DNA of 64,000 nt from Thioclava sp. ES.031 (GTDB lineage Bacteria; Pseudomonadota; Alphaproteobacteria; Rhodobacterales; Rhodobacteraceae), in NCBI RefSeq assembly GCF_002563775.1, contig NZ_PDJO01000001.1, positions 1,746,001 to 1,810,000 of the forward strand. The letters run 5' to 3'. The position numbers were made by a program, and so were the translations under genes. Of this stretch, positions 1 to 64,000 are shown piece by piece. Numbering within the stretch: the stretch's first letter is position 1; every line of letters starts with the position of its first letter. The notes beneath the pieces were generated by a model. The model saw only the letters and a program-made list of their open reading frames with translations. It did not search any database and had not been told where the DNA came from.

Positions 1-473
1 TCGGCTGCCCGGTTCGGTTCGATGCCGAGCTGGATGCGCTTTTGCTGTCGCCCGAGACGTTGGCGCAGCCCAACATTCTTGGCGATGCGGGGATCTCGAG
101 TTATTTGATCTCGCATCTCGATGCCGCACTGTCCGAGATCGCCGACGAAATGTCCCTCGTGGCGCAGGCCAAGGACGCGATCGCGCAGTCGCTAAGTGAA
201 GGCACACCACGGATGGCAGATGTCGCGCGCGGTCTGGGTCTGAGCGCGAGATCCTTCCACCGGCGCCTGTCGGAGCAGGGCATGAGCTTCCAGACCCTCA
301 CGGAAGAGACCCGCCGGGAACTGGCCGAGGGGCTCCTGCGCGACGCGCGCTATTCGCTCGCCGAGATCGCCTTCCTGACCGGGTTCTCCGAGCAAAGCTC
401 CTTCACCCGTGCGTTCAAGCGCTGGGTCGGGCGGACCCCAGCCAGTTGCCGAAAGGACCTCTCGTCGCGCTGA
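1..473 (+). CDS. AraC-family transcriptional regulator (5' end outside window)
   Basis: The reading frame is open from the first bases, so the N-terminus lies upstream of the window. The visible part starts with the end of an arabinose-binding-like sensor domain (residues around VRFDAELDAL) and ends with an AraC double helix-turn-helix. The second HTH shows the family signature LAEIAFLTGFSEQSSFTRAFKRWVG (given here only in part by its key residues: A-F-L-x-G-F-S-E-Q-S-S-F-x-R-A-F-K-R-W). It acts as a cytoplasmic DNA-binding regulator. It lies 105 nt before an NmrA-like oxidoreductase gene and a small membrane protein gene on the same strand; such trios often include the regulator's target, but that is inference. 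Ligand unknown. Confidence 0.9.
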   Translation, partial: GCPVRFDAELDALLLSPETLAQPNILGDAGISSYLISHLDAALSEIADEMSLVAQAKDAIAQSLSEGTPRMADVARGLGLSARSFHRRLSEQGMSFQTLTEETRRELAEGLLRDARYSLAEIAFLTGFSEQSSFTRAFKRWVGRTPASCRKDLSSR

Positions 474-578
474 TCGACAATTGGCAGGCTCGGTCAAAAC
501 CGTGGCGGCGCCGGTCAAGACCGGGCAGCTTTCGGCGGCCTATCCTCTGGGTCACATCCGAACCAAGGAGGAAGCCCC

Positions 579-1406
579 ATGCACCCCGATCCCATCCTCG
601 TCATCGGCGCCACCGGCAAGACCGGCGCGCGTGTCGCCGCCCGGCTGGACGCCAAGGGCCGCGCGGTGCGCCGTGGTTCGCGGCTGTCCGCAACGCCCTT
701 CGACTGGGACGTGCCCGAGACCTGGGCCCCCGCGCTCGAAGGCGCCCGCGCGGCCTATGTCACCTATTTCCCGGACCTCGCCTTTCCCGGCGCGGTCGAT
801 AAGCTGGACACGCTCTGCGCGACCGCGAAGAGCGCGGGGCTTTCCCATCTCGTCCTGCTCTCGGGCCGTGGCGAGCATCACGCCCGTCTGGGGGAGGAGG
901 TCGTCCGCAGTTCCGGCATCGATTTCACCATCGTGCGCGCGGCCTGGTTCGCGCAGAACTTCAGCGAAGGCTATCTGCGCGATCCCATCCTCGCCGGTGT
1001 CCTGCCGATGCCCGGAGGCGATATCGTCGAGCCGATTATCGACATCGACGATATTGCCGATGTCGCAGTGGCCGCGCTGACCGAAGAGGGCCACAAGGGG
1101 GCGCTCTATGAGGTGACGGGGCCGCGGTTGATGTCCTTCGCCGACATGGCGGCAGACCTGTCGTCGGCCATCGGTCGACCCATCCAGCATCTCCCGATCT
1201 CTTTCGAGGCATTCCATGCCGAAATCGCCCGTGTCGGCGGGGATTTCGTGGCCGATGTCTTCACCGCAATCGCCCGCGAGACACTGGACGGGCGCAACGC
1301 CCATGTCACCGACGGCGTCGAGCGCGCCCTCGGTCGTCCCCCGCGCGATTTCGTCGACTTCGCTCGCGCCGCGGCCAGGGCGGGCGCATGGCGCGCCGCG
1401 GCGTGA
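579..1406 (+). CDS. NAD(P)-binding NmrA-like oxidoreductase
   Basis: A 275-residue protein starting with a Rossmann dinucleotide motif (GATGKTG near residue 10) and without the YxxxK catalytic motif of classical short-chain dehydrogenases, as in the atypical SDR/NmrA (HSCARG-like) group. These proteins sense or reduce with NAD(P)H; no substrate can be read from the sequence. The ATG at 579 has an AAGGAGG Shine-Dalgarno at 565-571, which fixes the start. It follows the AraC gene and precedes a DUF4345-like membrane protein gene by 35 nt, so the two are probably co-transcribed. Confidence 0.82.
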   Translation: MHPDPILVIGATGKTGARVAARLDAKGRAVRRGSRLSATPFDWDVPETWAPALEGARAAYVTYFPDLAFPGAVDKLDTLCATAKSAGLSHLVLLSGRGEHHARLGEEVVRSSGIDFTIVRAAWFAQNFSEGYLRDPILAGVLPMPGGDIVEPIIDIDDIADVAVAALTEEGHKGALYEVTGPRLMSFADMAADLSSAIGRPIQHLPISFEAFHAEIARVGGDFVADVFTAIARETLDGRNAHVTDGVERALGRPPRDFVDFARAAARAGAWRAAA

Positions 1407-1441
1407 GTTCCGCGCGAAATCTCAACGAAAAGGGAAATCCA

Positions 1442-1849
1442 ATGACACGTTTTCAGAAACTTGCGCTGGCCATCTCCGGCGTCACCGCGATCAGCATCGG
1501 GGCTCTCATCCTGACCACCCCGCAGAGCTTTTACGCGAGCTATGGCATCGCGCTCGGGCCCGATCCGAGCCTTCTGAGCGAGCTGCGTGCCCCCGGTGCC
1601 GGTCTCGCGGGGTTCGGTGTGGTCATGCTTCTCGGCATCCTCCGACCGGCGATGAGCCAAGCCGCTGTCGTGGCCGCGCTGACCGTCTTCCTCGCTTTTC
1701 CGGTCGGGCGCATTCTGGGGATCGTCGCAGACGGGATGCCGTCGAACGGCATCCTTGTGGCGCTTGTCCTCGAACTTGCAATCGCCGCGCTCTGCGTCCT
1801 CGCTTTCCGGCCCGGCGCGGGTGCGCAGGCCCGCGTGTCTCTCGGCTGA
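1442..1849 (+). CDS. Small DUF4345-like membrane protein
   Basis: A protein of 135 residues with about four hydrophobic helices. The segment with LGPDPSLLSELRAPG matches my recollection of DUF4345 proteins. The start at 1442 (MTRFQK) is preferred over the longer frame from 1388 because it follows an A/G-rich stretch (AAAAGGGAAAT) and gives a first transmembrane helix straight after the N-terminus. Function unknown. It is likely co-transcribed with the NmrA-like gene before it and ends 28 nt from a convergent permease gene. Confidence 0.7.
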   Translation: MTRFQKLALAISGVTAISIGALILTTPQSFYASYGIALGPDPSLLSELRAPGAGLAGFGVVMLLGILRPAMSQAAVVAALTVFLAFPVGRILGIVADGMPSNGILVALVLELAIAALCVLAFRPGAGAQARVSLG

Positions 1850-1877
1850 CCTCGGGCCGTGGCGGGAGGCCGGACAG

Positions 1878-2711
1878 TCAGGTCCGGTTCAGCCGCACGA
1901 ATAGCAGCCAGAACATCGCGCTGAGAAGCGGCAGGGTCACCAGCAAAACGAGGGAAGACAGGGCGAAGATGATCGGCACCTGGCTTTGCTGGGCTGCCGC
2001 CTGCACCCAGTTCCACACCGGCATGGTCTCTGATGTGCCGCGCAGGAAGATCGTGCGCATGACCTCGTTGAAGGACATCAGGAAGCCGAAGAGCCCGGCG
2101 CTGACGATGCCCGGCATCAGGATCGGAAACTCGATGTCCTTGAAGACGCGCCAGTCGCTCGCCCCGAGGTCGCGTCCCGCCTCGATCAGGGTATGGTCGA
2201 AGCGCAGGGTCACGACGAGCACGATCAGGAGGGCGAAGGGCAGGGCCCAGACGTAATGCCCCACGGCGATCGACCAGAAGCCCAGATCGAGACCGAGCAC
2301 GGACTGGCTGAAGATGAAGAGGGCAGCGCCCATCGACATGCCGGGCACGAAGAGCGGCAAGACGAAGACGAGGAGCATCGGGCCGGGGCTGGCCATACGC
2401 GGCACCGCCCGCCCGATCACGGTCGCGGTGATCGCGCTGACCAGACCGACGATCAGGCCGATCACGACGCTGGAGACGAAGGGCATGTGCCAATCGCTGC
2501 TGGCGAACAGCGCCTGATAGTGGCGCAGCGAGAAGGCGCCGGGGATGCCCGAAAGCGGATCGTTCGAGATCGACAGCAAGACGAGCCACAGCAGCGGGAA
2601 ATAGATCAGCCCCAGCATGGCGATGCCCATCCATTTGCCGAGCCGCTTCCAGTTCGGGTTGTAACTGGTTTCGAGCGGAACGGGGCGTGTCGTGGCGGTC
2701 ATGTCGGTCAT
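1878..2711 (-). CDS. ABC transporter permease, PotC-like
   Basis: A 277-residue inner-membrane permease with about six transmembrane helices. It has the conserved EAA-type loop (EAGRDLGASDWRVFKDIEFP region, key residues E-A-x-x-D-L-G-A) that docks on the ATPase subunit. It belongs to the polyamine/opine/2-aminoethylphosphonate (PotC) family. It is the last gene of a minus-strand operon that begins with pxpA near 8.3 kb, 22 nt after the partner permease gene. The substrate is unknown; the catabolic genes across the divergent promoter suggest an amine or amide rather than plain spermidine. Confidence 0.9.
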   Translation of the reverse strand: MTDMTATTRPVPLETSYNPNWKRLGKWMGIAMLGLIYFPLLWLVLLSISNDPLSGIPGAFSLRHYQALFASSDWHMPFVSSVVIGLIVGLVSAITATVIGRAVPRMASPGPMLLVFVLPLFVPGMSMGAALFIFSQSVLGLDLGFWSIAVGHYVWALPFALLIVLVVTLRFDHTLIEAGRDLGASDWRVFKDIEFPILMPGIVSAGLFGFLMSFNEVMRTIFLRGTSETMPVWNWVQAAAQQSQVPIIFALSSLVLLVTLPLLSAMFWLLFVRLNRT

Positions 2712-2733
2712 TGGTCTTTCCTTGTGCCCGTGG

Positions 2734-3666
2734 TCATCGGCGCAGCGCGAGTCTCGCGCCGCCGAGGTGGCGCAGGATGAGGGCCATCACCGCGAGGATC
2801 AGCAGCAGGAGACCGATCACGAAAGCGGAGAGGGCGGCGACGACGGGATAGCGCAGGGCGGTGTAGGCGCTCTCGATCGAGCTCGACAGCAGGTTCACGA
2901 AGCCGCCGCCCAGCATTCCCGGCTCGACCCAAGCGGCCAGTGCCGGTCCGAGCGTGAAGACGAAGCCCGCCATCACGCCGGGCAGGGAGAGGGGCACGAT
3001 CACCTTCCACAGGGTCTGTGCCGGGGTCGCCCCGAGGTCGTTGGAGGCTTCGATCAGGGTGTCGTCGATGAGGATGATAGCCATGTAGATCGGCAGGACC
3101 ATCGGGGGGAACAGGGCCGGGATCATCCCGAAATGCACCGAGAATTCCGAGTAGAGCAGCCAGTCGAGCGGCGCATCCGTGATCCCGGTCGACATGAGGA
3201 CGGTGTTGATCAGGCCGTTCTGACCAAGGATCGCGCGCCAGACGATCGTGCGCGACGACAGGTCGAGGAAGAACGGAATGGTCAACAGCGCGAGGAACAC
3301 GGCACGGGCCATCTGGCTGCGCGCTCCCTTGGCGAGCCAGAGCGCGAAGGGGAAGCCGATGGCGAGCTCGATCAGCGTCACGGTCAGCGCGATGCGCAGC
3401 GTGCGTAGCGTGACCTCCCAGCGCCCCGAGGCGAAGAGGCCCTTCCACGTCTCGAGGCTCGGCTCGTAGATCGTCTGGAAATACTCGGTCGAAAAGAAGC
3501 TGTAGACGAACAGGATGAGGAGCGGAACGATCACCAGAATGGTCCAGGCCGCGCAGATCACCCATAGCGCCACGGTTGCGACGGGGATTCTCATGGCAGG
3601 CTTGCGGCCTTTGTCCTTCGGTCTGGTCTGCGTCATGGGCGCATCCAATTCGGCGTTCATGGTCAT
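2734..3666 (-). CDS. ABC transporter permease, PotB-like
   Basis: A 310-residue permease with an N-terminal cytosolic segment rich in K/R, about six transmembrane helices and an EAA loop (E-A-S-N-D-L-G-A-T-P near residue 210). It pairs with the PotC-like permease to form the heterodimeric channel of a Pot-type importer. It lies 73 nt after the solute-binding protein gene and 22 nt before the second permease gene, in the same transcription unit. Confidence 0.9.
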   Translation of the reverse strand: MTMNAELDAPMTQTRPKDKGRKPAMRIPVATVALWVICAAWTILVIVPLLILFVYSFFSTEYFQTIYEPSLETWKGLFASGRWEVTLRTLRIALTVTLIELAIGFPFALWLAKGARSQMARAVFLALLTIPFFLDLSSRTIVWRAILGQNGLINTVLMSTGITDAPLDWLLYSEFSVHFGMIPALFPPMVLPIYMAIILIDDTLIEASNDLGATPAQTLWKVIVPLSLPGVMAGFVFTLGPALAAWVEPGMLGGGFVNLLSSSIESAYTALRYPVVAALSAFVIGLLLLILAVMALILRHLGGARLALRR

Positions 3667-3739
3667 CTATCTTCCTGTGGTGTTCGGCCCTTGGCGAGGC
3701 CGGGTAGCGTCCCCCGCAGGCGCGGAGGACGCGAAGGGA

Positions 3740-4948
3740 TCAGGCGTTGAGGAACCGCTGCCACTGCTCCTCGATGTCCGACGCGTTCTGCGGCGTCGTG
3801 GTCGAGGTGAAGGGCTTCTCGAACTTGCGGTTCACCTTGGCTTCGGTGGCGCGCAGGGCTTCGATTTCCGCGTCGCTCCAGCCGTTCTCTTCGGCATAGG
3901 CCACGCCGAGGTCCATGTTCGGGCCGGCATAGCCACGATCGCGGGCCTGAAGCGCACGGTATTCGCCGCCGAGGAAGTAGTTCAGCATCTTGTAGATGTT
4001 GTCGACATTGTCGCGTTCCATCGCGGGGGCGGCGACATAGGCGCCGTGGCCCCATTTGAAGTAGCCCTCGACGGTGTAGGCGTAACGCGTCGCGTTCTCG
4101 CCCAGCACGTTGTTGGCTTCACGCACTGCCGGTTCCCAGCAGTTGATCACGTCGACTTCCTTGTTGGTCAGAAGCTGGATCTGCTCCTCGAAGGCGCCGT
4201 AGAGCGTGCGGAACTGACCCGCTTTCTTGCGCTCGATGAGGAAGTCCGCGACCATCGCCGCTTCTTCGGCGGTCATGTCCGAGACATTCGCAATGTCGGC
4301 CTTGCCGGTTTCCTTCAGGTAGAGCGCGGCGGAGGGCATCGAGTAGCTCCAGCCCTGCCCGTAGGCGACGCGGCCGCGGGTGGCTTCGTCTTCGAACATC
4401 AGCGACCACGAGAGCTCTTCTTCGCTTTCGGGATCGACGCCGATGGCTTCGGGCACGTAGCCGAAGCTGTCGGCGTTGCCGATGACCGGAACGCCCCACT
4501 GGTTGCCCTCTTCGTCGGTGACGACAGGCGAGCGTTTCCAGGCATCGGACGTGCGCTCCCAAAGGGTGAGTTCGGGGTGGTCCGTCTCGATCTTGGCATA
4601 CATGCCGCGCGGGCCGAGGATGTCTTCGGTGCCGCTCTCGAAGATGTAGATGTCGGTGCTGTCACCGAGGTTCGACGCCATGATGTCGCGCATGAAAACG
4701 CCGACATCGTTCGAGGTGCCGTTGAGTTCGCACTTGATGCCGAGGCTGGCCTCGAGCGGCGACCAATCCTTGAGCGCGGCGGTCGGAACGCCGTAAGCCC
4801 GCACCACGGGCATATCCTGCGCCATCGCACCACGGGGGGCGAGACCGGTAGCCGCGAGGGCTGCCGTCCCGGCAACCGCGCCCATGCCGCGAAGCATGTT
4901 GCGCCGGGTCAGTTCGATCTGGTCGAACGTAGAGTGCTTGTCTTTCAT
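3740..4948 (-). CDS. Periplasmic solute-binding protein of Pot-type ABC importer (Tat signal)
   Basis: A 402-residue extracellular solute-binding protein of the PotD-like family. The N-terminus has a twin-arginine export motif (TRRNMLRGMG, residues ~14-23), then a hydrophobic stretch and an Ala-x-Ala cleavage site near residue 43, so it is probably folded in the cytoplasm before export. Acidic and aromatic residues in the mature part (for example NADSFGYVPEA and GWSYSMPSA) resemble amine-binding family members, but the ligand cannot be named. Its gene is between the ATPase and the permeases (82 nt and 73 nt gaps). Confidence 0.88.
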   Translation of the reverse strand: MKDKHSTFDQIELTRRNMLRGMGAVAGTAALAATGLAPRGAMAQDMPVVRAYGVPTAALKDWSPLEASLGIKCELNGTSNDVGVFMRDIMASNLGDSTDIYIFESGTEDILGPRGMYAKIETDHPELTLWERTSDAWKRSPVVTDEEGNQWGVPVIGNADSFGYVPEAIGVDPESEEELSWSLMFEDEATRGRVAYGQGWSYSMPSAALYLKETGKADIANVSDMTAEEAAMVADFLIERKKAGQFRTLYGAFEEQIQLLTNKEVDVINCWEPAVREANNVLGENATRYAYTVEGYFKWGHGAYVAAPAMERDNVDNIYKMLNYFLGGEYRALQARDRGYAGPNMDLGVAYAEENGWSDAEIEALRATEAKVNRKFEKPFTSTTTPQNASDIEEQWQRFLNA

Positions 4949-5030
4949 ATTTCCTTCTCCTGTTGGGGCTTCGCGCCGTCTCGAGCGGCTGCGTAAGCCA
5001 GTTTTCCCGAAGGTGGACCGATCGACGCGA

Positions 5031-6116
5031 TCAGCCCTTGTGTTCGGGGAAAATCACGGCGTCCGAGAGCTTCCAGCCAACCCGCGAGATGGCGCCCTTC
5101 TCGTTGGGCGCACCGTGCCAGGACCGCAGACGCAGCGTGCCCGCTTTCGTCTCGACCATCATGTCGGTGTATTTCCCGCGATAGACGCGGTTGGACAGGG
5201 TGGCATCGAGCCCGTCCTCGTCGGCTGCGACCGGTCCGATCCGTTCGGCCCGGATGGCAAGGTTGATGGCGCCGCCCGGCTGAATGTCAGAGGTGGCGAG
5301 AGTGCCGCGCACGACTGCGCTGCCGACCAGTTCCACCTCGCCGATCTCGCCGTCCTTGCGCAGAAGCTTGCCGTCGAGAATGTTCTCGTAGCCCATGAAA
5401 TCCGCAGCGAACCGCGTGACCGGACGGTCGAACAGGTCGAGCGGCGCGCCGCTCTGCTCGATCCGGCCGTGCTTCATCAGAACGACGCGGTCGCTCATGG
5501 TGAGCGCTTCTTCCTGAGAGTGCGTGATGTAGATGAAGGTCATGCCGAGTTTGCGCTGAAGCTCCATGAGTTCCAGCTGCATGTCCTGGCGCAACCGCTC
5601 GTCCAGCGCGCCGAGCGGCTCGTCGAGAAGCAGGATCGCAGGGCGGGTGACGACCGCGCGCGCAAGTGCCACACGTTGGCGTTCCCCGCCCGAGAGCTGC
5701 CCGATGGAGCGGTCGGCCTTGGCCCCGAGCTGGACCATCTCCAGCGCGCGCTTCGCTTCGGCTGTCGAATCCTGAGCCGTCCGGCCGCGGATGCGCAGGC
5801 CATAGGCCACGTTCTCGATCACGTTCATATGCGGGAACAGCGCGTAATTCTGGAACACCGTCGTGCAGTTGCGCTTGGCGGCAGGCAGTCCCACGACATC
5901 TTCGCCCCCGATGCGCAGGCGGTCGACCGAATAGGGCGTTTCCAGCCCGGAGATCACGCGCAGCATCGTCGTCTTCCCCGAGCCGCTGGAGCCGAGGATC
6001 GTCAGGAATTCGCCCTTCGCCGCAGACAGCGACACGTCCGACAGCGCGGTGACCTTGCCGTACTTGTGGACGACATTGCTGACCTCGAGCATGGGTTCGC
6101 TATGCATATCCTTCAT
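5031..6116 (-). CDS. ABC transporter ATP-binding protein, PotA-like
   Basis: A 361-residue ATPase with Walker A (GSSGSGKTT), ABC signature (LSGGERQRVALARA), Walker B (ILLLDEPLGALD) and switch His (ITHSQEEAL), followed by a C-terminal TOBE regulatory domain from about residue 275. This is the standard layout of PotA/MalK-type importers and powers the two permeases downstream. It starts 22 nt after the end of the GroEL-like gene, so the chaperonin-like gene is physically inside the transporter operon. Confidence 0.92.
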   Translation of the reverse strand: MKDMHSEPMLEVSNVVHKYGKVTALSDVSLSAAKGEFLTILGSSGSGKTTMLRVISGLETPYSVDRLRIGGEDVVGLPAAKRNCTTVFQNYALFPHMNVIENVAYGLRIRGRTAQDSTAEAKRALEMVQLGAKADRSIGQLSGGERQRVALARAVVTRPAILLLDEPLGALDERLRQDMQLELMELQRKLGMTFIYITHSQEEALTMSDRVVLMKHGRIEQSGAPLDLFDRPVTRFAADFMGYENILDGKLLRKDGEIGEVELVGSAVVRGTLATSDIQPGGAINLAIRAERIGPVAADEDGLDATLSNRVYRGKYTDMMVETKAGTLRLRSWHGAPNEKGAISRVGWKLSDAVIFPEHKG

Positions 6117-6138
6117 TTCATGTCCTCAAGTCAGTCGT

Positions 6139-7614
6139 TCAGTGAGAGTGATGGGGCGTGCGCAGCACGGCCGTCTCAAGCGTCAGAATCCGCAATGCGA
6201 GCGACAGCGCGAGGTCGAGCACGTCGCGCGAAAGCCGGGCCGGGTCCCGCACAGAGTCGGCGGGAAGGACGCCGTCTAGGGGCTCGAGCCCGGCGTTGCG
6301 TCGCAAGGCGCGTCCAGTCGCGCGCAGGGCTTCGCCAACAAGGGCCCGGGCGGCGCGATCGGTAGGGTCGGACGGACGTTCGGCTTCAAGGCGCGCGGCA
6401 ATTTCGGTAAGGCCGACGCCTCCACCTGTCAGCGTGCCGCCAGTTCGCGCCGAGCGCACCGAGGCAAGCGCACGTGCCATCCGTGCGCGCAAATCCGGTT
6501 CGGTCCTGTGCGGACCGATGAAAAGCTCGACCCAACGGCCCGAAAGACGGGCGTGGCGCCGTTGTGCATGTTCGCGGTCGAGAGCGAGATAGCGGTTGCG
6601 CTCGATTTCGTGGGCGATGTCTTGAAGCCGCAGCGCGATGGCCGCGGCGTCGCCGGCGGGGGCGGAGAAGGTCACGTGATCTCCGCTGCGCCGGAACGCC
6701 TCTGCCGCACCGAGATGCTCGGGCGTGAGCGTGTCGAGTGTCTGGCCGGTCTCGTCATCCACGAGGGTCGCGCCGGTCGCGAGCGCGAGGTCGCGCAGGA
6801 TTTCGGCGGCGCGCGGGCCCTTGTCGCGGGGTGTGATCGCGGCCACGCGCAGAACGCCAGCCTGCCGGTTGCGCTCCAGAAGCTGCTTGGCGGCGCCTTC
6901 GAGCCCCCGCGCCGCGATCAGCAGCGACTTGCCGCTCTGCGCGAAACCTTCGATCACGGGGGCGAGGCGTTTGAAATCGGTCAGGATGTCGTTGACCACC
7001 AGAACGTGGACCGCATCCATATGCGTCAGCACTCCCGACAGGAGCGGCTCCATGTCGGCGGAGAAGCCTTCGACATGATCGAGGCGCAGTCCGGGCTCCG
7101 GCTGGTCGCTCAGCTCGACATGACCCTCGGACCCTGCGAGTTCGAGCGCGCGGTCCAGGGCATCCGTCGCGTCGCCGGGAAGCGCGGCTGCGGCGAGGAT
7201 GCCTTCGATATTGCTCGTGTCCTGCGTGACGGCCGCGAAATGGCGCGTGATCTCGGGGCGCAGCCCGTCGACCGAGCGGATAAGATGGGACGGATGCACG
7301 CCTGCGGCGACGGACCGGCGTCCGGCAGCCAAGGCTGCGCCGGTCATCACGGCCATGCGCGAGGTGCCGTCGCCCAGATCGCGGTCCGCCGACACCAGCG
7401 CTTCCCGCAGAAGCACCTCGCTCGTCCCGTCCGCGCAGAAATGACGGGCGATTTCCGTGCCTGTGGTGGCGCGTCGCACGCGCGCGCCCAATGTGTAGAG
7501 CGCCGCGCGCCCGTCGGGGCCGAGCTTGGCCGCAATCGCGCGCAGAACCGGCGCGAGATCGTCCGTCAGCTCCGCCTGAAGCGAATTGCCCGATATGATG
7601 CGCACGGCGGTCAT
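6139..7614 (-). CDS. Divergent GroEL/Cpn60-like protein lacking the hydrolytic aspartates
   Basis: A 491-residue protein recognisable as a group I chaperonin along its whole length. LGPDG at 31-35 matches GroEL LGPKG; GDGTS at 81-85 matches GroEL GDGTT, keeping the Asp87 equivalent; an apical-like stretch has G-K-S-L-L-I-A-A-R; GGG at 397-399 and VRDP near 454-458 match nucleotide-contact positions (GroEL 414-416 and Asp495). By manual alignment the GroEL Asp52 position is Thr51 and the Asp398 position is Arg381, so both aspartates needed for ATP hydrolysis are gone. The Gly-Gly-Met tail is replaced by a His-rich end (PHHSH). It overlaps pxpA by 4 nt (ATGA), implying translational coupling, and precedes the ABC ATPase gene by 22 nt. 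No groES-like gene is next to it. A role in assembling the neighbouring enzymes is inference. Confidence 0.85.
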   Translation of the reverse strand: MTAVRIISGNSLQAELTDDLAPVLRAIAAKLGPDGRAALYTLGARVRRATTGTEIARHFCADGTSEVLLREALVSADRDLGDGTSRMAVMTGAALAAGRRSVAAGVHPSHLIRSVDGLRPEITRHFAAVTQDTSNIEGILAAAALPGDATDALDRALELAGSEGHVELSDQPEPGLRLDHVEGFSADMEPLLSGVLTHMDAVHVLVVNDILTDFKRLAPVIEGFAQSGKSLLIAARGLEGAAKQLLERNRQAGVLRVAAITPRDKGPRAAEILRDLALATGATLVDDETGQTLDTLTPEHLGAAEAFRRSGDHVTFSAPAGDAAAIALRLQDIAHEIERNRYLALDREHAQRRHARLSGRWVELFIGPHRTEPDLRARMARALASVRSARTGGTLTGGGVGLTEIAARLEAERPSDPTDRAARALVGEALRATGRALRRNAGLEPLDGVLPADSVRDPARLSRDVLDLALSLALRILTLETAVLRTPHHSH

Positions 7615-8345
7615 GCGGTGGTCAGCCTCGCCTCGTCCGTGAGAACCTGATGAACCGCCTTCGCGACCGCGATCGCGTTCGGCGTGTCGGAATGGACGCA
7701 GATGCTTTCGGCGACGACCGACACGTCCTTGCCGCTCACGGCGGTGGTCATGCCTTCGAGCACGGCGCGGCGGACTTTCTCGGCGACCGCCTCCGGCGCA
7801 ACGCTCTCATGCGCGCGCGAAATGATCTGGCGTCCGTCGTCATCATAGTCGAGATCGGCATAGAACTCGCAACTGAAAGTGATGCCGCGTCGGGTGAACA
7901 CCTCCGACATGCAGCAGTCGGAATAGGCGATCACCGGCAGACCGAGCGCCTCGGCCGCATCGGCAACGCCTTCCGCGACATGCATCTCGTTCTGCGCCAT
8001 TCCGAAGAGCGCGCCGTGCGGCTTGATGTGCGAGAGCGCAAGACCTTCGGCCGCGGCCAGCGCCTGCAGCGCGCCGGTCTGATACATGATGAGCGCGTAG
8101 ATCTCGTCACGGCGCATCTGCATCCGCCGCCGCCCGAAGCCCTCACGGTCGGGCAGGCCGGGGTGGGAGCCGACATTGATGCCGGCGGCCTTCGCCTTGC
8201 GCAGCGTGTCGCGCATGACCACGGGATCGGAGGCGTGAAAGCCGCAGGCGATGTTGGCGTGGGTGACGAAGGGCATGCAGGCCGTGTCGTCGCCGAACGC
8301 GTAGATCCCGAAGGATTCGCCCATGTCGCAATTGATCGTCACCAT
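7611..8345 (-). CDS. pxpA: 5-oxoprolinase subunit A (LamB/YcsF family)
   Basis: A 244-residue LamB/YcsF protein with the family N-terminus (TINCDMGESFGIY), the metal/catalytic segments (NIACGFHASDP, SHPGLPDREGFGRR) and HIKPHGALF. In PxpABC it is the subunit that, with PxpB and PxpC, opens the 5-oxoproline ring to glutamate using ATP. The start at 8345 is set by a GGAGG at 8351-8355 on the complementary strand. An upstream in-frame extension to 8420 runs through the operator and is unlikely. Unusually, pxpA is split from pxpBC, which are on the other side of the regulator gene. First gene of the minus operon. Confidence 0.9.
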   Translation of the reverse strand: MVTINCDMGESFGIYAFGDDTACMPFVTHANIACGFHASDPVVMRDTLRKAKAAGINVGSHPGLPDREGFGRRRMQMRRDEIYALIMYQTGALQALAAAEGLALSHIKPHGALFGMAQNEMHVAEGVADAAEALGLPVIAYSDCCMSEVFTRRGITFSCEFYADLDYDDDGRQIISRAHESVAPEAVAEKVRRAVLEGMTTAVSGKDVSVVAESICVHSDTPNAIAVAKAVHQVLTDEARLTTA

Positions 8346-8357
8346 CTCGGCCTCCAA

Positions 8358-8369
8358 ATGATATATCAT
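8358..8369. promoter_or_regulatory. Palindromic operator, copy 1
   Basis: The sequence ATGATATATCAT is a perfect 12-nt palindrome between the pxpA Shine-Dalgarno and its predicted -10 element. The core TGATATATCA occurs again at 9420-9429, before pxpB. The position over the likely transcription start suggests repression by the adjacent GntR/FCD protein. Confidence 0.65.
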
Positions 8370-8374
8370 GTATC

Positions 8375-8405
8375 CTATAACGACCGGATCACCACCTTGT
8401 GTCAA
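8375..8405 (-). promoter_or_regulatory. Candidate promoter of the pxpA-chaperonin-ABC operon
   Basis: On the minus strand a perfect -35 TTGACA (complement of 8400-8405) is followed after 19 nt by TTATAG (complement of 8375-8380). The spacing is slightly long and the -10 imperfect. The predicted start site would lie in the palindrome at 8358-8369. Confidence 0.45.
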
Positions 8406-8608
8406 GATAATCTTTCCCAAGGGGAAGCAGGGCGGGGCCGAAAACCTGCGGCGCCTCTTTGCGTCGGAAGCGAAAATCGCGTGACGTGATCGAATCTGGG
8501 CGGGTGGCTGATTTTTTGGGCAGGGCAGGGATGTCGGCAGCGAGGCCGGTGCGGCGCGGTTGGGTCGCCGGGCGCTGCTGGGGCATTTTGCGCAAGACGT
8601 GCTGGCGC

Positions 8609-8637
8609 AAAAAAGAGGGGCGGCACGATGCCGCCCC
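8609..8637 (-). terminator. Rho-independent terminator after the GntR gene
   Basis: On the minus strand GGGGCGGCA and TGCCGCCCC form a 9-bp stem with a 3-nt loop, followed by TCTTTTTT. It lies 36 nt past the regulator stop codon. Confidence 0.85.
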
Positions 8638-8673
8638 GGTGGGTGTCTGCTTGGGTTCTGGCCGGGTTCGCGC

Positions 8674-9336
8674 TCAGGCTCCGTCGGTCAGCGGCATCAG
8701 CGGAAGCAATGCTTTGGCGGCGATGTCGATATCTTGCCGCATGAACTGGCCTGCTGCTTCAGCGTCGCGCCGCTCGATCGCCGCGAGGATGTTGCGGTGT
8801 TCGTCATTGGCGTGGTGTTTGAAGTGCTCATCGTCGAAAAGGCCGGTAAAAACCGGGCCAACTTTCAACCATAAGTCATTGATAAGCTGCAGAAGTTCTG
8901 GATTGTTCGCGCGGCGGTAAACGGTGAAGTGGAATTCGCGGTTGAGGGTCAGGTAGCCTGCGGAATCATGGCGTTTCGCGACCTCTTCCACCCGCGCGGT
9001 CAGCTCCGAGAGCTGCGCGATTTCCTCCTCGGTGAACTTGTCGACGGCCAGTTCCGCCGCCATTCCTTCAAGCGCGGCGCGGATTGGCATGAGCTCGCGA
9101 AAACGTCTTTGCGTCATGCGGGGCACCACGATCGACCGATTCGGCAGCACCGTCAGAAGGCGCTCGGCGACGAGCCGTTGAAGCGCTTCGCGGATCGGGG
9201 TGGCGGAGATCCCGTAATTCGCCGCGAGCGTGCGGATAACCAGCGGCTCCATCGGCATGAAGAGGCCCTCCTGCAATCCGTCCCGGATCGCGTGATACGC
9301 CTGGTCGCTCAATGACTGATGCTCGATCTTCTTCAC
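8674..9336 (-). CDS. GntR-family regulator with FCD ligand domain
   Basis: A 220-residue regulator. Residues ~1-70 form the GntR winged helix-turn-helix (ISATPIREALQRLVAERL), and ~80-215 form an FCD domain. The FCD metal/ligand residues include His in NREFHF and His in DEHRNI, typical of regulators that bind small carboxylates or amino-acid derivatives. It is encoded between the divergent pxpA and pxpB operons but on the same strand as pxpA. Two copies of one palindrome in the two promoters are its likely operators, so it probably releases both operons when the substrate or an intermediate binds. Confidence 0.9.
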   Translation of the reverse strand: MKKIEHQSLSDQAYHAIRDGLQEGLFMPMEPLVIRTLAANYGISATPIREALQRLVAERLLTVLPNRSIVVPRMTQRRFRELMPIRAALEGMAAELAVDKFTEEEIAQLSELTARVEEVAKRHDSAGYLTLNREFHFTVYRRANNPELLQLINDLWLKVGPVFTGLFDDEHFKHHANDEHRNILAAIERRDAEAAGQFMRQDIDIAAKALLPLMPLTDGA

Positions 9337-9408
9337 TCGAATGCCTCTCGTTGCGCGTGGTCCGCTCTATTGCTTGGTATCTTACTTTATGTCGATGGGT
9401 AAAGTCCG

Positions 9409-9435
9409 TTGACGATTATTGATATATCATATACT
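9409..9435 (+). promoter_or_regulatory. Candidate promoter of the pxpB operon
   Basis: TTGACG at 9409-9414 and TATACT at 9430-9435 resemble -35 and -10 boxes but are only 15 nt apart. The operator palindrome lies between them, a typical arrangement for repression. The short spacer makes the exact assignment uncertain. Confidence 0.4.
9420..9429. promoter_or_regulatory. Palindromic operator, copy 2
   Basis: TGATATATCA, identical to the core of the palindrome at 8358-8369, lies 80 nt before the pxpB start. The two AT-rich copies stand out in otherwise GC-rich sequence and flank the regulator gene. Confidence 0.65.
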
Positions 9436-9508
9436 CCGACTAGGGAAGGTCCTGCGACAAAGTCGTGCGGATGCGTCCCAGAACATAGCCGAGAGGAGAA
9501 CAGGTCGA

Positions 9509-10375
9509 ATGCTTCACGAAGCTCTGCGATTTTATCCCGGAGGAGATCGCGCGATCGAGGTCGAGCTGGGTGATGGGATGGATTTCACCATCAATTTCAT
9601 CGTTCACCGGCTTGTCGCTGCTGTGCGAGAGGCGCGGATCGCGGGCCTTGTCGATCTGATCCCCGAACTGGCCTCGTTCCAGGTGAACTACGATCCCGAC
9701 CGTATCTCCTACGAAGACCTGTGCCACGAGATCGAAGCGCTTTATGCCGAGATGGGGCGCGGGGTGACCGGAACGCTCGCAAGCCGGCTGATCACCATTC
9801 CCGTGCTCTATTTCGATGAGAAGACGGAAGCCTGCGTCGAAGACTACCGCAAGGACTATCCCGAAAAGACGCCCGATCCCGAGTTGATCTGCGAGTTGAA
9901 CGGGTTGCCGGATCGTGCCGCACTGCGCCGCCGTCACGCCTCGACCGAATACTGGGTTGCGGCGCTCGGCTTCTGGCCCGGTCTGTGCTCGCTGCTCGCG
10001 CTCAATCCCACCGCACGGATCATCGCACCGAAATACAATCCGCCGCGCACCCATACCCCGAAAGGGGCGGTGGGTCTCGGTGGTGCGTTGACCTGTATCT
10101 ATCCGGACGCGACGCCGGGCGGCTATCAGCTTATCGGTCATACGCCGGCGCCGACCTATGATGGGGCGCAGCGGCTTCCCGACTTCGCGGACAGCCTCGC
10201 GCTGTTCCGGGCTGGCGACCGGGTTCGGTTCAAGCCCGTCGAACGCGATGAGTACAACGAGATCGAAACGCGCGTCGCCGAGGGCTCCTTCCGCCACGAT
10301 ATCGTCGATTACCAAGTCTTCTCGGTCGACCGCTATCTCGACTGGGCCAAGGCGCAAGAGGAGGCCTCCAAATGA
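9509..10375 (+). CDS. pxpB: 5-oxoprolinase subunit B / urea-carboxylase CT-like subunit 1 (KipI family)
   Basis: A 288-residue KipI/AHS1-family protein. The family core is visible late in the chain (G-A-V-G-L-G-G-A-L-T-x-I-Y-P, then T-P-G-G-Y-Q-L-I-G-H-T-P). The usual GFxPGFxYL segment is altered here (GFWPGLCSLLALNP), which suggests a separate subfamily with a different substrate. It is longer than typical PxpB (about 220-240). The start at 9509 follows GAGAGGAGAA at 9491-9500. It overlaps pxpC by 4 nt. KipI and KipA homologues also make up the carboxyltransferase domain of urea carboxylase, which matters because biotin carboxylase parts are encoded downstream. Confidence 0.85.
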   Translation: MLHEALRFYPGGDRAIEVELGDGMDFTINFIVHRLVAAVREARIAGLVDLIPELASFQVNYDPDRISYEDLCHEIEALYAEMGRGVTGTLASRLITIPVLYFDEKTEACVEDYRKDYPEKTPDPELICELNGLPDRAALRRRHASTEYWVAALGFWPGLCSLLALNPTARIIAPKYNPPRTHTPKGAVGLGGALTCIYPDATPGGYQLIGHTPAPTYDGAQRLPDFADSLALFRAGDRVRFKPVERDEYNEIETRVAEGSFRHDIVDYQVFSVDRYLDWAKAQEEASK

Positions 10376-11346
10376 GCCGCACCATCACCACGGTCAAGCC
10401 GGGTCTTCAGACTTGTGTGCAGGAGCTTCCGGGGCGCGAGGGCTTTCTGGAGCAGGGGTTTCCGCTCTCGGGTCCCTTCGACGCCTGGTCGTTCCGTCAG
10501 GCCAATATCCTTGTCGGCAATGACCGTGACACAGCTGCGCTGGAATGCCAGTTCATGGGGCCGACCCTGACCTTCGACGCCGACATGCTGATCGCCGTCA
10601 CCGGCGCGGACATGTCGCCGTCGGTCGATGGCGCGCCGATCCCGATGTACGCGACCGTCGCGGTCTCGGCGGGCCAGACGCTGACCATGGGCTTCGCAAA
10701 GACCGGCGCGCGGGCCTATCTCGCCGTCTCCGGCGGGATCGCGACCGAGCCGGTTCTGGGTTCTCGCGCCGTGTTCCATCAGGCGGGTGTCGGCGGTCAC
10801 GCCCTCATCGCCGGTCAGGCGCTGCCGGTCGGCGCCTCGGAGGCGAGCGCCCTCTACGTTCTGCCCGAATCCGCGCGCCCGGTGATCGGCACCGATCGCG
10901 TTTGGGAGGTCGAGGCGCTGTGCGGGCCGAATGACGACTGGCTCGACGAGGCGACGATCGAGATGTTCTTTTCGACCGACTGGCAGATCCAGACAAAGAG
11001 CAGTCGCACCGGTATTCGCCTGACCGGCCCGGAATTCGGGTTTTCCGACAAGGCATTGAACAAGTCCCCGGATCACGGGCAGGACCCGTCGAACATCATC
11101 GATCACGGCTATCCGATGGGGGCTGTGAACCTTGCCGGTCAGACGCCGATCATCCTCGTCAATGACGCGCCGAGCACCGGCGGTTTCATCAACCCCTTCA
11201 CCATCGCGAGCGCCGCCTTCTGGAAGCTGGCGCAGGCCAAGCCGAACGAGACCCTGCGTTTTCGCCGCGTGGACCGCGACGGCGCAGCGGCGCTGCGGGC
11301 CGAAATCGATGCAAAAACCAAACCCGAGATTCTGCAAAATGCCTGA
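10372..11346 (+). CDS. pxpC: 5-oxoprolinase subunit C / urea-carboxylase CT-like subunit 2 (KipA family)
   Basis: A 324-residue KipA/AHS2-family protein with the N-terminal pattern V-K-P-G-L-x-T-x-V-Q, then G-x-P-L-S-G-P-F-D and L-E-C-Q-F-M-G-P. It pairs with PxpB either in ATP-dependent 5-oxoprolinase or as the carboxyltransferase half of a biotin-dependent enzyme. Start and PxpB stop share ATGA (10372-10375), so the two subunits are translationally coupled. Its last codons overlap the kinase gene by 8 nt. Confidence 0.87.
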   Translation: MSRTITTVKPGLQTCVQELPGREGFLEQGFPLSGPFDAWSFRQANILVGNDRDTAALECQFMGPTLTFDADMLIAVTGADMSPSVDGAPIPMYATVAVSAGQTLTMGFAKTGARAYLAVSGGIATEPVLGSRAVFHQAGVGGHALIAGQALPVGASEASALYVLPESARPVIGTDRVWEVEALCGPNDDWLDEATIEMFFSTDWQIQTKSSRTGIRLTGPEFGFSDKALNKSPDHGQDPSNIIDHGYPMGAVNLAGQTPIILVNDAPSTGGFINPFTIASAAFWKLAQAKPNETLRFRRVDRDGAAALRAEIDAKTKPEILQNA

Positions 11347-12421
11347 AGCGATGATGACAGACGGCTCTGCGGTCGACCAAGACTCCCTTCTGGCTGGACT
11401 GTTGGCCAGCGCGCCGCCGCGGCTGACGCCGGATCAGGCCCAGACGCTCTTGCACGATCACTGGGGGATCGACGGTTCCGCACATGAAATCGCCTGCGAG
11501 CGGGACCAGAATTTCCGCATCGTGACCGGGACCGGGCAGGACTATATCCTGAAGATCTCGAACGCGGTCGAGGATCCGCTCAACACGGAGTTCCAGACCG
11601 CGGCGCTGCGCTGGGTTGCCCGGGTCGATCCCGAGCTTCCACTTCCGCGCGCGGTGGCCGCGCTCGACGGCGCGTTCACGCAGCGGCTGCAGCTGCCGTC
11701 GGGGCGCACCAGCGTGGTGCGGGTTCTGTCCTGGCTTGACGGCACGCCGCTGCATCACGTGCCGATGACGGCGCAGATGCAATCCGGGATCGGCGCGATG
11801 ACGGCGCGGCTGGGCCGGGCGCTCGAAGGGTTCGACCATCCGGGCGCGCGCCACGAGCTACTGTGGGACATCCGGCATCTCCCGCGCCTGCGCCCGTTGA
11901 CCGAGAGCCTCGGCGAAGACGCGGTGGCGGATGCGGTGCGGCGCGAGCTTGACCATTTCGAGGCGCAGGTTGCCCCTGCGCTCGGCGGTCTGCGCCGTCA
12001 GGTGATCCATAACGACATGAATCACCACAACATACTCGTGGATGCGAGCGAACAGGACCGGATCACCGGCATTCTCGATTTCGGCGACATGGTGAACACT
12101 CATCTCGCCATCGATGTGGCCGTCGCCGCCTCCTATCTGGCGAGCGAAGACGATCCGCTCGGCGCCATCGCGCGTCTCGTGGCCTCCTATCACTCCGTCC
12201 TGCCGCTCGAGCGCAAGGAGGTGGAGGTGCTACGCGATCTGACGGTGGCCCGGCTCGTGGCCTCGATCACGATCACCAACTGGCGTGCGGCGCGCTACCC
12301 CGAGAACGCCGCATACATCCTGCGCAACAACGGGCCGGCCCGCACGGCCATGGCCCGTTTCGCGACCCTTCCCACCCAGGACGTGACCCGGGCTTTGCTC
12401 AGCGCGTGCGATATGGAGTGA
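11339..12421 (+). CDS. APH-fold kinase, hydroxylysine-kinase-like
   Basis: A 360-residue aminoglycoside-phosphotransferase-fold kinase. The catalytic loop reads VIHNDMNHHNIL, with His224, Asp226 and Asn231. The metal-binding Asp is in ILDFGDM near residue 247, and a nucleotide-binding lysine is likely in YILKIS. Vertebrate hydroxylysine kinase and bacterial relatives share this layout and act on small hydroxylated amines. The next gene is a class-III aminotransferase relative; in vertebrates such pairs make a phosphorylated amino alcohol and then remove phosphate and ammonia. The start at 11339 overlaps pxpC; later ATGs at 11351 and 11354 are possible. Substrate not established. Confidence 0.8.
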   Translation: MPEAMMTDGSAVDQDSLLAGLLASAPPRLTPDQAQTLLHDHWGIDGSAHEIACERDQNFRIVTGTGQDYILKISNAVEDPLNTEFQTAALRWVARVDPELPLPRAVAALDGAFTQRLQLPSGRTSVVRVLSWLDGTPLHHVPMTAQMQSGIGAMTARLGRALEGFDHPGARHELLWDIRHLPRLRPLTESLGEDAVADAVRRELDHFEAQVAPALGGLRRQVIHNDMNHHNILVDASEQDRITGILDFGDMVNTHLAIDVAVAASYLASEDDPLGAIARLVASYHSVLPLERKEVEVLRDLTVARLVASITITNWRAARYPENAAYILRNNGPARTAMARFATLPTQDVTRALLSACDME

Positions 12422-12425
12422 ACGC

Positions 12426-13751
12426 ATGAATATTGACACCGGCATGGTGAACGCCTTCCAAGAAGGCGCCACGGATCTCGACCCTGAAACGCGCGAGATG
12501 ATCGAGCGGCGCAAGGCGCTGCTTGGTCCGGCGTATCGTCTCTTCTACGACAAGCCGTTGCATCTCGTGCGCGGCGAGGGGGCCTGGCTCTTCGATCAAG
12601 AAGATAACGCCTATCTCGATGCCTATAACAACGTGACCTCGATCGGGCATTGCCACCCAAAGGTGGTCGAGGCGATCGCGACGCAGGCCGGCATCCTCGC
12701 GACCAACACCCGCTATATCCACGGCAGCATCCTCGATTATGCCGAACGGCTTCTGAACACGATGCCGGACGAGATCGGGCACATGATGTTCACCTGCACC
12801 GGGTCCGATGCCAACGACCTCGCCGTGCGTATCGCGCAGGCCTATACCGGGGGGCTCGGGATCGTCGTGACGGAGACGGCCTACCACGGCATCACCCAGT
12901 CGGTATCCGAGTTTTCGCCCTCGCTCGGCGCGAATGTCGATCTCGGTCCGCATGTGCGCACCGTGCCCGCGCCGGATGCCTATCGTCAGGGCGAGGAAAT
13001 GGCGGCTAACTTCGCCACCGCCGTCGAGGCCGCCTTCGCGGATCTGAAGCGGCACGGCATCAAGCCCGCGCTCTTCATCTGCGACGGTATCTTCGCCAGC
13101 GACGGGGTCTTCGACGGGCCGCGCGGTTTCCTCAAGGGGGCGGTCGACGCGGCACATGCGGCTGGTGCTGTCTACATCGCCGACGAAGTGCAGTCGGGCT
13201 TCGGGAGGACCGGAGACGCGCTCTGGGGCTTCCAGCGTCATGACGTGGTCCCCGACCTCGTCACCATGGGCAAGCCGATGGGCAATGGCTACCCGGTCGC
13301 GGGCGTTGCCGTGCGCCCGGAGCTGGTCGAGGAATTCGGGCGCAAGGCGCGATATTTCAACACTTTCGGGGGCAACGCGGTCGCGATCGCCGCCGCGACC
13401 GCCGTGCTCGACGTGATCGAGGGCGAGGGGCTGACCGAGAACGCGCGCGAGATCGGCGCTTATCTCCAGGACGGGATCCGCGCTCGGGCGGAGGCCCATC
13501 CTTGCATCGGCGACGTCCGGGGCGCGGGGCTGTTCCTCGGGGTCGAGATCGTGTCTGACCGCGCCGCCAAGACGCCGGATGCGACCGCGACGTCGGCCAT
13601 CGTCAACGGTCTGCGGGAGGAGCGTGTGCTGATCTCGGCCTGCTCGAAGACGCATAACGTGCTCAAGATACGCCCGCCGCTCGTCTTCACCCGCGAGAAT
13701 GCCGACCAGTTTCTGGCCGCCTTCGACCGGGTTCTCGCCCGCATCAAGTAA
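12426..13751 (+). CDS. Class-III PLP aminotransferase or phospholyase (AGXT2L-like)
   Basis: A 441-residue fold-type I PLP enzyme with the class-III pattern: S-I-G-H-C-H-P early, C-T-G-S-D-A-N-D-L-A for cofactor phosphate, I-A-D-E-V-Q-S-G-F-G-R-T-G, and the Schiff-base lysine Lys283 in MGKPMGNGYP. The MGKPMGNG form and the CTGSDAND motif resemble ethanolamine-phosphate and phosphohydroxylysine phospholyases. It is encoded 4 nt after the kinase gene, which supports a kinase-then-lyase pair. A plain transaminase cannot be excluded. Confidence 0.85.
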   Translation: MNIDTGMVNAFQEGATDLDPETREMIERRKALLGPAYRLFYDKPLHLVRGEGAWLFDQEDNAYLDAYNNVTSIGHCHPKVVEAIATQAGILATNTRYIHGSILDYAERLLNTMPDEIGHMMFTCTGSDANDLAVRIAQAYTGGLGIVVTETAYHGITQSVSEFSPSLGANVDLGPHVRTVPAPDAYRQGEEMAANFATAVEAAFADLKRHGIKPALFICDGIFASDGVFDGPRGFLKGAVDAAHAAGAVYIADEVQSGFGRTGDALWGFQRHDVVPDLVTMGKPMGNGYPVAGVAVRPELVEEFGRKARYFNTFGGNAVAIAAATAVLDVIEGEGLTENAREIGAYLQDGIRARAEAHPCIGDVRGAGLFLGVEIVSDRAAKTPDATATSAIVNGLREERVLISACSKTHNVLKIRPPLVFTRENADQFLAAFDRVLARIK

Positions 13752-13775
13752 CACGAGACCAACAGGAGGCCCGAT

Positions 13776-14024
13776 ATGGCCATCACGCAAATCGAAGCTG
13801 CACTTCCGGGGCTCGTCTTTCACCGCCCGTCGCCTGAATCCGAGCCGTTCAAGGCGCCCGGCGATGCCGTGGCTGTGGGGGATACTCTCGCGCTCGTGGA
13901 GGTCATGAAGTCCTACATTCCTATCGAGGCCGAGGTGGCGGGAACTTTCAAGGGTTACGCCGCGCCCGATGGCGAAAGCATCGAGCCGGGCGACGCGCTG
14001 TGCGAGATCGAGGTGTCCGAATGA
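13776..14024 (+). CDS. Biotin carboxyl carrier protein (short)
   Basis: An 82-residue single biotinyl domain. The biotin-accepting residue is Lys45 in EVMKS, where most carriers have EAMKM; the lysine and the preceding Met are kept, but the flanking Ala and Met are changed. There is no long Ala/Pro linker as in AccB of fatty-acid synthesis, so this is a dedicated carrier for the local carboxylase. The gene overlaps the biotin carboxylase gene by 4 nt (ATGA at 14021). Confidence 0.88.
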   Translation: MAITQIEAALPGLVFHRPSPESEPFKAPGDAVAVGDTLALVEVMKSYIPIEAEVAGTFKGYAAPDGESIEPGDALCEIEVSE

Positions 14025-15409
14025 CGTCGGAAAAGCCCGGCATCAGGAAGCTCCTGATCGCGAACCGCGGGGAGATCGCGGTGCGCATCATTCGTGCGGC
14101 GCGAGATCTGGGTATTCGGACGGTTCAGGTCGTTTCGGAAGCCGACCGCGATATGCTGGCCGCGCGGATGGCCGATGAGGTGGTCGTGATCGGGCCGGCG
14201 CCGGCGACGAAATCCTATCTCGACATCGACGCCGTCCTGATGGCTGTCGCCGAGAGCGGCGCGGACGCGGTGCATCCCGGCTACGGCTTCTTGTCCGAGA
14301 GCGCAGAGTTCGCCCGCCGGGTCAGCGAGATGGGCGTGACCTTCTGCGGCCCGGACGCGGCGACCATCGAGCGGATGGGTGACAAGGTGAACGCGCGCAG
14401 CGCTGCGATTGCGGCGGGCGTTCCGGTCGTGCCCGGCAGCGACGGGCGTGTCGCCGATCTAGACGCTGCGGTCGACGTGGCCGAGGGCATCGGCTACCCG
14501 GTGATGATCAAGGCTGCCGCTGGCGGAGGCGGGCGCGGTATTCGTATCGCGGAGACCCGCGAGGAACTGATCGCTGCGCTCCCGACGGCGATGAACGAGG
14601 CGCGGGCCGGGTTTGGCGATGACGGCGTCTATCTCGAGGCCTTCATCCGCAACGCGCGTCATATCGAAGTGCAGATTCTCGGCGATGGAACCCGTGCGGT
14701 CCACCTGTTCGAGCGGGAGTGCTCCTTGCAGCGCCGCCGCCAGAAGGTCTGGGAAGAAGCGCCAGCCGTGGCGCTGCCCGATTCCGTGCGTGCCGATCTG
14801 TGCGCCGCCGCGGTGCGCCTGGCCGAGGGCGTTTCGTATCGCGGGGCAGGGACGCTGGAATATCTCTACGACATGGACCGAGAAGCGTTCTATTTCATCG
14901 AGATGAATACGCGCATCCAGGTCGAGCACCCGATCACCGAGATGATCACCGGAGTCGATCTCCTGCGCGAGATGCTTCTGATCATGGGCGGTGCCAAGCT
15001 GTCGCTTGCGCAGGGGGACATCATCGCGCAGGGCCACGCCATCGAAGTGCGCATCAATGCCGAGGATCCGGACAGGAGCTTCTTTCCCGCGCCCGGCATT
15101 CTCGAAACGCTGAAAGTTCCGGGTGGCCCCGGTGTTCGCTTCGACACCGGCGTGAGCGAAGGCGATACCATTCCGCCCTTTTACGACTCGCTTCTCGGGA
15201 AGCTCATCGTCTGGGATCGCACGCGCGACGGGGCATTGGCGAGGCTCGCAGGCGCGCTCGGTGAGCTCGAGATCGGTCCGAATCCGACCACAGCGAGCCT
15301 TCATGCCGCCTTGTTGACAGCGCCCGATGTCGTCTCCGGCACGGTGTCGACCCTCTGGCTCGAAGATTGGCTGGCGAAACGCACCGAAGAAGCGCGCAAG
15401 TCAGCCTGA
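14021..15409 (+). CDS. Biotin carboxylase subunit (AccC-like)
   Basis: A 462-residue biotin carboxylase: N-terminal pre-ATP-grasp domain (KLLIANRGEIAVRIIRAARDLG), ATP-grasp with the glycine-rich loop KAAAGGGGRGIR, bicarbonate/metal segment FIEMNTRIQVEHPITEMITG, and the C-terminal B domain. It charges biotin on the carrier protein with CO2 from bicarbonate using ATP. It has no linked carboxyltransferase of the acyl-CoA type nearby; PxpB and PxpC in the same operon are the plausible acceptor-side partners. Last gene of the plus operon; I see no clear terminator after it. Confidence 0.9.
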   Translation: MTSEKPGIRKLLIANRGEIAVRIIRAARDLGIRTVQVVSEADRDMLAARMADEVVVIGPAPATKSYLDIDAVLMAVAESGADAVHPGYGFLSESAEFARRVSEMGVTFCGPDAATIERMGDKVNARSAAIAAGVPVVPGSDGRVADLDAAVDVAEGIGYPVMIKAAAGGGGRGIRIAETREELIAALPTAMNEARAGFGDDGVYLEAFIRNARHIEVQILGDGTRAVHLFERECSLQRRRQKVWEEAPAVALPDSVRADLCAAAVRLAEGVSYRGAGTLEYLYDMDREAFYFIEMNTRIQVEHPITEMITGVDLLREMLLIMGGAKLSLAQGDIIAQGHAIEVRINAEDPDRSFFPAPGILETLKVPGGPGVRFDTGVSEGDTIPPFYDSLLGKLIVWDRTRDGALARLAGALGELEIGPNPTTASLHAALLTAPDVVSGTVSTLWLEDWLAKRTEEARKSA

Positions 15410-15480
15410 CCGCTTTGGGGTCAGGACGCATTGCGTTCAGCCCAGAGAGATGAGCCAGCGCGCGAAAACACAGAGACGAC

Positions 15481-15640
15481 ATCTCTGATCTCGTCTGGCT
15501 GAGTAATGCGCAGATGGAGCGTTTCGCGATCTGCTTCCCGAAAACCCCATACAGCCGAGGGTCTACGGCCGACGGGGACCGAGCGGGATTATCTTCATCA
15601 AGCGCGATGGGTTGCGTTAACGAAAAGCGCCGAAGGACCG
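15481..15640 (+). pseudogene. IS5-family transposase remnant
   Basis: The 5' part of an IS5-type transposase can be read in two frames. Frame from 15481: SDLVWLSNAQMERF...CFPK. Frame from 15552: QPRVYGRRGPSGIIFIKRDGLR, ending at TAA 15618 where the family has Trp, with RKAPKD following. The order and spacing match the conserved N-terminus (WLSDAQM, FFPKS, PRVDDRR, SGIIFI, NGLRW). At least one frameshift and one stop, and no downstream catalytic part, so it is dead. No terminal inverted repeats were found. Confidence 0.75.
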
Positions 15641-15692
15641 GAGGCATGTCGTCACGCGCGACGACCGCTGCGCCCGGTCCGTCCGCATGCCC

Positions 15693-15720
15693 AAAAACGC
15701 GAAAAGCCCCCGAAGGGGCT
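15693..15720 (-). terminator. Terminator after tRNA-Asn
   Basis: On the minus strand AGCCCC-TTC-GGGGGCT forms a GC stem followed by TTTTCGCGTTTTT. It lies about 33 nt past the tRNA-Asn 3' end. Confidence 0.75.
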
Positions 15721-15752
15721 AGCTCGCAAATCTATGATGGATCAGGGAGATT

Positions 15753-15827
15753 TGGCTCCGGCGGTAGGGATCGAACCTACGACCAATTGATTAACAGTCA
15801 ACTGCTCTACCGCTGAGCTACGCCGGA
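15753..15827 (-). tRNA. tRNA-Asn (anticodon GTT)
   Basis: A 75-nt cloverleaf with encoded CCA. The acceptor TCCGGCG pairs with CGCCGGA, the T-arm has GGTTCGATCC, and the anticodon loop is CTGTTAA. Confidence 0.97.
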
Positions 15828-15838
15828 ACATGTGAGGG

Positions 15839-15867
15839 TGTATATGAATCTCGAATTGGGATGTCCA
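15839..15867 (-). promoter_or_regulatory. Promoter of tRNA-Asn
   Basis: On the minus strand TGGACA (-35, complement of 15862-15867) and TATACA (-10, complement of 15839-15844) are separated by exactly 17 nt. Transcription would start about 5 nt before the mature tRNA. Confidence 0.65.
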
Positions 15868-15898
15868 GAGGGTTCTGGCGAAAAAATTCAGGCTTTCG

Positions 15899-16771
15899 TC
15901 ACGTCAGCGAAAATAGCGCCTCTGGGCGCAGGTCGGGCGCGGCGATGACTTGGTTTTGCACTGACATTTCAACGAGATGCGCGAAGACGTTGCGTTCGGC
16001 CGCCGGCAGGAGGGCTGCGGGGACGTCGGTGTAGATCGCGCGGGTGAGGCCCTGCGGGGTGGCGGGGCGCTCGATGAGGGCGCTTCGGATCTGCTCGGTA
16101 CGGGCGTCGCGATGCGCGCGCTGACTCGCGATCAGGGTCTGGGGGTCGGTCACCGGGTCGCCGTGGCCGGGGTATAGGATGCGCGGGCGATGCGCCTCGA
16201 TCCGCGCGAGTGAGCGGTAGTAATCGCCCAGATCGCCGTCGGGCGGCGAGATCAGCGTCGAGGACCAGCCCATCACCACATCTCCGGTCAGAAGCGCATC
16301 GCCGAGCGCGAAGCTCAGATGGTTGCAGAAATGGCCGGGCGTGTGCAGCGCGGTGAGCGACCAGTCGCCATGGCTCAGTTCCTCGCCATCCTCGAGCAGG
16401 ATGTCCGGGTCGAAGGCGTGATCGACCCCTTCACCGCCGCCCGCATGGCCGCGCGCCGCGAGTTCCGCCATCACCGGCGCGCGCCCGGCTTCGGGCGGGC
16501 CGAAGGCCAGGATCGGCGCGCCCGTGGCCTCGGCCAGAAGCCGCGCGCCGGGGGAATGGTCGAGATGGGCATGGGTGACGAGGATATGGCTGACGCGCTC
16601 TCCGGGGGCGAGCGCGTCCAGGAGTACCTGCAGATGGGCCGGATCGGCGGGACCGGGATCGACCACCGCGACCTCGCCTGTGCCGAGGACATAGGTGCAG
16701 GTGCCGGTATAGGTCATGGGCGACGGGTTCGGTGCGATGATCCGGCGCAAGCCGGGCTGCAATTCTTCCAT
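15899..16771 (-). CDS. Metallo-beta-lactamase-fold hydrolase
   Basis: A 290-residue MBL-fold protein with the zinc motif THAHLDHSPG (H-x-H-x-D-H), a further His in HTPGHFCNHL, Asp in LLTGDVVMG and His in YPGHGDPV. A C-terminal winged-helix-like part (residues ~225-290) resembles the LACTB2/BLACT group. Such enzymes hydrolyse esters, thioesters or nucleic acids; the substrate cannot be told. The start at 16771 (MEELQPG) is chosen because GGAGG precedes it by 5 nt; a longer frame to 17074 would run into the divergent kinase gene. Confidence 0.85.
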   Translation of the reverse strand: MEELQPGLRRIIAPNPSPMTYTGTCTYVLGTGEVAVVDPGPADPAHLQVLLDALAPGERVSHILVTHAHLDHSPGARLLAEATGAPILAFGPPEAGRAPVMAELAARGHAGGGEGVDHAFDPDILLEDGEELSHGDWSLTALHTPGHFCNHLSFALGDALLTGDVVMGWSSTLISPPDGDLGDYYRSLARIEAHRPRILYPGHGDPVTDPQTLIASQRAHRDARTEQIRSALIERPATPQGLTRAIYTDVPAALLPAAERNVFAHLVEMSVQNQVIAAPDLRPEALFSLT

Positions 16772-16807
16772 CTTTCCCTCCATCGCGGCCATCGTTAGGG
16801 TTCTGGC

Positions 16808-18142
16808 ATGAAATTTCGCTGGCTGAAACAGATGATGCCGCGCGGGCTCTATGGGCGGGCCGCGCTGATCCTGATTCTGCCGGTAGTGACGATCCAGCTC
16901 GTGGTCTCGATTGTCTTCATTCAGCGCCATTTCGAACGCGTCACGCAGCAGATGACCGAAGGGATGGTGCGCGAGATCGCTCTGCTCGATCAGGTCGCGA
17001 CCAATGCGCCGACGGCAGAGGTTGCGCGCGAACGGCTCGATGTGCTCGACAAGACGCTGAACTTCACCTCGCAATTTCCGGCGCCGACGGATCTTGCGTC
17101 GCAGCGGGGCGATACGCGCAGTTTCTTCGATCTGACCGGGATCGTGGTGATCTCGACGCTGCGCGCGAACCTGTCACAGATCCGCTCCATCGATCTCGAC
17201 AATGACACGAACACGGTGCGCGTGGTGCAGGAGACGCCGAAAGGGCCTTTGGCGGTGACCTTCGGGCGCAGCCGGGTATCGGCGTCAAATCCTCACCAAT
17301 TGCTGGTTCTGATGGTCTTTGTTTCCATTCTGATGACGCTGATCGCCTATATCTTCCTGCGCAATCAGCTGCGTCCGATCCGCAGGCTGAGCCACGCGGC
17401 GGAGGAATTCGGCAAGGGGCGTAACCTGAATTACCGAGTCTCGGGGGCGACGGAGGTGCGCGCCGCGGGCCGCGCCTTCCTCGATATGCGCAACCGGATC
17501 GAGCGGCAGATCGAGCAGCGCACGCTGATGCTCTCGGGTGTCAGCCACGATCTGCGCACGCCGCTCACGCGTCTGCGGCTCGGCCTGTCGATGATGGAGG
17601 AGACTGACGAGGTCCGCGCGATGGAGCGTGACGTCGACGAGATGGGGCGCTTGGTCGATGCGTTTCTCGATTTCTCGCGCGACGGCGCCTCGCATGGTGA
17701 GCCGGAGACGCTGCCGATCTGCGGTTTCGTCGTCGGCGTGGTGGAAGACATGCGGCGGATGGGGCGCGATGTGACGCTGGTCGATTGCACCAGCGAGGAG
17801 GAGGCGACCTTCCGCCCCGATGCGCTCAAGCGCGCCTTGGCGAATCTGATCGGCAATGCGGTGCGCTACGGCACGCGCGCGGAGATCACCGTCTCGATCG
17901 CGCGCACGGGGTGGCGAATCGCGGTGCATGACGACGGGCCGGGCATCGCGCCCGAGCGCCGCGAAGAGGCGATCCGGCCATTTACCCGGCTCGACCCGGC
18001 GCGCAATCAAGATCGCGGGCAGGGCGTCGGATTGGGGCTTTCGATCACCGCCGACATCCTGCGCCGCCACGGTGGATCGCTGAAACTCGGGCGATCCGAA
18101 CGGCTTGGCGGCCTGATGGCAGAGATGATCCTGCCGCGCTGA
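16808..18142 (+). CDS. EnvZ-like sensor histidine kinase
   Basis: A 444-residue membrane kinase: transmembrane helix ~19-37, periplasmic sensor of ~120 residues, second helix ~163-182, HAMP linker to ~235, HisKA with phospho-acceptor His247 in SGVSHDLRTPLTRLRL, and HATPase with N box (ALANLIGNAVRYG), DDGPGIAP and GQGVGLGLSI. The layout matches EnvZ/OmpR-type sensors. No response regulator gene is next to it; the MBL gene diverges 36 nt away. Signal sensed is unknown. Confidence 0.9.
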   Translation: MKFRWLKQMMPRGLYGRAALILILPVVTIQLVVSIVFIQRHFERVTQQMTEGMVREIALLDQVATNAPTAEVARERLDVLDKTLNFTSQFPAPTDLASQRGDTRSFFDLTGIVVISTLRANLSQIRSIDLDNDTNTVRVVQETPKGPLAVTFGRSRVSASNPHQLLVLMVFVSILMTLIAYIFLRNQLRPIRRLSHAAEEFGKGRNLNYRVSGATEVRAAGRAFLDMRNRIERQIEQRTLMLSGVSHDLRTPLTRLRLGLSMMEETDEVRAMERDVDEMGRLVDAFLDFSRDGASHGEPETLPICGFVVGVVEDMRRMGRDVTLVDCTSEEEATFRPDALKRALANLIGNAVRYGTRAEITVSIARTGWRIAVHDDGPGIAPERREEAIRPFTRLDPARNQDRGQGVGLGLSITADILRRHGGSLKLGRSERLGGLMAEMILPR

Positions 18143-18252
18143 GCGGCTACACGTTCGATCACGCGCGCGCACGAACTGCTCACGGCAGCGAGATCGCCCC
18201 TTGCGGCCTGTCCCGGGGCCACGCATTGTGACCGTTGAGTGACATGCCCTAG

Positions 18253-18281
18253 TTGAACGGATGCTTCACGGCTCCTAGATA
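18253..18281 (+). promoter_or_regulatory. Candidate lon promoter
   Basis: TTGAAC (18253-18258) and TAGATA (18276-18281) are 17 nt apart, 71 nt before the lon start. The TTGAA core also fits an alphaproteobacterial sigma-32 -35 box, as expected for a heat-shock protease gene, but the -10 does not decide between sigma factors. Confidence 0.45.
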
Positions 18282-18352
18282 GCGGGTTGAACAGGGGAGG
18301 GACGTGGTCGCCGAAAACGGGGCCGGACCCTCCTGCCAAGAGAGGAACGCCG

Positions 18353-20767
18353 ATGACCGAATTTAGCTCTGTCACCCATCCGGTCCTGCCGCTGCGCGAC
18401 ATCGTGGTTTTCCCCCACATGATCGTGCCGCTCTTCGTCGGGCGCGAGAAATCCGTGCGCGCACTGGAAGAGGTGATGGCGGAGGATCGCCAGATCTTGC
18501 TCGCAAGCCAGGTCGATCCGTCGCAAGACGACCCCGATACGGACGGGATTTTCCGCGTTGGCGTGCTCGCCAACGTGCTGCAACTGCTGAAACTGCCCGA
18601 TGGCACCGTGAAAGTGCTGGTCGAGGGCAAGAGCCGCGTGCGCATCACCGATTTCGTCGAGAATGACGACTATTTCGAAGCGAATGCCGAACCGCTGATC
18701 GAGACCGAAGGCGACGTGGAGACGATCCGCGCGCTGCTGCGCTCGGTTGCCGAGGAATTCGAGCGCTACGCGAAGATCAAGAAGAACATCCCCGAAGAAG
18801 CGCTGTCGGCCGTGGCCGATGCGACCGAAGCGGACAAGCTGGCCGATCTCGTCTCAGGCCATCTGGGGCTGGAAGTGGCCCAGAAGCAGGAGCTTCTGGA
18901 AACGCTCGACGTCTCCGAGCGGCTGGAGCGGGTCTACGGGCTCATGCAGGGTGAGGTCTCGGTTCTCCAGGTGGAGAAGAAGATCAAATCCCGCGTGAAG
19001 ACGCAGATGGAGAAGACCCAGCGCGAGTACTACCTGAATGAGCAGATGAAGGCCATTCAGAAGGAACTCGGCGATGGCGAAGACGGCCAGAACGAGATCC
19101 TCGAGCTCGAAGAGCGCATCGAGAACACCAAGCTCTCGAAAGAGGCCAAGGAAAAGGCCGAGGCCGAGCTGAAGAAGCTCAAGTCGATGTCGCCGATGTC
19201 GGCGGAAGCCACCGTCGTGCGCAACTATCTCGACTGGATGCTGTCGATCCCGTGGGGCACCAAATCCCGCGTGAAGAAAGACCTCAGCAAGGCCGAGGCC
19301 GTGCTCGATGCCGATCACTACGGTCTCGAGAAGGTCAAGGAACGCATCGTCGAATATCTCGCGGTGCAGGCGCGCTCGGCCAAGCTCAAAGGCCCGATCA
19401 TGTGCCTCGTCGGCCCGCCCGGCGTGGGTAAGACCTCGCTCGGCCGGTCTGTCGCCAAGGCAACGGGGCGCGAATTCATCCGCATCTCGTTGGGCGGCGT
19501 GCGCGACGAATCCGAGATCCGTGGCCACCGTCGGACCTATATCGGCTCGATGCCCGGCAAGATCATTCAGGCGCTGAAGAAGGCGAAAACCACGAACCCG
19601 CTCATCCTGCTCGACGAGATCGACAAGATGGGTCAGGACTTCCGTGGCGACCCGGCTTCGGCGATGCTTGAAGTGCTCGACCCCGAGCAGAACGCGACCT
19701 TCGTGGACCACTATCTCGAAGTGGAATACGACCTCTCGAACGTGATGTTCCTGACGACGGCGAACTCCTACAACATGCCGGGCCCGCTTCTGGACCGGAT
19801 GGAGATCATTCCGCTCGCGGGCTACACCGAGGACGAGAAGGCCGAGATCGCCAAGCAGCACCTGATCCCGAAGCAGATCAAGGGTCACGGGCTCAAGAAG
19901 AACGAGTTCGAACTGACCGATGGCGCGCTGACCGACGTGATCCGCTACTACACCCGCGAGGCGGGCGTGCGGAATCTCGAACGCGATATCGCGAAGCTCG
20001 CCCGGAAAGCGGTGACCGAGATCATCAAGTCGAAGGGTCAGATCAAGCACATCACCGTCGATGAGGCGAAGGTGGGCGACTATCTGGGCGTCAAGAAGCA
20101 CCGCTATGGTCTGGCCGAGAAGGAAGATCAGGTGGGCGTCGTGACCGGCCTTGCCTGGACCTCCGTGGGCGGCGACCTGCTGCAGATCGAAGCGCTGCGC
20201 CTGCCGGGCAAAGGTCGGATGAAGACCACCGGTAAGCTGGGTGACGTGATGAAGGAATCGATCGACGCGGCGTCCAGCTACGTCCGCTCGGTTGCGCCGC
20301 AATTCGGCATCAAGCCGCCGCGCTTCGAGAAGTGGGACATCCACGTCCACGTGCCCGATGGTGCGACGCCGAAAGACGGGCCCTCTGCGGGTCTGGCGAT
20401 GGTGACCTCCATCGTGTCGGTGCTGACCGGGATCCCGGTGCGTAAGGATATCGCCATGACCGGCGAGGTCAGCTTGCGCGGCAACGCGATGCCGATCGGT
20501 GGCTTGAAAGAGAAACTGCTCGCGGCGCTGCGCGGCGGGATCACGACCGTCTTCATCCCCGAGGAGAACGAAAAAGACCTCGCGGATATCCCGGACAACG
20601 TGAAGGAGGGGCTGGAAATCGTGCCGGTCACCCACGTTCGCGAAGTCCTCGCCCGCGCGCTGGTTCGCCAGCCCGAGCCGGTCGATTGGGACGAGGAGGC
20701 CGAAGAGGCAGCAGCCGCTGCCGCCGCCGCGGCCAAATCGGACGGGCAGGGCGCAACCGCGCACTGA
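18353..20767 (+). CDS. lon: ATP-dependent protease La
   Basis: An 804-residue LonA protease: N-terminal substrate-binding domain ([15 protein letters not shown]), long helical/coiled region ~200-270, AAA+ module with Walker [10 protein letters not shown] and Walker [10 protein letters not shown], and a proteolytic domain with Ser678 in DGPSAG and Lys719 in GGLKEK. It degrades misfolded and regulatory proteins in the cytoplasm. The start at 18353 has AGAGGAAC upstream; the longer frame from 18287 adds no family sequence. An Ala-rich acidic tail ends the protein. Confidence 0.97.
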
Positions 20768-20789
20768 TCGTCTTGAGATCGAAAACGAG

Positions 20790-20821
20790 AACGCCCGTCG
20801 CATATCGCGGCGGGCGTTTTT
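20790..20821 (+). terminator. lon terminator
   Basis: ACGCCCG and CGGGCGT flank a short interrupted stem and are followed by TTTTT, 22 nt past the lon stop. Confidence 0.8.
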
Positions 20822-20878
20822 GCATCTGAGGACATTTGCACGTAACCTCCTTTTATTACGGTCAAAAAAGGAGCCGCT

Positions 20879-21340
20879 ATGGCCAAGAGCCAGAAACCGA
20901 AATCGACCCGCAAGCCGCCCGTCCCGACGCCCGAGGCGCCTCCGGCCTCCGCCGCGACGCTCACGCCCGCCACGCCCGACCCGGCGCCCGAGCCGAGCGA
21001 GGCGAAGGCGCTCGTGCGCAAGAGGAGCTTCGTGGATCGGGTGATGGTCGAGGCCGGGGTGAAGCGCGGCGAGGCCAAGGCCATGTCGGAAGCGGTCCTC
21101 AAGGTTCTGGGCGAGGCGCTCTCGGAAGGCGAGGAACTCAGCATCCCGCCGCTCGGCAAGCTGAAGATCAACCGCCAGTTCGAGAAGAACGGAGACGAGA
21201 TCCTCGTGGTCAAACTGCGCCGCCCCTCGGGCATGCTCGAAGCGGTCGCGGCAGAGACGAATGCGGGTGGAGATGACCCTGCGCAGGGCGGTGGAGATTT
21301 CGACGAAAACCCTCTTGCGGAGCCAGAAGAGGGGCGCTAA
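20879..21340 (+). CDS. HU-family DNA-binding protein with N- and C-terminal extensions
   Basis: A 153-residue protein. Residues ~48-125 carry an HU-like fold (FVDRVMVEAGVKRGEAK... then G-E-E-L-S-I-P-P-L-G-K-L-K). The first ~45 residues are Pro/Ala/Lys-rich and the last ~28 acidic, both outside the normal ~90-residue HU. This suggests a nucleoid protein with disordered tails. The ATG is preceded by AAAGGAG. It ends 14 nt before tRNA-Val. Confidence 0.8.
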   Translation: MAKSQKPKSTRKPPVPTPEAPPASAATLTPATPDPAPEPSEAKALVRKRSFVDRVMVEAGVKRGEAKAMSEAVLKVLGEALSEGEELSIPPLGKLKINRQFEKNGDEILVVKLRRPSGMLEAVAAETNAGGDDPAQGGGDFDENPLAEPEEGR

Positions 21341-21354
21341 AAGTCCGCCACGGA

Positions 21355-21429
21355 GGGCGATTAGCTCAGTGGTAGAGCGCATCGTTCACATCGATGATGT
21401 CGGGGGTTCAAATCCCTCATCGCCCACCA
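21355..21429 (+). tRNA. tRNA-Val (anticodon CAC)
   Basis: A 75-nt cloverleaf with encoded CCA. The acceptor GGGCGAT pairs with ATCGCCC, and the anticodon loop is TTCACAT. Confidence 0.96.
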
Positions 21430-21439
21430 TCTTCCTACG

Positions 21440-21475
21440 AAGGCGCGTCTTGAACAGACGCGCCTTTGTCGTTTT
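21440..21475 (+). terminator. Terminator after tRNA-Val(CAC)
   Basis: An 11-bp perfect stem AAGGCGCGTCT / AGACGCGCCTT with a TGAAC loop, followed by TGTCGTTTT. It starts 10 nt past the tRNA. Confidence 0.85.
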
Positions 21476-21566
21476 CCGGTTGGTTTTCTGCGCCCCGCGG
21501 CGTCAGATTATGAGCCAGACAGCACGCCAGAGATGCGCGCCCCATGCGCAAGATGCGGAGGATGCG

Positions 21567-22280
21567 ATGACCGAGACCACGCCGATATCCGACGCCCGGC
21601 CCGACGAGGGGCTGCGCGTCTCCGATTGCCCGGACTGGCTGTATCTGCTGCGCGAATTCGACACGCTCTACCGGCACGGCTCGGCAGGTGGCAGCCGCCT
21701 GATCCGCAGCCATCGCAAACGGGTGCGCGACACGCTCTCGCAGATCATCGACACCAATCCCCCGGTGACGCCGCGCCAACCGCAGCCGAAACCGGTGACG
21801 GCGCATCTGTCGCGGGCGCTCGACCTGGGCGAGCGCGGCGCGGTTGCAGGCATGGCGCGGGCGCTCTCGCGCGTGACGGGACAGCTGACATGGGAATATG
21901 GCTACGAGAAAGTGCCGAAGGCGCTGGCGCGCAAATATGCCTATTGCGAGGTGCTGGGCCCGCGCGGACCGGTGGCTTCCGATCGGTTGGTGCTGGGATT
22001 CGTCCTCTTCGCGCCGCGCACGACCTATCCGCAGCACAGCCATAAGGAGATCGAGGAGAGCTACATCTCGGTCGCGGGCCCGTGGTCGGAGAATGATACC
22101 GCCGTGCATGCGCCGGGCTCGCTGATCCTGAACCGGCCCGATCACGAACACCGCATCACCACCGCCGATCTCGACCCTTGCCTGCTGGCCTATGCCTGGG
22201 TCGGACCGGAGTCGCGGCTGACCGCGCCGGGGATGAAACTCTCCTCGACCCGCAAGGTGCGGATGCGCGAGGGCATCTGA
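21567..22280 (+). CDS. dddL: DMSP lyase, DddL type (cupin)
   Basis: A 237-residue protein whose C-terminal half is the DddL cupin. Metal ligands are in YPQHSHKEIEESYISVAG (H-x-H-x-x-x-E-x-x-Y), with a further His in NRPDHEHRI, and the end SSTRKVRMR is typical. DddL cleaves dimethylsulfoniopropionate to dimethyl sulfide and acrylate and marks marine Rhodobacteraceae. The start at 21567 follows GGAGG by 5 nt; the ATG at 21510 lacks a site. The gene stands alone between two tRNA-Val genes, with no dddT or acrylate genes beside it. Confidence 0.88.
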   Translation: MTETTPISDARPDEGLRVSDCPDWLYLLREFDTLYRHGSAGGSRLIRSHRKRVRDTLSQIIDTNPPVTPRQPQPKPVTAHLSRALDLGERGAVAGMARALSRVTGQLTWEYGYEKVPKALARKYAYCEVLGPRGPVASDRLVLGFVLFAPRTTYPQHSHKEIEESYISVAGPWSENDTAVHAPGSLILNRPDHEHRITTADLDPCLLAYAWVGPESRLTAPGMKLSSTRKVRMREGI

Positions 22281-22322
22281 GGCCTTGATCCCCGCGCAAG
22301 GCGAGGCTAGAGGAAGGGCCGG

Positions 22323-22398
<76 letters not shown>

Positions 22399-22534
22399 TT
22401 CCCCCCTTAAGTATAACGATATCAAAGTCTTGCGCCTCGTTGCGCGGCCGCGCTCAGACTCTGTTCGCGCATGGCTCTATGATATGCGCGCCACGATGCT
22501 ACCTTTCCCTCAACCACAGGAAAGGAGCGCCCCG

Positions 22535-23476
22535 ATGAGCTGGAACCCCGCCCTCGACCCCGAAATTCCTATCGGCGACGCCGTCGACGCCATCGAGACC
22601 GTCATCGCGCCGCGGGCGCGTGATCTCGGCGGATTCGAGGTACGCCGCGCGCTTCCCTCGGCTGCGCGGCAGATGATCGGCCCCTTCATCTTCTTCGACC
22701 AGATCGGTCCGGTCGAATTCCTCTCCGGCCAGCGTGGCATCGACATTCGCCCGCACCCGCATATCGGCCTCGCGACGGTGACCTACCTTCTGCAGGGCCG
22801 CCTGCATCACCGCGATTCGCTAGGCACCGATCAGTGGATCACGCCGGGCGCGGTGAACTGGATGAATGCGGGCTACGGCATCACCCATTCCGAGCGCACC
22901 GACGGCAAGGTGCGCGACACCGGCCAGCATCTCGCGGGCATCCAGACGTGGGTTGCGCTGCCCGAGGATCTCGAAGAGGGGCAGGCGGCGTTCAAGCATG
23001 TCGGCGCCGAGGCGCTTCCCGAACTGCAGGCCGAGGGCAAGACCGTCCGTCTGGTCCTGGGCGATGCCTGGGGCGCGCATGCGCCGATCGATCTGCCCTC
23101 CGAGATGTTCTACGCCGACGCGAATCTCGATCCGGGCGCGCAAATCCCGCTGCCCGACAATCACGAAGATCGCGGCGTCTATGTGCTGCAGGGCTCCGTC
23201 ACGGTGGCGGGCGAAACCTATGAGGAAGGCCGGATGCTCGTCTTCCGCCCCGGCGACCGGGTCTCATTGAAGGCGGGCGGGCAGGGCGCGCGGCTGATCG
23301 TGCTGGGCGGCGCGACCATGGGCGGGCCGCGCTACATCTGGTGGAATTTCGTGGCCTCCTCGCGCGACAAGATCGACGCGGCAAAAGAGGCATGGCGCGC
23401 GGGCGACTGGGCGCACGGCCGATTCCAGCTCCCGCCTGCAGACGATGCGGAGTTCATTCCCGCTCCCGAACGCTGA
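22535..23476 (+). CDS. Pirin family protein
   Basis: A 313-residue bicupin. The metal-binding N-terminal cupin shows P-H-P-H-I-G-L-A-T-V-T-Y (two His), a later His in ITHSERT, and FFDQIGPVEF. Bacterial pirins include quercetinases and redox-linked regulators; this one cannot be assigned further. The start follows AGGAAAGGAGCG. It stands alone between tRNA-Val and a palindromic intergenic region. Confidence 0.88.
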   Translation: MSWNPALDPEIPIGDAVDAIETVIAPRARDLGGFEVRRALPSAARQMIGPFIFFDQIGPVEFLSGQRGIDIRPHPHIGLATVTYLLQGRLHHRDSLGTDQWITPGAVNWMNAGYGITHSERTDGKVRDTGQHLAGIQTWVALPEDLEEGQAAFKHVGAEALPELQAEGKTVRLVLGDAWGAHAPIDLPSEMFYADANLDPGAQIPLPDNHEDRGVYVLQGSVTVAGETYEEGRMLVFRPGDRVSLKAGGQGARLIVLGGATMGGPRYIWWNFVASSRDKIDAAKEAWRAGDWAHGRFQLPPADDAEFIPAPER

Positions 23477-23570
23477 TTGCCCCCGTTGAGGAGGGGGCTC
23501 TGCTCCCCGTCGCCGGACGGCGACAAAACTAAAAGAAGAGGGGGCTCCGCCCCCGCCCTTCGGTTGCCCC
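23477..23570. other. GC-rich hairpin-bearing intergenic sequence
   Basis: The stretch after pirin holds small hairpins (GTCGCC-GGAC-GGCGAC and GGGGGC-TCC-GCCCCC) but no gene. With the palindrome at 23571-23633 and the sequence to 23794 it forms a 318-nt gene-free gap. Confidence 0.5.
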
Positions 23571-23633
23571 CGGGATATTTCACGCAGTTGGAAGAGCCGA
23601 GCGCTCGCGCTTCCAACTGCTCCAAATATCCCC
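23571..23633. repeat. Extended extragenic palindrome
   Basis: Outer arms GGATATTT (23573-23580) and AAATATCC (23624-23631) enclose perfect 11-nt inner arms GCAGTTGGAAG (23584-23594) and CTTCCAACTGC (23610-23620) around a 15-nt loop. Similar CCCCGGGATATTT...AAATATCCCCG elements are, in my recollection, common between genes of Rhodobacteraceae, often followed by GCCGGAGG as here. Confidence 0.7.
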
Positions 23634-23794
23634 GCCGGAGGCTCCTGCGGTCGTGCGTCGCAGAGCCGCGATTTGCTTGCCCGAACGGCAGGTGAAAATT
23701 CGTCGGTTTTTTGCTCTTAGGCCGCTTGACGGGGGCAGGTCGCCCGCGTAATACCCTCCCCACGCTCGGACGGCGATCCGGGCAGATGATGCGA

Positions 23795-23871
23795 GCGGTT
23801 GTAGCTCAGTTGGTTAGAGTACCGGCCTGTCACGCCGGGGGTCGCGGGTTCGAGCCCCGTCAACCGCGCCA
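23795..23871 (+). tRNA. tRNA-Asp (anticodon GTC), copy 1
   Basis: A 77-nt cloverleaf with encoded CCA. The acceptor GCGGTTG pairs with CAACCGC, and the anticodon loop is CTGTCAC. Identical to the next copy. Confidence 0.96.
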
Positions 23872-23899
23872 TCATCCGGATCGCCCCGAGCGCAGATGC

Positions 23900-23976
23900 G
23901 CGGTTGTAGCTCAGTTGGTTAGAGTACCGGCCTGTCACGCCGGGGGTCGCGGGTTCGAGCCCCGTCAACCGCGCCA
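23900..23976 (+). tRNA. tRNA-Asp (anticodon GTC), copy 2
   Basis: Sequence identical to copy 1 over all 77 nt, 28 nt downstream. Probably one transcript. Confidence 0.96.
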
Positions 23977-24057
23977 CTTTCCCCCTTTTACGGCAAAGTT
24001 GCGTTTGTGAAACGCGCATCTGTCGCTTATATCCGGGCGAAGTTTCGGGAGGAGCGT

Positions 24058-24318
24058 ATGCGCTGGATCAAACAGGTTTTCGACCACATCACCCTGCTGC
24101 AGGCGGTGCTTTTGGCAGCGCTGCTCGGTCTCGCGCCATTCACCCCAGAGCCACATATCTGGGAAAAGCTGAAGATGTTGGTGGCGGGCACGCTGGTGCG
24201 TCCGATCGACTGGTTCGATCTGGTGATGCACGGGCTGCCGTGGATCGTGCTGGCGGTGAAGCTGGCGCAATGGGTGAAGACGGGACAGACCGGGAAATCC
24301 GGTAGAGGTGCGCAATGA
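24058..24318 (+). CDS. Small membrane protein upstream of proA
   Basis: An 86-residue protein with two hydrophobic helices (~10-28 and ~58-72) and a conserved-looking middle ([30 protein letters not shown]). Similar small proteins in Rhodobacterales are labelled RND transporter in databases, but it is far too short to be one. The ATG follows GGGAGGAGC, and its stop overlaps the proA start (ATGA at 24315), so it is coupled to proA. Function unknown. Confidence 0.72.
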
Positions 24319-25580
24319 AAGATGACATGGACGCCAAGGGGCTGATCGAGACGATGGGCGCGGCCGCGCGCGCGGCGAGCGCGGAACTGGCCTTCGCCAG
24401 CGCCGAGGTGAAGCAAAAGGCGCTGGAAGCGGCCGCCGATGCGGTGCTCGCGCGCAAGGGCGAGATCATCACCGCCAATGGCGAGGATATGGCTTACGGC
24501 GCCGAGAAGGGGCTGAGCCCCGCGATGATGGACCGGCTGATGCTGGACGACGCGCGGATCGAGGCGATCGCCAAGGGGCTGCGGGCGGTGGCGGCGCAGC
24601 GCGATCCGGTGGGCGACATGATCGCGGAATGGGACATGCCCTCGGGGCTGCATATCAAGCGCGTGCGCACGCCGCTTGGCGTGATCGGGGTGATCTATGA
24701 ATCGCGGCCCAACGTGACCGCGGATGCAGGCGCGCTGTGCCTGAAATCGGGCAATGCGGTGATCCTGCGCGGCGGCTCGGAGAGCTTCCATTCCAGCCGT
24801 GCGATCCATTCCTGCCTGCTCGAAGGTCTGCGCGCCGCGGGGCTGCCCGAAGCGGCGGTCCAGCTTGTGCCCACCCGCGACCGCGCCGCCGTGGCCGAGA
24901 TGCTGCGCGCGACCGAATTCATCGACGTGATCGTGCCGCGCGGGGGCAAGGGGCTCGTCGGGCTGGTGCAGGCAGAGGCGCGCGTGCCGGTCTTCGCCCA
25001 TCTCGAGGGCATCTGCCACATCTATGCCGACGGGGCTGCCGATGTGGAGCAGGCGCGGGCCGTGGTGGTGAACGCCAAGACCCGGCGCACCGGGATTTGC
25101 GGTGCGATGGAGTGTCTACTGATCGACCGCGCTTTTTGGGAAACCCATGGCGGCGTACTGATCGAAGATCTGCTCAAGGCAGGCGTCGAGGTGCGCGGCA
25201 CGGGGGATCTGTTGTCGATCGAGGGAGTCACCGAGGCGAGCGCGGAAGATTTCGGGCGCGAATTCCTCGATATGATCTGCGCGGCGAAGATCGTCGATGG
25301 CGTGGACGGCGCGATCGAACATATTCGCCGCTATGGCAGCCAGCACACGGAATCGATCCTGACCGAGAATGACGCCGCCGCCGACCGCTTCTTCGAGCGG
25401 CTCGACAGCGCGATCCTGATGCGCAACGCCTCGACCCAATTCGCCGATGGTGGCGAGTTCGGGATGGGCGCAGAGATCGGGATCGCGACCGGCAAGATGC
25501 ATGCGCGCGGCCCGGTGGGCGCCGAGCAACTGACCTCGTTCAAATATCTGGTGACGGGGCAGGGCACGGTGCGCCCCTAA
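24315..25580 (+). CDS. proA: Glutamate-5-semialdehyde dehydrogenase
   Basis: A 421-residue ALDH-superfamily enzyme that reduces glutamyl-5-phosphate with NADPH in proline synthesis. The catalytic Cys is in [15 protein letters not shown], and the family blocks [14 protein letters not shown] and the ending around [13 protein letters not shown] are present. Length is normal. proB is not adjacent in this window. The gene overlaps the small membrane protein gene before it and converges with chpT; an 8-bp hairpin spans its stop codon. Confidence 0.95.
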
Positions 25581-25589
25581 GGCGCACCG
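25569..25589. terminator. Hairpin between convergent proA and chpT
   Basis: GGTGCGCC and GGCGCACC (8 bp, loop CCTAA) span the proA stop. There is no T-run on either strand, so a terminator role for both genes is only possible. Confidence 0.3.
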
Positions 25590-25605
25590 AACATCCCCGA
25601 AGCGC

Positions 25606-26220
25606 TCAGAACGCGATCGTGCCGCCCTCGGCATCGACCGACCAGTCGAGCCTGCGACCCTGCCGCGCCGCCTCGCGCGGCAGCATCGCGAATTGCACCC
25701 GCGCGGGCGTCAGCTCCATCTGGGCGCCATCGAGCACGGCGAAAACCTCTCGATTGGGCCGTGCTTTCTCGGACCGTGCGGTGATCATCCAGCCATCGCC
25801 GCAGGGCAACGCGCGCAGCGTGCCGCCGAAGGGCAGCGCGGTCTCCAGGCAAAGCATCGCGAGAAATGCGAGTTTCACCTCGGTACGCGGCGCATCGCCC
25901 GGCACTTTCCACTCGTAGTCCAGACGGCTCTGCGCCGATAATTCGCCCAGCATTCCGGCGACTTCCGCCTCGCCAAGCTGTTGTTCCGCGCCAGCTCGCC
26001 CGAAGGCCACCCGGAAGAACTTGACGCGCGCATTCGCCGCCGCCACGCTTTGGGTGATCAACTCGAGCTCGGGGCCGGGCGTATCGCCCGTCATGGAGAG
26101 CAATTCGACCCCATTGCCGATCGCCCCGATCGGGCTGATAAGGTCATGACACAGGCGCGAGCCCACAAGGGCGGTCAAATCATCGTCGTCCGTAGCCGCA
26201 TTGGCGGTCTCGAATGGCAT
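25606..26220 (-). CDS. chpT: Histidine phosphotransferase, ChpT-like
   Basis: A 204-residue protein with a degenerate kinase-like fold. The phospho-accepting His is in SRLCHDLISPIGAIGNGVELL near residue 27. In Caulobacter and relatives ChpT passes phosphate from CckA to CtrA and CpdR, controlling cell cycle or, in Rhodobacteraceae, motility and gene-transfer agents. The ATG at 26220 has GGAG upstream; an in-frame TTG four codons earlier is less likely. It diverges from the DUF3553 gene by 22 nt. Confidence 0.82.
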   Translation of the reverse strand: MPFETANAATDDDDLTALVGSRLCHDLISPIGAIGNGVELLSMTGDTPGPELELITQSVAAANARVKFFRVAFGRAGAEQQLGEAEVAGMLGELSAQSRLDYEWKVPGDAPRTEVKLAFLAMLCLETALPFGGTLRALPCGDGWMITARSEKARPNREVFAVLDGAQMELTPARVQFAMLPREAARQGRRLDWSVDAEGGTIAF

Positions 26221-26242
26221 TAAAATCTCCAAAAGGTGAAAT

Positions 26243-26425
26243 GTGATCTATGAAATTCTCGAACCCGGCATGCTGGTCAGAAACCCGGCCCAGCCGGACT
26301 GGGGCACCGGACAGGTGCAATCGCGTATCGGTGAAAAAGTAACGGTGAATTTTGAGCATCAAGGCAAGCTTGTCCTGGACGGTCGACGGGTAGCGCTGGA
26401 ATTGGTTTTCTCTGAACAAAGTTGA
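26243..26425 (+). CDS. DUF3553 protein
   Basis: A 60-residue protein starting with GTG after AAGGTG. LEPGMLVRNPAQPDWGTGQVQS and VNFEHQGK are characteristic of DUF3553, a small SH3-like module also found at the end of some UvrD-type helicases. Function of the stand-alone form is unknown. It is divergent from chpT. Confidence 0.8.
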   Translation: MIYEILEPGMLVRNPAQPDWGTGQVQSRIGEKVTVNFEHQGKLVLDGRRVALELVFSEQS

Positions 26426-26594
26426 TGAAAGGTTAACATCTTCTTCGAATGGCAGGAGAAAAACTTGCAACTTCAGGGTGTGATATTTTCCCGTCACGCT
26501 CCTGGTGCCGATGCCGCCGGTCGCGCCGCGCGATATTGCCAATCCGGGCGCGGCTTTCTAAACCGGGCCAGCGAAGATCGGCAGGAGGACGCCC

Positions 26595-27371
26595 GTGATC
26601 GACAGCGCCGCATTCGAAATCAGGCTGGCCCGTGATGCCGCCGATCTCGTGGCGTCGCAGCGGCTCCGCTACCGCGTTTTCGTCGAAGAGCTCGGCGGCG
26701 GCGGTGAGACGGTCGATCACGAAAATCGTCTGGAAAGCGACCGGCTCGACCCGGTCTATGATCACCTGCTGCTGGTCGATCCCGCACGCGCGGAAGGCGA
26801 GCATGTGGTGGGGGCCTATCGGCTGCTGCCCTCGGATCGGCTGGAACGCGCGGGGCAGTTTTATTGCGACAGCGAATATGACCTCGCGCCGCTGATCGGC
26901 ACCGGGCGCAAGTTGCTGGAACTTGGCCGCTCCTGCGTCGATCCGGACTATCGCGGCGGGGCGGCGATGTTGCTTTTGTGGAACGCGCTCGCCGATTACG
27001 TGCTCGCCCATGACATCGAGATTCTCTTCGGCGTGGCTTCCTTCCACGGCACCGATGCCGAGACGTTGAAAGCGCCGCTCTCCTGGCTGCATCACCATCA
27101 TCTTGCGCCCGAACACATGCGCCCGCGCGCACGGCCCGAAGCCTATCAGCCGATGGACCTCGTGCCAGAGGACGCGCTGGATCGGCGCGCGGCGCTGGCT
27201 CAGATGCCCAATCTGATCAAGGCCTATCTGCGGCTTGGCGGCTTCGTGGGTGAGGGCGCCTTCATCGACCGTCCCTTCAACACCACCGATGTCCTTTTGC
27301 TGATGGATGCCAAGGCGATGAGCGACAAGCATCGCAGCTTCTACACCCGTCGTTTCGAGGGCCGCGCGTGA
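26595..27371 (+). CDS. olsB: L-ornithine N(alpha)-acyltransferase
   Basis: A 258-residue GNAT-fold acyltransferase of the OlsB/hemolysin-like family. It begins the synthesis of ornithine lipids by adding a 3-hydroxyacyl group from ACP to ornithine. Family residues include LRYRVFVEELGG, LELGRSCVDPDYRGG and the loop HGTDAETLKAPLSWLHH. Ornithine lipids replace phospholipids under phosphate limitation. It overlaps olsA by 4 nt, the usual arrangement. Confidence 0.88.
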   Translation: MIDSAAFEIRLARDAADLVASQRLRYRVFVEELGGGGETVDHENRLESDRLDPVYDHLLLVDPARAEGEHVVGAYRLLPSDRLERAGQFYCDSEYDLAPLIGTGRKLLELGRSCVDPDYRGGAAMLLLWNALADYVLAHDIEILFGVASFHGTDAETLKAPLSWLHHHHLAPEHMRPRARPEAYQPMDLVPEDALDRRAALAQMPNLIKAYLRLGGFVGEGAFIDRPFNTTDVLLLMDAKAMSDKHRSFYTRRFEGRA

Positions 27372-28195
27372 GCTGGATCGAGGACGAGCCCGATCCCAAA
27401 CCACTTGGCGCGCTCGATTGGACGCGGGCGGGGTTGCGCTGTCTGATCTGGGGGCTGATGCTGCTGATCGGGCTCATCGTGCTGCTGCTGGTGCGTCTGG
27501 TGGAGCGCCCGGTTCACGGGCTGGCGCGGCCCTGGACGCCTTGGATCACGCAGGTGGTGTGCCGGATGAGCTTCCCGATCCTCGGGATCTCCTACCGCGT
27601 CACCGGGCGCCCGATGACCAAGATCGGCGCGGTGGTCGCCAATCACGGGTCGTGGCTCGATATCTTCGCGCTCAACGCCTGCCAGCGGGTCTATTTCGTC
27701 TCCAAGGCCGAGGTCGCCAAATGGCCCTTCGTCGGCTGGCTCGCGCGGGCCACCGGCACCGTGTTCATCAAGCGCGATCCGCGCGAGGCCAAGACGCAGC
27801 AGGGGCTGTTCGAGGATCGCATCCGCGCAGGCCATCACCTGCTGTTCTTCCCCGAAGGCACCTCGACCGATGCGCGCCGAGTGCTGCCCTTCAAGCCGAC
27901 GCTGTTTCAGGCCTTCTACAGCCACGGGCTGGAGCGTGTGATGCAGATCCAGCCGGTCACCGTCGTCTACACGCCCCCCGCGGGCGAAGACGTACGGTTC
28001 TATGGCTGGTGGGGCGATATGGGCTTCGGGCCGCATCTGCTGAAGGTGCTGGCCCAGAAGCGGCAGGGCGCGGTCGAGGTGGTGTTCCACACGCCGCTCT
28101 CCGTCTCCGACTATCGCTCGCGCAAGGAGCTTGCTTGGGCGGCGGAAAGCGCCGTGCGCCGCGGCCTGCCTTACGAGATCGCGCGCGCCCGGTAA
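27368..28195 (+). CDS. olsA: Lyso-ornithine lipid O-acyltransferase
   Basis: A 275-residue PlsC-family membrane acyltransferase. The catalytic motif is NHGSWLD (N-H-x4-D), and the acceptor motif is FFPEGTSTD. An N-terminal transmembrane helix lies at ~28-48. It adds the second acyl chain to lyso-ornithine lipid. It starts with GTG that shares GTGA with the olsB stop. Its last 25 nt overlap the convergent ribbon-helix-helix gene. Confidence 0.88.
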   Translation: MSWIEDEPDPKPLGALDWTRAGLRCLIWGLMLLIGLIVLLLVRLVERPVHGLARPWTPWITQVVCRMSFPILGISYRVTGRPMTKIGAVVANHGSWLDIFALNACQRVYFVSKAEVAKWPFVGWLARATGTVFIKRDPREAKTQQGLFEDRIRAGHHLLFFPEGTSTDARRVLPFKPTLFQAFYSHGLERVMQIQPVTVVYTPPAGEDVRFYGWWGDMGFGPHLLKVLAQKRQGAVEVVFHTPLSVSDYRSRKELAWAAESAVRRGLPYEIARAR

Positions 28196-28395
28196 TAGGC
28201 CAGAACGTAGAGGCGTATTGCCGTGGCAAGCCCCGTCTCGGTGCCGCGATCCACATCAATTTCGGCTGCCAACTCATTGAGGCCAAGGTTCTTTTCGGTC
28301 GCGATGTCGCGGAAGGCACGCCAGAATTCATCCTCCAGCGTGACCGAGGTGCGGTGCCCGCCCAGCGTCAGGGAGCGTTTCTTCGGTCGGCTCAT
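28171..28395 (-). CDS. Ribbon-helix-helix domain protein
   Basis: A 74-residue protein; residues ~12-60 read as a ribbon-helix-helix DNA-binding unit (HRTSVTLEDEFWRAFRDIATEKNLGLNEL). It follows the DUF4169 gene with a 4-nt overlap and runs 25 nt into the end of olsA on the other strand. Target unknown. Confidence 0.78.
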   Translation of the reverse strand: MSRPKKRSLTLGGHRTSVTLEDEFWRAFRDIATEKNLGLNELAAEIDVDRGTETGLATAIRLYVLAYYRARAIS

Positions 28396-28574
28396 TCGTC
28401 GTGCTCGCGCTGATGCCCGTCGAGATCGCGCCGCTCTTTCGTGGCGCGGCTTTCCTGCAGCGTTTTCTCGGCCTTGCTACGCCCGAATTTCTCAGCGTTC
28501 ACAGATCCTTGCTCGCGTTTCTTCACGCGGGCCTGCTGTTTGCGAAACTGGTTGAGATTGGTGACCTTGCTCAT
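28392..28574 (-). CDS. DUF4169 protein
   Basis: A 60-residue highly charged protein (many K, R, E). VTNLNQFRKQQARVKKREQG and KFGRSKAEK are the family marks. Probably helical; function unknown. The ATG at 28574 is chosen over a TTG two codons earlier. Coupled to the ribbon-helix-helix gene by ATGA. Confidence 0.78.
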   Translation of the reverse strand: MSKVTNLNQFRKQQARVKKREQGSVNAEKFGRSKAEKTLQESRATKERRDLDGHQREHDE

Positions 28575-28648
28575 AAGCAAAGAGTGCCACAGCCGATCGG
28601 ATCGGGAAAGGGGCTTGGGCGCGCCCTCGTGAGGCGCGCCCGAAAGGT

Positions 28649-29896
28649 TTACTCGACTTCGACCAGCGCGTGGCGCTTCTTGCCCGCGCTCAGCTTCACC
28701 GGGGTCTCCAGATCGGCGGCGGTGAACATGCGGCCCGGATCGGCGCAGGTCTCGTCATCGACCTTGAGCGCACCTTCCGCGATCAGCCGCTTGCCGTCCT
28801 TGCCCGACTTTGCAAGCCCCGAGCGCACGACGAGCTGCGCGAGGCTGATCCCGTCGCCCAGTTCCTCGACCGTCAGCGTAAGCGTCGGCAGATCCTCACC
28901 CACGCCGCCTTTCTCGAAGACCTCGCGCGCGGTCGCCTCGGCGGCATGCGCCGCGTCCCAGCCGTGGCAGAGTGCGGTGACCTCGTTGGCCAGACGCACC
29001 TTCGCCTCGTTGATCTCGGAGCCTTCCAGCGCGCCCAGACGCTCGCATTCCGCCACCGGCAGCTCGGTATAGAGCTTCAGGAAGCGGCCCACATCGGCAT
29101 CGGTTGTGTTGCGCCAGAACTGCCAGAACTCGTAAGGGCTCAGCATGTCCGAGTTCAGCCAGATCGCGCCCGAGGCCGATTTGCCCATCTTCTTGCCGTC
29201 CGAGGTGGTCAAAAGCGGCGAGGTCAGTCCGAAGATCTCGGAATCGAGCACGCGGCGCGTCAGGTCGATCCCGTTGACGATATTGCCCCACTGATCCGAG
29301 CCGCCCATCTGCAGCAGACAGCCATAGCGGCGGTTCAGCTCGAGGAAGTCATAAGCCTGCAGGATCATGTAGTTGAATTCGAGGAAGCTGAGCGACTGCT
29401 CGCGATCGAGCCGCGATTTCACGCTCTCGAAGGACAGCATCCGGTTGACCGAGAAATGCCGCCCGATATCGCGCAGGAAATCGAGGTAGTTCAGCCCGTC
29501 GAGCCATTCCGCATTGTTCAGCATCAGCGCCGGCGTCTCGGCCTCGTAATCGAGGTATTTCGCAAACACCTGCTTGATGCCCGCGATATTGTCGTCGATC
29601 TGATCGGGCGTCAGCAGCGGGCGTTCATCGGCGCGGAAGGAGGGGTCGCCCACCTTCGTCGTGCCGCCGCCCATCAGGGTGATCGGCTGGTGGCCGGTCT
29701 TTTGCAGCCAGCGCAGCATCATGATCTGGATCAGCGAGCCGACATGCAGCGACTTCGCCGTCGCGTCGAAGCCGATATAGCCCGGCACGGTGCCCTTCGC
29801 CAAAGCCTCGTCCAGCCCCTGATAATCCGTGCAGTCGGCCAGAAAGCCCCGCTCGATCATCACGCGCATGAAGTCTGATTTCGGATGGTAGGTCAT
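28649..29896 (-). CDS. tyrS: Tyrosyl-tRNA synthetase
   Basis: A 415-residue class-I synthetase. The HIGH-like motif is HVGS near residue 51, the tyrosine pocket includes [26 protein letters not shown], the KMSKS motif is KKMGKS, and a C-terminal S4 RNA-binding domain ends the protein. It charges tRNA-Tyr. Divergent from anmK by 59 nt. Confidence 0.97.
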
Positions 29897-29955
29897 CGTG
29901 CTTGTTCCTTTCGTCTGAGCGTGCGTATATCGGGGCAGGCGACGAGAGGGAAGCC

Positions 29956-31065
29956 ATGTTGAAATCCGGGCCGGTCTGGGCAGTTGGCGCCATGTCGGGC
30001 ACGTCCTTGGACGGGGTGGACGCGGCGCTCGTATTGACCGACGGAACGCGAATTCTCGATTTCGGCCGCAGCGACTACCGCCCCTATACCGAGGCGGAGC
30101 GTGCGACGCTTCACGCAGCTCTCGGGCATTGGCCCGGAGAGCCGGGCGTGGAAGAGGCCTGCGAGGTGGTCGAGACCGCCCATGCGGAACTGCTCAGCGG
30201 ATTGGGAGAGGCGCAGGTCGTGGGGTTTCACGGCCAGACGCTCGCCCATGATCCTTACGGGATGCAGGGCCCGCGCCGCACCCATCAGGCCGGCGATGGT
30301 TCGGTTCTGGCCGAGGTGCTGTCGCGCCCGGTGGTCTGGGATTTCCGCTCCACCGATGTCGAGATGGGCGGGCAGGGCGCGCCGCTCGCGCCGTTCTTCC
30401 ATTTCGCCTGCGCGAAATATGCCAAGCTCGATGCGCCAGCGGTGTTTTTGAACCTCGGCGGCGTCGGCAATGTCACCTGGGTCGATCCGCGCCAGCCTTC
30501 GGCAGAAGTGCCCGGCGCCGTTCTGGCCTTCGATACCGGCCCCGCCAACGCGCCGATCAACGACTTGATGCGGCTCCGGCGCAAGGCCGAGTTCGATGCG
30601 GGCGGGGAACTGGCGCTGGCAGGTGAGGTCGACGAGGCCGCGGTCGAGGCCTTCCTGACGCATCCCTATTTCCTGAAAATGCCGCCGAAATCGCTCGACC
30701 GGAACGATTTCCACGACATCCTGACCCGCGTGGCGGAGCTGGACGATGCCGATGCGGCGGCGACGCTCACAGCCTGTGCCGCAGCCTCGGTCGCGCGCGC
30801 GGGCGAGCATTACCCGACGCCGCCGAAAGCGATCTATGTCTGCGGCGGCGGGCGGCTCAACACCGCGCTGATGGTGGCCTTGCAGCGGCGGATGAACGTG
30901 CCGGTGCAGCCGGTCGAGGATATCGGGCTCGATGGCGACATGCTCGAGGCGCAGGCCTTCGCCTATCTCGCGGTGCGGGTCGCGCGCGGCATGGCGACCT
31001 CGGGGCCGTCCACGACCGGGGTTCCGGCGCTGATCGGCGGCGGCAAGGTCTCGCGCCCCGGCTAA
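29956..31065 (+). CDS. anmK: Anhydro-N-acetylmuramic acid kinase
   Basis: A 369-residue ASKHA-fold kinase with the opening [16 protein letters not shown], the central [11 protein letters not shown] and [15 protein letters not shown] [11 protein letters not shown], and the late CGGGRLN. It recycles cell-wall anhydroMurNAc to MurNAc-6-phosphate. The ATG at 29956 follows GAGAGGG. The tyrS/anmK divergent pair is common in alphaproteobacteria. Confidence 0.95.
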
Positions 31066-31143
31066 ATTCACATCACTTGACGCCGATCATGCCGCGCCGC
31101 GGCGCAAGGCGCTAGGATCGGCCTCATTGAAGAGGGGAATCCG

Positions 31144-31590
31144 ATGTCTGAAACTCCAACCGATCCCTGTCCCACGCCGCAGGCGCGCAAGCAGGCCCCG
31201 TTCTCGAACCGGGCCGCGGCGGTCTTCCTCGCGGGGCTCAGTTTCGTCGTCATGGTCGTCTCCGGCCTCGTCGTCAGCATCGCGCCCTCGGGCCGGGTGG
31301 CGCGGGATATCGACTGGTCGCTCCTCGCGCTGAACCGCGCCGATTGGGAGCTGTTGCACCTCGCAATGGGGGTGCTCTTCATCTTCGCCGGGGTCTGGCA
31401 CATCAAGCTGCACTGGCCGGTGATCCGCAACCTGCTCTGGTCGGCGGCGGCGCAGACGCTGTGTCACCGGCGCGAATTGGCGCTGGCGGTCGGGCTGGTG
31501 GGCGCGGTGATCGTGCTGACGCTGCTCTGGTGGCCGCCGATCAGCTGGCTCGATCAGCTGGCCCGCTGGGCGAGCATCGGGCTCTGGTGA
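31144..31590 (+). CDS. DUF4405 membrane protein
   Basis: A 148-residue protein with three hydrophobic segments. His residues at the membrane edges (LLHLAMG and GVWHIKLHW) match DUF4405, which resembles haem-binding cytochrome b-type membrane domains. A haem role is inference. Convergent with the cupin gene at a 0-nt gap. Confidence 0.75.
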   Translation: MSETPTDPCPTPQARKQAPFSNRAAAVFLAGLSFVVMVVSGLVVSIAPSGRVARDIDWSLLALNRADWELLHLAMGVLFIFAGVWHIKLHWPVIRNLLWSAAAQTLCHRRELALAVGLVGAVIVLTLLWWPPISWLDQLARWASIGLW

Positions 31591-32019
31591 TCAGCGGGGG
31601 ATGTCGAAGCCTCTCGGGGCCAGCTCGAACCCCTCGAAGCGAAAGCCCGGCGAGACGGTGCAGCTGACGAGGCTCCACGCCCCGGTGGAGCGCGCCGATT
31701 GCCACTGGCCCGCGGGCACGATCCCCTGCGGTTGATCGCCGCCAAGCACGTCGGGCCCCAACAGTAGTTCCAGCACCGGCCCCGCCTCCTGCGGCGCGAT
31801 ATCGAGCTGCACCGGTGCGCCTGCGTGGAAATGCCAGATCTCGGTCGCGTCCACCCGGTGCCAATGGCTGCGCTCGCCGGCTTTGAGCAGAAAATAGATG
31901 CAGGTGCCCGAAGGACGCGCGCCGTCGGCGGCCTCGGCCTCCCAGGTCTGGCGGTAATGCCCGCCCTCGGGATGGGGCGCGAGGCCGAGGGCTTCGATGA
32001 TCGCGTCGGCCTCACTCAT
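31591..32019 (-). CDS. DUF985 cupin protein
   Basis: A 142-residue cupin. PHPEGGHYRQTW, the metal-site SHWHRVDATEIWHFHAG and LGGDQPQGIVPAGQWQSA are characteristic of the YML079w/DUF985 group. Function unknown. It overlaps the HAD gene by 4 nt, so the two are co-translated. Confidence 0.85.
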   Translation of the reverse strand: MSEADAIIEALGLAPHPEGGHYRQTWEAEAADGARPSGTCIYFLLKAGERSHWHRVDATEIWHFHAGAPVQLDIAPQEAGPVLELLLGPDVLGGDQPQGIVPAGQWQSARSTGAWSLVSCTVSPGFRFEGFELAPRGFDIPR

Positions 32020-32690
32020 GCGAAAAGCTCCTTCGCCAGCGTCTCGAAATCGGGCGCGATGGCCTCCCATTCCTCGCTCGGCACAAGGTCCTTGTCCTGA
32101 GCGGGCCCGTATTCGGTGGGGCGCGGCACGAAAGCGGTCTGTAGCCCCAGCGCCCGGGCGGCTGCGAGATCGTCATTATGCGCGGCCACCATCATCACCT
32201 CTTCGGGCGGCAGGCGCAGCGCGGCGCAGGAGGCCAGATAGACCTCTGGCTTGGGCTTGTAGTCGCGCGCGATATCCGCGCCGAGGATGCAATCCCACGG
32301 CAGCCCCGCATGGCGCGCAAGCCGCGTCATCAACGCGATGGACCCGTTGGAGCAGGGCGCGATGATCGCATGGCGCCTCAGCGCGTGAAGGCCGCTGACC
32401 ACATCGGGCCACGGGTTCAGCCGCTCCCAGACATGCGACAGGCTGTCGGGCGCCGAGACCGCGAAGCGCTTGGCCACCCGGTGCAGGTTCTCGCGATGCA
32501 GATCGTCGAGCGCCACATAGCCGCGCCCGCCGTCGCGAATGCGCCGCATCGCAGGATCGTATTCGGCGCGCCACGCATCGGCGAAGGCAAGGGAATCGAT
32601 CCCGGGAAAGGCGATTTCCACCTCATGCGCGACCGAGTTGCGCCAATCGACACAGGTGCCGAACACATCGAAAATCAGAGCCTTGATCAT
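32016..32690 (-). CDS. HAD hydrolase, haloacid dehalogenase type II-like
   Basis: A 224-residue HAD protein. The nucleophile is Asp8 in FDVFGT, followed by PCSNGS (motif II), YKPKPEVY (motif III Lys) and AAHNDDLAAA (motif IV). The order matches type II (S)-2-haloacid dehalogenases, though many members act on phosphates. Substrate unproven. First gene of a two-gene unit with the DUF985 cupin. Confidence 0.82.
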   Translation of the reverse strand: MIKALIFDVFGTCVDWRNSVAHEVEIAFPGIDSLAFADAWRAEYDPAMRRIRDGGRGYVALDDLHRENLHRVAKRFAVSAPDSLSHVWERLNPWPDVVSGLHALRRHAIIAPCSNGSIALMTRLARHAGLPWDCILGADIARDYKPKPEVYLASCAALRLPPEEVMMVAAHNDDLAAARALGLQTAFVPRPTEYGPAQDKDLVPSEEWEAIAPDFETLAKELFA

Positions 32691-32825
32691 GGCCCGACAC
32701 TGACCCGGATCGCCGCGCGGCGCAATCGTTCCGCGTGTTCGCGCCAGATGCTGTGATCGAGGGCTGTGCGCGACCGCCGGGTGGGCGCTGCCCGGGCCGC
32801 TTCGCGGCTGATCCGGGCAAGGTGC

Positions 32826-32865
32826 AAAAGAAAGCCCCGCCGAGGGCGGCTGCCTCCGGCGGGGT
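32826..32865 (-). terminator. eno terminator
   Basis: On the minus strand CCCCGCCGGAGG... pairs with ...CCTCGGCGGGG and is followed by CTTTCTTTTG, 23 nt past the enolase stop. Confidence 0.8.
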
Positions 32866-32888
32866 AATTCTTCACTTCGAAAGAGCGC

Positions 32889-35164
<2,276 letters not shown>

Positions 35165-35228
35165 GGGGTGCTCCTGACCGGGTGGTCAGAGCCCACCTAG
35201 CGCGGGTGTGATCGGCCTTCAAGGCGCG

Positions 35229-35948
35229 TCACGAACTGGGATGCGCCCGGGTGACGATGCCGCCGATATCGGCCCAGATCGGCAGGTGATCCGAGGCCAC
35301 CCGCGCCAGCGGCGTATCCAGCACGCCCTTGCGCACCACCCGCAGCCCCGGCGAAGTCACGATCCGGTCGAGCTGGCCGATCGGCGCGCGCGAGGGGTAG
35401 GTCGCGCCCGGTGCGTGGATGTGAAACCCGGTCAGCGCCTCGAACCCGTGCCGCGCGCGCCATTCGTTGAAATCGCCGATGGCGAGGGCGGGGTGCGGTT
35501 TCACCCCGGCCATGATCTCCGCGATCCGCGCCCATTGCGCGCGCCGATCCGTGCGCCGCAGCCCCAGATGCGCGGCGATCAGCAGGAAGGGCGCGCCGCT
35601 GTCGGGGGCGATATTCACTGCGATTGCCCCGCGTGGCTCGAGGCCGGGCAGGGTGACCGGCTCGACCCCCAGCACCCGCGAGCCGCGCCGCACCAGCACG
35701 ACCTGCCCATGCCAGCCCAACGAGGCGGCGGTGGTCCGCGGCATGTCGTGGCGGATGAAGTCGGTCTCTTCCTCGATCAATTTCTGCGGCAGCGCCGCCG
35801 GCCGCTCGCCCATGCGCTTGTCGACCTCCTGCAAGGCGATCACATCGGCATGCAGCGCATTGATGACATTCACGACCCGCGCCGGATCGTGCTTGCGGTC
35901 GGTCCCCACGCATTTGTGCAGATTGTAGGAAGCGATCCGAAGTGTCAT
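35229..35948 (-). CDS. Endonuclease/exonuclease/phosphatase-family protein
   Basis: A 239-residue EEP-fold protein. Family residues are the N-terminal SYNLHKCVG, VIALQEVD (metal Glu), AAHLGLR, IGDFNEW and the C-terminal SDHLPIWADI. Members cut DNA, RNA or phosphoesters; the exact activity is not readable. It follows selO on the same strand with a 27-nt gap. Confidence 0.87.
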   Translation of the reverse strand: MTLRIASYNLHKCVGTDRKHDPARVVNVINALHADVIALQEVDKRMGERPAALPQKLIEEETDFIRHDMPRTTAASLGWHGQVVLVRRGSRVLGVEPVTLPGLEPRGAIAVNIAPDSGAPFLLIAAHLGLRRTDRRAQWARIAEIMAGVKPHPALAIGDFNEWRARHGFEALTGFHIHAPGATYPSRAPIGQLDRIVTSPGLRVVRKGVLDTPLARVASDHLPIWADIGGIVTRAHPSS

Positions 35949-35975
35949 TTTTCTGAGTGCCTTACAGGATGGTCT

Positions 35976-37406
35976 TCATGTGCCGCAGAAGGTGCGGAAA
36001 ACCCGCTCATCGGTTTTCGGCGCGGCTTCATAAGCGGCGTAACGCGGATCTTCCGCATAGGGATCCGCGAGCGCGGCCATGAGGCTATGGAGCGGGCCGT
36101 CATCGCCCTCGACCGCCGCCGCGATCATCTCCTCGATCCGGTGATTGCGCGGGATTCGCAGCGGGTTCGCGGTGGCCATGACGGAGTGCGGATCGTCTTC
36201 GCTGGCAATCCGCTTCTCCCAGCCCTCGCGCCAGAGATCGAAGGCCATCGGCTCGGTGAATTCCTGTCCCGCTGTCTTAGGATCGCGACGCAACGCACTG
36301 AAGACGCGCGTGAAATCGGCTTTCTCCGTCGACATGCGGTTCAGCAGATCCTCGATCAGGGTCAGATCGTCCTCGGTCGCCTCTGCAATGCCGATCTTGC
36401 GACCCATCAGCCGCAGCCATTCGCGCTGATAGACGCCGATGAAGCTGTCGACCGCAGCGCTCGCCTGCTCGATGGCGGCATCGTCGTCACCGATCAGCGG
36501 CATCAGGCAGGTCGCGAATTGCGCGAGGTTCCAGACCGCCACCTGCGGCTGGCGCGCATAGGCATAGCGCCCTTGCTGGTCGATGGAGGAGAACACGCGC
36601 CCCGGATGGTAATGGTCCATGAAAGCGCAGGGGCCATAATCGATCGTCTCCCCGGAAAGCGCCATATTGTCGGTGTTCATCACTCCATGGATGAAGCCGA
36701 TTGCCATCCATTTCGCGACCAGCTCGCCTTGCTTCGCCGCGACCGCGCGCAGCACCTCAAGCGGCGTCTCGCAATCAGGATAGTGACGCTCTATCAATGT
36801 GTTGAGAAGCGTTCGTAATCCATCGCGGTCGTTGCGCGCCGCGAAATACTGGAAGGTGCCGACGCGGATATGGCTGCGCGCGACACGGGTCAGGATCGCA
36901 CCGGGGCGGCCCGAGGCATCGCGCACCACGGTCTCGCCCGTGCGTACGGCAGCCAGCGCGCGCGTCGTCGGCACGCCCAGCTTCGCCATCGCTTCGCTGA
37001 GCACATATTCGCGCAGCACCGGACCGATCCACGCCCGCCCGTCAGAGCGGCCGCGCGAAAACGGCGTGCGGCCCGCGCCTTTCAATTGCAGATCGAACCG
37101 CGCGCCGTCCGGTGCCACGATCTCGCCCAGCAACACCGCGCGCCCGTCGCCCAGACGCGGCACGAAGCCGCCGAACTGGTGGCCCGCATAGGCCTGCGCG
37201 ATCGGCTCGGCGCCTTCGGGCATCGTATTGCCCGCCAGCATCGCGAGCCCTTCTGGGCTCTCCAGCCAATCGGCATCGAGCCCCAAACGCTCGGCAAGGT
37301 CACGGTTCAGGACCACCAACTCCGGCGCTTTCACCGGTTGGGGCGGCTGACGCTCGAAGAAGCTGTCGGGCAGGCGGGCATAGCTGTTGTCGAAGGGAAT
37401 GGTCAT
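35976..37406 (-). CDS. selO: Protein adenylyltransferase SelO (YdiU)
   Basis: A 476-residue pseudokinase-fold protein that transfers AMP to Ser, Thr or Tyr of target proteins. Blocks: AYAGHQFGGFVPRLGDGRA, QLKGAGRTPFSRGRSDGRA, FIHGVMNTDNMALSGETIDYGPCAFMD. The Cys three residues from the C-terminus (TFCGT) corresponds to the selenocysteine region of animal SelO. SelO helps in oxidative stress. Length normal. Confidence 0.95.
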   Translation of the reverse strand: MTIPFDNSYARLPDSFFERQPPQPVKAPELVVLNRDLAERLGLDADWLESPEGLAMLAGNTMPEGAEPIAQAYAGHQFGGFVPRLGDGRAVLLGEIVAPDGARFDLQLKGAGRTPFSRGRSDGRAWIGPVLREYVLSEAMAKLGVPTTRALAAVRTGETVVRDASGRPGAILTRVARSHIRVGTFQYFAARNDRDGLRTLLNTLIERHYPDCETPLEVLRAVAAKQGELVAKWMAIGFIHGVMNTDNMALSGETIDYGPCAFMDHYHPGRVFSSIDQQGRYAYARQPQVAVWNLAQFATCLMPLIGDDDAAIEQASAAVDSFIGVYQREWLRLMGRKIGIAEATEDDLTLIEDLLNRMSTEKADFTRVFSALRRDPKTAGQEFTEPMAFDLWREGWEKRIASEDDPHSVMATANPLRIPRNHRIEEMIAAAVEGDDGPLHSLMAALADPYAEDPRYAAYEAAPKTDERVFRTFCGT

Positions 37407-37475
37407 GGGGTCTCCTTGCCTCCCTATCTAAGCCATGTGCCGGTCAATCCAATCCCCGCGCGCGACCCGCAGCCC

Positions 37476-38576
37476 TCAATGGTCCATATCGGGCAGGCCT
37501 TCGCGCGACAGCAGCACCGCCAAGGGTCGCAGGCGCGGGCTTTGCGCGCAGATGATCATCAGCGCCACCATGATCGGCACGGCGAGGAACATCCCCGGCA
37601 GCCCCCAGACTGCGCCCCAGAAGGCGAGCGAGATGATGATCCCGAAGCTCGACAGCCGCAGCGCATGGCCCATCAGCATCGGGTCGATCACATTGCCGAT
37701 CACGAATTGCAGGATGCCGACCGCGACCAGCACCGTGCCCGCGGTGTAGGGGTTCTGCGTCAGCACATAGACCGCGAGCGTCGCGATGACGGTTGCGATG
37801 ATCGAGCCGATCGAAGGGATGAAGTTCAGCGCGAAGGTGATGATCGCGACCGGCAGCGCCAGATCGAACCCGCCCACGGTGAAGACTCCATAGACCGCGA
37901 CGGCGGTGACCGCGCTGACGATGGCTTTCACCAGAAGGTAGTGGTTCACCCGGCGCATGATCGTGCCGACCATCCGCGCGATCCGCTCGGCGCTCTCGGA
38001 ATCACCCATCAGCGAGTTGAGCTTGGCGTCGAACCAGATCCGCTCGGCAAAGAGGAAGCCCACGAAGAGAATGATCAGGATCGTGGCCGACAGCAGGTTC
38101 GAGGCCTGACCCGCCAAGGTGGTCAGATAGCCCGCCACCTGAATGCTCTGCATCGATTCCAGCACCGATTGCTCGACCTCGGGGCCCATCCAGCCGAAGA
38201 GCTGCGCGATCGCCTGCTGCGCGGGGCCCGCATAGTTGAGCACCATCGTGACGACCGTGTTGACCTGAGAGATCAGCACCGCGCTCAGCGTCAGAAGGCT
38301 ACCCGCGATCAGCGCCAGCGCCACCAGCGAGGCCAGACGCGGCGGAATCGAGACCGGCCCGATGCGCAGCCGCCCGACCGCGTTGATCGCCTCGGAGGTC
38401 AGCGAGAACAGGATGATCGCGATGGCCAGCGAGATCAGGATGAATTTCGCCTGCACCATCAGGAACAGCGCCAGCGCAAAGGCGATGATGCCCAGAAGCA
38501 CATTGGTGAGCGCACGCGGCTCGAACGCGCGCCCATCGATCAGGGCAGGGCGGCCCTCATCGGGAGTGTCCTTCAT
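37476..38576 (-). CDS. AI-2E family transporter
   Basis: A 366-residue membrane protein with about seven to eight helices and the family's helical hairpin region. Late residues include FIPSIGSIIATV, LVAVGILQFVIGNVIDPMLMGHALRLS. Family members range from AI-2 exporters to Na+/H+ exchangers, so the substrate is open. Several Met codons are clustered at the start (38585, 38582, 38576); the one at 38576 has AGGAAG at the best distance. Confidence 0.85.
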   Translation of the reverse strand: MKDTPDEGRPALIDGRAFEPRALTNVLLGIIAFALALFLMVQAKFILISLAIAIILFSLTSEAINAVGRLRIGPVSIPPRLASLVALALIAGSLLTLSAVLISQVNTVVTMVLNYAGPAQQAIAQLFGWMGPEVEQSVLESMQSIQVAGYLTTLAGQASNLLSATILIILFVGFLFAERIWFDAKLNSLMGDSESAERIARMVGTIMRRVNHYLLVKAIVSAVTAVAVYGVFTVGGFDLALPVAIITFALNFIPSIGSIIATVIATLAVYVLTQNPYTAGTVLVAVGILQFVIGNVIDPMLMGHALRLSSFGIIISLAFWGAVWGLPGMFLAVPIMVALMIICAQSPRLRPLAVLLSREGLPDMDH

Positions 38577-38755
38577 CTTCATCATCTTCCTGTGCCTGAC
38601 CCTGACGGGGTCGTAACCGGTTTTTCTTATGCTAGGAGCCGCCGCGCAGGCGCGCAAGCGCCGAACCCGCGTGATTTCAGGGCTTTTTCATGACCTGCGC
38701 ATTATTCCGGATCGGGTCTTGCATCCCGCCCGGATTTGCGGATAAACCCGCCGGC

Positions 38756-38845
38756 GGAGCGGTGGCCGAGTGGTCGAAGGCGCACGCCTGGAAAGTGTGT
38801 AGGCGGGGAACCGTCTCGAGGGTTCGAATCCCTTCCGCTCCGCCA
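38756..38845 (+). tRNA. tRNA-Ser (anticodon GGA)
   Basis: A 90-nt class II tRNA with a long variable arm and encoded CCA. The acceptor GGAGCGG pairs with CCGCTCC, and the anticodon loop is CTGGAAA. Confidence 0.96.
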
Positions 38846-38982
38846 CAATCCCCCAGCATTCGCCAATGATACCCGCTTTGCGCAGGCCGCGCGCGATCTC
38901 TTTTCGGTCATGTCCGCACGGTCGGGCAGTCAAGCGGTCCGGCAGTCACGCGGGCAGACGTGCCGCCCGCGCGCCGGTCACG

Positions 38983-40185
38983 TCATCCCACCACGTTGAA
39001 CGCGGGGCCGTAGGGATAGCCGGTGATGTTCTCATTGCCGTCCTCGGTGATCACGAGGATGTCGTGCTCGCGGTAGCCGCCTGCGCCGGGCTGGCCCTCG
39101 GGGATCGTCAGCATCGGCTCCATCGAGATCACCATGCCGGGCTCCAGCACCGTGTCGATATCCTCGCGCAGCTCCAGCCCCGCTTCGCGCCCGTAGTAAT
39201 GCGAGAGCACCCCGAAGCTGTGGCCATAGCCGAAGGTGCGGTATTGCAGCAGATCGCGCTCGGCGAAGAAGGCGTTGATCTTCTCGGTCACGTCGGCGCA
39301 GCTCGCGCCCGGCTTCAACAGGCTCATCCCGTATTCATGCGCGGCGACATTCGCCTCCCAGATCGCGCGCGAGGCGTCATCGACCTCGCCCACGAAAAGC
39401 GTCCGCTCCAGCGCCGTGTAATAGCCCGAGATCATCGGGAAGGTGTTCAGCGAGAGGATGTCGCCGCGCTGCAAAACGCGGCCCGTCACCGGGTTATGCG
39501 CGCCGTCGGTGTTGATGCCCGACTGGAACCAGACCCAGGTGTCGCGATATTCGGCCTCGGGAAACCGCTTGGCGATCTCCAGCTCCATCGCGTCGCGGCC
39601 CGCCATCGCGACATCGATCTCGCGCACACCTTCGCGGATCGCCTCGCGGATCGCGTAGCCACCCACATCGGCGACCGCCGCGCCTTGCCGGATCAGCGCG
39701 ATCTCGGCGGGCGATTTGTGCATCCGTTGCCGCATCGTGGCGGGGGCGATGTCATGGGTCACCGACGGCTCGAGGAAATCCTGCAAGAGCGCCGCCTGCG
39801 CCAGCGTCAGGTGATCGGATTCGACGCCCAGCACGCGGCGCTTGCCGGTGACCGACGCGATCGCGCGCCAGTAATTGTTCCGCGCCCAGTCGGTATAGGT
39901 GATGTTGTCGCCATGGCAGCGCCGCCACGGCTGCGCGGCATCGATCCCCGCCGAGATCGTCACGCTCTCGCTTGGCGTCACCACCAGCGCGTAGGGCCGC
40001 CCGAAGGCGCAGTAAAGAAAGCCCGAGTAATAGGCGATGTTATGCATCGAGGTGAACAGGCAGGCCTCAATGCCCGCTTCGGTCATCGCCGCGCGCAGAC
40101 CCGCGAGCCGCGCCTCGTATTCGGTGGCGGCGAAAGGCAGGATGCGCTCGCCTTGGTGAAATCGGTAAAAAGCAGGACGGTCCAT
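38983..40185 (-). CDS. Creatinase (creatine amidinohydrolase)
   Basis: A 400-residue M24-fold enzyme that closely resembles Pseudomonas creatinase, which hydrolyses creatine to sarcosine and urea without metal. Shared stretches include HNIxYYSxFLYC-FGRPYALVVT, TWxWFQSGINTDGAHNPVT with the catalytic His, ILSLNxFPMIxGYYTALERTLF, and LQYRTFGYGHSFG-LSHYYGREAGLE. The ATG at 40185 is preferred to a GTG two codons earlier. It diverges from a BCCT transporter gene, pointing to uptake and use of creatine or a related methylamine. DoeA-type ectoine hydrolase is a relative but fits less well. Confidence 0.88.
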   Translation of the reverse strand: MDRPAFYRFHQGERILPFAATEYEARLAGLRAAMTEAGIEACLFTSMHNIAYYSGFLYCAFGRPYALVVTPSESVTISAGIDAAQPWRRCHGDNITYTDWARNNYWRAIASVTGKRRVLGVESDHLTLAQAALLQDFLEPSVTHDIAPATMRQRMHKSPAEIALIRQGAAVADVGGYAIREAIREGVREIDVAMAGRDAMELEIAKRFPEAEYRDTWVWFQSGINTDGAHNPVTGRVLQRGDILSLNTFPMISGYYTALERTLFVGEVDDASRAIWEANVAAHEYGMSLLKPGASCADVTEKINAFFAERDLLQYRTFGYGHSFGVLSHYYGREAGLELREDIDTVLEPGMVISMEPMLTIPEGQPGAGGYREHDILVITEDGNENITGYPYGPAFNVVG

Positions 40186-40531
40186 CGGCACTCTTCCTTC
40201 TCAGAGGCCGTACCGCGCCGAGGGTCGATCTTCCCCCGTCGCGCGCTACGACAAAGCAAGATCCCGGCGTGCAGGATGGGTGATCGGGCGGGCGCGCTAC
40301 GCGCCGGCGACGCCATCGCCTCAAGCCCTGCGCGGCAGATTGGGCGAAAATGTCGCCACTGCCAAGTCCTTACATTCCGTCGCATGCGATTTGCTCTTTT
40401 TCCCGATCGGCGGAACCCGGCGCACGCGTGGAACATTGATCGAGCCGAGGGAACCTCGCCGGACAGTGTGGGGAGCAGGCGCCCCGTTTGCGTCAATCGA
40501 CGCGCCGCCGCGCCCTCAGAAAGGGAGAGCA
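40186..40531. other. Divergent intergenic region, creatinase / BCCT transporter
   Basis: This 346-nt gap must hold both promoters. I see no gene, no RNA and no convincing operator or promoter pair in it. Confidence 0.5.
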
Positions 40532-42184
40532 ATGCAAGATAAGATGCCGCAAGAACGGCTGTTCATATTCCCCAAGGTCCACAAGACGGTGTTCCTCGTC
40601 TCGGCGGTCCTCATCGTCGGGTTCATCGTCTTCGGTTCGATGTTCAGCGATCAGGCCAAGGCGCTCTTCACCGGGTTGCAGGGCTGGCTCGCGACCAATC
40701 TCGGCTGGGCGCTGATCGTCGAGGTGAACCTGTTCCTCGCCGCAACCGTCTTTCTCGCTTTCGGGCCTTACGGCGATATCCGATTGGGTCGCATGACCGA
40801 CAAGCCCGCTTACGGGCTTTTTTCATGGACGGCGATGCTGTTCTCCGCCGGGATCGGCCTGATCTACTGGGGCGTGGCAGAGCCGCTCTATCACTTCTTC
40901 GCCCCGCCCATCGGCGAGGCGGAAACCCCGGCCTCCGCCCGGCAAGCGATGACCATCGCCTGCATGCATTGGGGCTTTCAGGCTTGGGCGATCTATGCAG
41001 TGGTGGCGCTGGCGCTGGCCTATTTCCACTTCCGCAAGGGCCTGCCGCTGACGATCCGCTCGGCGCTCTATCCGCTTCTGGGCGAGAAGATCTACGGGCC
41101 GTGGGGCTCTGCGGTCGATATTCTCGCGGTGTTCGGCACCATGTTCGGGATCGTGACCTCGCTCGGCCTCGGCGCGATGCAGATCAATTCGGGCCTCGGC
41201 ACCGTCTTCGGCATCGGTCAGTCGACCACCGTGCAGATCATCATCATCGCCTGCATCACCGCGGCTGCGACCCTGTCGGTCGTGGCCGGTCTCGACGGCG
41301 GGATCAAGCGGCTGTCGAACCTCAATATCGGCCTGTCGATCGTCTTCCTTGCCTTCATGGTGATCGTCGGCCCGTCAGTCTTCATCTTCGACCTCTTCGT
41401 CCAAAGCTATGGCGACTACATCGCGGAGCTCGTCAGCTGGGGCTCCTGGACCGAGGCGTGGCAGAAGGACGGCTCGTGGCAGAATAGCTGGACGATCTTC
41501 TACTGGGCGTGGTGGATTTCCTGGTCGCCCTTCGTGGGCGTCTTCATCGCGCGCATCTCGAAAGGGCGCACGATCCGGGAATTCGTGGTCGGCGTGATGC
41601 TCTTGCCGACGACGATCATGTTCTTCTGGTTCTGCGCCTTCGGGGGCACCGCGCTCGACATCTCGCTGGGCGGTGACAGCACCATCGTGGACGCGACGAA
41701 GAACGCCTATGGCGATGCGATGTTCGCGCTGCTCGAGCATTTCCCGCTGGCGAGCCTGACCTCGGGCTTCGCTGTGATCCTGATCGTGATGTGGTTCGTG
41801 ACCTCCTCGGACTCGGGCTCCTTCGTGATCGACATGCTGACCGCGGGCGGCGATGCCGATCCGCCCAAGGTGCAGCGGATCTTCTGGGCGATCACGGAAG
41901 GCGCGGTGGCCTCGGTGCTGCTGCTCGCGGGCGGGCTGAACGCGCTGCAGGCGGCGGCGGTCGTGGCGGGTTTCCCTTTTGCCATCGTGTGCTTCTTCAT
42001 CCTCGTGGGCTTGTTGAAGGCGCTGCGATGGGACCCCTTGATGCTCTATCGCCACAACCAGCGCTACCGGAGCGACGAGGAGGCCGATAACGCGATGCCC
42101 TCCGAATTGCCGGGCGATCTCTACGGATCCGATCCGACCCCACCACCGGCACCGCAGGGCGCGCAAGCCAACCCCGCCGAGTGA
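40532..42184 (+). CDS. BCCT-family transporter (betaine/choline/carnitine type)
   Basis: A 550-residue inner-membrane transporter with about twelve helices. The Trp-rich substrate segment SAGIGLIYWGVAEPLYHF and the family signature WAWWISWSPFVGVFIARISKGRTIREF are present. The C-terminal tail is short and Pro-rich, without the long osmosensing domain of BetP, so it is probably for nutrition rather than osmotic control. The divergent creatinase gene makes creatine, creatinine or sarcosine a plausible substrate (inference). The start follows AGGGAGAGC. Confidence 0.92.
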   Translation: MQDKMPQERLFIFPKVHKTVFLVSAVLIVGFIVFGSMFSDQAKALFTGLQGWLATNLGWALIVEVNLFLAATVFLAFGPYGDIRLGRMTDKPAYGLFSWTAMLFSAGIGLIYWGVAEPLYHFFAPPIGEAETPASARQAMTIACMHWGFQAWAIYAVVALALAYFHFRKGLPLTIRSALYPLLGEKIYGPWGSAVDILAVFGTMFGIVTSLGLGAMQINSGLGTVFGIGQSTTVQIIIIACITAAATLSVVAGLDGGIKRLSNLNIGLSIVFLAFMVIVGPSVFIFDLFVQSYGDYIAELVSWGSWTEAWQKDGSWQNSWTIFYWAWWISWSPFVGVFIARISKGRTIREFVVGVMLLPTTIMFFWFCAFGGTALDISLGGDSTIVDATKNAYGDAMFALLEHFPLASLTSGFAVILIVMWFVTSSDSGSFVIDMLTAGGDADPPKVQRIFWAITEGAVASVLLLAGGLNALQAAAVVAGFPFAIVCFFILVGLLKALRWDPLMLYRHNQRYRSDEEADNAMPSELPGDLYGSDPTPPPAPQGAQANPAE

Positions 42185-42205
42185 TCGCAAGACCCATGAC
42201 GAGAG

Positions 42206-42233
42206 AAGGCCGGGCCACAGCGCCCGGCCTTTT
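42206..42233 (+). terminator. Terminator after the BCCT transporter gene
   Basis: AGGCCGGGC and GCCCGGCCT form a 9-bp stem with a 6-nt loop followed by TTTTC, 21 nt past the stop. Confidence 0.85.
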
Positions 42234-42406
42234 CATGCGGGAAAGACCGGGGCGCGGCGGCGTCCGGGATGTCTCGATCGCGGTGAGTTGGTCGAGGATT
42301 GCCCCGCTTTTGCTGGACGCGAACCCGCGCAAGGCCCTATAGCTTGGGGAAATGATCCGCGCTGGGGGCAGGGCGCGCCCGCCCCACGCGCCACCCGGAG
42401 CGCAGA

Positions 42407-42844
42407 ATGTCGAAGACCATCCATATCCTCAACGGCCCGAACCTGAACCTTCTGGGCAAGCGCCAGCCCGAGATCTACGGCTCGGACACGCTCGAGGATG
42501 TGGAGCGGATCTGCCGCGAGGAGGCGCAGCCCCGAGGCTTCGAGGTGGCGCTGTTCCAGTCGAATTTCGAAGGCGAGATCGTCGAGCAGATCCACCGTGC
42601 GCGCGACGAAGCCTGCGCCATCGTGATCAATGCTGGCGCCTATACCCACACCTCCGTCGCGATCCTCGATGCGCTCAACACCTTCGAGGGCCCGGTTTTC
42701 GAGGTGCATATTTCGAATGTTCACAAACGCGAAAGCTTCCGCCATCATTCCTTCATCTCGCAGCGGGCGGAGGGGGTTCTGGCGGGCTTCGGGATCGAGG
42801 GTTACGCCCTCGCCACCCGCCGCGCCTGTTCGGTTCTGAGTTAA
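42407..42844 (+). CDS. aroQ: 3-dehydroquinate dehydratase, type II
   Basis: A 145-residue shikimate-pathway enzyme. The catalytic Tyr is in [11 protein letters not shown], with [30 protein letters not shown] and the C-terminal GYALA. It dehydrates 3-dehydroquinate; the type II enzyme forms dodecamers. Length normal. Confidence 0.97.
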
Positions 42845-42906
42845 GAGGGGGCTTTAAGATCGGTCTGCAAGGGTCTGAAAAGGTAGTAGGAATTTCGCGC
42901 CGGGTG

Positions 42907-43605
42907 ATGTCCGGTGCAGCCAGTATCGCGCTTGCGCTGAGCGTTGCGCTCCCCGCGCAGGCGCGCGACACCGCCGCTGATCGCAACATCGCCAATTCCG
43001 GCAAGATGAGCGATCGCGACTTCTACCGGGCGATGGCCTGCGCCGCGCGACCCGGGGGCGCCTGCACCTTGCCCTATCGCCGATGGGCGGCCAGCAAGTG
43101 CCGCGATCTGACGGTGGGCCTCGCTTTCCGCTCAAAGCATTTCCCCGCCAAGCGCGCCCATGCCATCGAAGAGGCCGCCCGCGCGGCGATCGACCAGATC
43201 AACAAGACCGGCGCCGCGCTGCATCTGAGCTATGCCGGGGCGCGTCCCGCGGATATCAATCTCTATCTGACCGACACGCCCGTGGGCGGCACCGTGCGGG
43301 GAACGCCCTCGCACCGCCTCAACGGCAGGCGGCTCGGTCGGGGCACGGTCGCGAAAGTGACCTTCTACTGGCAGACGAATACGGGTCGGATCACCGATGC
43401 CGATATCGCCTTCAGCCGCGACATCCAGATGCGCGACATCCGCTCGGTCGTGCTGGAGGAAATCGTGCAATCGCTGGGCTTCTCGACCGATCTGGAAGAC
43501 CCGTATTATACGCAAAACTCGATTTTCTCGGAGAACGGGAATTCGGTCACGCGGTTGATCGGGCAGGACGCGATGACCCTGCGCAGCCATTACCCGCCGC
43601 GCTGA
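42907..43605 (+). CDS. DUF2927 secreted protein
   Basis: A 232-residue protein with a signal peptide (hydrophobic residues ~4-16, Ala-x-Ala cleavage at PAQA). The rest fits DUF2927, with the late segment VVLEEIVQSLGFSTDLED resembling a degenerate zincin E-x-x-x-x-L-G element. No activity can be claimed. The start is uncertain: ATG 42907 lacks a good Shine-Dalgarno and GTG 42904 or an earlier codon are possible. Convergent with the TSUP gene. Confidence 0.7.
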   Translation: MSGAASIALALSVALPAQARDTAADRNIANSGKMSDRDFYRAMACAARPGGACTLPYRRWAASKCRDLTVGLAFRSKHFPAKRAHAIEEAARAAIDQINKTGAALHLSYAGARPADINLYLTDTPVGGTVRGTPSHRLNGRRLGRGTVAKVTFYWQTNTGRITDADIAFSRDIQMRDIRSVVLEEIVQSLGFSTDLEDPYYTQNSIFSENGNSVTRLIGQDAMTLRSHYPPR

Positions 43606-44343
43606 TCAGATCACCTGCATCCCGCCGCGGATCAGCAGCAGAACCGACAGCACCGCCAGCATGATCTGGATGACCCGCATGTAGAGTTGCTGCGACAGCC
43701 GCGCGGTCAGCCAGCGCCCTGCGACGGTGCCCGCGATGCCCGCCACCGCAAGCCCCGCGACCAGCGACCAGTTCAGCCCGTCGAGCTGACCGATCACCCA
43801 ATAGGCGGGCAGTTTCACGATATTGCCGATCGCGAAAGCGATGGCGATGGTGCCCGCGAATTCCAGTTTCGGCAGCTTCTGCGGCAGCAGATAGGCCTGC
43901 ACCGGCGGCGCGCCGGAATGGGTGATGAAGCTCGCGATCCCGGTCAGTGTCCCCCAGAACAGCCCCGGCATGATATGAGCCTCGGCTTGGCTGTCGTCAT
44001 GGCGTTTCAGCCAGGCGCGCGCGACATGCCAGATCCCGATCAACCCGGTGAAGATCAGCAGCGCCCATTCGGGCGTGTAGGGCGTGATGAGGGTCGCGAT
44101 GGCGACGCCCGCCAGGATCGCAGGCAAGAGGATGAACAGGTTCCGCTTCGAGAAATGGTGGCGGTAGAGCCAGACGCCCACCCAATCGGTCACGATATAG
44201 ACCGGCAGCAGCGTCGCCGCCGCTTTCACGGGGTTCATGAACAGCGCCAGCATCGGCACCGCGATGGCCGCGGCAGTCGACAGCCCACCCTTCGACATCC
44301 CGACGATCAGAGCCGCCACGATCAGCAAAACGATTTCATACAT
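43606..44343 (-). CDS. TauE/SafE (TSUP) permease
   Basis: A 245-residue membrane protein with about eight helices. It has the TSUP opening (GMSKGGLSTAAAIAVPML) and the repeat GTLTGIASFITHSGAPPVQAYLLP. The family moves sulfite, sulfoacetate or other organosulfur anions. Given dddL in the window a sulfur role is tempting but unsupported. Stop abuts the DUF2927 stop. Confidence 0.88.
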   Translation of the reverse strand: MYEIVLLIVAALIVGMSKGGLSTAAAIAVPMLALFMNPVKAAATLLPVYIVTDWVGVWLYRHHFSKRNLFILLPAILAGVAIATLITPYTPEWALLIFTGLIGIWHVARAWLKRHDDSQAEAHIMPGLFWGTLTGIASFITHSGAPPVQAYLLPQKLPKLEFAGTIAIAFAIGNIVKLPAYWVIGQLDGLNWSLVAGLAVAGIAGTVAGRWLTARLSQQLYMRVIQIMLAVLSVLLLIRGGMQVI

Positions 44344-44679
44344 GTAAACGGGGTCCGGTCGGGAGGGGAGGATCGGGTGGCTCCGCCCAGGGGCAGAAGC
44401 TCGGCCGCAGTGTCGAACAGCGCGCGGCCCCGTCGCCCACGACGAGAATGCGGTTGTCTTTCAAGCTCATGGCGCTGATCTCCCGCTCTCGGTCCGCAGC
44501 GTTCGAGTACGCCACAGCCGCTCCAGATCGACATAGGGCCACGGCTTCGGCGGTCCCGCATTTCTTTTCACGATCAGAAGAGCGGGGCAGAAGGGGCGCG
44601 CTTGTTCGCGATCAATGCCGCGCCCTCGATGGCGCGGCACGCTGGCTTCCGACTGCACCCATGGGCAGGGGAGGCCCGC
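44344..44679. other. Intergenic region before the phosphoribosyltransferase gene
   Basis: This 336-nt gap contains an FNR-like box at 44602-44615. A minus-strand ORF starting MSLKDNRILVVGDG at about 44470 has no further recognisable sequence and is not called a gene. Confidence 0.5.
44602..44615 (+). promoter_or_regulatory. FNR-like box (phosphoribosyltransferase)
   Basis: TTGTTCGCGATCAA: right half perfect, left half with one mismatch to TTGAY. Centre is 71.5 nt before the start at 44680. Confidence 0.5.
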
Positions 44680-45351
44680 ATGAGCGATCTCGAAGGCTAT
44701 ACCGACCGGACCGAGGCGGGGATCGTCCTCGCGCGTCAGCTTGAGGCCTATCGCGGGCGCGACGCGGTGGTTCTTGCGCTGCCGCGTGGCGGGGTGCCGG
44801 TCGCGTGGGAGGTGGCCGAGAGCCTCGATCTGCCGCTGGATCTTGTCTTCGTGCGCAAGCTCGGCGCGCCCAGCAATCCCGAAGTGGCGCTCGCAGCGAT
44901 TGCGGGGCTGCGCGGTGAGGTGCTGGTGCGCAATGCCGATGTGATCCGCGCCAGCGGTTGCGATGCGGCCACGCTGGAGGGCCTCGCCGCCCGCGAGCGC
45001 GAGGTGATCGCGGACCGGATCAAGCGCTACGGCGCGCCGGGTCTGCCGCTGGCCGGGCGGGTCGCGATTATCGTGGATGACGGGGTGGCGACGGGCGCCA
45101 CCATGCGCGCGGCGCTGCGGGCGGTGCGGGCCGCCGGTCCCGAAGAGTTGGTCTGCGCGGTCCCGGTCGCGTCAGAGGACGCTCTGGAGGCGATCCGCAC
45201 CGAGGCCGACCGCGTGATCTGCCCGCTGGTGCCGTCGTATTTTGGGGCGGTCGGGGCCTATTACACCTATTTCGGGCAGGTTCCCGATGCGGAGGTCGCG
45301 CAAATCCTCGCCACGGCGCAGGCGCGACCGTCGCGCAAGGATCGGGCCTAG
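44680..45351 (+). CDS. Phosphoribosyltransferase-family protein
   Basis: A 223-residue type I PRTase-fold protein. The PRPP motif is AIIVDDGVATGATMRAA, with the early LPRGGVPVAWEVA and LGAPSNPEVALAAIA. Such stand-alone proteins in stress clusters are often next to universal stress and dienelactone hydrolase genes; the base used is unknown. The start at 44680 follows GGGGAGG. An FNR-like box precedes it. Confidence 0.83.
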   Translation: MSDLEGYTDRTEAGIVLARQLEAYRGRDAVVLALPRGGVPVAWEVAESLDLPLDLVFVRKLGAPSNPEVALAAIAGLRGEVLVRNADVIRASGCDAATLEGLAAREREVIADRIKRYGAPGLPLAGRVAIIVDDGVATGATMRAALRAVRAAGPEELVCAVPVASEDALEAIRTEADRVICPLVPSYFGAVGAYYTYFGQVPDAEVAQILATAQARPSRKDRA

Positions 45352-45364
45352 CGGCCCCTCCCGG

Positions 45365-45790
45365 TCAGGCCATCAGGCTGCGCAGCGAGTGGCGCATCGC
45401 CTGCGTCACCTGCCGGTATTCGCCCTCGGAAATCCGTTCATGCAGCAGATCGAACACCGCCGCCACTTCAGCTTCGGGATTGTCGAGCGGTCGGTCGGCA
45501 AACGCCTCCGCGACCCGTCCCACAAAGGCGTCGCGATTGCGCGGATGGGCGGGCTGGCGCGAGGGCACGAAGCCGTCGTAGTAGATCCCGCGCAGCAGCA
45601 CCGGAAGTTGCGCCCCGAGATCGGCAGCTTCTGCGGTGGTCAGGAAATCGCGGATCGCGTGCAAGGTCGTGCGCAGCAGCAGATAGGCGTGACTGCGGTC
45701 CTTGTTGTCCAAGCGATATTCCAAATCGTTGAGCCATTCCGCCACGATCTGCGGGGCGTGGTCGATGGCACTCAGGCCGGTCACTTTCAT
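45365..45790 (-). CDS. DUF2267 protein
   Basis: A 141-residue mostly helical protein. LRTTLHAIRDFLT, AQLPVLLRGIYYDGFVP and the repeat-like FVGRVAEAF match DUF2267, a family frequent in stress and anaerobiosis clusters. Function unknown. It follows the cytochrome gene by 38 nt on the same strand and is likely co-transcribed. Confidence 0.83.
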   Translation of the reverse strand: MKVTGLSAIDHAPQIVAEWLNDLEYRLDNKDRSHAYLLLRTTLHAIRDFLTTAEAADLGAQLPVLLRGIYYDGFVPSRQPAHPRNRDAFVGRVAEAFADRPLDNPEAEVAAVFDLLHERISEGEYRQVTQAMRHSLRSLMA

Positions 45791-45828
45791 CGGTCAAACC
45801 TCCCGGGTGGATGGCTGAGGACGCTGCC

Positions 45829-46251
45829 TCAGCTTTGGATGCTTGCGAGATATTCCGCGATCAGCAGGATTTGCCCGCGGGTATAGACCTCCGCGTTGAG
45901 CGCGCCGACCGTCCCTGCGGTCTCTTCCATCATCGTAGAGCCGAAGCTGGGCATCGCGCCCCGGTGGAAGGGCATCTGCTGGCCGCCGTCGATCAGATGC
46001 ACGACCCGCGCGAGCGGAAATTCCCCATTATTATTCGCCGAAAGCTGGGTCAGCGCCGGCACTTGAGTGGTGAAATATTCGCTGAGCGGACCGTCGCCGG
46101 CCGCGCTCTTGCCGTGGCAGGTGGCGCAGTAATTCTGGTAAAGATCGGCCCCCATCTGCGCCGCGGTCATCGGGCTGCTGGAGGCCTCTTCCGCACTGGC
46201 GGGCAGGGCCCATGCGAGGGCTGCGAGGGTTGCAAGAATGGCTCTGGTCAT
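45829..46251 (-). CDS. Periplasmic cytochrome c, small class I (copy 1)
   Basis: A 140-residue protein with a cleavable signal (ASA near residue 20) and one haem site CATCHG; a Met ligand is probably in PFHRGAMPSFG. About 40 percent of positions look identical, by eye, to the cytochrome at 57962-58378. It likely shuttles electrons in the periplasm. The remnant of an hsp20 gene lies 80 nt upstream on the same strand, so its original promoter region may have been changed. Confidence 0.88.
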   Translation of the reverse strand: MTRAILATLAALAWALPASAEEASSSPMTAAQMGADLYQNYCATCHGKSAAGDGPLSEYFTTQVPALTQLSANNNGEFPLARVVHLIDGGQQMPFHRGAMPSFGSTMMEETAGTVGALNAEVYTRGQILLIAEYLASIQS

Positions 46252-46330
46252 CGGACTGTCCTTCCGGTTCAGGGGGCGGCCCGTCGCGCTGACAGTTTGG
46301 GGCGCGAAGGGCCGCCCGGGTGATGCGCGC

Positions 46331-46411
46331 TCATCGCGCCTTGACGTCGATGCGGCGATCTTTTGCGCGCGCTTCGGCGGTTTTCGGCAGGGTCACGGTC
46401 AGGACCCCGTC
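46331..46411 (-). pseudogene. Hsp20 C-terminal remnant
   Basis: The minus strand encodes DGVLTVTLPKTAEARAKDRR and IDVKAR then stop, the last 26 residues of an IbpA/Hsp20 alpha-crystallin protein, including the G-V-L-T-V signature. Upstream of Asp the frame soon meets a stop and has no alpha-crystallin sequence. The rest of the gene has been deleted. Confidence 0.8.
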
Positions 46412-46546
46412 GCTCCGACATGCTGGATCTCCCGTGCAAAGTGTCTCGGTGGAACGAGTTCAAGCCTCTCATGACCGGCGCGGCACCCGCATTGACGGCG
46501 CGCATAGCGGCGGCCAGCGGCCCGAGGCGCATGAACCGCTTGGACG

Positions 46547-46560
46547 TTGCGCGTGATCAA
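46547..46560 (+). promoter_or_regulatory. FNR-like box (universal stress protein)
   Basis: TTGCGCGTGATCAA: right half perfect, left half TTGCG. Centre is 67.5 nt before the start at 46621. The rest of the 46252-46620 gap holds the Hsp20 remnant and a lone half site TTGAC at about 46491. Confidence 0.45.
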
Positions 46561-46620
46561 TGCCGCCGCGCGCGCAGCGGCGCAGTCTTGGCGCGATACC
46601 ACCCAGTCAGGAGCCCCAAG

Positions 46621-47460
46621 ATGATTCCGCGCACCCTCGCCGCAGCCTTTCTCGACACAGACGAAGCGCGCTGGCTCGCCCCGATGGCGGCCGCGCTGTG
46701 TCGCCGCTTCGAGGCGCATCTGATCGGGGCGCATGGTGTCGAGCCGCTGCCGCTGTTGGGCGGCGATCTTGCGAGCGATCCGATCGTCTATCCCGAATTC
46801 GTCGATTGGCAGCGCAAGGAGGCGGCCGCGATCCGCGAGACCTTCGAGCATGCGCTGAAGGCCGACGATGTTCAGGGCGAGTTCCGCAGCCCGAGCGGTG
46901 CCCGTGACGCGCTGATCGATTTCCTCGTCGATAGCTGCCGCGCCGCCGACCTCGTCCTGTCCGCGCAGGTGCCGACCCATGCCGGGCGCGCGGCCGATCT
47001 GCGTATGCAAGAGCAACTGATCCGCCAGGCCGGGCGCCCGGTGCTGGTGGTGAGCGAGGCTGCGCAACTGGACAAGCCCGCGCAGCATATCCTCGTCGGG
47101 GTTTCGTGCAGCCGCGAGGCGATGCGGGCGGTGCATGACATGCTCTATCTTGCGGCGCACGGTGCGCGGATCGATCTGCTTTCCGTCTCTCCCTCCGAGG
47201 GGGAGCGGGAGGCTGTGGACGATCTGCGCGACGACCTCGCAGCGGCGCTGGACCGGCGCGGCTTCGATGTGACGCTTCTGGACCGGATGAAGACGACCTC
47301 GGAAGCGGGCGATGCGTTGCTCCATACCGCGCGCGAACGCGGGGCCGAGATGATCGCGGTCGGCGCTTACGGCCATTCGCGGCTCTATGACTTCGTGATC
47401 GGCGCGGTAACCACGCGCCTGTTGGAAAAATCCCATCTGCCGGTGCTGTTCTCAAAATAG
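46621..47460 (+). CDS. Tandem universal stress protein
   Basis: A 279-residue protein of two UspA domains. The second has the nucleotide-loop pattern GAYGHSRLYDFVIGAVTTRLL (G-x2-G-x9-G-[S/T]-like). The first is more divergent. Such proteins support survival under stress and oxygen limitation. It precedes the host-attachment-like gene by 8 nt in one operon and has an FNR-like box upstream. Confidence 0.88.
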   Translation: MIPRTLAAAFLDTDEARWLAPMAAALCRRFEAHLIGAHGVEPLPLLGGDLASDPIVYPEFVDWQRKEAAAIRETFEHALKADDVQGEFRSPSGARDALIDFLVDSCRAADLVLSAQVPTHAGRAADLRMQEQLIRQAGRPVLVVSEAAQLDKPAQHILVGVSCSREAMRAVHDMLYLAAHGARIDLLSVSPSEGEREAVDDLRDDLAAALDRRGFDVTLLDRMKTTSEAGDALLHTARERGAEMIAVGAYGHSRLYDFVIGAVTTRLLEKSHLPVLFSK

Positions 47461-47468
47461 GTAAGCCG

Positions 47469-47903
47469 ATGCCACAGCCGAAGAAAACCGAATGGATCGT
47501 TGTGATGAACGCCGCCAGCGCGCATGTGCTGGCGGATGCGAGTGCCAGTGCGAAGGTCTTCGAGCTGGAGGCGCCGCATCCAACCCCGCGCGACCGGGCC
47601 GGGCGGAGTTTCGCGATCGGGTCGCCGGGGCGGCGCGCCGCGATGGCGCCGCATGGCGATCCCGAACATGCGCAGGAAATCGCTTTCGCCCGCGATCTGA
47701 GCGAACGGCTCGAACGCAGTCTTGGGCAGGGGGAGTTCGACACGCTGGTCCTCGTCGCGCCGCCGCGCATGTTGGGTGCGATGCGCGAGGCGATGCCCGC
47801 GGCTTTGGCGGCGCGCGTGAGCCGGGAAATCCACTCCAATCTCGCGAGCCTCTCGCCGCGCCATTTCCGCGAAAAGCTGCAAGAGGCGCTGAAGGTGAGT
47901 TGA
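47469..47903 (+). CDS. Host-attachment-like protein (eRF1-like fold)
   Basis: A 144-residue protein. WIVVMNAASAHVL at the start, FARDLSERLERS, LVLVAPPRMLGAMREAMP and SREIHSNLASLSPRHFREKL match the family called host attachment protein or baeRF, related to release-factor domains. The name comes from Agrobacterium and does not prove a role in attachment. Co-transcribed with the universal stress gene. Confidence 0.83.
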   Translation: MPQPKKTEWIVVMNAASAHVLADASASAKVFELEAPHPTPRDRAGRSFAIGSPGRRAAMAPHGDPEHAQEIAFARDLSERLERSLGQGEFDTLVLVAPPRMLGAMREAMPAALAARVSREIHSNLASLSPRHFREKLQEALKVS

Positions 47904-47924
47904 GCGGTGCAATTTTCGCCTGCA

Positions 47925-47938
47925 GTGACCGCCGTCAA
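47925..47938 (+). promoter_or_regulatory. FNR-like box (48010 gene)
   Basis: GTGACCGCCGTCAA: one mismatch to TTGAY-N4-RTCAA. Centre is 78.5 nt before the ATG at 48010. Confidence 0.5.
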
Positions 47939-48009
47939 TGCGAGCCGCTTCGGGGCTTCGCATTCTGGACCAGTCGAACGGAGTCCAACCTGATCACAGG
48001 AGACAATCC

Positions 48010-48384
48010 ATGAGCCATGCATCCAGCACCGTCGGTTCCGAGCATGTCGATACGTCCGCCCTCAAGGAGCGCGAGCGCAAGGCCGCAGAGGCAATCCAGA
48101 CCGATCTCGAGGAGTTGCGCTACGATGTGAAAGCCTTGGCGCAGGCGTTGCAGCGTTACGGTCGTCTGCGTGCCACCGATCTGGGCGCAGAAGCGTCGCG
48201 GCGCGGGCATGATTTCGTGGATGAGACCCGCGACGCGGTTCTGGAAATGCGCCGCTCGCTGAGCGAGGCCGAGCATGAGCTGAGCCGCAATGTGCGCAGC
48301 CATCCGGTGCCGTGGGCCGGGGCTATTCTGGGTATGGTCGGGGCAGGGCTCCTCGTCGCTCTGTTGATGGAGCGGCGCAGTTGA
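48010..48384 (+). CDS. Small tail-anchored protein, ElaB/YqjD-like
   Basis: A 124-residue protein. Residues ~20-95 are charged and helical (heptad-like, coiled coil likely), and a single transmembrane helix lies near the C-terminus (WAGAILGMVGAGLLVALLM) followed by ERRS. The layout resembles DUF883/ElaB proteins that tether ribosomes to the membrane in stationary phase; sequence similarity is only of layout. It stands alone after an FNR-like box. Confidence 0.7.
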   Translation: MSHASSTVGSEHVDTSALKERERKAAEAIQTDLEELRYDVKALAQALQRYGRLRATDLGAEASRRGHDFVDETRDAVLEMRRSLSEAEHELSRNVRSHPVPWAGAILGMVGAGLLVALLMERRS

Positions 48385-49072
48385 TGATCGCCATTGGTAC
48401 GAGTGTGGGGACAGGCCGCATGAGCGGTTGGGGTCGATAAAAGACGCCGCTCGCAGGGTCTGTCGGGGGGAGCAGCGCGCGTTTCCGCATCGAGCGGGAG
48501 CGCGCGTTGCACATTCTCGCGCCCCGCGTTTCGTTGCAGCTTGTTACGCGCCCTGCGGCGGTCTCGTCCGGGTCGCCCTATGCGGTCAGGTTTCCCGATC
48601 TTTGCAGCGCCGATCCGACGTGGCTTTGCCCCGGTGGGGCGATGCGTCACCCCGCGGGGAGGCGCTTGCCACCGGATGCCCGCCCACATCCCGGCCTGAG
48701 TCCCCCGGATAATGCCGCCCGTCATTGCGCGGGCGCAAGCGCGACCGGCACGCCCCGCGCCCCAAGCATCGCGCTCCTTTGCCTGCGAGGGGCAGGACAT
48801 GGCCCGTTCGGGTCACCCGCATGGCCATCCGCGCGCACCGGGCAAGGATTTCGCGTCCGATGCGCCACTTGCGTCGGCGGGCGGACGATCCCGGGCGGCG
48901 CGCGGTCTGGCAGTGCCGTCCGGGCGTCTTTCAGACCGAGGGCGATGGCAAATGGGCCGGATTCGGTTGCGTTTGCGGTGCCGATTCCGGCGCAGCTCCG
49001 GCGTAGCGTGGAGGCACGATCAGGGCGCGGATCCTGATCGGTCAACATTCTTTAAGCCTGGAGACCATCACC
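48385..49072. other. Large gene-free region before the curli genes
   Basis: In 688 nt I see no protein with a start site and family sequence and no RNA gene. ORFs here are Arg/Pro-rich and typical of non-coding GC-rich DNA. It may hold the curli promoter and regulator sites near its right end. Confidence 0.5.
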
Positions 49073-49429
49073 ATGAAACATCTGCTTCTCGCCACCGCTG
49101 TCGTTCTCTCCGGCGCCGGAGCCGCCCTCGCAGGCGGCAACGTGTCGCTCACCGACCAGATGGGCTGGTTCAACGGGTCGAGCACGACGCAGCTTGGCCA
49201 CCACAACGCGGCCATCACCGTGCAGCGCGATCTGGCCAATTCCAGCATCACCGTTCAGCGCGGGAGTGCCAACTTCTCGGGCACCGGCCAGACCGGCGCC
49301 TTCAACTCGTCGATCACCGACCAGTTGGGCCACGGGAACTATTCGACCACCGTTCAGGGTCGCATCGGCAACTCGTCGTCCACGATCCAGACCGGCGTCG
49401 GCAACGTGTCGAGCACCGTTCAGAACTGA
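49073..49429 (+). CDS. Curlin-repeat amyloid subunit (CsgA/CsgB-like)
   Basis: A 118-residue secreted protein: signal peptide (cleavage after ALA near residue 21) and then imperfect ~20-residue curlin repeats rich in S, T, N, Q and G with spaced Q and N (for example TDQMGWFNGSSTTQLGHHN and TVQRGSANFSGTGQTGAFN). The protein should fold to a beta-helix amyloid outside the cell. It is followed by a second curlin-like gene and csgH. The ATG has GGAG upstream. Confidence 0.8.
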   Translation: MKHLLLATAVVLSGAGAALAGGNVSLTDQMGWFNGSSTTQLGHHNAAITVQRDLANSSITVQRGSANFSGTGQTGAFNSSITDQLGHGNYSTTVQGRIGNSSSTIQTGVGNVSSTVQN

Positions 49430-49522
49430 TTTCCAATGGATGATCGGGCGGGTCGCGATCCGCCCGATCCACGACCCGAAAACGGCTGCTGCGCAGTCGC
49501 GACAGCAACAAGGAGAAGGGAT

Positions 49523-49936
49523 ATGAGTATCGCAACACAGATGAGACCCGCAGCGGCGCGCCCCGCGATCCTCGCGTCCGGGGTGTTGGCCGCTCTCGCA
49601 TTGGGCATGTTCGCGAAGGAAGCTTCGGCGCAGAGCCGTCCTTTCTATGATCCGAGCAGCGCACCCGTTGCATCTATCGCCCCGCAGCCTTCACGCGGCA
49701 ATGTGGCCGTCACGCAGCAGCAGGGCAGCTTTAATGACGCCTCGACCACGCAGAGCGGCCAGAACAATGTCGCGGGGACGGTCCAAGCGGGCTCTGGCTT
49801 CAGCAGCTCGATCTCGCAGATCGGCAACAACCAGACGGAGACCCATTTCCAGGGCGAGACCCGGCTGGGTGTGACCCGAAGCGGGAGCCGTACCAGCGGA
49901 AACGGCTCGATCGGTATTCAGTTCGAGCTGAAATGA
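49523..49936 (+). CDS. Curlin-repeat protein, second subunit (CsgB-like)
   Basis: A 137-residue protein with a long signal peptide (cleavage after ASA near residue 36) and about three curlin-type repeats (VTQQQGSFNDASTTQSGQNN, TVQAGSGFSSSISQIGNNQT). Fewer repeats than its neighbour and a different C-terminus ending FELK suggest a nucleator or minor subunit. The start follows AAGGAGAAGGG. Confidence 0.75.
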   Translation: MSIATQMRPAAARPAILASGVLAALALGMFAKEASAQSRPFYDPSSAPVASIAPQPSRGNVAVTQQQGSFNDASTTQSGQNNVAGTVQAGSGFSSSISQIGNNQTETHFQGETRLGVTRSGSRTSGNGSIGIQFELK

Positions 49937-50009
49937 AACCGTTAGCCGTCCGTGCAGCCCCGCCCGTCGCACCGCGTGCGGGGCAGGGAGACGAGAAAGG
50001 AAGCACGCT

Positions 50010-50411
50010 ATGCCTCGGAAGCTGCAACTCCTCGATTATCTGCGCGGCGGAGCATTGCTTGTCATCGCCGGGGGCACGCCCGTCGGAATGGCGCTCGCGA
50101 TGACCGCGCAAAACGTGAAAGGCGCGGCCCCGCTGCAATGCGAGATCGCAGAGCGCACGGTCGATCCGCAACTGGAACTGACCGCGCGGGTGCAATCGGC
50201 GCGCGCGATGCGCGGACGCTACTCCTTCACCGTGATCTCGAGCGGCGCGGGCGGAACCTCCAGCACCACGCAGGGCGGCGCTTTCACCACCCGCGCGAAC
50301 GCGGCGCAGACCCTGTCCAAGGTCTATGTCTCCGCTGGCCCCCATGCGGTCGTCTCGGCCCGGCTGGAGGTCGAAGGCGAGGGCGGCTTGACCTGTCACG
50401 CGACAAAGTGA
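50010..50411 (+). CDS. csgH: Curli chaperone-like CsgH
   Basis: A 133-residue exported protein with a hydrophobic N-terminal segment and a mature beta-rich domain. It has Cys in LQCEIAER and another near the end (LTCHATK), plus SGAGGTSSTTQGGAF, all matching alphaproteobacterial CsgH. CsgH blocks premature curli polymerisation in the periplasm. csgG, csgE and csgF are not in the window. Confidence 0.8.
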   Translation: MPRKLQLLDYLRGGALLVIAGGTPVGMALAMTAQNVKGAAPLQCEIAERTVDPQLELTARVQSARAMRGRYSFTVISSGAGGTSSTTQGGAFTTRANAAQTLSKVYVSAGPHAVVSARLEVEGEGGLTCHATK

Positions 50412-50474
50412 TCGCCGGAACTGCGTGAATCCCCCATTGCGCGCGCCGTTCATTGTCGGCGCGCATAGGCAGCC

Positions 50475-50488
50475 TTGATGGCTGTCAT
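50475..50488 (+). promoter_or_regulatory. FNR-like box (LuxR-type regulator)
   Basis: TTGATGGCTGTCAT: one mismatch in the right half. Centre is 64.5 nt before the start at 50546. Confidence 0.5.
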
Positions 50489-50512
50489 TGTCCACATCGC
50501 CCCTAGGCAGAG

Positions 50513-50533
50513 GATTTCCCTCATTAGGAAATC
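50513..50533. promoter_or_regulatory. Inverted repeat in the LuxR gene leader
   Basis: GATTTCC and GGAAATC are perfect 7-nt arms separated by 7 nt, ending 12 nt before the ATG. The size suits a dimeric regulator or an RNA hairpin near the ribosome site; autoregulation is possible. Confidence 0.45.
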
Positions 50534-50545
50534 AAGGGGTGTGCC

Positions 50546-51685
50546 ATGTCTTGGAACACGCATGCTGAGAACGGGGCTGCGGTCGAACAAATTTTCACAT
50601 CTGCTATCGAAGGGGATCTATTTCGGTCTGTGCTCGCGGTCGTTTCGATGAATTTTCCCGAAGCGACGGCGATGATCGTCGGTCTGGAAGCCGCGCCGGG
50701 GGCGGGGAATTTCATGCTTCTCGACGTGCCGGACCCCGAATTGCGACGGGCTTTCGCCGAGGAGATGCGCGCCCCCGAAGGCTGGGCGCACAGGCTGCGC
50801 GAGCAGGAGATCGGCCGGGTCTATGACGATGGCGATCTGGGGGCGGATGCGGTGAATGGCGGGCCCTTGGGTCACGTGCTGCGCCGGATGCGCCCGCCCA
50901 AGTCCTGCCTCGCCGGGGTGCTGTTCGATCGGGGCCAGCGTCACCTCATGGGGATCGAACTGCGCTATCCGCGCCATCTGGAGGCGGAGCTGCACCGACC
51001 GTTGAAGGAGTTTCTGACCCGGCTCGCGCGGCAGCTCGATGTGGCGATGCGGATCATGGAGCTGCGCCGGCGGCTCGATGCGGCGGAACGGCTCAGCGGC
51101 AACCTTCTGGAAATTCTACCTTTCTCGGTGGTGTTGTGCAACGAGCGGCGCAACGTCTCGCGGATGAACGGGCGGGCGCGGGCGATCCTGCGCAACGGGT
51201 GCGCCTTGCAGGTTTCGCCCGACGGGACGCTGCGGCTCTCCGATCCCGTGGCGGAGGACGAATTCGCGACGCTCCTCCAGTCGTTGCAAGGCAGTCTGCG
51301 CCAGCGCGTCGCGATCATGACCGTGCCGCGAACCTGCGGCGAGACGCGTGAAATCCTCACCGTCATCCGGCTGGCCGCGGGCGAGGCGATCGGTCTGCCG
51401 GGCGGCGGGCCGAGTTTCGCGGTGATCTACGAAGACCTCGATATGCCGCTCGAACTGGATCAGGATCTGCTGTGGCGGCTCTTTGGCATGAACGCGAAGG
51501 AGGCCGATCTCGCGCTGGCGCTGCTGGCAGGGGAGTCGATCGGCGAGCTGGCCTCGCGCCGGAGGATGTCGAAGGAAACCTTGCGCAATCAGCTCGCGGC
51601 GGTGATGCGCAAGACCGAGACGTCGCGCCAACAGGAGCTGGTCGCCCTTCTCGGACGCCTTGCCACGCTCAATGCGACGGCGTGA
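50546..51685 (+). CDS. LuxR-type transcriptional regulator with PAS-like sensor
   Basis: A 379-residue protein. The N-terminal ~180 residues are a sensor of unknown type, a coiled-coil linker (~165-190) and a PAS-like part follow, and the C-terminal ~65 residues form a LuxR helix-turn-helix (LFGMNAKEADLALALLAGESIGELASRRRMSKETLRNQL). It is encoded after csgH and before an outer-membrane-like protein gene, so it may act like CsgD on curli genes (inference). An FNR-like box lies upstream. Confidence 0.8.
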   Translation: MSWNTHAENGAAVEQIFTSAIEGDLFRSVLAVVSMNFPEATAMIVGLEAAPGAGNFMLLDVPDPELRRAFAEEMRAPEGWAHRLREQEIGRVYDDGDLGADAVNGGPLGHVLRRMRPPKSCLAGVLFDRGQRHLMGIELRYPRHLEAELHRPLKEFLTRLARQLDVAMRIMELRRRLDAAERLSGNLLEILPFSVVLCNERRNVSRMNGRARAILRNGCALQVSPDGTLRLSDPVAEDEFATLLQSLQGSLRQRVAIMTVPRTCGETREILTVIRLAAGEAIGLPGGGPSFAVIYEDLDMPLELDQDLLWRLFGMNAKEADLALALLAGESIGELASRRRMSKETLRNQLAAVMRKTETSRQQELVALLGRLATLNATA

Positions 51686-53018
51686 CCCCATAGGTCGCGC
51701 TTTCTGCTGTGCGCTTGGCGGGCTCGTCGCGCTTACCGTGCTGGCGCCGCAGGCGCAGGCTCAGCCGCCCGTGGCGTGGCAAGGCTGGTCGCTCGCGCGG
51801 CAGCCGCGCGGGCCATTCCTGCCGGGGCTTGGGACGCCGATCCGAGGGGAGGACGGGCGCGGTCTGGACTTCGGGTTGCTCGGGCCCGTGCGTCCGCTTG
51901 GGCTGTTGCCGCAGGCGGGCTGGATACCGGATTTCTCGGCGCGACCTCAGCTTGGTCTGAATTTCGGGCGGGGCTCCGGTTTCGCGCAGGCGCAGGCTGT
52001 CTCGGGGCTGCCCAAGTCCGGACCGCTCGTGATGACCGGGCCGCATGCGGGGCGCGGCGATATCTCGGTCGACCTCAGCCCGGCGCTCGGCGCGGGAGGC
52101 GCGCTGTCGGGGGCGCATGCGGTCGCCTCCTTGACCATCCCGGATGGGCAGGGCGGCACTCTCCATATCGCGCAACAGTCTTTCTCGCCCGCGACACCGG
52201 GAAATCACATCGAGACCTATGCGTTCTCGCCCGCTTCAGGCGGGGGCGGTCTCGCGGAGCTTAGCCTCGACGGGGCGACGGGCACGGCATCGGCCTTGGC
52301 GGCGGTGTTCGATCCGGGCGGGTTTTCCGTCATTGGCCTCGGCGCGCCGGACAGCGCGCGGGTGGAGCAGCGGGTCAGCACCCACAGCCGCGTGCGCGAG
52401 CTGGGCGGGGTGATCGCGAGCCCCTTGGGGCGTAGCCGCGACTGGAGCTGGGGGCCAAGGCTCGGTCTCGGGGACCTCTCGCGCCACACGAGCGAAACCT
52501 ACACGACCACGGCGTCCCTGACGGCGAGCCGGGCGCTCCCGGCCATCGAGACCACCCGCCGCACCCGCCTGCACGCGCGCAGCGAGAGCCTCACCTTGGG
52601 GCTGGGCGGGCGGCGGCTGCTGTCAAAGGATCTGGCCTTCGGCCTCTATCTCGACCTCGGCGCGAAGGCGGTGTCGGCACGCGGGCGCAGTGAGGAGATG
52701 CTCTCGATCCCGGGGCTCGCCTCGGCCAGCAGCGCGCCCGAGCGGTCACGGTTTTCCGCTTTGGAGCCGATCCTGCGCGCGGGCATGGTGTTCGAGCAGC
52801 GCCTCGGCGGAAACAGCTTCTTCGCGCTCTCTCTGGGAGTGCAGGAAACGGGGCAAACCGTTCTCGTCTCGCGCCTGTCAGGACAGGCTGCGCTCGGCTC
52901 CGCATCGGTGTCCGGCGCCACGCTCTCGAGCACGGGCGAAACCGTCCGGCATGACGAAATCCGCTGGCGGCACGGGTTTGAGGGGACGATTTCGATCAAT
53001 TTCGTCCATCTTTTCTAG
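51672..53018 (+). CDS. Predicted outer-membrane beta-barrel protein
   Basis: A 448-residue protein with an N-terminal signal (hydrophobic ~10-25, cleavage at AQA). It is rich in Gly, Ser and alternating hydrophobic residues, and the C-terminal ~170 residues look like amphipathic beta strands ending in Phe (NFVHLF), the usual outer-membrane insertion signal. Compare autotransporter barrels; no passenger family is recognised. The ATG at 51672 overlaps the LuxR gene by 14 nt, suggesting coupling. Function unknown; may serve the curli system. Confidence 0.6.
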   Translation: MRRRDPIGRAFCCALGGLVALTVLAPQAQAQPPVAWQGWSLARQPRGPFLPGLGTPIRGEDGRGLDFGLLGPVRPLGLLPQAGWIPDFSARPQLGLNFGRGSGFAQAQAVSGLPKSGPLVMTGPHAGRGDISVDLSPALGAGGALSGAHAVASLTIPDGQGGTLHIAQQSFSPATPGNHIETYAFSPASGGGGLAELSLDGATGTASALAAVFDPGGFSVIGLGAPDSARVEQRVSTHSRVRELGGVIASPLGRSRDWSWGPRLGLGDLSRHTSETYTTTASLTASRALPAIETTRRTRLHARSESLTLGLGGRRLLSKDLAFGLYLDLGAKAVSARGRSEEMLSIPGLASASSAPERSRFSALEPILRAGMVFEQRLGGNSFFALSLGVQETGQTVLVSRLSGQAALGSASVSGATLSSTGETVRHDEIRWRHGFEGTISINFVHLF

Positions 53019-53019
53019 T

Positions 53020-53033
53020 TTGATCGCCGTCAA
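53020..53033 (+). promoter_or_regulatory. FNR-like box (response regulator)
   Basis: TTGATCGCCGTCAA: full match to TTGAY-N4-RTCAA. Centre is 122.5 nt before the TTG start at 53149. Confidence 0.6.
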
Positions 53034-53148
53034 AGACAGAACGGACAGAGAAATTGGATCATGACATACTTCGGGACAGCGCTTTGTGACGTCGGCAACG
53101 TCACGCTACGGCGCCCCGATAGGTGCGGAGGGGCAAGGAGGTCGCGCC

Positions 53149-53844
53149 TTGGAACAGCAGACAATTCTCGTCGTCGAGGATCATGAGGACGTGCGCGAGG
53201 CGCTGCGGGACTGCCTTGAGGCGGAAGGCTGGGCGGTGCGCGAGGCGCAGGACGCCGCGGGCATGATGCAGCAGATCGAGGCGGGCGGCATCGATCTTGT
53301 GACCCTCGATCTGGGGCTGGGGGCCGATGACGGGCTGGCGCTGGCGCGCGTCATGCGACGGCGCAGCAATATTCCCGTCATCTTCATCACCGGGCATGGC
53401 CAGCCGCTCGACCGGGTGCGCGGACTGGAGGCGGGGGCGGATGACTATATCGTCAAACCCTTCGACACCCGCGAGGTCGCGATCCGCGTGCGCCGGGTGC
53501 TCGATGGCTACCGGGCGCGCAATGTCCCGCTCGACCGCCTGCGCATCGATCACAGCAGCATCGACCTGCGCCAAGGCGTGATCGAGCATCGCGACGGGCG
53601 CCGCGAGGATCTGACCGGAACAGAGGCGAAACTGCTCGAGCTGTTCCTCAGCCGCCCGGCGCAGGTCCTCTCGCGCGATGATATCAACCGGGCGCTGCAC
53701 GGGCGCGACTGGTCGCCCTATGACCGCACCATCGACACCCATATCGCCCGGCTACGGCGCAAGATCGAACCGTCGGATGATGCCAATCGGATGATCCGAT
53801 CCGTGCGCGGCGTGGGCTATGTCTTCACCGGGCAGATCACATAG
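53149..53844 (+). CDS. OmpR-family response regulator
   Basis: A 231-residue regulator: receiver domain with Asp54 in LVTLDLGLG, acidic pair in VVEDHED and Lys in IVKPFDT, then an OmpR winged helix (~135-228). It starts with TTG at 53149, with AAGGAGG at 53135-53141 and 7-nt spacing; an upstream in-frame ATG at 53086 would add 21 residues without homology. Its stop overlaps the convergent hybrid kinase by 8 nt, and the two probably work as a pair. Confidence 0.88.
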   Translation: MEQQTILVVEDHEDVREALRDCLEAEGWAVREAQDAAGMMQQIEAGGIDLVTLDLGLGADDGLALARVMRRRSNIPVIFITGHGQPLDRVRGLEAGADDYIVKPFDTREVAIRVRRVLDGYRARNVPLDRLRIDHSSIDLRQGVIEHRDGRREDLTGTEAKLLELFLSRPAQVLSRDDINRALHGRDWSPYDRTIDTHIARLRRKIEPSDDANRMIRSVRGVGYVFTGQIT

Positions 53845-55837
53845 GCGGCGCGTCGGGCTTGAGCGCGCGCGCGACCGCCGCGCTCAGCGTCGCGAGCGAA
53901 TAGGGTTTCATCAGCAGTTCCACCTCGCGCTCGGCCTCGGGCCGCTGGGCGAAATGCTCCGACGCGTGGCCCGATGTCAGAAGCACCGGTAATGCGGGAT
54001 CGCGGGCGCGGGCCTGATCGACGAGGTCGAACCCCGAACTGGAACCGGGCAGCACCACGTCGGAAAACAGCAACTCGACAGGTTCGCCCGCCTCGATCTG
54101 TTCCAGCGCCTCGCTCGCGTTCCCGGCCTCGATCACCGCGTAGCCGAGCGCCTCCAACCGGTCGAGCACCGCCTCGCGCACGAAGGGATCATCCTCGACC
54201 ACCAGAACGAGCTGCCCATCGCCCATCCGCAGCGCGGCGCGGTGGTCGGCAGGCGCGGGCGCAGGCTCTCCCTCGGCCTCGGGCAGATAAAGCGTGATCG
54301 TCGTACCCTGTCCGGGCGCGGTGTCGATATGTAAGAACCCGCCCGCGCGCGCCACCGAACTCTCGACGCTGGTCAGCCCGAGCCCACTCCCGACCCGCGC
54401 ATCCTTCGTGGTGAAAAACGGATCCAAAGCCTGCTTGCGCACGTCCGGGGTCATGCCTTGCCCGGTATCGCTCACGCGCACCGTCAGGAAGCGGCCCGGA
54501 CGCGCCCCGTCGATCTCCGTGGCCTGATGCGCGTCGAGTTGCGCGCGACCGGTCGCGATGGTGACGGTGCCGGGGACCGCCATCGCGTCGCGCGCATTGA
54601 TGACGAGATTAAGCAACGCCCCGTCCAATTCGCCGCGATCCATGAAAATCTGGCCTTCTCCCGCACCCGGCAGAAGCCGCAGATGCACCTGTTCGCCCAA
54701 GACCCGCTCCAGCAGCGTCCATGTCTCGGCGAGCTGGGCATCGAGGTCGAAGCACACCGGTTTGGGCGTCCGCGCGCCCGCCAGCGCCAGAAGTCGCTGG
54801 TTGAACCCCGCGCCGATCCGCGTCGCGTCGATGGCGCGCTTCAGATGGTCGCGCGCGACCTCGGCCATCTCGGCGCGCGAGGCCAGTTCCAGATTGGACA
54901 GGATGACCGTCAGCAGATTGTTGAAATCATGCGCGATCAGACCCGCCATCCGGCCCACGGTCTCCAGCCGCTGCGCCCGCACCAGCGCCGCCGCAATCTG
55001 CGCGCGCTCGGTGCGGTCGAGGAGCGCGCCGAGCGCGCCTTGCGGATGGGGCGGGTCGCAGGTCTCGTCGAACCGGATATCGCCACGCAATTCGATCACT
55101 TTGGGCTCGTTACTGTCGGCGAGCTTGAACTCGATCGAGAACTTCCGGCTGCCCGCAGGATCGATTGCCGCGCGGTGCATCTCCTTGAGCCGCGCGCGAT
55201 CTTCCGGGGCGGCGAGGGCGATCCATTTCTCGTAGCTGTCGGGCACGTCATCGGTGCCCAGAAGCTGCTGGGCGGACTCGGTGGAGAAAAACGTGTCGCG
55301 GTCGAAATCCATCTCGAAGAGCGCGATCCCGGCGGCATCCATCGCCTCGACGACCCGCTCCGCGCGCAGCTCGGCAGGTTGCGGCAAGTCCTTCTCGACG
55401 CTGATATCCTCGATGATCAGGATGATCCCCGCGACGCTGCCCTCATGGCGGATCGGCGCGGTGAGCCAGCGGTTCCAGATCACGCGCCTGTCGGGGAGCG
55501 TCGTTTGGCTCTCGTCGCATCGCACGACCTCTCCGGAAAGCGCCTTGTCGCGGGCGGCGGGGTATCCCTCTGGCAGCCACGGCAGCAGGTCACCGTCGTC
55601 CGGCTTATTGGCGCTGGAGATGTCGACGCCGTAGCTCTCCTGAAAGGTCGCCGAGGCCGCGACCAAGCGCGCCGCAGTGTCGAACACCGCGACCGGGATC
55701 GGCATCACGCTAATCACATCCTCCAGACCGTCGGCGAGCGCTGCGCGGCAGGCATGCGTCTTCGGTCCGGGCTCTTCGCGTTCGGAATTCACCACTGGCG
55801 CCACCTCATTTCGCGCTTGGCACCACGCCCCCATCAA
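53837..55837 (-). CDS. Hybrid sensor histidine kinase (PAS-PAS-HK-receiver)
   Basis: A 666-residue soluble kinase without transmembrane helices. Two PAS domains (~35-150 and ~165-285) are followed by HisKA with the phospho-His in GLIAHDFNNLLTVIL, HATPase (N box INARDAM, G box SGLGLTSVESSV) and a C-terminal receiver (~545-660) with its Asp in LLFSDVVLPG. The HDFNNLL form is typical of cytosolic hybrid kinases of alphaproteobacteria. It faces the OmpR-type regulator gene tail to tail. Confidence 0.88.
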   Translation of the reverse strand: MMGAWCQARNEVAPVVNSEREEPGPKTHACRAALADGLEDVISVMPIPVAVFDTAARLVAASATFQESYGVDISSANKPDDGDLLPWLPEGYPAARDKALSGEVVRCDESQTTLPDRRVIWNRWLTAPIRHEGSVAGIILIIEDISVEKDLPQPAELRAERVVEAMDAAGIALFEMDFDRDTFFSTESAQQLLGTDDVPDSYEKWIALAAPEDRARLKEMHRAAIDPAGSRKFSIEFKLADSNEPKVIELRGDIRFDETCDPPHPQGALGALLDRTERAQIAAALVRAQRLETVGRMAGLIAHDFNNLLTVILSNLELASRAEMAEVARDHLKRAIDATRIGAGFNQRLLALAGARTPKPVCFDLDAQLAETWTLLERVLGEQVHLRLLPGAGEGQIFMDRGELDGALLNLVINARDAMAVPGTVTIATGRAQLDAHQATEIDGARPGRFLTVRVSDTGQGMTPDVRKQALDPFFTTKDARVGSGLGLTSVESSVARAGGFLHIDTAPGQGTTITLYLPEAEGEPAPAPADHRAALRMGDGQLVLVVEDDPFVREAVLDRLEALGYAVIEAGNASEALEQIEAGEPVELLFSDVVLPGSSSGFDLVDQARARDPALPVLLTSGHASEHFAQRPEAEREVELLMKPYSLATLSAAVARALKPDAPPM

Positions 55838-55953
55838 TCAGGAAATCATACTCGGTTTCGTGTCCGGCAGTGGAGGAAAAAACGAAAAATCGCACAAAAC
55901 TATAAATGCCGGGCCAGCCGTTGGCGGCAGATCCGGCCTTTCGTCGCGGTCGC

Positions 55954-56388
55954 TCAGACCGGCGTCGCGTGGCGTTTCTCGCCGAAACCCCCGCCTTGCA
56001 TCGCGGTCATGATAAAGTCCTGCGCCTGTTTCTGGCTGTCGAACACCGCCGCTGTCATCTCCTCGGCATATTGCCCCCAGAGGCGGCGATAGAGCGCGGA
56101 ATAATCGTCGATCGCACCGGAGAAGAACTCCGACCAGGCGGAGGCGATCGCGGCGGGATCGCCGGGATTGGAGAGATTGGCGAGCAGGGCGCGGTCGCAG
56201 GTGATCCGATCGGCGGTGAAGCGCAGCCATTCCTGATTGTGCTGCAACATCCGATCCGCCGCCTGTGTGTGCAGCGCGACGAACGGGCCGAGCATCGCCG
56301 GGTCCGGCCCGTCCGGAGGAAGCAGGCGTTTCACCAATTCGGCATAGCCCGCGCTGGTGCGCGCTTTCGCGTCTGACTTGCTGGGCAT
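55954..56388 (-). CDS. Phasin-like protein
   Basis: A 144-residue mostly helical protein. LQHNQEWLRFTADRI, FFSGAIDDYSALYRRLWGQYAEEMTAAVFDS resembles the phasin family that coats polyhydroxyalkanoate granules or acts as a general chaperone. No PHA genes are nearby. It follows an FNR-like box. An overlapping longer frame ending at 55838 is not supported. Confidence 0.65.
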   Translation of the reverse strand: MPSKSDAKARTSAGYAELVKRLLPPDGPDPAMLGPFVALHTQAADRMLQHNQEWLRFTADRITCDRALLANLSNPGDPAAIASAWSEFFSGAIDDYSALYRRLWGQYAEEMTAAVFDSQKQAQDFIMTAMQGGGFGEKRHATPV

Positions 56389-56451
56389 CTGGGCCTCCCA
56401 TGAGTTGCGATGACATCGTCCCGACCTTTGTCGTGAGCGGGGCTGGATGCA

Positions 56452-56465
56452 TTGATGGAGGTCAA
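56452..56465 (-). promoter_or_regulatory. FNR-like box (phasin-like gene)
   Basis: TTGATGGAGGTCAA: full match to TTGAY-N4-RTCAA. Centre is 70.5 nt before the start at 56388 on the minus strand. Confidence 0.6.
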
Positions 56466-56548
56466 TGCGCGCGGTTTCATGCCGCTCCGACCGGCGGCGA
56501 TCACGGGGTGTTCAGGCTCCGTGTTGCCTTGTGCCCGAAACGCGCGCC

Positions 56549-57430
56549 TCAATTCCGGCCTGATACGGCGCGCGTTGTGGTGGCGACGGGCGTTTGCTCG
56601 TCGGTTTGCCAGCGCGACGCGCGCGTGCCGGAGGCTTTCGCGCCCCCGGACCACCCGTCGCGCTCGGACAGGCGCGGCGCGGGATCGGGCTGGGCGAGGG
56701 CCGCACCGATCCGCTCGTTCTGGTATTTTGCAAGCCGCCGCAGCCGACCGAGATCCCTGACCTCGAGATGATCGGGCGCAAGCAGGCGGATCGCGCCGCG
56801 CTCCTCGATCTGGTGCAGCGCGCGGCACAGGGTCTCCACCGTCATGTCCAACAGCGAGGCGAGATCGCGCCGGGTCAGTACGATGCGGATTTCCGGCGTG
56901 CTGTCCTCGGGCGCACCGGGGAGCTGTTCGATCAGCCAAAGCGCGAGCCGCTGTACGGTGCTGCGCCCGCGCATCTTCACGACGCTCAACTGCAGCTCCT
57001 CGAACTGACGGTTCAGCGCCGACAGGCAGCCCCGGAAAATCTGCGGATGCGTTTGCAGGAAACCGTGCCATGTCGAGCGTGGCATCCAGCAGATCGCGGT
57101 GTCGGTGGCGGCCTCGCTCGAGAACCCGTTCACCTCGCGGTCGGGGTCGCCGATCAGATGGCCCGCGCGCAGGATCTGCAGCACGTATTCGTCGCCGCCC
57201 TCGGTCAGCACGACGACCTTGACCAGCCCCGAGGAGACGATCCCGACCCGCTCCGCCACCTCGCCCTGAGCCGCGATCTCGGCCCCTTGGTGATAGTTTT
57301 CGCGATAGCTTCGATGTGCAAAATCAAGGAGCGCCCCGCCGTCGAAAGCGCTGCAAAGCCCGGTCTGGCGCGCAACGCAATCCTCGCATTTCGCGTCGTA
57401 TTCCGGTCGAATACCCTGTGAATTAAACAT
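56549..57430 (-). CDS. FNR-type oxygen-sensing transcriptional regulator
   Basis: A 293-residue Crp/Fnr protein. Cys15, Cys18, Cys26 and Cys114 match the four [4Fe-4S] ligands of FNR/FnrL, so it should sense oxygen through cluster loss. The cyclic-nucleotide-like domain is ~35-150. In the HTH the recognition helix reads VETLCR, keeping the Glu and Arg of FNR (VETISR) but with Cys where FNR has Ser212. A ~48-residue tail after the HTH, rich in R, S, T and A, is absent from ordinary FnrL (about 250 residues). Start ATG 57430 follows a GGGGGG-rich site. FNR-like boxes surround the gene. Confidence 0.88.
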   Translation of the reverse strand: MFNSQGIRPEYDAKCEDCVARQTGLCSAFDGGALLDFAHRSYRENYHQGAEIAAQGEVAERVGIVSSGLVKVVVLTEGGDEYVLQILRAGHLIGDPDREVNGFSSEAATDTAICWMPRSTWHGFLQTHPQIFRGCLSALNRQFEELQLSVVKMRGRSTVQRLALWLIEQLPGAPEDSTPEIRIVLTRRDLASLLDMTVETLCRALHQIEERGAIRLLAPDHLEVRDLGRLRRLAKYQNERIGAALAQPDPAPRLSERDGWSGGAKASGTRASRWQTDEQTPVATTTRAVSGRN

Positions 57431-57893
57431 ATTCCCCCCTTCAGCTCCCCGAGCTCTGGCAACGTTCGGGGAACGGTCGCATAGCGTGACTGAAGGAATC
57501 TTGCCGTCTCGGAGCGCGTCTGTCAGGCGGCAAATTGTAGAGAAATGTGACCTTTGACACGCGAAACGGGGTCGCGCCCGGCGATCTTGCGGGTGCTTTT
57601 TGCGGTCGTTGGCCGTTTGGCGCAGTGCCGTCAAACCCCTGAAACGGGGTGGAAATGGCCCCGCCGACCACACCTTGAGGACAGGCGCGCGGTGGCCGAC
57701 GGGTATCGCGAAACGCTCTTCGACCACGGTCGAGTGGGTGAGGTCACCCGAACGTCCGCGAATGCCCGAATGATACGCCCGAACCGCCCGCGTGCCATTA
57801 TCGGGCGTCAATCACGGCAAAGATCGCGCGCGCGATCGGCGGCTCCGGGATCCGCGGGACACCCTGCGCCGCCCGCCTTCGGCCGCGGTGGCA
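57431..57893. other. Intergenic region upstream of the FNR gene
   Basis: The gap between the divergent FNR and cytochrome genes is 531 nt. Apart from the box at 57894-57907 and isolated half sites near 57556 and 57631 I see no gene or RNA. Confidence 0.45.
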
Positions 57894-57907
57894 TTGACCG
57901 CCGACAA
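57894..57907 (+). promoter_or_regulatory. FNR-like box (cytochrome c copy 2)
   Basis: TTGACCGCCGACAA: one mismatch in the right half. Centre is 61.5 nt before the start at 57962. Confidence 0.5.
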
Positions 57908-57961
57908 TGCCGCCGGGGCGCGCCGCGGGAAAGCTGGGTCATGGACATCGGAGGACACCAA

Positions 57962-58378
57962 ATGACACAGTATCGACCTTTCCTGCTCGCCCTTTGCCTG
58001 ATCGGTGCGGCGGGGCCGCTCGCGGCGCAGGACGCCATGACATCCGACGAGATGGGCGCACAGCTTTACGCGGACAATTGCGCCGCATGTCACGGCATGA
58101 GCGGGCAGGGCGATGGCCCGCTCGCGGATGCGTTCATTCAGGACATTCCTTCGCTCACCGGGTTGGCGGCGGCCAATGACGGGGAGTTCCCGTTGCTGAA
58201 CGTGATCCAAATCCTCGACGGGCGGACGGAAGTGCGTGGGCATGGCGGGCCGATGCCGGTCTTCGGCGCGCTTTTCCGCAACGAGCTGGAGCCGATGGTC
58301 GGGCGGTTCGGCACCGAGGCGCTGATCCGCGGGCGGATGCTGGCCATCGCGGAGCATGTCGGAACCTTGCAGCAATGA
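57962..58378 (+). CDS. Periplasmic cytochrome c, small class I (copy 2)
   Basis: A 138-residue protein with a signal peptide (cleavage near LAAQ) and the haem motif CAACHG; a Met ligand is likely in GGPMPVFG. Clearly related to the cytochrome at 45829-46251 (shared spacing, NDGEFPL/NNGEFPL, G-P-L-A/G-P-L-S). The ATG at 57962 follows GGAGGA; an earlier ATG at 57941 lies before that site. An FNR-like box suggests use under low oxygen. Confidence 0.88.
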   Translation: MTQYRPFLLALCLIGAAGPLAAQDAMTSDEMGAQLYADNCAACHGMSGQGDGPLADAFIQDIPSLTGLAAANDGEFPLLNVIQILDGRTEVRGHGGPMPVFGALFRNELEPMVGRFGTEALIRGRMLAIAEHVGTLQQ

Positions 58379-58447
58379 CGGACCCGCGCCGTCTGACCCG
58401 AGCGGGTCGGGCGGCGCGAAGACGAGACGCGTCGAAGGTGGCGCAGG

Positions 58448-58867
58448 TCACCGGTGGTGATTGGCGACGGCGCGCGTCATCTCTCCCACGAGTTCGAGCG
58501 AGGTTCCGTGGGCCACGTCCCCGAGGCTGAGCATCCCGACCAGCCGTTTCTCGTCGTCGAGAACCGGCAGGCGGCGGATCTTGCGCTGATCCATCAGATG
58601 CACCGCATCTTCCACCGTCTCATCGGTGCGGCAATAGACGATCCCCGGCGTCATCACCTCCTCGGCGCGGGTCTTGGCCGGGTCGAGCCCTTGCGCCACC
58701 ACCCGCAGGGCAAGGTCGCGATCGGTGATCATCCCGATGAGCTTGTCATCCTTGCCGATCGGGACCGCGCCGATATCGTCCTTGCCCATCTGGTCCGCGA
58801 TCTCCTTCACAGGGGTATCGGCATCGACCCATGCGGCTGGCTTGTGCATCGCGTCACTGATCTTCAT
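58448..58867 (-). CDS. CBS-domain protein
   Basis: A 139-residue protein of two CBS motifs (KISDAMHKPAAWVDADTPV... and ...EEVMTPGIVYCRTDETVED), a Bateman module that binds adenosyl ligands. Stand-alone CBS proteins are common in FNR-controlled stress clusters. The start at 58867 (MKISDAM) excludes a 27-residue extension from 58948 that runs over the FNR-like box. Binding partner unknown. Confidence 0.88.
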   Translation of the reverse strand: MKISDAMHKPAAWVDADTPVKEIADQMGKDDIGAVPIGKDDKLIGMITDRDLALRVVAQGLDPAKTRAEEVMTPGIVYCRTDETVEDAVHLMDQRKIRRLPVLDDEKRLVGMLSLGDVAHGTSLELVGEMTRAVANHHR

Positions 58868-58925
58868 GGCATCCTCCCGAGTGTAAGCACATCCTCTCAG
58901 TCTGCCCGATCCACGCGGGTGCGCA

Positions 58926-58939
58926 TTGACCGCAATCAG
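58926..58939 (-). promoter_or_regulatory. FNR-like box (CBS gene)
   Basis: TTGACCGCAATCAG: one mismatch in the right half. Centre is 65.5 nt before the start at 58867 on the minus strand. Confidence 0.5.
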
Positions 58940-58968
58940 CCTTCGCACGCCTTTGGAGGCCCGCGCGA

Positions 58969-58982
58969 TTGTCGCCGGTCAA
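58969..58982. promoter_or_regulatory. Second FNR-like box beside the CBS gene box
   Basis: TTGTCGCCGGTCAA: right half perfect, left half with one mismatch. It is 43 nt from the box at 58926; no plus-strand gene follows at the usual distance, so its target is unclear. Confidence 0.4.
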
Positions 58983-59335
58983 TGCGGCGCGGGGAAATCC
59001 AGTCAGGTTGGTGAGATCGATGGGAGGAGTCGAACCGGTGAGCGCCATATGGATGTGCTGCGCGCTGCTGCCCGATGGTCGGCCCGCCGTGACGCGGAGA
59101 GCTCCATCGATCGAAGGGTCATCGTTGCTGTGCGAATTGCGATGTGAAAACGCGGAATTCGCAGGTCGGACGATGGCCCTTCGCCATATTCCAGACATCT
59201 GCGTGCCGGGTCCGGCCCGCTCGGATCACATGCAGTCTCGCAAGTTTGACCATGCTCTCGTGCCGACCGCCGCCTTGTCTGGATTGGCGAATGCCTGCTC
59301 AGATCGCGCGCTCGAGAGGCTTTGTGCGCGTCTCA
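58983..59335. other. Intergenic region between the CBS gene and the 59417 gene
   Basis: A GTG-started ORF of 112 codons from 59038 has GGAGG upstream but its sequence is not recognised and it runs across the FNR-like box at 59336, so it is not called a gene. Confidence 0.4.
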
Positions 59336-59349
59336 TTGACGGAGATCAA
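59336..59349 (+). promoter_or_regulatory. FNR-like box (59417 gene)
   Basis: TTGACGGAGATCAA: full match to TTGAY-N4-RTCAA. Centre is 74.5 nt before the ATG at 59417. Confidence 0.6.
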
Positions 59350-59416
59350 TGGCGCGGCGGACCGGATGCGGTTTAGCTGTTCGGACGTCATAGCCACGCA
59401 TCGAAGGAGTGTGCGG

Positions 59417-59773
59417 ATGTTTCGTTGGATCACCCCCAAAAACAATCCTGACCTTCTCCCGCTGCCGCGAAAGGCAGAGGATGACGGCCTCGCGCCGGAG
59501 ACCGTTCCCTGGCCCCTGTCGAGCGCGCAGGCCCAGCCTTGCACCACGGCGATCCCCCGGGTCGCACGCGCTCCGGCGACGGGTCCGGATCGTGCGCTGG
59601 AGGTCTCGGCGCTGCTCGATCTCGGCCTCTCGACGCGGGAAATCGCGCGCTATCTCGGCCTCGCCCTGCAGGAGGTGTTGCGGCTGAAAAGCGTGGAACT
59701 CGATCTCGGTGCGAGCCTCGTCAACAACATGACCCCGGTCTATCGCCTCGATGCGATCCGTCACGTGGGCTGA
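59417..59773 (+). CDS. Small protein of unknown function with HTH-like segment
   Basis: A 118-residue protein that I do not recognise. The first ~60 residues are Pro/Ala-rich; residues ~62-85 (VSALLDLGLSTREIARYLGLALQEVLRL) look like a helix-turn-helix of the LuxR/sigma-like type. The ATG follows GAAGGAG and has an FNR-like box at a good distance, so expression is credible. It could be a small regulator, but this is inference. Confidence 0.6.
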   Translation: MFRWITPKNNPDLLPLPRKAEDDGLAPETVPWPLSSAQAQPCTTAIPRVARAPATGPDRALEVSALLDLGLSTREIARYLGLALQEVLRLKSVELDLGASLVNNMTPVYRLDAIRHVG

Positions 59774-59827
59774 GACGATCGGGGGGACGCGGGCTGCCCT
59801 TCAAGGCGGTCCCGCGCACATCACAGC

Positions 59828-61789
59828 CTATTTCGCGAAGATCGAATCGAGGAAGCGCGCGTGTTGCGCCACCCAATCCGGGTTGAAATGGTTGTTATCT
59901 TTATAGACGGTCGTCAAATCCGGCTCGCGGACACGGCAGTGGTCCTCGGAGCAAAAGGCAAATGCCGGATCGATCACAACCGCTTGGGACTTTGCCAAAA
60001 CGTTTTTCATTTCTTCCGTCAGCGCCTTGTCTTTCGCGGGGATCGGTTGCTCGCGTAGCAAGGCGCGCGCATCCGACACCGGCCCCCATCCAAGACGCAT
60101 CTCCGGCGCGATATTGGTGAAATCCTGGAGGCGCGGGTTGTCGAGAAGGACGAATACACTCTTTCCGGCCGCGCTGAGTTCGCGAACAGATTCAGCGAGG
60201 CGTGACAAAGCGGCGCGGCGCCCCGGTGCTTCGACGAGCGGGACGCGCGCGTCGGCGCGCTCGACATAGAAGGCCGGGCTTCCGGCGTAGAAATTCCAAG
60301 CGCCGCCAATGACCACGGTGTGATAGCGCGGCAGACTCGCGAGTCGCCAAGCATTGACCGTGTTGTCACGACACGGAGCCCGGTTCGGGTCATCGGTCTT
60401 GATTTCGGGGATCGGGGCGCAGCCGCTCCCGATCGCGAGCGTTGCGCCGATTGGCTCATCGCCCGCGGAGACGAGCTTCTCGATCCGCGTCGCATATTGC
60501 GCGACATGCGAGTCGCCGATGAACAGAACCTCCTGCGCGCTCTCGGGGCCAAGTTGATAGATGTCGGTCTCGTTCGGTTTGGGCGCGTCGACCTTGCTCA
60601 GCAGAAAGGACCATTCGGTCTTGTCGGGCATCGGCAGGTCGATCCGAAACCGTGGGGGCAGGGGTATGAGCGCGGCGAGCAACACAAGCCCCGCCAAGCC
60701 ACCCATCGCGACGCCCAGCGCCAGCGTTTTATCCCGGTCACGCCCTTTGCGCCGGATCGGCAATTCCACGAAGCGGAAGGTGGCCCAGGCCGCGATCAGC
60801 GACAGCACGATCGCGACCAGACCCATCTTGAAATAGACATGGCGGAAGGTGATGTGCATGTAGCTCAGAAATACCCAGTGCCAGAGATAGAGCGGATAGC
60901 TGATCACCCCGATCCAGACCGGAATCCTGAGCGAGAGCAGGTATTTGTTGACCATCCCTTCGCTGCCGGCAGAGATCAGTAAGGCCGCGCCCAGTACCGG
61001 GAACAGCGCCCACCATCCGGGGAACGGGCTGCCGTCTTCCATGAAGATGAAGGCCACCGCGATCAGCCCCGCCCCGATCAGCGATTGCAGATGAGTGTGA
61101 CGTGCGGTGAGGGCGGCGTGATGACGCTTGAGATAGGCGAGACCCGCGCCGATCAGCAGCTCCCAGCCGCGCGCGAAGGGCGAGTAATAGGCGGCGGTCG
61201 GATTGCGGTAGGTTTCGAACAGTCCATAGACGAAAGAGGCGAGCGTCAGCCCTGCCAGAACGAGCGGCAGGCTCCCGCGCCCGCGCCAGACGAAAGCGAG
61301 CAGCAGCGGCCAGACAATGTAGAATTGCTCTTCGACCGCGAGGCTCCAGAAATGCAGCGTCGGCTTGAAGACGGAGGAGATGTCGAAATAGCTCGCCTCG
61401 CTCCAGAGCAGCAGGTTTTCGGAGAAGAAGATCGACGCGAGGATGTGTTTCAGGAGCGAGGCGAACTCGCCTTTCAATTGAAGATACCAGCCGATCGCGA
61501 AGATCGCGGCAAGCACCACGATCAGCGCCGGGAAAATCCGCAGGATGCGCCTTTGGTAGAAACGCGCGATCGAATAGCGCCCCTCGGCGAGATCGCGCAT
61601 CAGGATCGTCGAAATCAGATAGCCGGAAATGACGAAGAAGATATCGACCCCGATGAACCCCGCAGGCCAGAGTCTCGGGAAGGCATGCGTGATCACGACT
61701 GAGATGACTGCGAGAGCGCGCAATCCGTCGATATCCGGACGATATTTATCGCTGTGCAGCGATCTCGCTACCCCGAAGCGTGGCCCCAT
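59828..61789 (-). CDS. Acyltransferase-3 / SGNH membrane protein (OafA-like)
   Basis: A 653-residue protein. The first ~370 residues form an acyltransferase-3 membrane domain with about ten helices and the family marks YRPDIDGLRALAVISVVITHAFP and RFYQRRILRIFPAL. The C-terminal ~240 residues are a periplasmic SGNH domain (VLFIGDSHVAQYATR; late Asp/His in DNNHFNPDW). Such proteins O-acetylate lipopolysaccharide, capsule or exopolysaccharide. It stands alone. Confidence 0.9.
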   Translation of the reverse strand: MGPRFGVARSLHSDKYRPDIDGLRALAVISVVITHAFPRLWPAGFIGVDIFFVISGYLISTILMRDLAEGRYSIARFYQRRILRIFPALIVVLAAIFAIGWYLQLKGEFASLLKHILASIFFSENLLLWSEASYFDISSVFKPTLHFWSLAVEEQFYIVWPLLLAFVWRGRGSLPLVLAGLTLASFVYGLFETYRNPTAAYYSPFARGWELLIGAGLAYLKRHHAALTARHTHLQSLIGAGLIAVAFIFMEDGSPFPGWWALFPVLGAALLISAGSEGMVNKYLLSLRIPVWIGVISYPLYLWHWVFLSYMHITFRHVYFKMGLVAIVLSLIAAWATFRFVELPIRRKGRDRDKTLALGVAMGGLAGLVLLAALIPLPPRFRIDLPMPDKTEWSFLLSKVDAPKPNETDIYQLGPESAQEVLFIGDSHVAQYATRIEKLVSAGDEPIGATLAIGSGCAPIPEIKTDDPNRAPCRDNTVNAWRLASLPRYHTVVIGGAWNFYAGSPAFYVERADARVPLVEAPGRRAALSRLAESVRELSAAGKSVFVLLDNPRLQDFTNIAPEMRLGWGPVSDARALLREQPIPAKDKALTEEMKNVLAKSQAVVIDPAFAFCSEDHCRVREPDLTTVYKDNNHFNPDWVAQHARFLDSIFAK

Positions 61790-61946
61790 ATATCTGCCCC
61801 CGGTGCTGCGCCGGACATGTTCCGACAGACCCCAAGGTCAGGGTTTTGAGTTGATGACGCTGGGTCAATGGGGATGCTGCGGCGCAGCAAGAAAAGGTAA
61901 GGAAATCCGGACACGACTTTCCGGGCTGGCTGGCTCGCGATGATTT

Positions 61947-61984
61947 CTTCGGCAGCGCGGAATAGAAATTACGCGCTGCCGAAG
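61947..61984. repeat. Perfect inverted repeat after the ureohydrolase gene
   Basis: CTTCGGCAGCGCG (61947-61959) and CGCGCTGCCGAAG (61972-61984) form a 13-bp stem with a 12-nt loop, 33 nt past the ureohydrolase stop. A T-rich run follows only on the plus strand, so it is not a standard terminator for the minus gene. Confidence 0.7.
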
Positions 61985-62016
61985 GTTTGTTTATTGGGGT
62001 TCCCGAACCAAGTCCG

Positions 62017-62985
62017 TCACCCGCGCGTCATGCGCACCGCCATCTGGCACAGGATCTCGAACATCACCGAGACGCCGAGGAAGGCGGTCGCACCGGACGG
62101 GTCGAAGGGCGGGGAGACCTCGACCAGATCGGCGCCGACGATTTCCACCCCGTCGAGCAGGCGGATCACCTGCAGCGCCTGATAGGAATTCGGGCCGCCC
62201 ACTTCGGGCGTGCCGGTGCCGGGGGCGAAGGCCGGGTCGATGAAGTCGATATCGTAGGAGAGATAGGTGGGCTTGGTGCCGACGATCTCGCGCGCCTCGG
62301 CCATCACATCCTCGACGCCGCGAGCGTGGAATTCCTCGATCGGGATCACGCGCACGCCCACGCTATCGGCGAAATCGCGGTCCTCGCTGTCATAGGTCGA
62401 GCCGCGAATGCCGATCTGCACCACGCGTTTCGGGTCCAGGAGACCCTCTTCGATGGCGCGGCGGAACGGCGTGCCGTGGGTATACATATTGCCGCCGAAA
62501 TAGCTGTGGAACAGGTCGGTATGGCTGTCGAAATGCACCATGCCGAGCGGCTCGGGCGTGCCCAGCGCGCGCAGGATCGGCAGCGAGTTGAGGTGGTCGC
62601 CGCCTGCGGTGATCGGGCGGATTCCTTGGGCGCGGACGGTCTCGAAGAATCGGGTGATCCGGTCCATCGCATCCTGAATGTCGGCGGGGTTGGGGGCCAC
62701 GTCGCCGAGATCGGCACAATTGACCATCTCGAAGGGGCGCACGCCGGTCGCACCGTTCTGCGCCCGGATCATCGTCGAGAGATCGCGCAGCTGGCGCGGC
62801 CCGTGGCGCGGGCCGGGACGGTTGGTGGTGCCGGAATCCCAGGGGCTGCCGATGAACCCGACCTGCACATCCTTCAGGCGCGGGTCGTCGAGTTCGACAT
62901 GCGGCAGGCGCATGAAGGTCGGCACGCCTGCGAAGCGCGGCAGATCGAAGCCGGAAACCGGGTGGAAAAGGGGATCGCTGGACAT
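62017..62985 (-). CDS. Agmatinase/guanidino-acid ureohydrolase family
   Basis: A 322-residue arginase-fold enzyme. Manganese ligands are in GGDHL, HFDSHTD (usually DAHxD) and SYDIDFIDPAFAPGTGTPEVGG. GSPWDSGTTNRPGPRHGPRQLR and the DSHTD form are closer to guanidinobutyrase/guanidinopropionase and related enzymes than to classical SpeB, so the substrate is open. It releases urea from a guanidino compound. It is followed on the same strand side by SDR genes 13 nt upstream, likely one operon. Confidence 0.85.
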   Translation of the reverse strand: MSSDPLFHPVSGFDLPRFAGVPTFMRLPHVELDDPRLKDVQVGFIGSPWDSGTTNRPGPRHGPRQLRDLSTMIRAQNGATGVRPFEMVNCADLGDVAPNPADIQDAMDRITRFFETVRAQGIRPITAGGDHLNSLPILRALGTPEPLGMVHFDSHTDLFHSYFGGNMYTHGTPFRRAIEEGLLDPKRVVQIGIRGSTYDSEDRDFADSVGVRVIPIEEFHARGVEDVMAEAREIVGTKPTYLSYDIDFIDPAFAPGTGTPEVGGPNSYQALQVIRLLDGVEIVGADLVEVSPPFDPSGATAFLGVSVMFEILCQMAVRMTRG

Positions 62986-62998
62986 GGGGTCGCTCCTG

Positions 62999-63730
62999 TC
63001 AGGTCATGACACTGCCACCGTTCACGCCGAAGCATTGACCGGTGATGAAATTGCTCTGCGGGCCCGCGAGATAGCAGGCCATCGCGGCGATATCCTCGGG
63101 CTGGCCGAACCGGGCGAGCGGCGTCGCCATGTCGATTGCCAGCTGTTCGGGGCTCATCGAGGCGGGGCTCGTCATATCGGTCTCGATCGAGCCCGGCGCG
63201 ATGGCGTTGACGAGGATCTTCGGCGCCAGCTCGCGCGCCAGCGTCCGGGTCAGCGCGATGATCGCGCCTTTCGAGGCGGTGTAGGCAGACATTTCCTCGC
63301 GCCCGAGAATGCCCAGATCGCTCGCGATATTGATGATACGGCCTTCCTCGGTACGGCGCACGAAGGCGCGCGACGCAAGGAACGTGCCGCGCAGGTTGAC
63401 CGCGATCACGCGGTCGAATTCGTCGATCTTCGTCTCGGCAATCGGCCCTTCGCGCAGGATGCCCGCGTTGTTCACGAGGATGTCGAGCCGCCCGAACCGG
63501 GACATGACGGCGTCGAACATCCCCTCGATCTGCGCCTCGTCGGAGACATCGGCGGGCAGGGATTCCGCCTCGGTCAGCTTTTGAAGCTCGGCCAGCGTGT
63601 CGTGCGCCTGCGCGTCGTCGGGATGGCAGAAGGCGACTTTCGCGCCCTGTTCGGCCAGCGCCAGCGCGATGGCGCGCCCGATCCCGCGCGAGCCGCCGGT
63701 GACCAGTGCGACTTTTCCCTGAAGGCTCAT
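62999..63730 (-). CDS. Short-chain dehydrogenase/reductase (FabG-like)
   Basis: A 243-residue classical SDR: cofactor motif TGGSRGIG, NNAG, catalytic Ser in INIASDLG, Tyr-x-x-x-Lys in YTASKGA, and the C-terminal GQCFGVNGGSVMT. It oxidises or reduces a hydroxyl/keto group with NAD(P). The neighbours (ureohydrolase, second SDR) suggest a catabolic operon rather than fatty-acid synthesis. Overlaps the next SDR by 4 nt. Confidence 0.9.
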   Translation of the reverse strand: MSLQGKVALVTGGSRGIGRAIALALAEQGAKVAFCHPDDAQAHDTLAELQKLTEAESLPADVSDEAQIEGMFDAVMSRFGRLDILVNNAGILREGPIAETKIDEFDRVIAVNLRGTFLASRAFVRRTEEGRIINIASDLGILGREEMSAYTASKGAIIALTRTLARELAPKILVNAIAPGSIETDMTSPASMSPEQLAIDMATPLARFGQPEDIAAMACYLAGPQSNFITGQCFGVNGGSVMT

Positions 63731-64000
63731 GACATTACCTCGCCGCGGTCGACGTTGAGCGCCTGACCGGTGATATTCGCGCCGGCCTCGGACGCGAGGA
63801 ACATGTAGGGATCGGCCATATCGGCGGGCACCATCAGCCCGTCGATCGCTTGCGCGGCCATGATCTCGGCTTCGACCTCGGCCTCGCTGCGGCCGCTCGA
63901 TTCCGCCAGTTCCCGCAGCGAATTCGCGGCGGGGCCGGTTTTCACCCAGCCCGGGCAGATCGCGTTGACGCGGATGCCGCGAGGGCCCAGTTCCTGCGCC
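63727..64000 (-). CDS. Short-chain dehydrogenase (3' part; 5' end outside window)
   Basis: The minus frame is open to the window edge. The last ~90 codons show the C-terminal SDR part: LGPRGIRVNAICPGWVKTG, then DPYMFLASEAGANITGQALNVDRGEVMS. The NAD motif and catalytic Tyr lie outside the window. It is first in the operon with the SDR and ureohydrolase genes. Confidence 0.85.
   Translation of the reverse strand, partial: AQELGPRGIRVNAICPGWVKTGPAANSLRELAESSGRSEAEVEAEIMAAQAIDGLMVPADMADPYMFLASEAGANITGQALNVDRGEVMS

What the first reader, a model, noticed from the sequence alone, without database searches (positions are those of the whole stretch)
6139..7614. GroEL-like protein without hydrolytic aspartates, encoded inside a transporter/oxoprolinase operon
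The sequence shows a full-length chaperonin relative with GDGTS and GGG nucleotide motifs, but Thr51 at the GroEL Asp52 position and Arg381 at the Asp398 position. Those aspartates are needed for ATP hydrolysis in GroEL. It is coupled to pxpA by ATGA and sits 22 nt before the ABC ATPase gene, with no groES beside it. A non-hydrolysing or differently powered chaperonin devoted to one metabolic complex would be new to my knowledge.
Basis: partly seen in the sequence, partly recalled or inferred. Interest (0 to 1): 0.88.

Follow-up and report, generated by a model that had tools for sequence, protein, structure and literature searches.

The report
Chaperonin relative missing its catalytic aspartates
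A bacterial relative of the protein-folding ring GroEL has kept its nucleotide pocket but lost the acids that split ATP, and it is usually found next to the genes of one nutrient importer, so it probably works as a non-cycling helper rather than a normal folding machine.

Summary
The 491-aa ORF at 6139-7614 (minus strand) is a full-length, divergent Cpn60. Two alignment methods place Thr51 and Arg381 at GroEL Asp52 and Asp398. All 39 family rows lack both Asp, while Asp87, Gly32, Gly414, Gly416 and Asp495 are invariant; 101 of 101 GroEL controls keep all three Asp. The GroES/substrate groove and apical hinge are also altered. The gene is under purifying selection (dN/dS 0.067), and its genome has an ordinary groES-groEL.

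Loss was stepwise. In a 73-row clade Asp398 is lost in 64 and Asp52 in 44; all 44 also lost Asp398. A sister subclade begins with both intact.

The commonest neighbour is the ABC importer (25 of 26 loci), ahead of PxpA (21 of 26). Some members sit near HyuA/HyuB genes instead of Pxp.

Best reading: an ATP-binding, non-hydrolysing pseudo-chaperonin that assembles or stabilises its operon's importer. Precedents are operon-dedicated MmoG/MimG and the hydrolysis-poor BBS chaperonin-like proteins of eukaryotes. It is a new variant of a known kind. Function is inferred, and no structure could be predicted.

The parts
6139..7614 (-). divergent Cpn60 (pseudo-chaperonin), 491 aa
7516..7524 (-). LGP phosphate-binding loop (residues 31-33; GroEL L31-G32-P33)
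   Evidence: G32 and P33 39/39 in the family; coordinates
7462..7464 (-). Thr51 at the GroEL Asp52 position
7357..7374 (-). GDGTSR (81-86): Asp87 equivalent kept, Thr91 equivalent is Arg86
   Evidence: D 39/39, R 39/39; coordinates
6871..6876 (-). Glu247-Arg248 at GroEL Val263-Val264 (substrate/GroES groove, role recalled)
   Evidence: E 34/39, R 36/39; coordinates
6532..6537 (-). Arg360-Trp361 at GroEL Gly375-Val376 (apical hinge, role recalled)
   Evidence: R 28/39, W 38/39; coordinates
6472..6474 (-). Arg381 at the GroEL Asp398 position
6418..6426 (-). GGG (397-399; GroEL 414-416)
   Evidence: first and third Gly 39/39, middle Gly 21/39; coordinates
6244..6246 (-). Asp457 at GroEL Asp495 (adenine contact, recalled)
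   Evidence: 39/39; coordinates
5031..6116 (-). ABC importer ATPase (PotA-like; Walker A, LSGG and LLLDEP present)
3740..4948 (-). solute-binding protein with twin-arginine-type N terminus; no Pfam or NCBIfam family
   Evidence: SBP role from its place beside the permeases
2734..3666 (-). ABC permease A
1878..2711 (-). ABC permease B
7611..8345 (-). PxpA/LamB-YcsF protein, overlapping the chaperonin start as ATGA (ATG start assumed; ORF listed from 8420)
8674..9336 (-). GntR/FCD regulator
9482..10375 (+). PxpB-like carboxyltransferase subunit (start assumed; ORF listed from 9419)
10372..11346 (+). PxpC-like carboxyltransferase subunit
11420..12421 (+). APH-type kinase (start assumed; ORF listed from 11132)
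12426..13751 (+). class III PLP enzyme, closest to phospholyase structures 5g4i and 6tor
13776..14024 (+). biotin carboxyl carrier protein
14000..15409 (+). biotin carboxylase

Best explanation
The gene encodes a pseudo-chaperonin. It descends from a GroEL duplicate that became tied to an ABC-importer gene set. It probably keeps the Cpn60 fold and still binds Mg-nucleotide, but it no longer hydrolyses ATP by the GroEL mechanism. It has also lost the hydrophobic groove that binds GroES and unfolded clients. It most likely acts as an ATP-locked scaffold or holdase for its operon's own products, the importer (first of all its ATPase) being the likeliest client. SHOWN here: the homology, the residue changes, their conservation, the order of loss, the gene linkage and the purifying selection. 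INFERRED: the fold (no model could be run), nucleotide binding, absence of hydrolysis, oligomer state and client.
For: Homology and register. Both Asp lost in 39/39 family rows while D87, G32, P33, G414, G416 and D495 stay invariant: a pocket kept for binding, not for cleavage. GroEL D398A has ~2% ATPase (PMC3813556, passages). GroES/substrate residues replaced (V263E 34/39, V264R 36/39; Y199 and Y203 gone, F204 kept in 4/39), hinge G375R in 28/39, R197 gone in 39/39. Ordered loss, with D87 kept in 72 of 73 rows. dN/dS 0.067, inside the range of the twelve other operon genes (0.028-0.235). A canonical groESL can supply housekeeping folding. Importer link: an ABC ATPase in 25 of 26 loci, directly 3' in 23. 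All 15 SBP matches outside the window genome were fetched: 6 keep the ATPase beside the SBP and all 6 have a chaperonin; 7 lack the ATPase and none has one; 2 are cut by contig ends.
Against: No structure, oligomer or ATPase data. The client rests on gene order alone. The 17 loci found through the chaperonin hardly separate the partners (ABC ATPase 17/17, pxpA 16/17), and the loci found through the SBP are biased towards the importer. L100, an all-Asp member of the clade, lies beside HyuA/HyuB genes with no importer gene in its 16-kb stretch. L121 has pxpA beside an ABC ATPase-like gene and no chaperonin. pxpA is translationally coupled to it in the window. Loss of other GroEL contacts (K51, T90, adenine loop) could mean that nucleotide binding is lost too. 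Arg86 or other residues might support a different chemistry. The operon is patchy: of 390 genomes of the order only G000 scores above 260 bits, and 4 other genomes of its genus show only GroEL-level matches. The tree is a quick one with long branches flagged.
Confidence: 0.43

Rival explanations
1. The client is the lactam/cyclic-amide enzyme (PxpABC-BC-BCCP here, HyuA/HyuB elsewhere) rather than the importer; the protein assembles that multi-subunit ATP-dependent enzyme.
For: ATGA coupling to pxpA; pxpA in 21 of 26 loci, directly 5' in 20. Members without Pxp have hydantoinase/oxoprolinase genes in the same stretch: L020 and L100 HyuA+HyuB, L061 and L102 HyuB (Pfam). That enzyme family also includes ATP-dependent lactam hydrolases. 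L100 has such genes and no importer gene.
Against: Pxp and Hyu are unrelated proteins, so no single enzyme is constant. Of 12 stretches fetched for PxpB (13 of the 16 matches outside the window genome), 11 have no such chaperonin; their PxpB is 42-54% identical, so they are not strict orthologues, and several are short contigs. In L021 pxpB and pxpC lie in short ORFs while the chaperonin and importer ORFs are long. In L060 and L061 the Hyu gene is on the opposite strand.
Confidence: 0.27
2. It does not act alone but inserts into the housekeeping GroEL ring as an inert subunit, making mixed rings with altered specificity, much as BBS chaperonin-like proteins associate with CCT (abstracts in the listing).
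For: The strand at GroEL 518-521 (a ring contact, recalled) has a counterpart (E/D 36/39, A 35/39, V/I/L 39/39). A canonical GroEL is present in the window genome and in 4 of 4 relatives tested.
Against: Identity to GroEL is only about 27%. Salt-bridge positions are lost (R197 0/39; K327 G in 25/39) and inter-ring positions only partly kept (R452 24/39, S463 and V464 mostly gone).
Confidence: 0.12
3. It is an active, unusual ATPase chaperonin in which other residues (for example the invariant Arg86, or the Thr/Ser at 51) replace the lost aspartates.
For: T91R is invariant (39/39) and the D52 position is Thr/Ser in 37/39 rows, so the site is constrained rather than drifting.
Against: The D398 position takes Arg, Lys, His, Asn, Ala or Ser across the clade, which is no sign of a new general base; the hinge and GroES groove are changed as well.
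Confidence: 0.1
4. A decaying duplicate of groEL without function.
For: With the APH kinase it is the least conserved gene of the operon (38-63% identity in L007-L019, APH 46-62%, against 61-84% for most of the others). L022 holds only a fragment.
Against: dN/dS 0.067; long ORFs in most loci; invariant pocket residues; conserved place in the operon.
Confidence: 0.03

Closest known systems
GroEL / Cpn60 (group I chaperonin)
   Same: Full-length homology, LGP and GDG loops, GGG, D87 and D495 kept.
   Different: D52 and D398 lost, GroES/substrate groove charged, hinge Gly375 mostly Arg, adenine loop missing in the window protein, no GGM tail, no groES gene found beside it.
MmoG / MimG, GroEL-like proteins of diiron monooxygenase operons (the name MimG is recalled)
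   Same: An operon-dedicated GroEL paralogue; sMMO operons lack their own groES, and MmoG is proposed to fold or assemble that operon's complex (PMC9324122, PMC7994243; passages read).
   Different: The one comparator of this kind examined here (Caballeronia SBC2, L132, beside two Phenol_Hydrox genes) keeps D52, D87 and D398.
BBS6/MKKS, BBS10, BBS12 (eukaryotic chaperonin-like proteins)
   Same: Chaperonin descendants that keep the Gly-Pro ATP-binding dipeptide but show loss or unusual substitution of hydrolysis residues (PMC2846930, passages).
   Different: Group II/CCT descendants in eukaryotes; this is a bacterial group I descendant in an importer operon.
Chlamydial GroEL2/GroEL3
   Same: Divergent GroEL paralogues with changes in GroES-binding and ATP regions (PMC1892554, passages).
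   Different: NCBIfam GroEL3 and GroEL2 models score only 54.9 and 32.3 bits here against cut-offs of 600; the passages read do not report loss of D52 or D398, and I did not align those proteins.
GroEL D398A (laboratory mutant)
   Same: Loses the same acid; ~2% ATPase and slowed domain movement and client release (PMC3813556, passages).
   Different: A single Ala change in an otherwise intact GroEL; here the change is natural, mostly to Arg, with D52 lost as well.

Membership tests
Group I chaperonin (Cpn60/GroEL) | Full-length Cpn60_TCP1 homology | tested here: met
   Pfam 78.7 bits against 34.3; hhalign over residues 1-491
Group I chaperonin (Cpn60/GroEL) | Curated GroEL equivalog score | tested here: not met
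   TIGR02348 147.6 bits against a cut-off of 582.1; every GroEL model listed is below its cut-off
Group I chaperonin (Cpn60/GroEL) | Catalytic aspartates D52 and D398 | tested here: not met
   0 of 39 family rows have either
Group I chaperonin (Cpn60/GroEL) | Nucleotide pocket (G32, D87, G414, G416, D495) | tested here: met
   all 39/39; but K51, T90 and the adenine loop at 477-480 are not kept in the window protein
Group I chaperonin (Cpn60/GroEL) | GroES/substrate-binding hydrophobic groove | tested here: not met
   V263E 34/39, V264R 36/39, Y199 and Y203 gone, F204 4/39
Group I chaperonin (Cpn60/GroEL) | Heptameric ring and folding activity | not testable with these tools
   structure prediction switched off; needs protein
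MmoG/MimG operon-dedicated chaperonin | Lies in a soluble diiron monooxygenase operon | tested here: not met
   window neighbours are importer, Pxp, kinase, phospholyase and biotin enzymes
MmoG/MimG operon-dedicated chaperonin | GroEL-like gene without groES in a conserved operon | tested here: met
BBS-type chaperonin-like proteins | Chaperonin homology with ATP-binding Gly-Pro kept and hydrolysis residues lost | tested here: met
   G32-P33 39/39, both Asp lost; a works-like comparison only
BBS-type chaperonin-like proteins | Descent from group II/CCT chaperonins | tested here: not met
   general GroEL models score 111-160 bits, thermosome/CCT models 22-29 bits
5-oxoprolinase PxpABC (neighbouring enzyme) | NCBIfam PxpA, PxpB, PxpC models above cut-off | tested here: inconclusive
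   one PxpA subfamily model met (260 against 226); PxpB TIGR00370 96.2 against 145.55 and PxpC NF045499 155.1 against 500 not met, so the substrate may not be 5-oxoproline

The most novel reading that the evidence does not exclude
A lineage of bacterial group I chaperonins, tied to an ABC importer, has at least twice been converted from an ATP-cycling folding machine into an ATP-binding, non-hydrolysing assembly scaffold by the same ordered route: loss of Asp398 first, Asp52 second, Asp87 retained. It would be a natural counterpart of the engineered slow-ATPase GroEL mutants and a bacterial parallel to BBS pseudo-chaperonins.
Probability: 0.4. Interest if true: 0.82.

Novelty: new variant of a known kind. 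Interest (0 to 1): 0.62.

Why it matters
Chaperonin work treats ATP hydrolysis as the engine of the machine. A natural family that discards hydrolysis residues step by step while keeping the nucleotide site offers a test of what ATP binding alone can do. It supplies intermediates (both Asp, one Asp, neither) that can be expressed side by side, and a defined operon in which a client can be sought by simple deletion.

Tried and rejected
Tat idea (the chaperonin pre-folds a Tat-exported solute-binding protein): the window SBP and most of the 31 SBP ORFs read have a twin-arginine-type N terminus, but SBPs without a chaperonin have it too (L091, L093, L094, L095, L097), so it does not discriminate; not adopted. 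One-complex idea (client is PxpA): weakened, not excluded, by L020, L021, L060/L061, L099 and L100 and by PxpB stretches without the chaperonin. Survey with profile A1: the cut-off did not separate GroEL (about 250 bits) from the family (715 bits in G000); G000 alone stands above 260 bits among 390 genomes; a rough survey, not a formal absence test. GroES search in the loci: none beside the family. Substrate from PDB relatives: the SBP gave no useful match.

Row choices. A1 holds the window protein and 38 of the 43 hits (P0029, P0033, P0040, P0042 and P0043 left out; the last two served as outgroups). The tree used 88 of 90 aligned rows (P0177 and the partial L102 left out). Of the 38, 19 entered; of the 120 proteins listed (8000 passed the threshold); of the 14. 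P0049, P0169, L006, the L022 fragment and second copies of loci were not aligned. Several rows are near-duplicates; thinned at 95% identity the 73 rows become 66, with Asp398 lost in 58, Asp52 in 39 and both in 39. L120 looks like the same operon as L009 (equal contig length and identities) and was not counted twice. L059 and L096 are cut by contig ends beside the SBP. Three of the 16 PxpB matches outside the window genome (G752:C81, G675:C115, G752:C73) were not fetched.

Full report
OBSERVATION. The ORF 6139..7614 lies on the minus strand and encodes 491 aa. It matches Cpn60_TCP1 and solved GroELs, but falls below every curated GroEL cut-off listed. MAFFT and profile-profile alignment agree: Thr51 at Asp52, Arg381 at Asp398, Asp82 at Asp87. 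The start overlaps the pxpA stop as ATGA and the stop lies 22 nt before the ABC ATPase start. The genome (4.02 Mb, one contig) has one other PF00118 match, a canonical groEL with groES beside it. The best-scoring protein hit is 97% identical, from Thioclava sp. DLFJ4-1.

FAMILY. One search found 43 proteins. The alignment of the window protein with 38 of them shows, at E. coli numbering: position 52 T22 S15 N1 A1; 398 R31 N6 A2; 87 D39; 32 G39; 33 P39; 414 G39; 416 G39; 495 D39; 91 R39 (GroEL Thr). As controls, 101 GroELs listed read D/D/D at 52/87/398, T at 91, G at 375 and V at 263 and 264 in 101 of 101; they were found with an alphaproteobacterial query and so are not a sample of all GroELs. 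The GroES/substrate groove is recharged (V263E 34/39, V264R 36/39). Hinge Gly375 is Arg in 28/39 with Trp next to it in 38/39, while hinges Gly192 and Gly410 are kept. The adenine loop 477-480 is a gap in 39/39 in that alignment; in the larger alignment 6 of 40 window-clade rows place residues at 479/480. Which GroEL positions are hinges, groove or adenine contacts is recalled knowledge.

SELECTION. Against Thioclava sediminum (L006) the gene has dN 0.0114, dS 0.1710, ratio 0.067; the twelve other operon genes range from 0.028 to 0.235. It is constrained like its neighbours over short distances. Over long ones it is, with the APH kinase, the least conserved gene.

ORDER OF LOSS. Two further protein searches and SBP-guided loci gave relatives. 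In a quick maximum-likelihood tree of 88 rows, 73 noncanonical chaperonins form one clade (SH-aLRT 99); long branches were flagged, so details are provisional. States at 52/87/398: canonical and outgroup rows 15 of 15 DDD. L061 clade (19): DDD 8, DDH 4, SDH 4, DDR 2, SDR 1. L021 clade (12): DDR 6, DDK 5, DEK 1. Window clade (40): TDR 17, SDR 8, SDN 5, TDA 4, and one each of SDS, SDA, DDA, NDA, GDA, NDR. L099 is DDN, L100 DDD. Thus Asp398 is lost in 64 of 73 and Asp52 in 44 of 73; all 44 also lack Asp398, none lost Asp52 alone, and Asp87 is kept in 72 (recounted; after thinning at 95% identity 58, 39 and 39 of 66). The fewest changes are 2 for position 398 and 3 for position 52, with those columns left out of the tree. 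The L061 clade (SH-aLRT 100) runs from both Asp present to both absent within itself and so shows the same order independently of the window clade. The gene context of most of its rows is unknown; only L061 and the G611 relative were seen.

GENE LINKAGE. Seventeen loci were found through the chaperonin. The order pxpA-chaperonin-ABC ATPase-SBP-permease-permease, then gntR and pxpB-pxpC-kinase-phospholyase-BCCP-BC, recurs in most of them as far as contigs reach. A Shinella plasmid, six SBP-found loci and two loci found by PF00118 in G675 (L099, L100) bring the noncanonical chaperonin loci to 26, the window itself not counted. An ABC ATPase is present in 25, directly 3' of the chaperonin in 23. 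The exceptions are L021 (an aminotransferase-like gene between), L099 (chaperonin at the far end of a distant ABC set, ATPase 39% identical) and L100 (none in 16 kb; HyuA/HyuB instead). pxpA is present in 21 (L062 and L089), directly 5' in 20. L020 (Bradyrhizobium sp. dw_78) has HyuA/HyuB instead of Pxp. The SBP search gave 15 matches outside the window genome, all fetched: the 6 that keep the ATPase beside the SBP all have a chaperonin (L060, where only its end is on the contig, L061, L062, L088-L090); 7 without an adjacent orthologous ATPase have none in the stretch held (L091-L095, L097, L098; SBP identity in L097 and L098 only 41-42%); L059 and L096 are cut. These SBP-found loci are the main evidence for the importer over Pxp and are biased towards it, because the 17 chaperonin-found loci give 17 against 16. 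In the other direction, of 12 stretches fetched for PxpB (13 of 16 matches), 11 have no such chaperonin; those are 42-54% identical in PxpB and so not strict orthologues. L129 has a canonical GroEL on the opposite strand 2.5 kb from pxpA, and L121 has pxpA beside an ABC ATPase-like gene but no chaperonin.

DISTRIBUTION. With profile A1, 390 genomes of the order gave one score above 260 bits, G000 itself (715); 4 other genomes of its genus gave only GroEL-level matches. SBP orthologues occur in 4 of 385 class genomes and 2 of 398 phylum genomes, G000 included in both. The system is rare and patchy.

MECHANISM. GroEL D398A retains about 2% of ATPase, with slowed apical movement and client release (PMC3813556, passages). 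A natural protein lacking both Asp, with an altered apical hinge and no GroES groove, is unlikely to run the encapsulation cycle. What is preserved is the phosphate loop, Asp87 (a Mg ligand, recalled) and Asp495. I therefore propose an ATP-binding, non-cycling scaffold or holdase for importer assembly. The fold, nucleotide binding, oligomer state and client are inferences.

KNOWN PARALLELS. MmoG is an operon-dedicated GroEL relative without groES (PMC9324122 and PMC7994243, passages). A comparable gene found here beside a diiron monooxygenase keeps all three Asp (L132). BBS and CCT8L proteins keep the ATP-binding Gly-Pro, with hydrolysis residues unusual or lost (PMC2846930, passages). Chlamydial GroEL2/3 differ in GroES and ATP regions (PMC1892554, passages). 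A review of atypical type I chaperonins showed no such case in the passages read (PMC5904260). The listings of the ten literature searches showed no bacterial chaperonin family of this sort; the library lacks most subscription papers and preprints, and only listings were seen for all but the six papers named in this report.

VERDICT. New variant of a known kind.

Noticed in passing
window 11420-13751: Kinase (APH-type) plus class III PLP enzyme closest to phospholyases 5g4i and 6tor: the operon may degrade a hydroxylated amine, not simply 5-oxoproline.
   Followed up: partly
window 3740-4948: The presumed solute-binding protein matches no Pfam or NCBIfam family at E 0.001 and no solved structure better than E 0.0039, yet orthologues recur in several proteobacterial lineages; its N terminus LTRRNML resembles a Tat signal.
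   Followed up: partly
L021 16294-18816: In a Roseovarius MAG pxpB and pxpC appear only as short ORFs while the chaperonin (D52 kept, D398 to Arg) and importer ORFs are long; decay or assembly error.
   Followed up: no
L099, L100, L101, L102: Genomes G675 and G611 carry extra chaperonin paralogues, some near HyuA/HyuB genes or another ABC transporter; a wider link between chaperonin paralogues and hydantoinase/oxoprolinase enzymes may exist.
   Followed up: partly
L091-L095, L097, L098: SBP-permease-permease sets without an adjacent orthologous ATPase and without a chaperonin in the order of G675; where their ATPase is encoded was not looked for.
   Followed up: no
window 23795-23976: Two tRNA-Asp (gtc) genes in tandem, 28 nt apart, with equal Rfam scores.
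   Followed up: no
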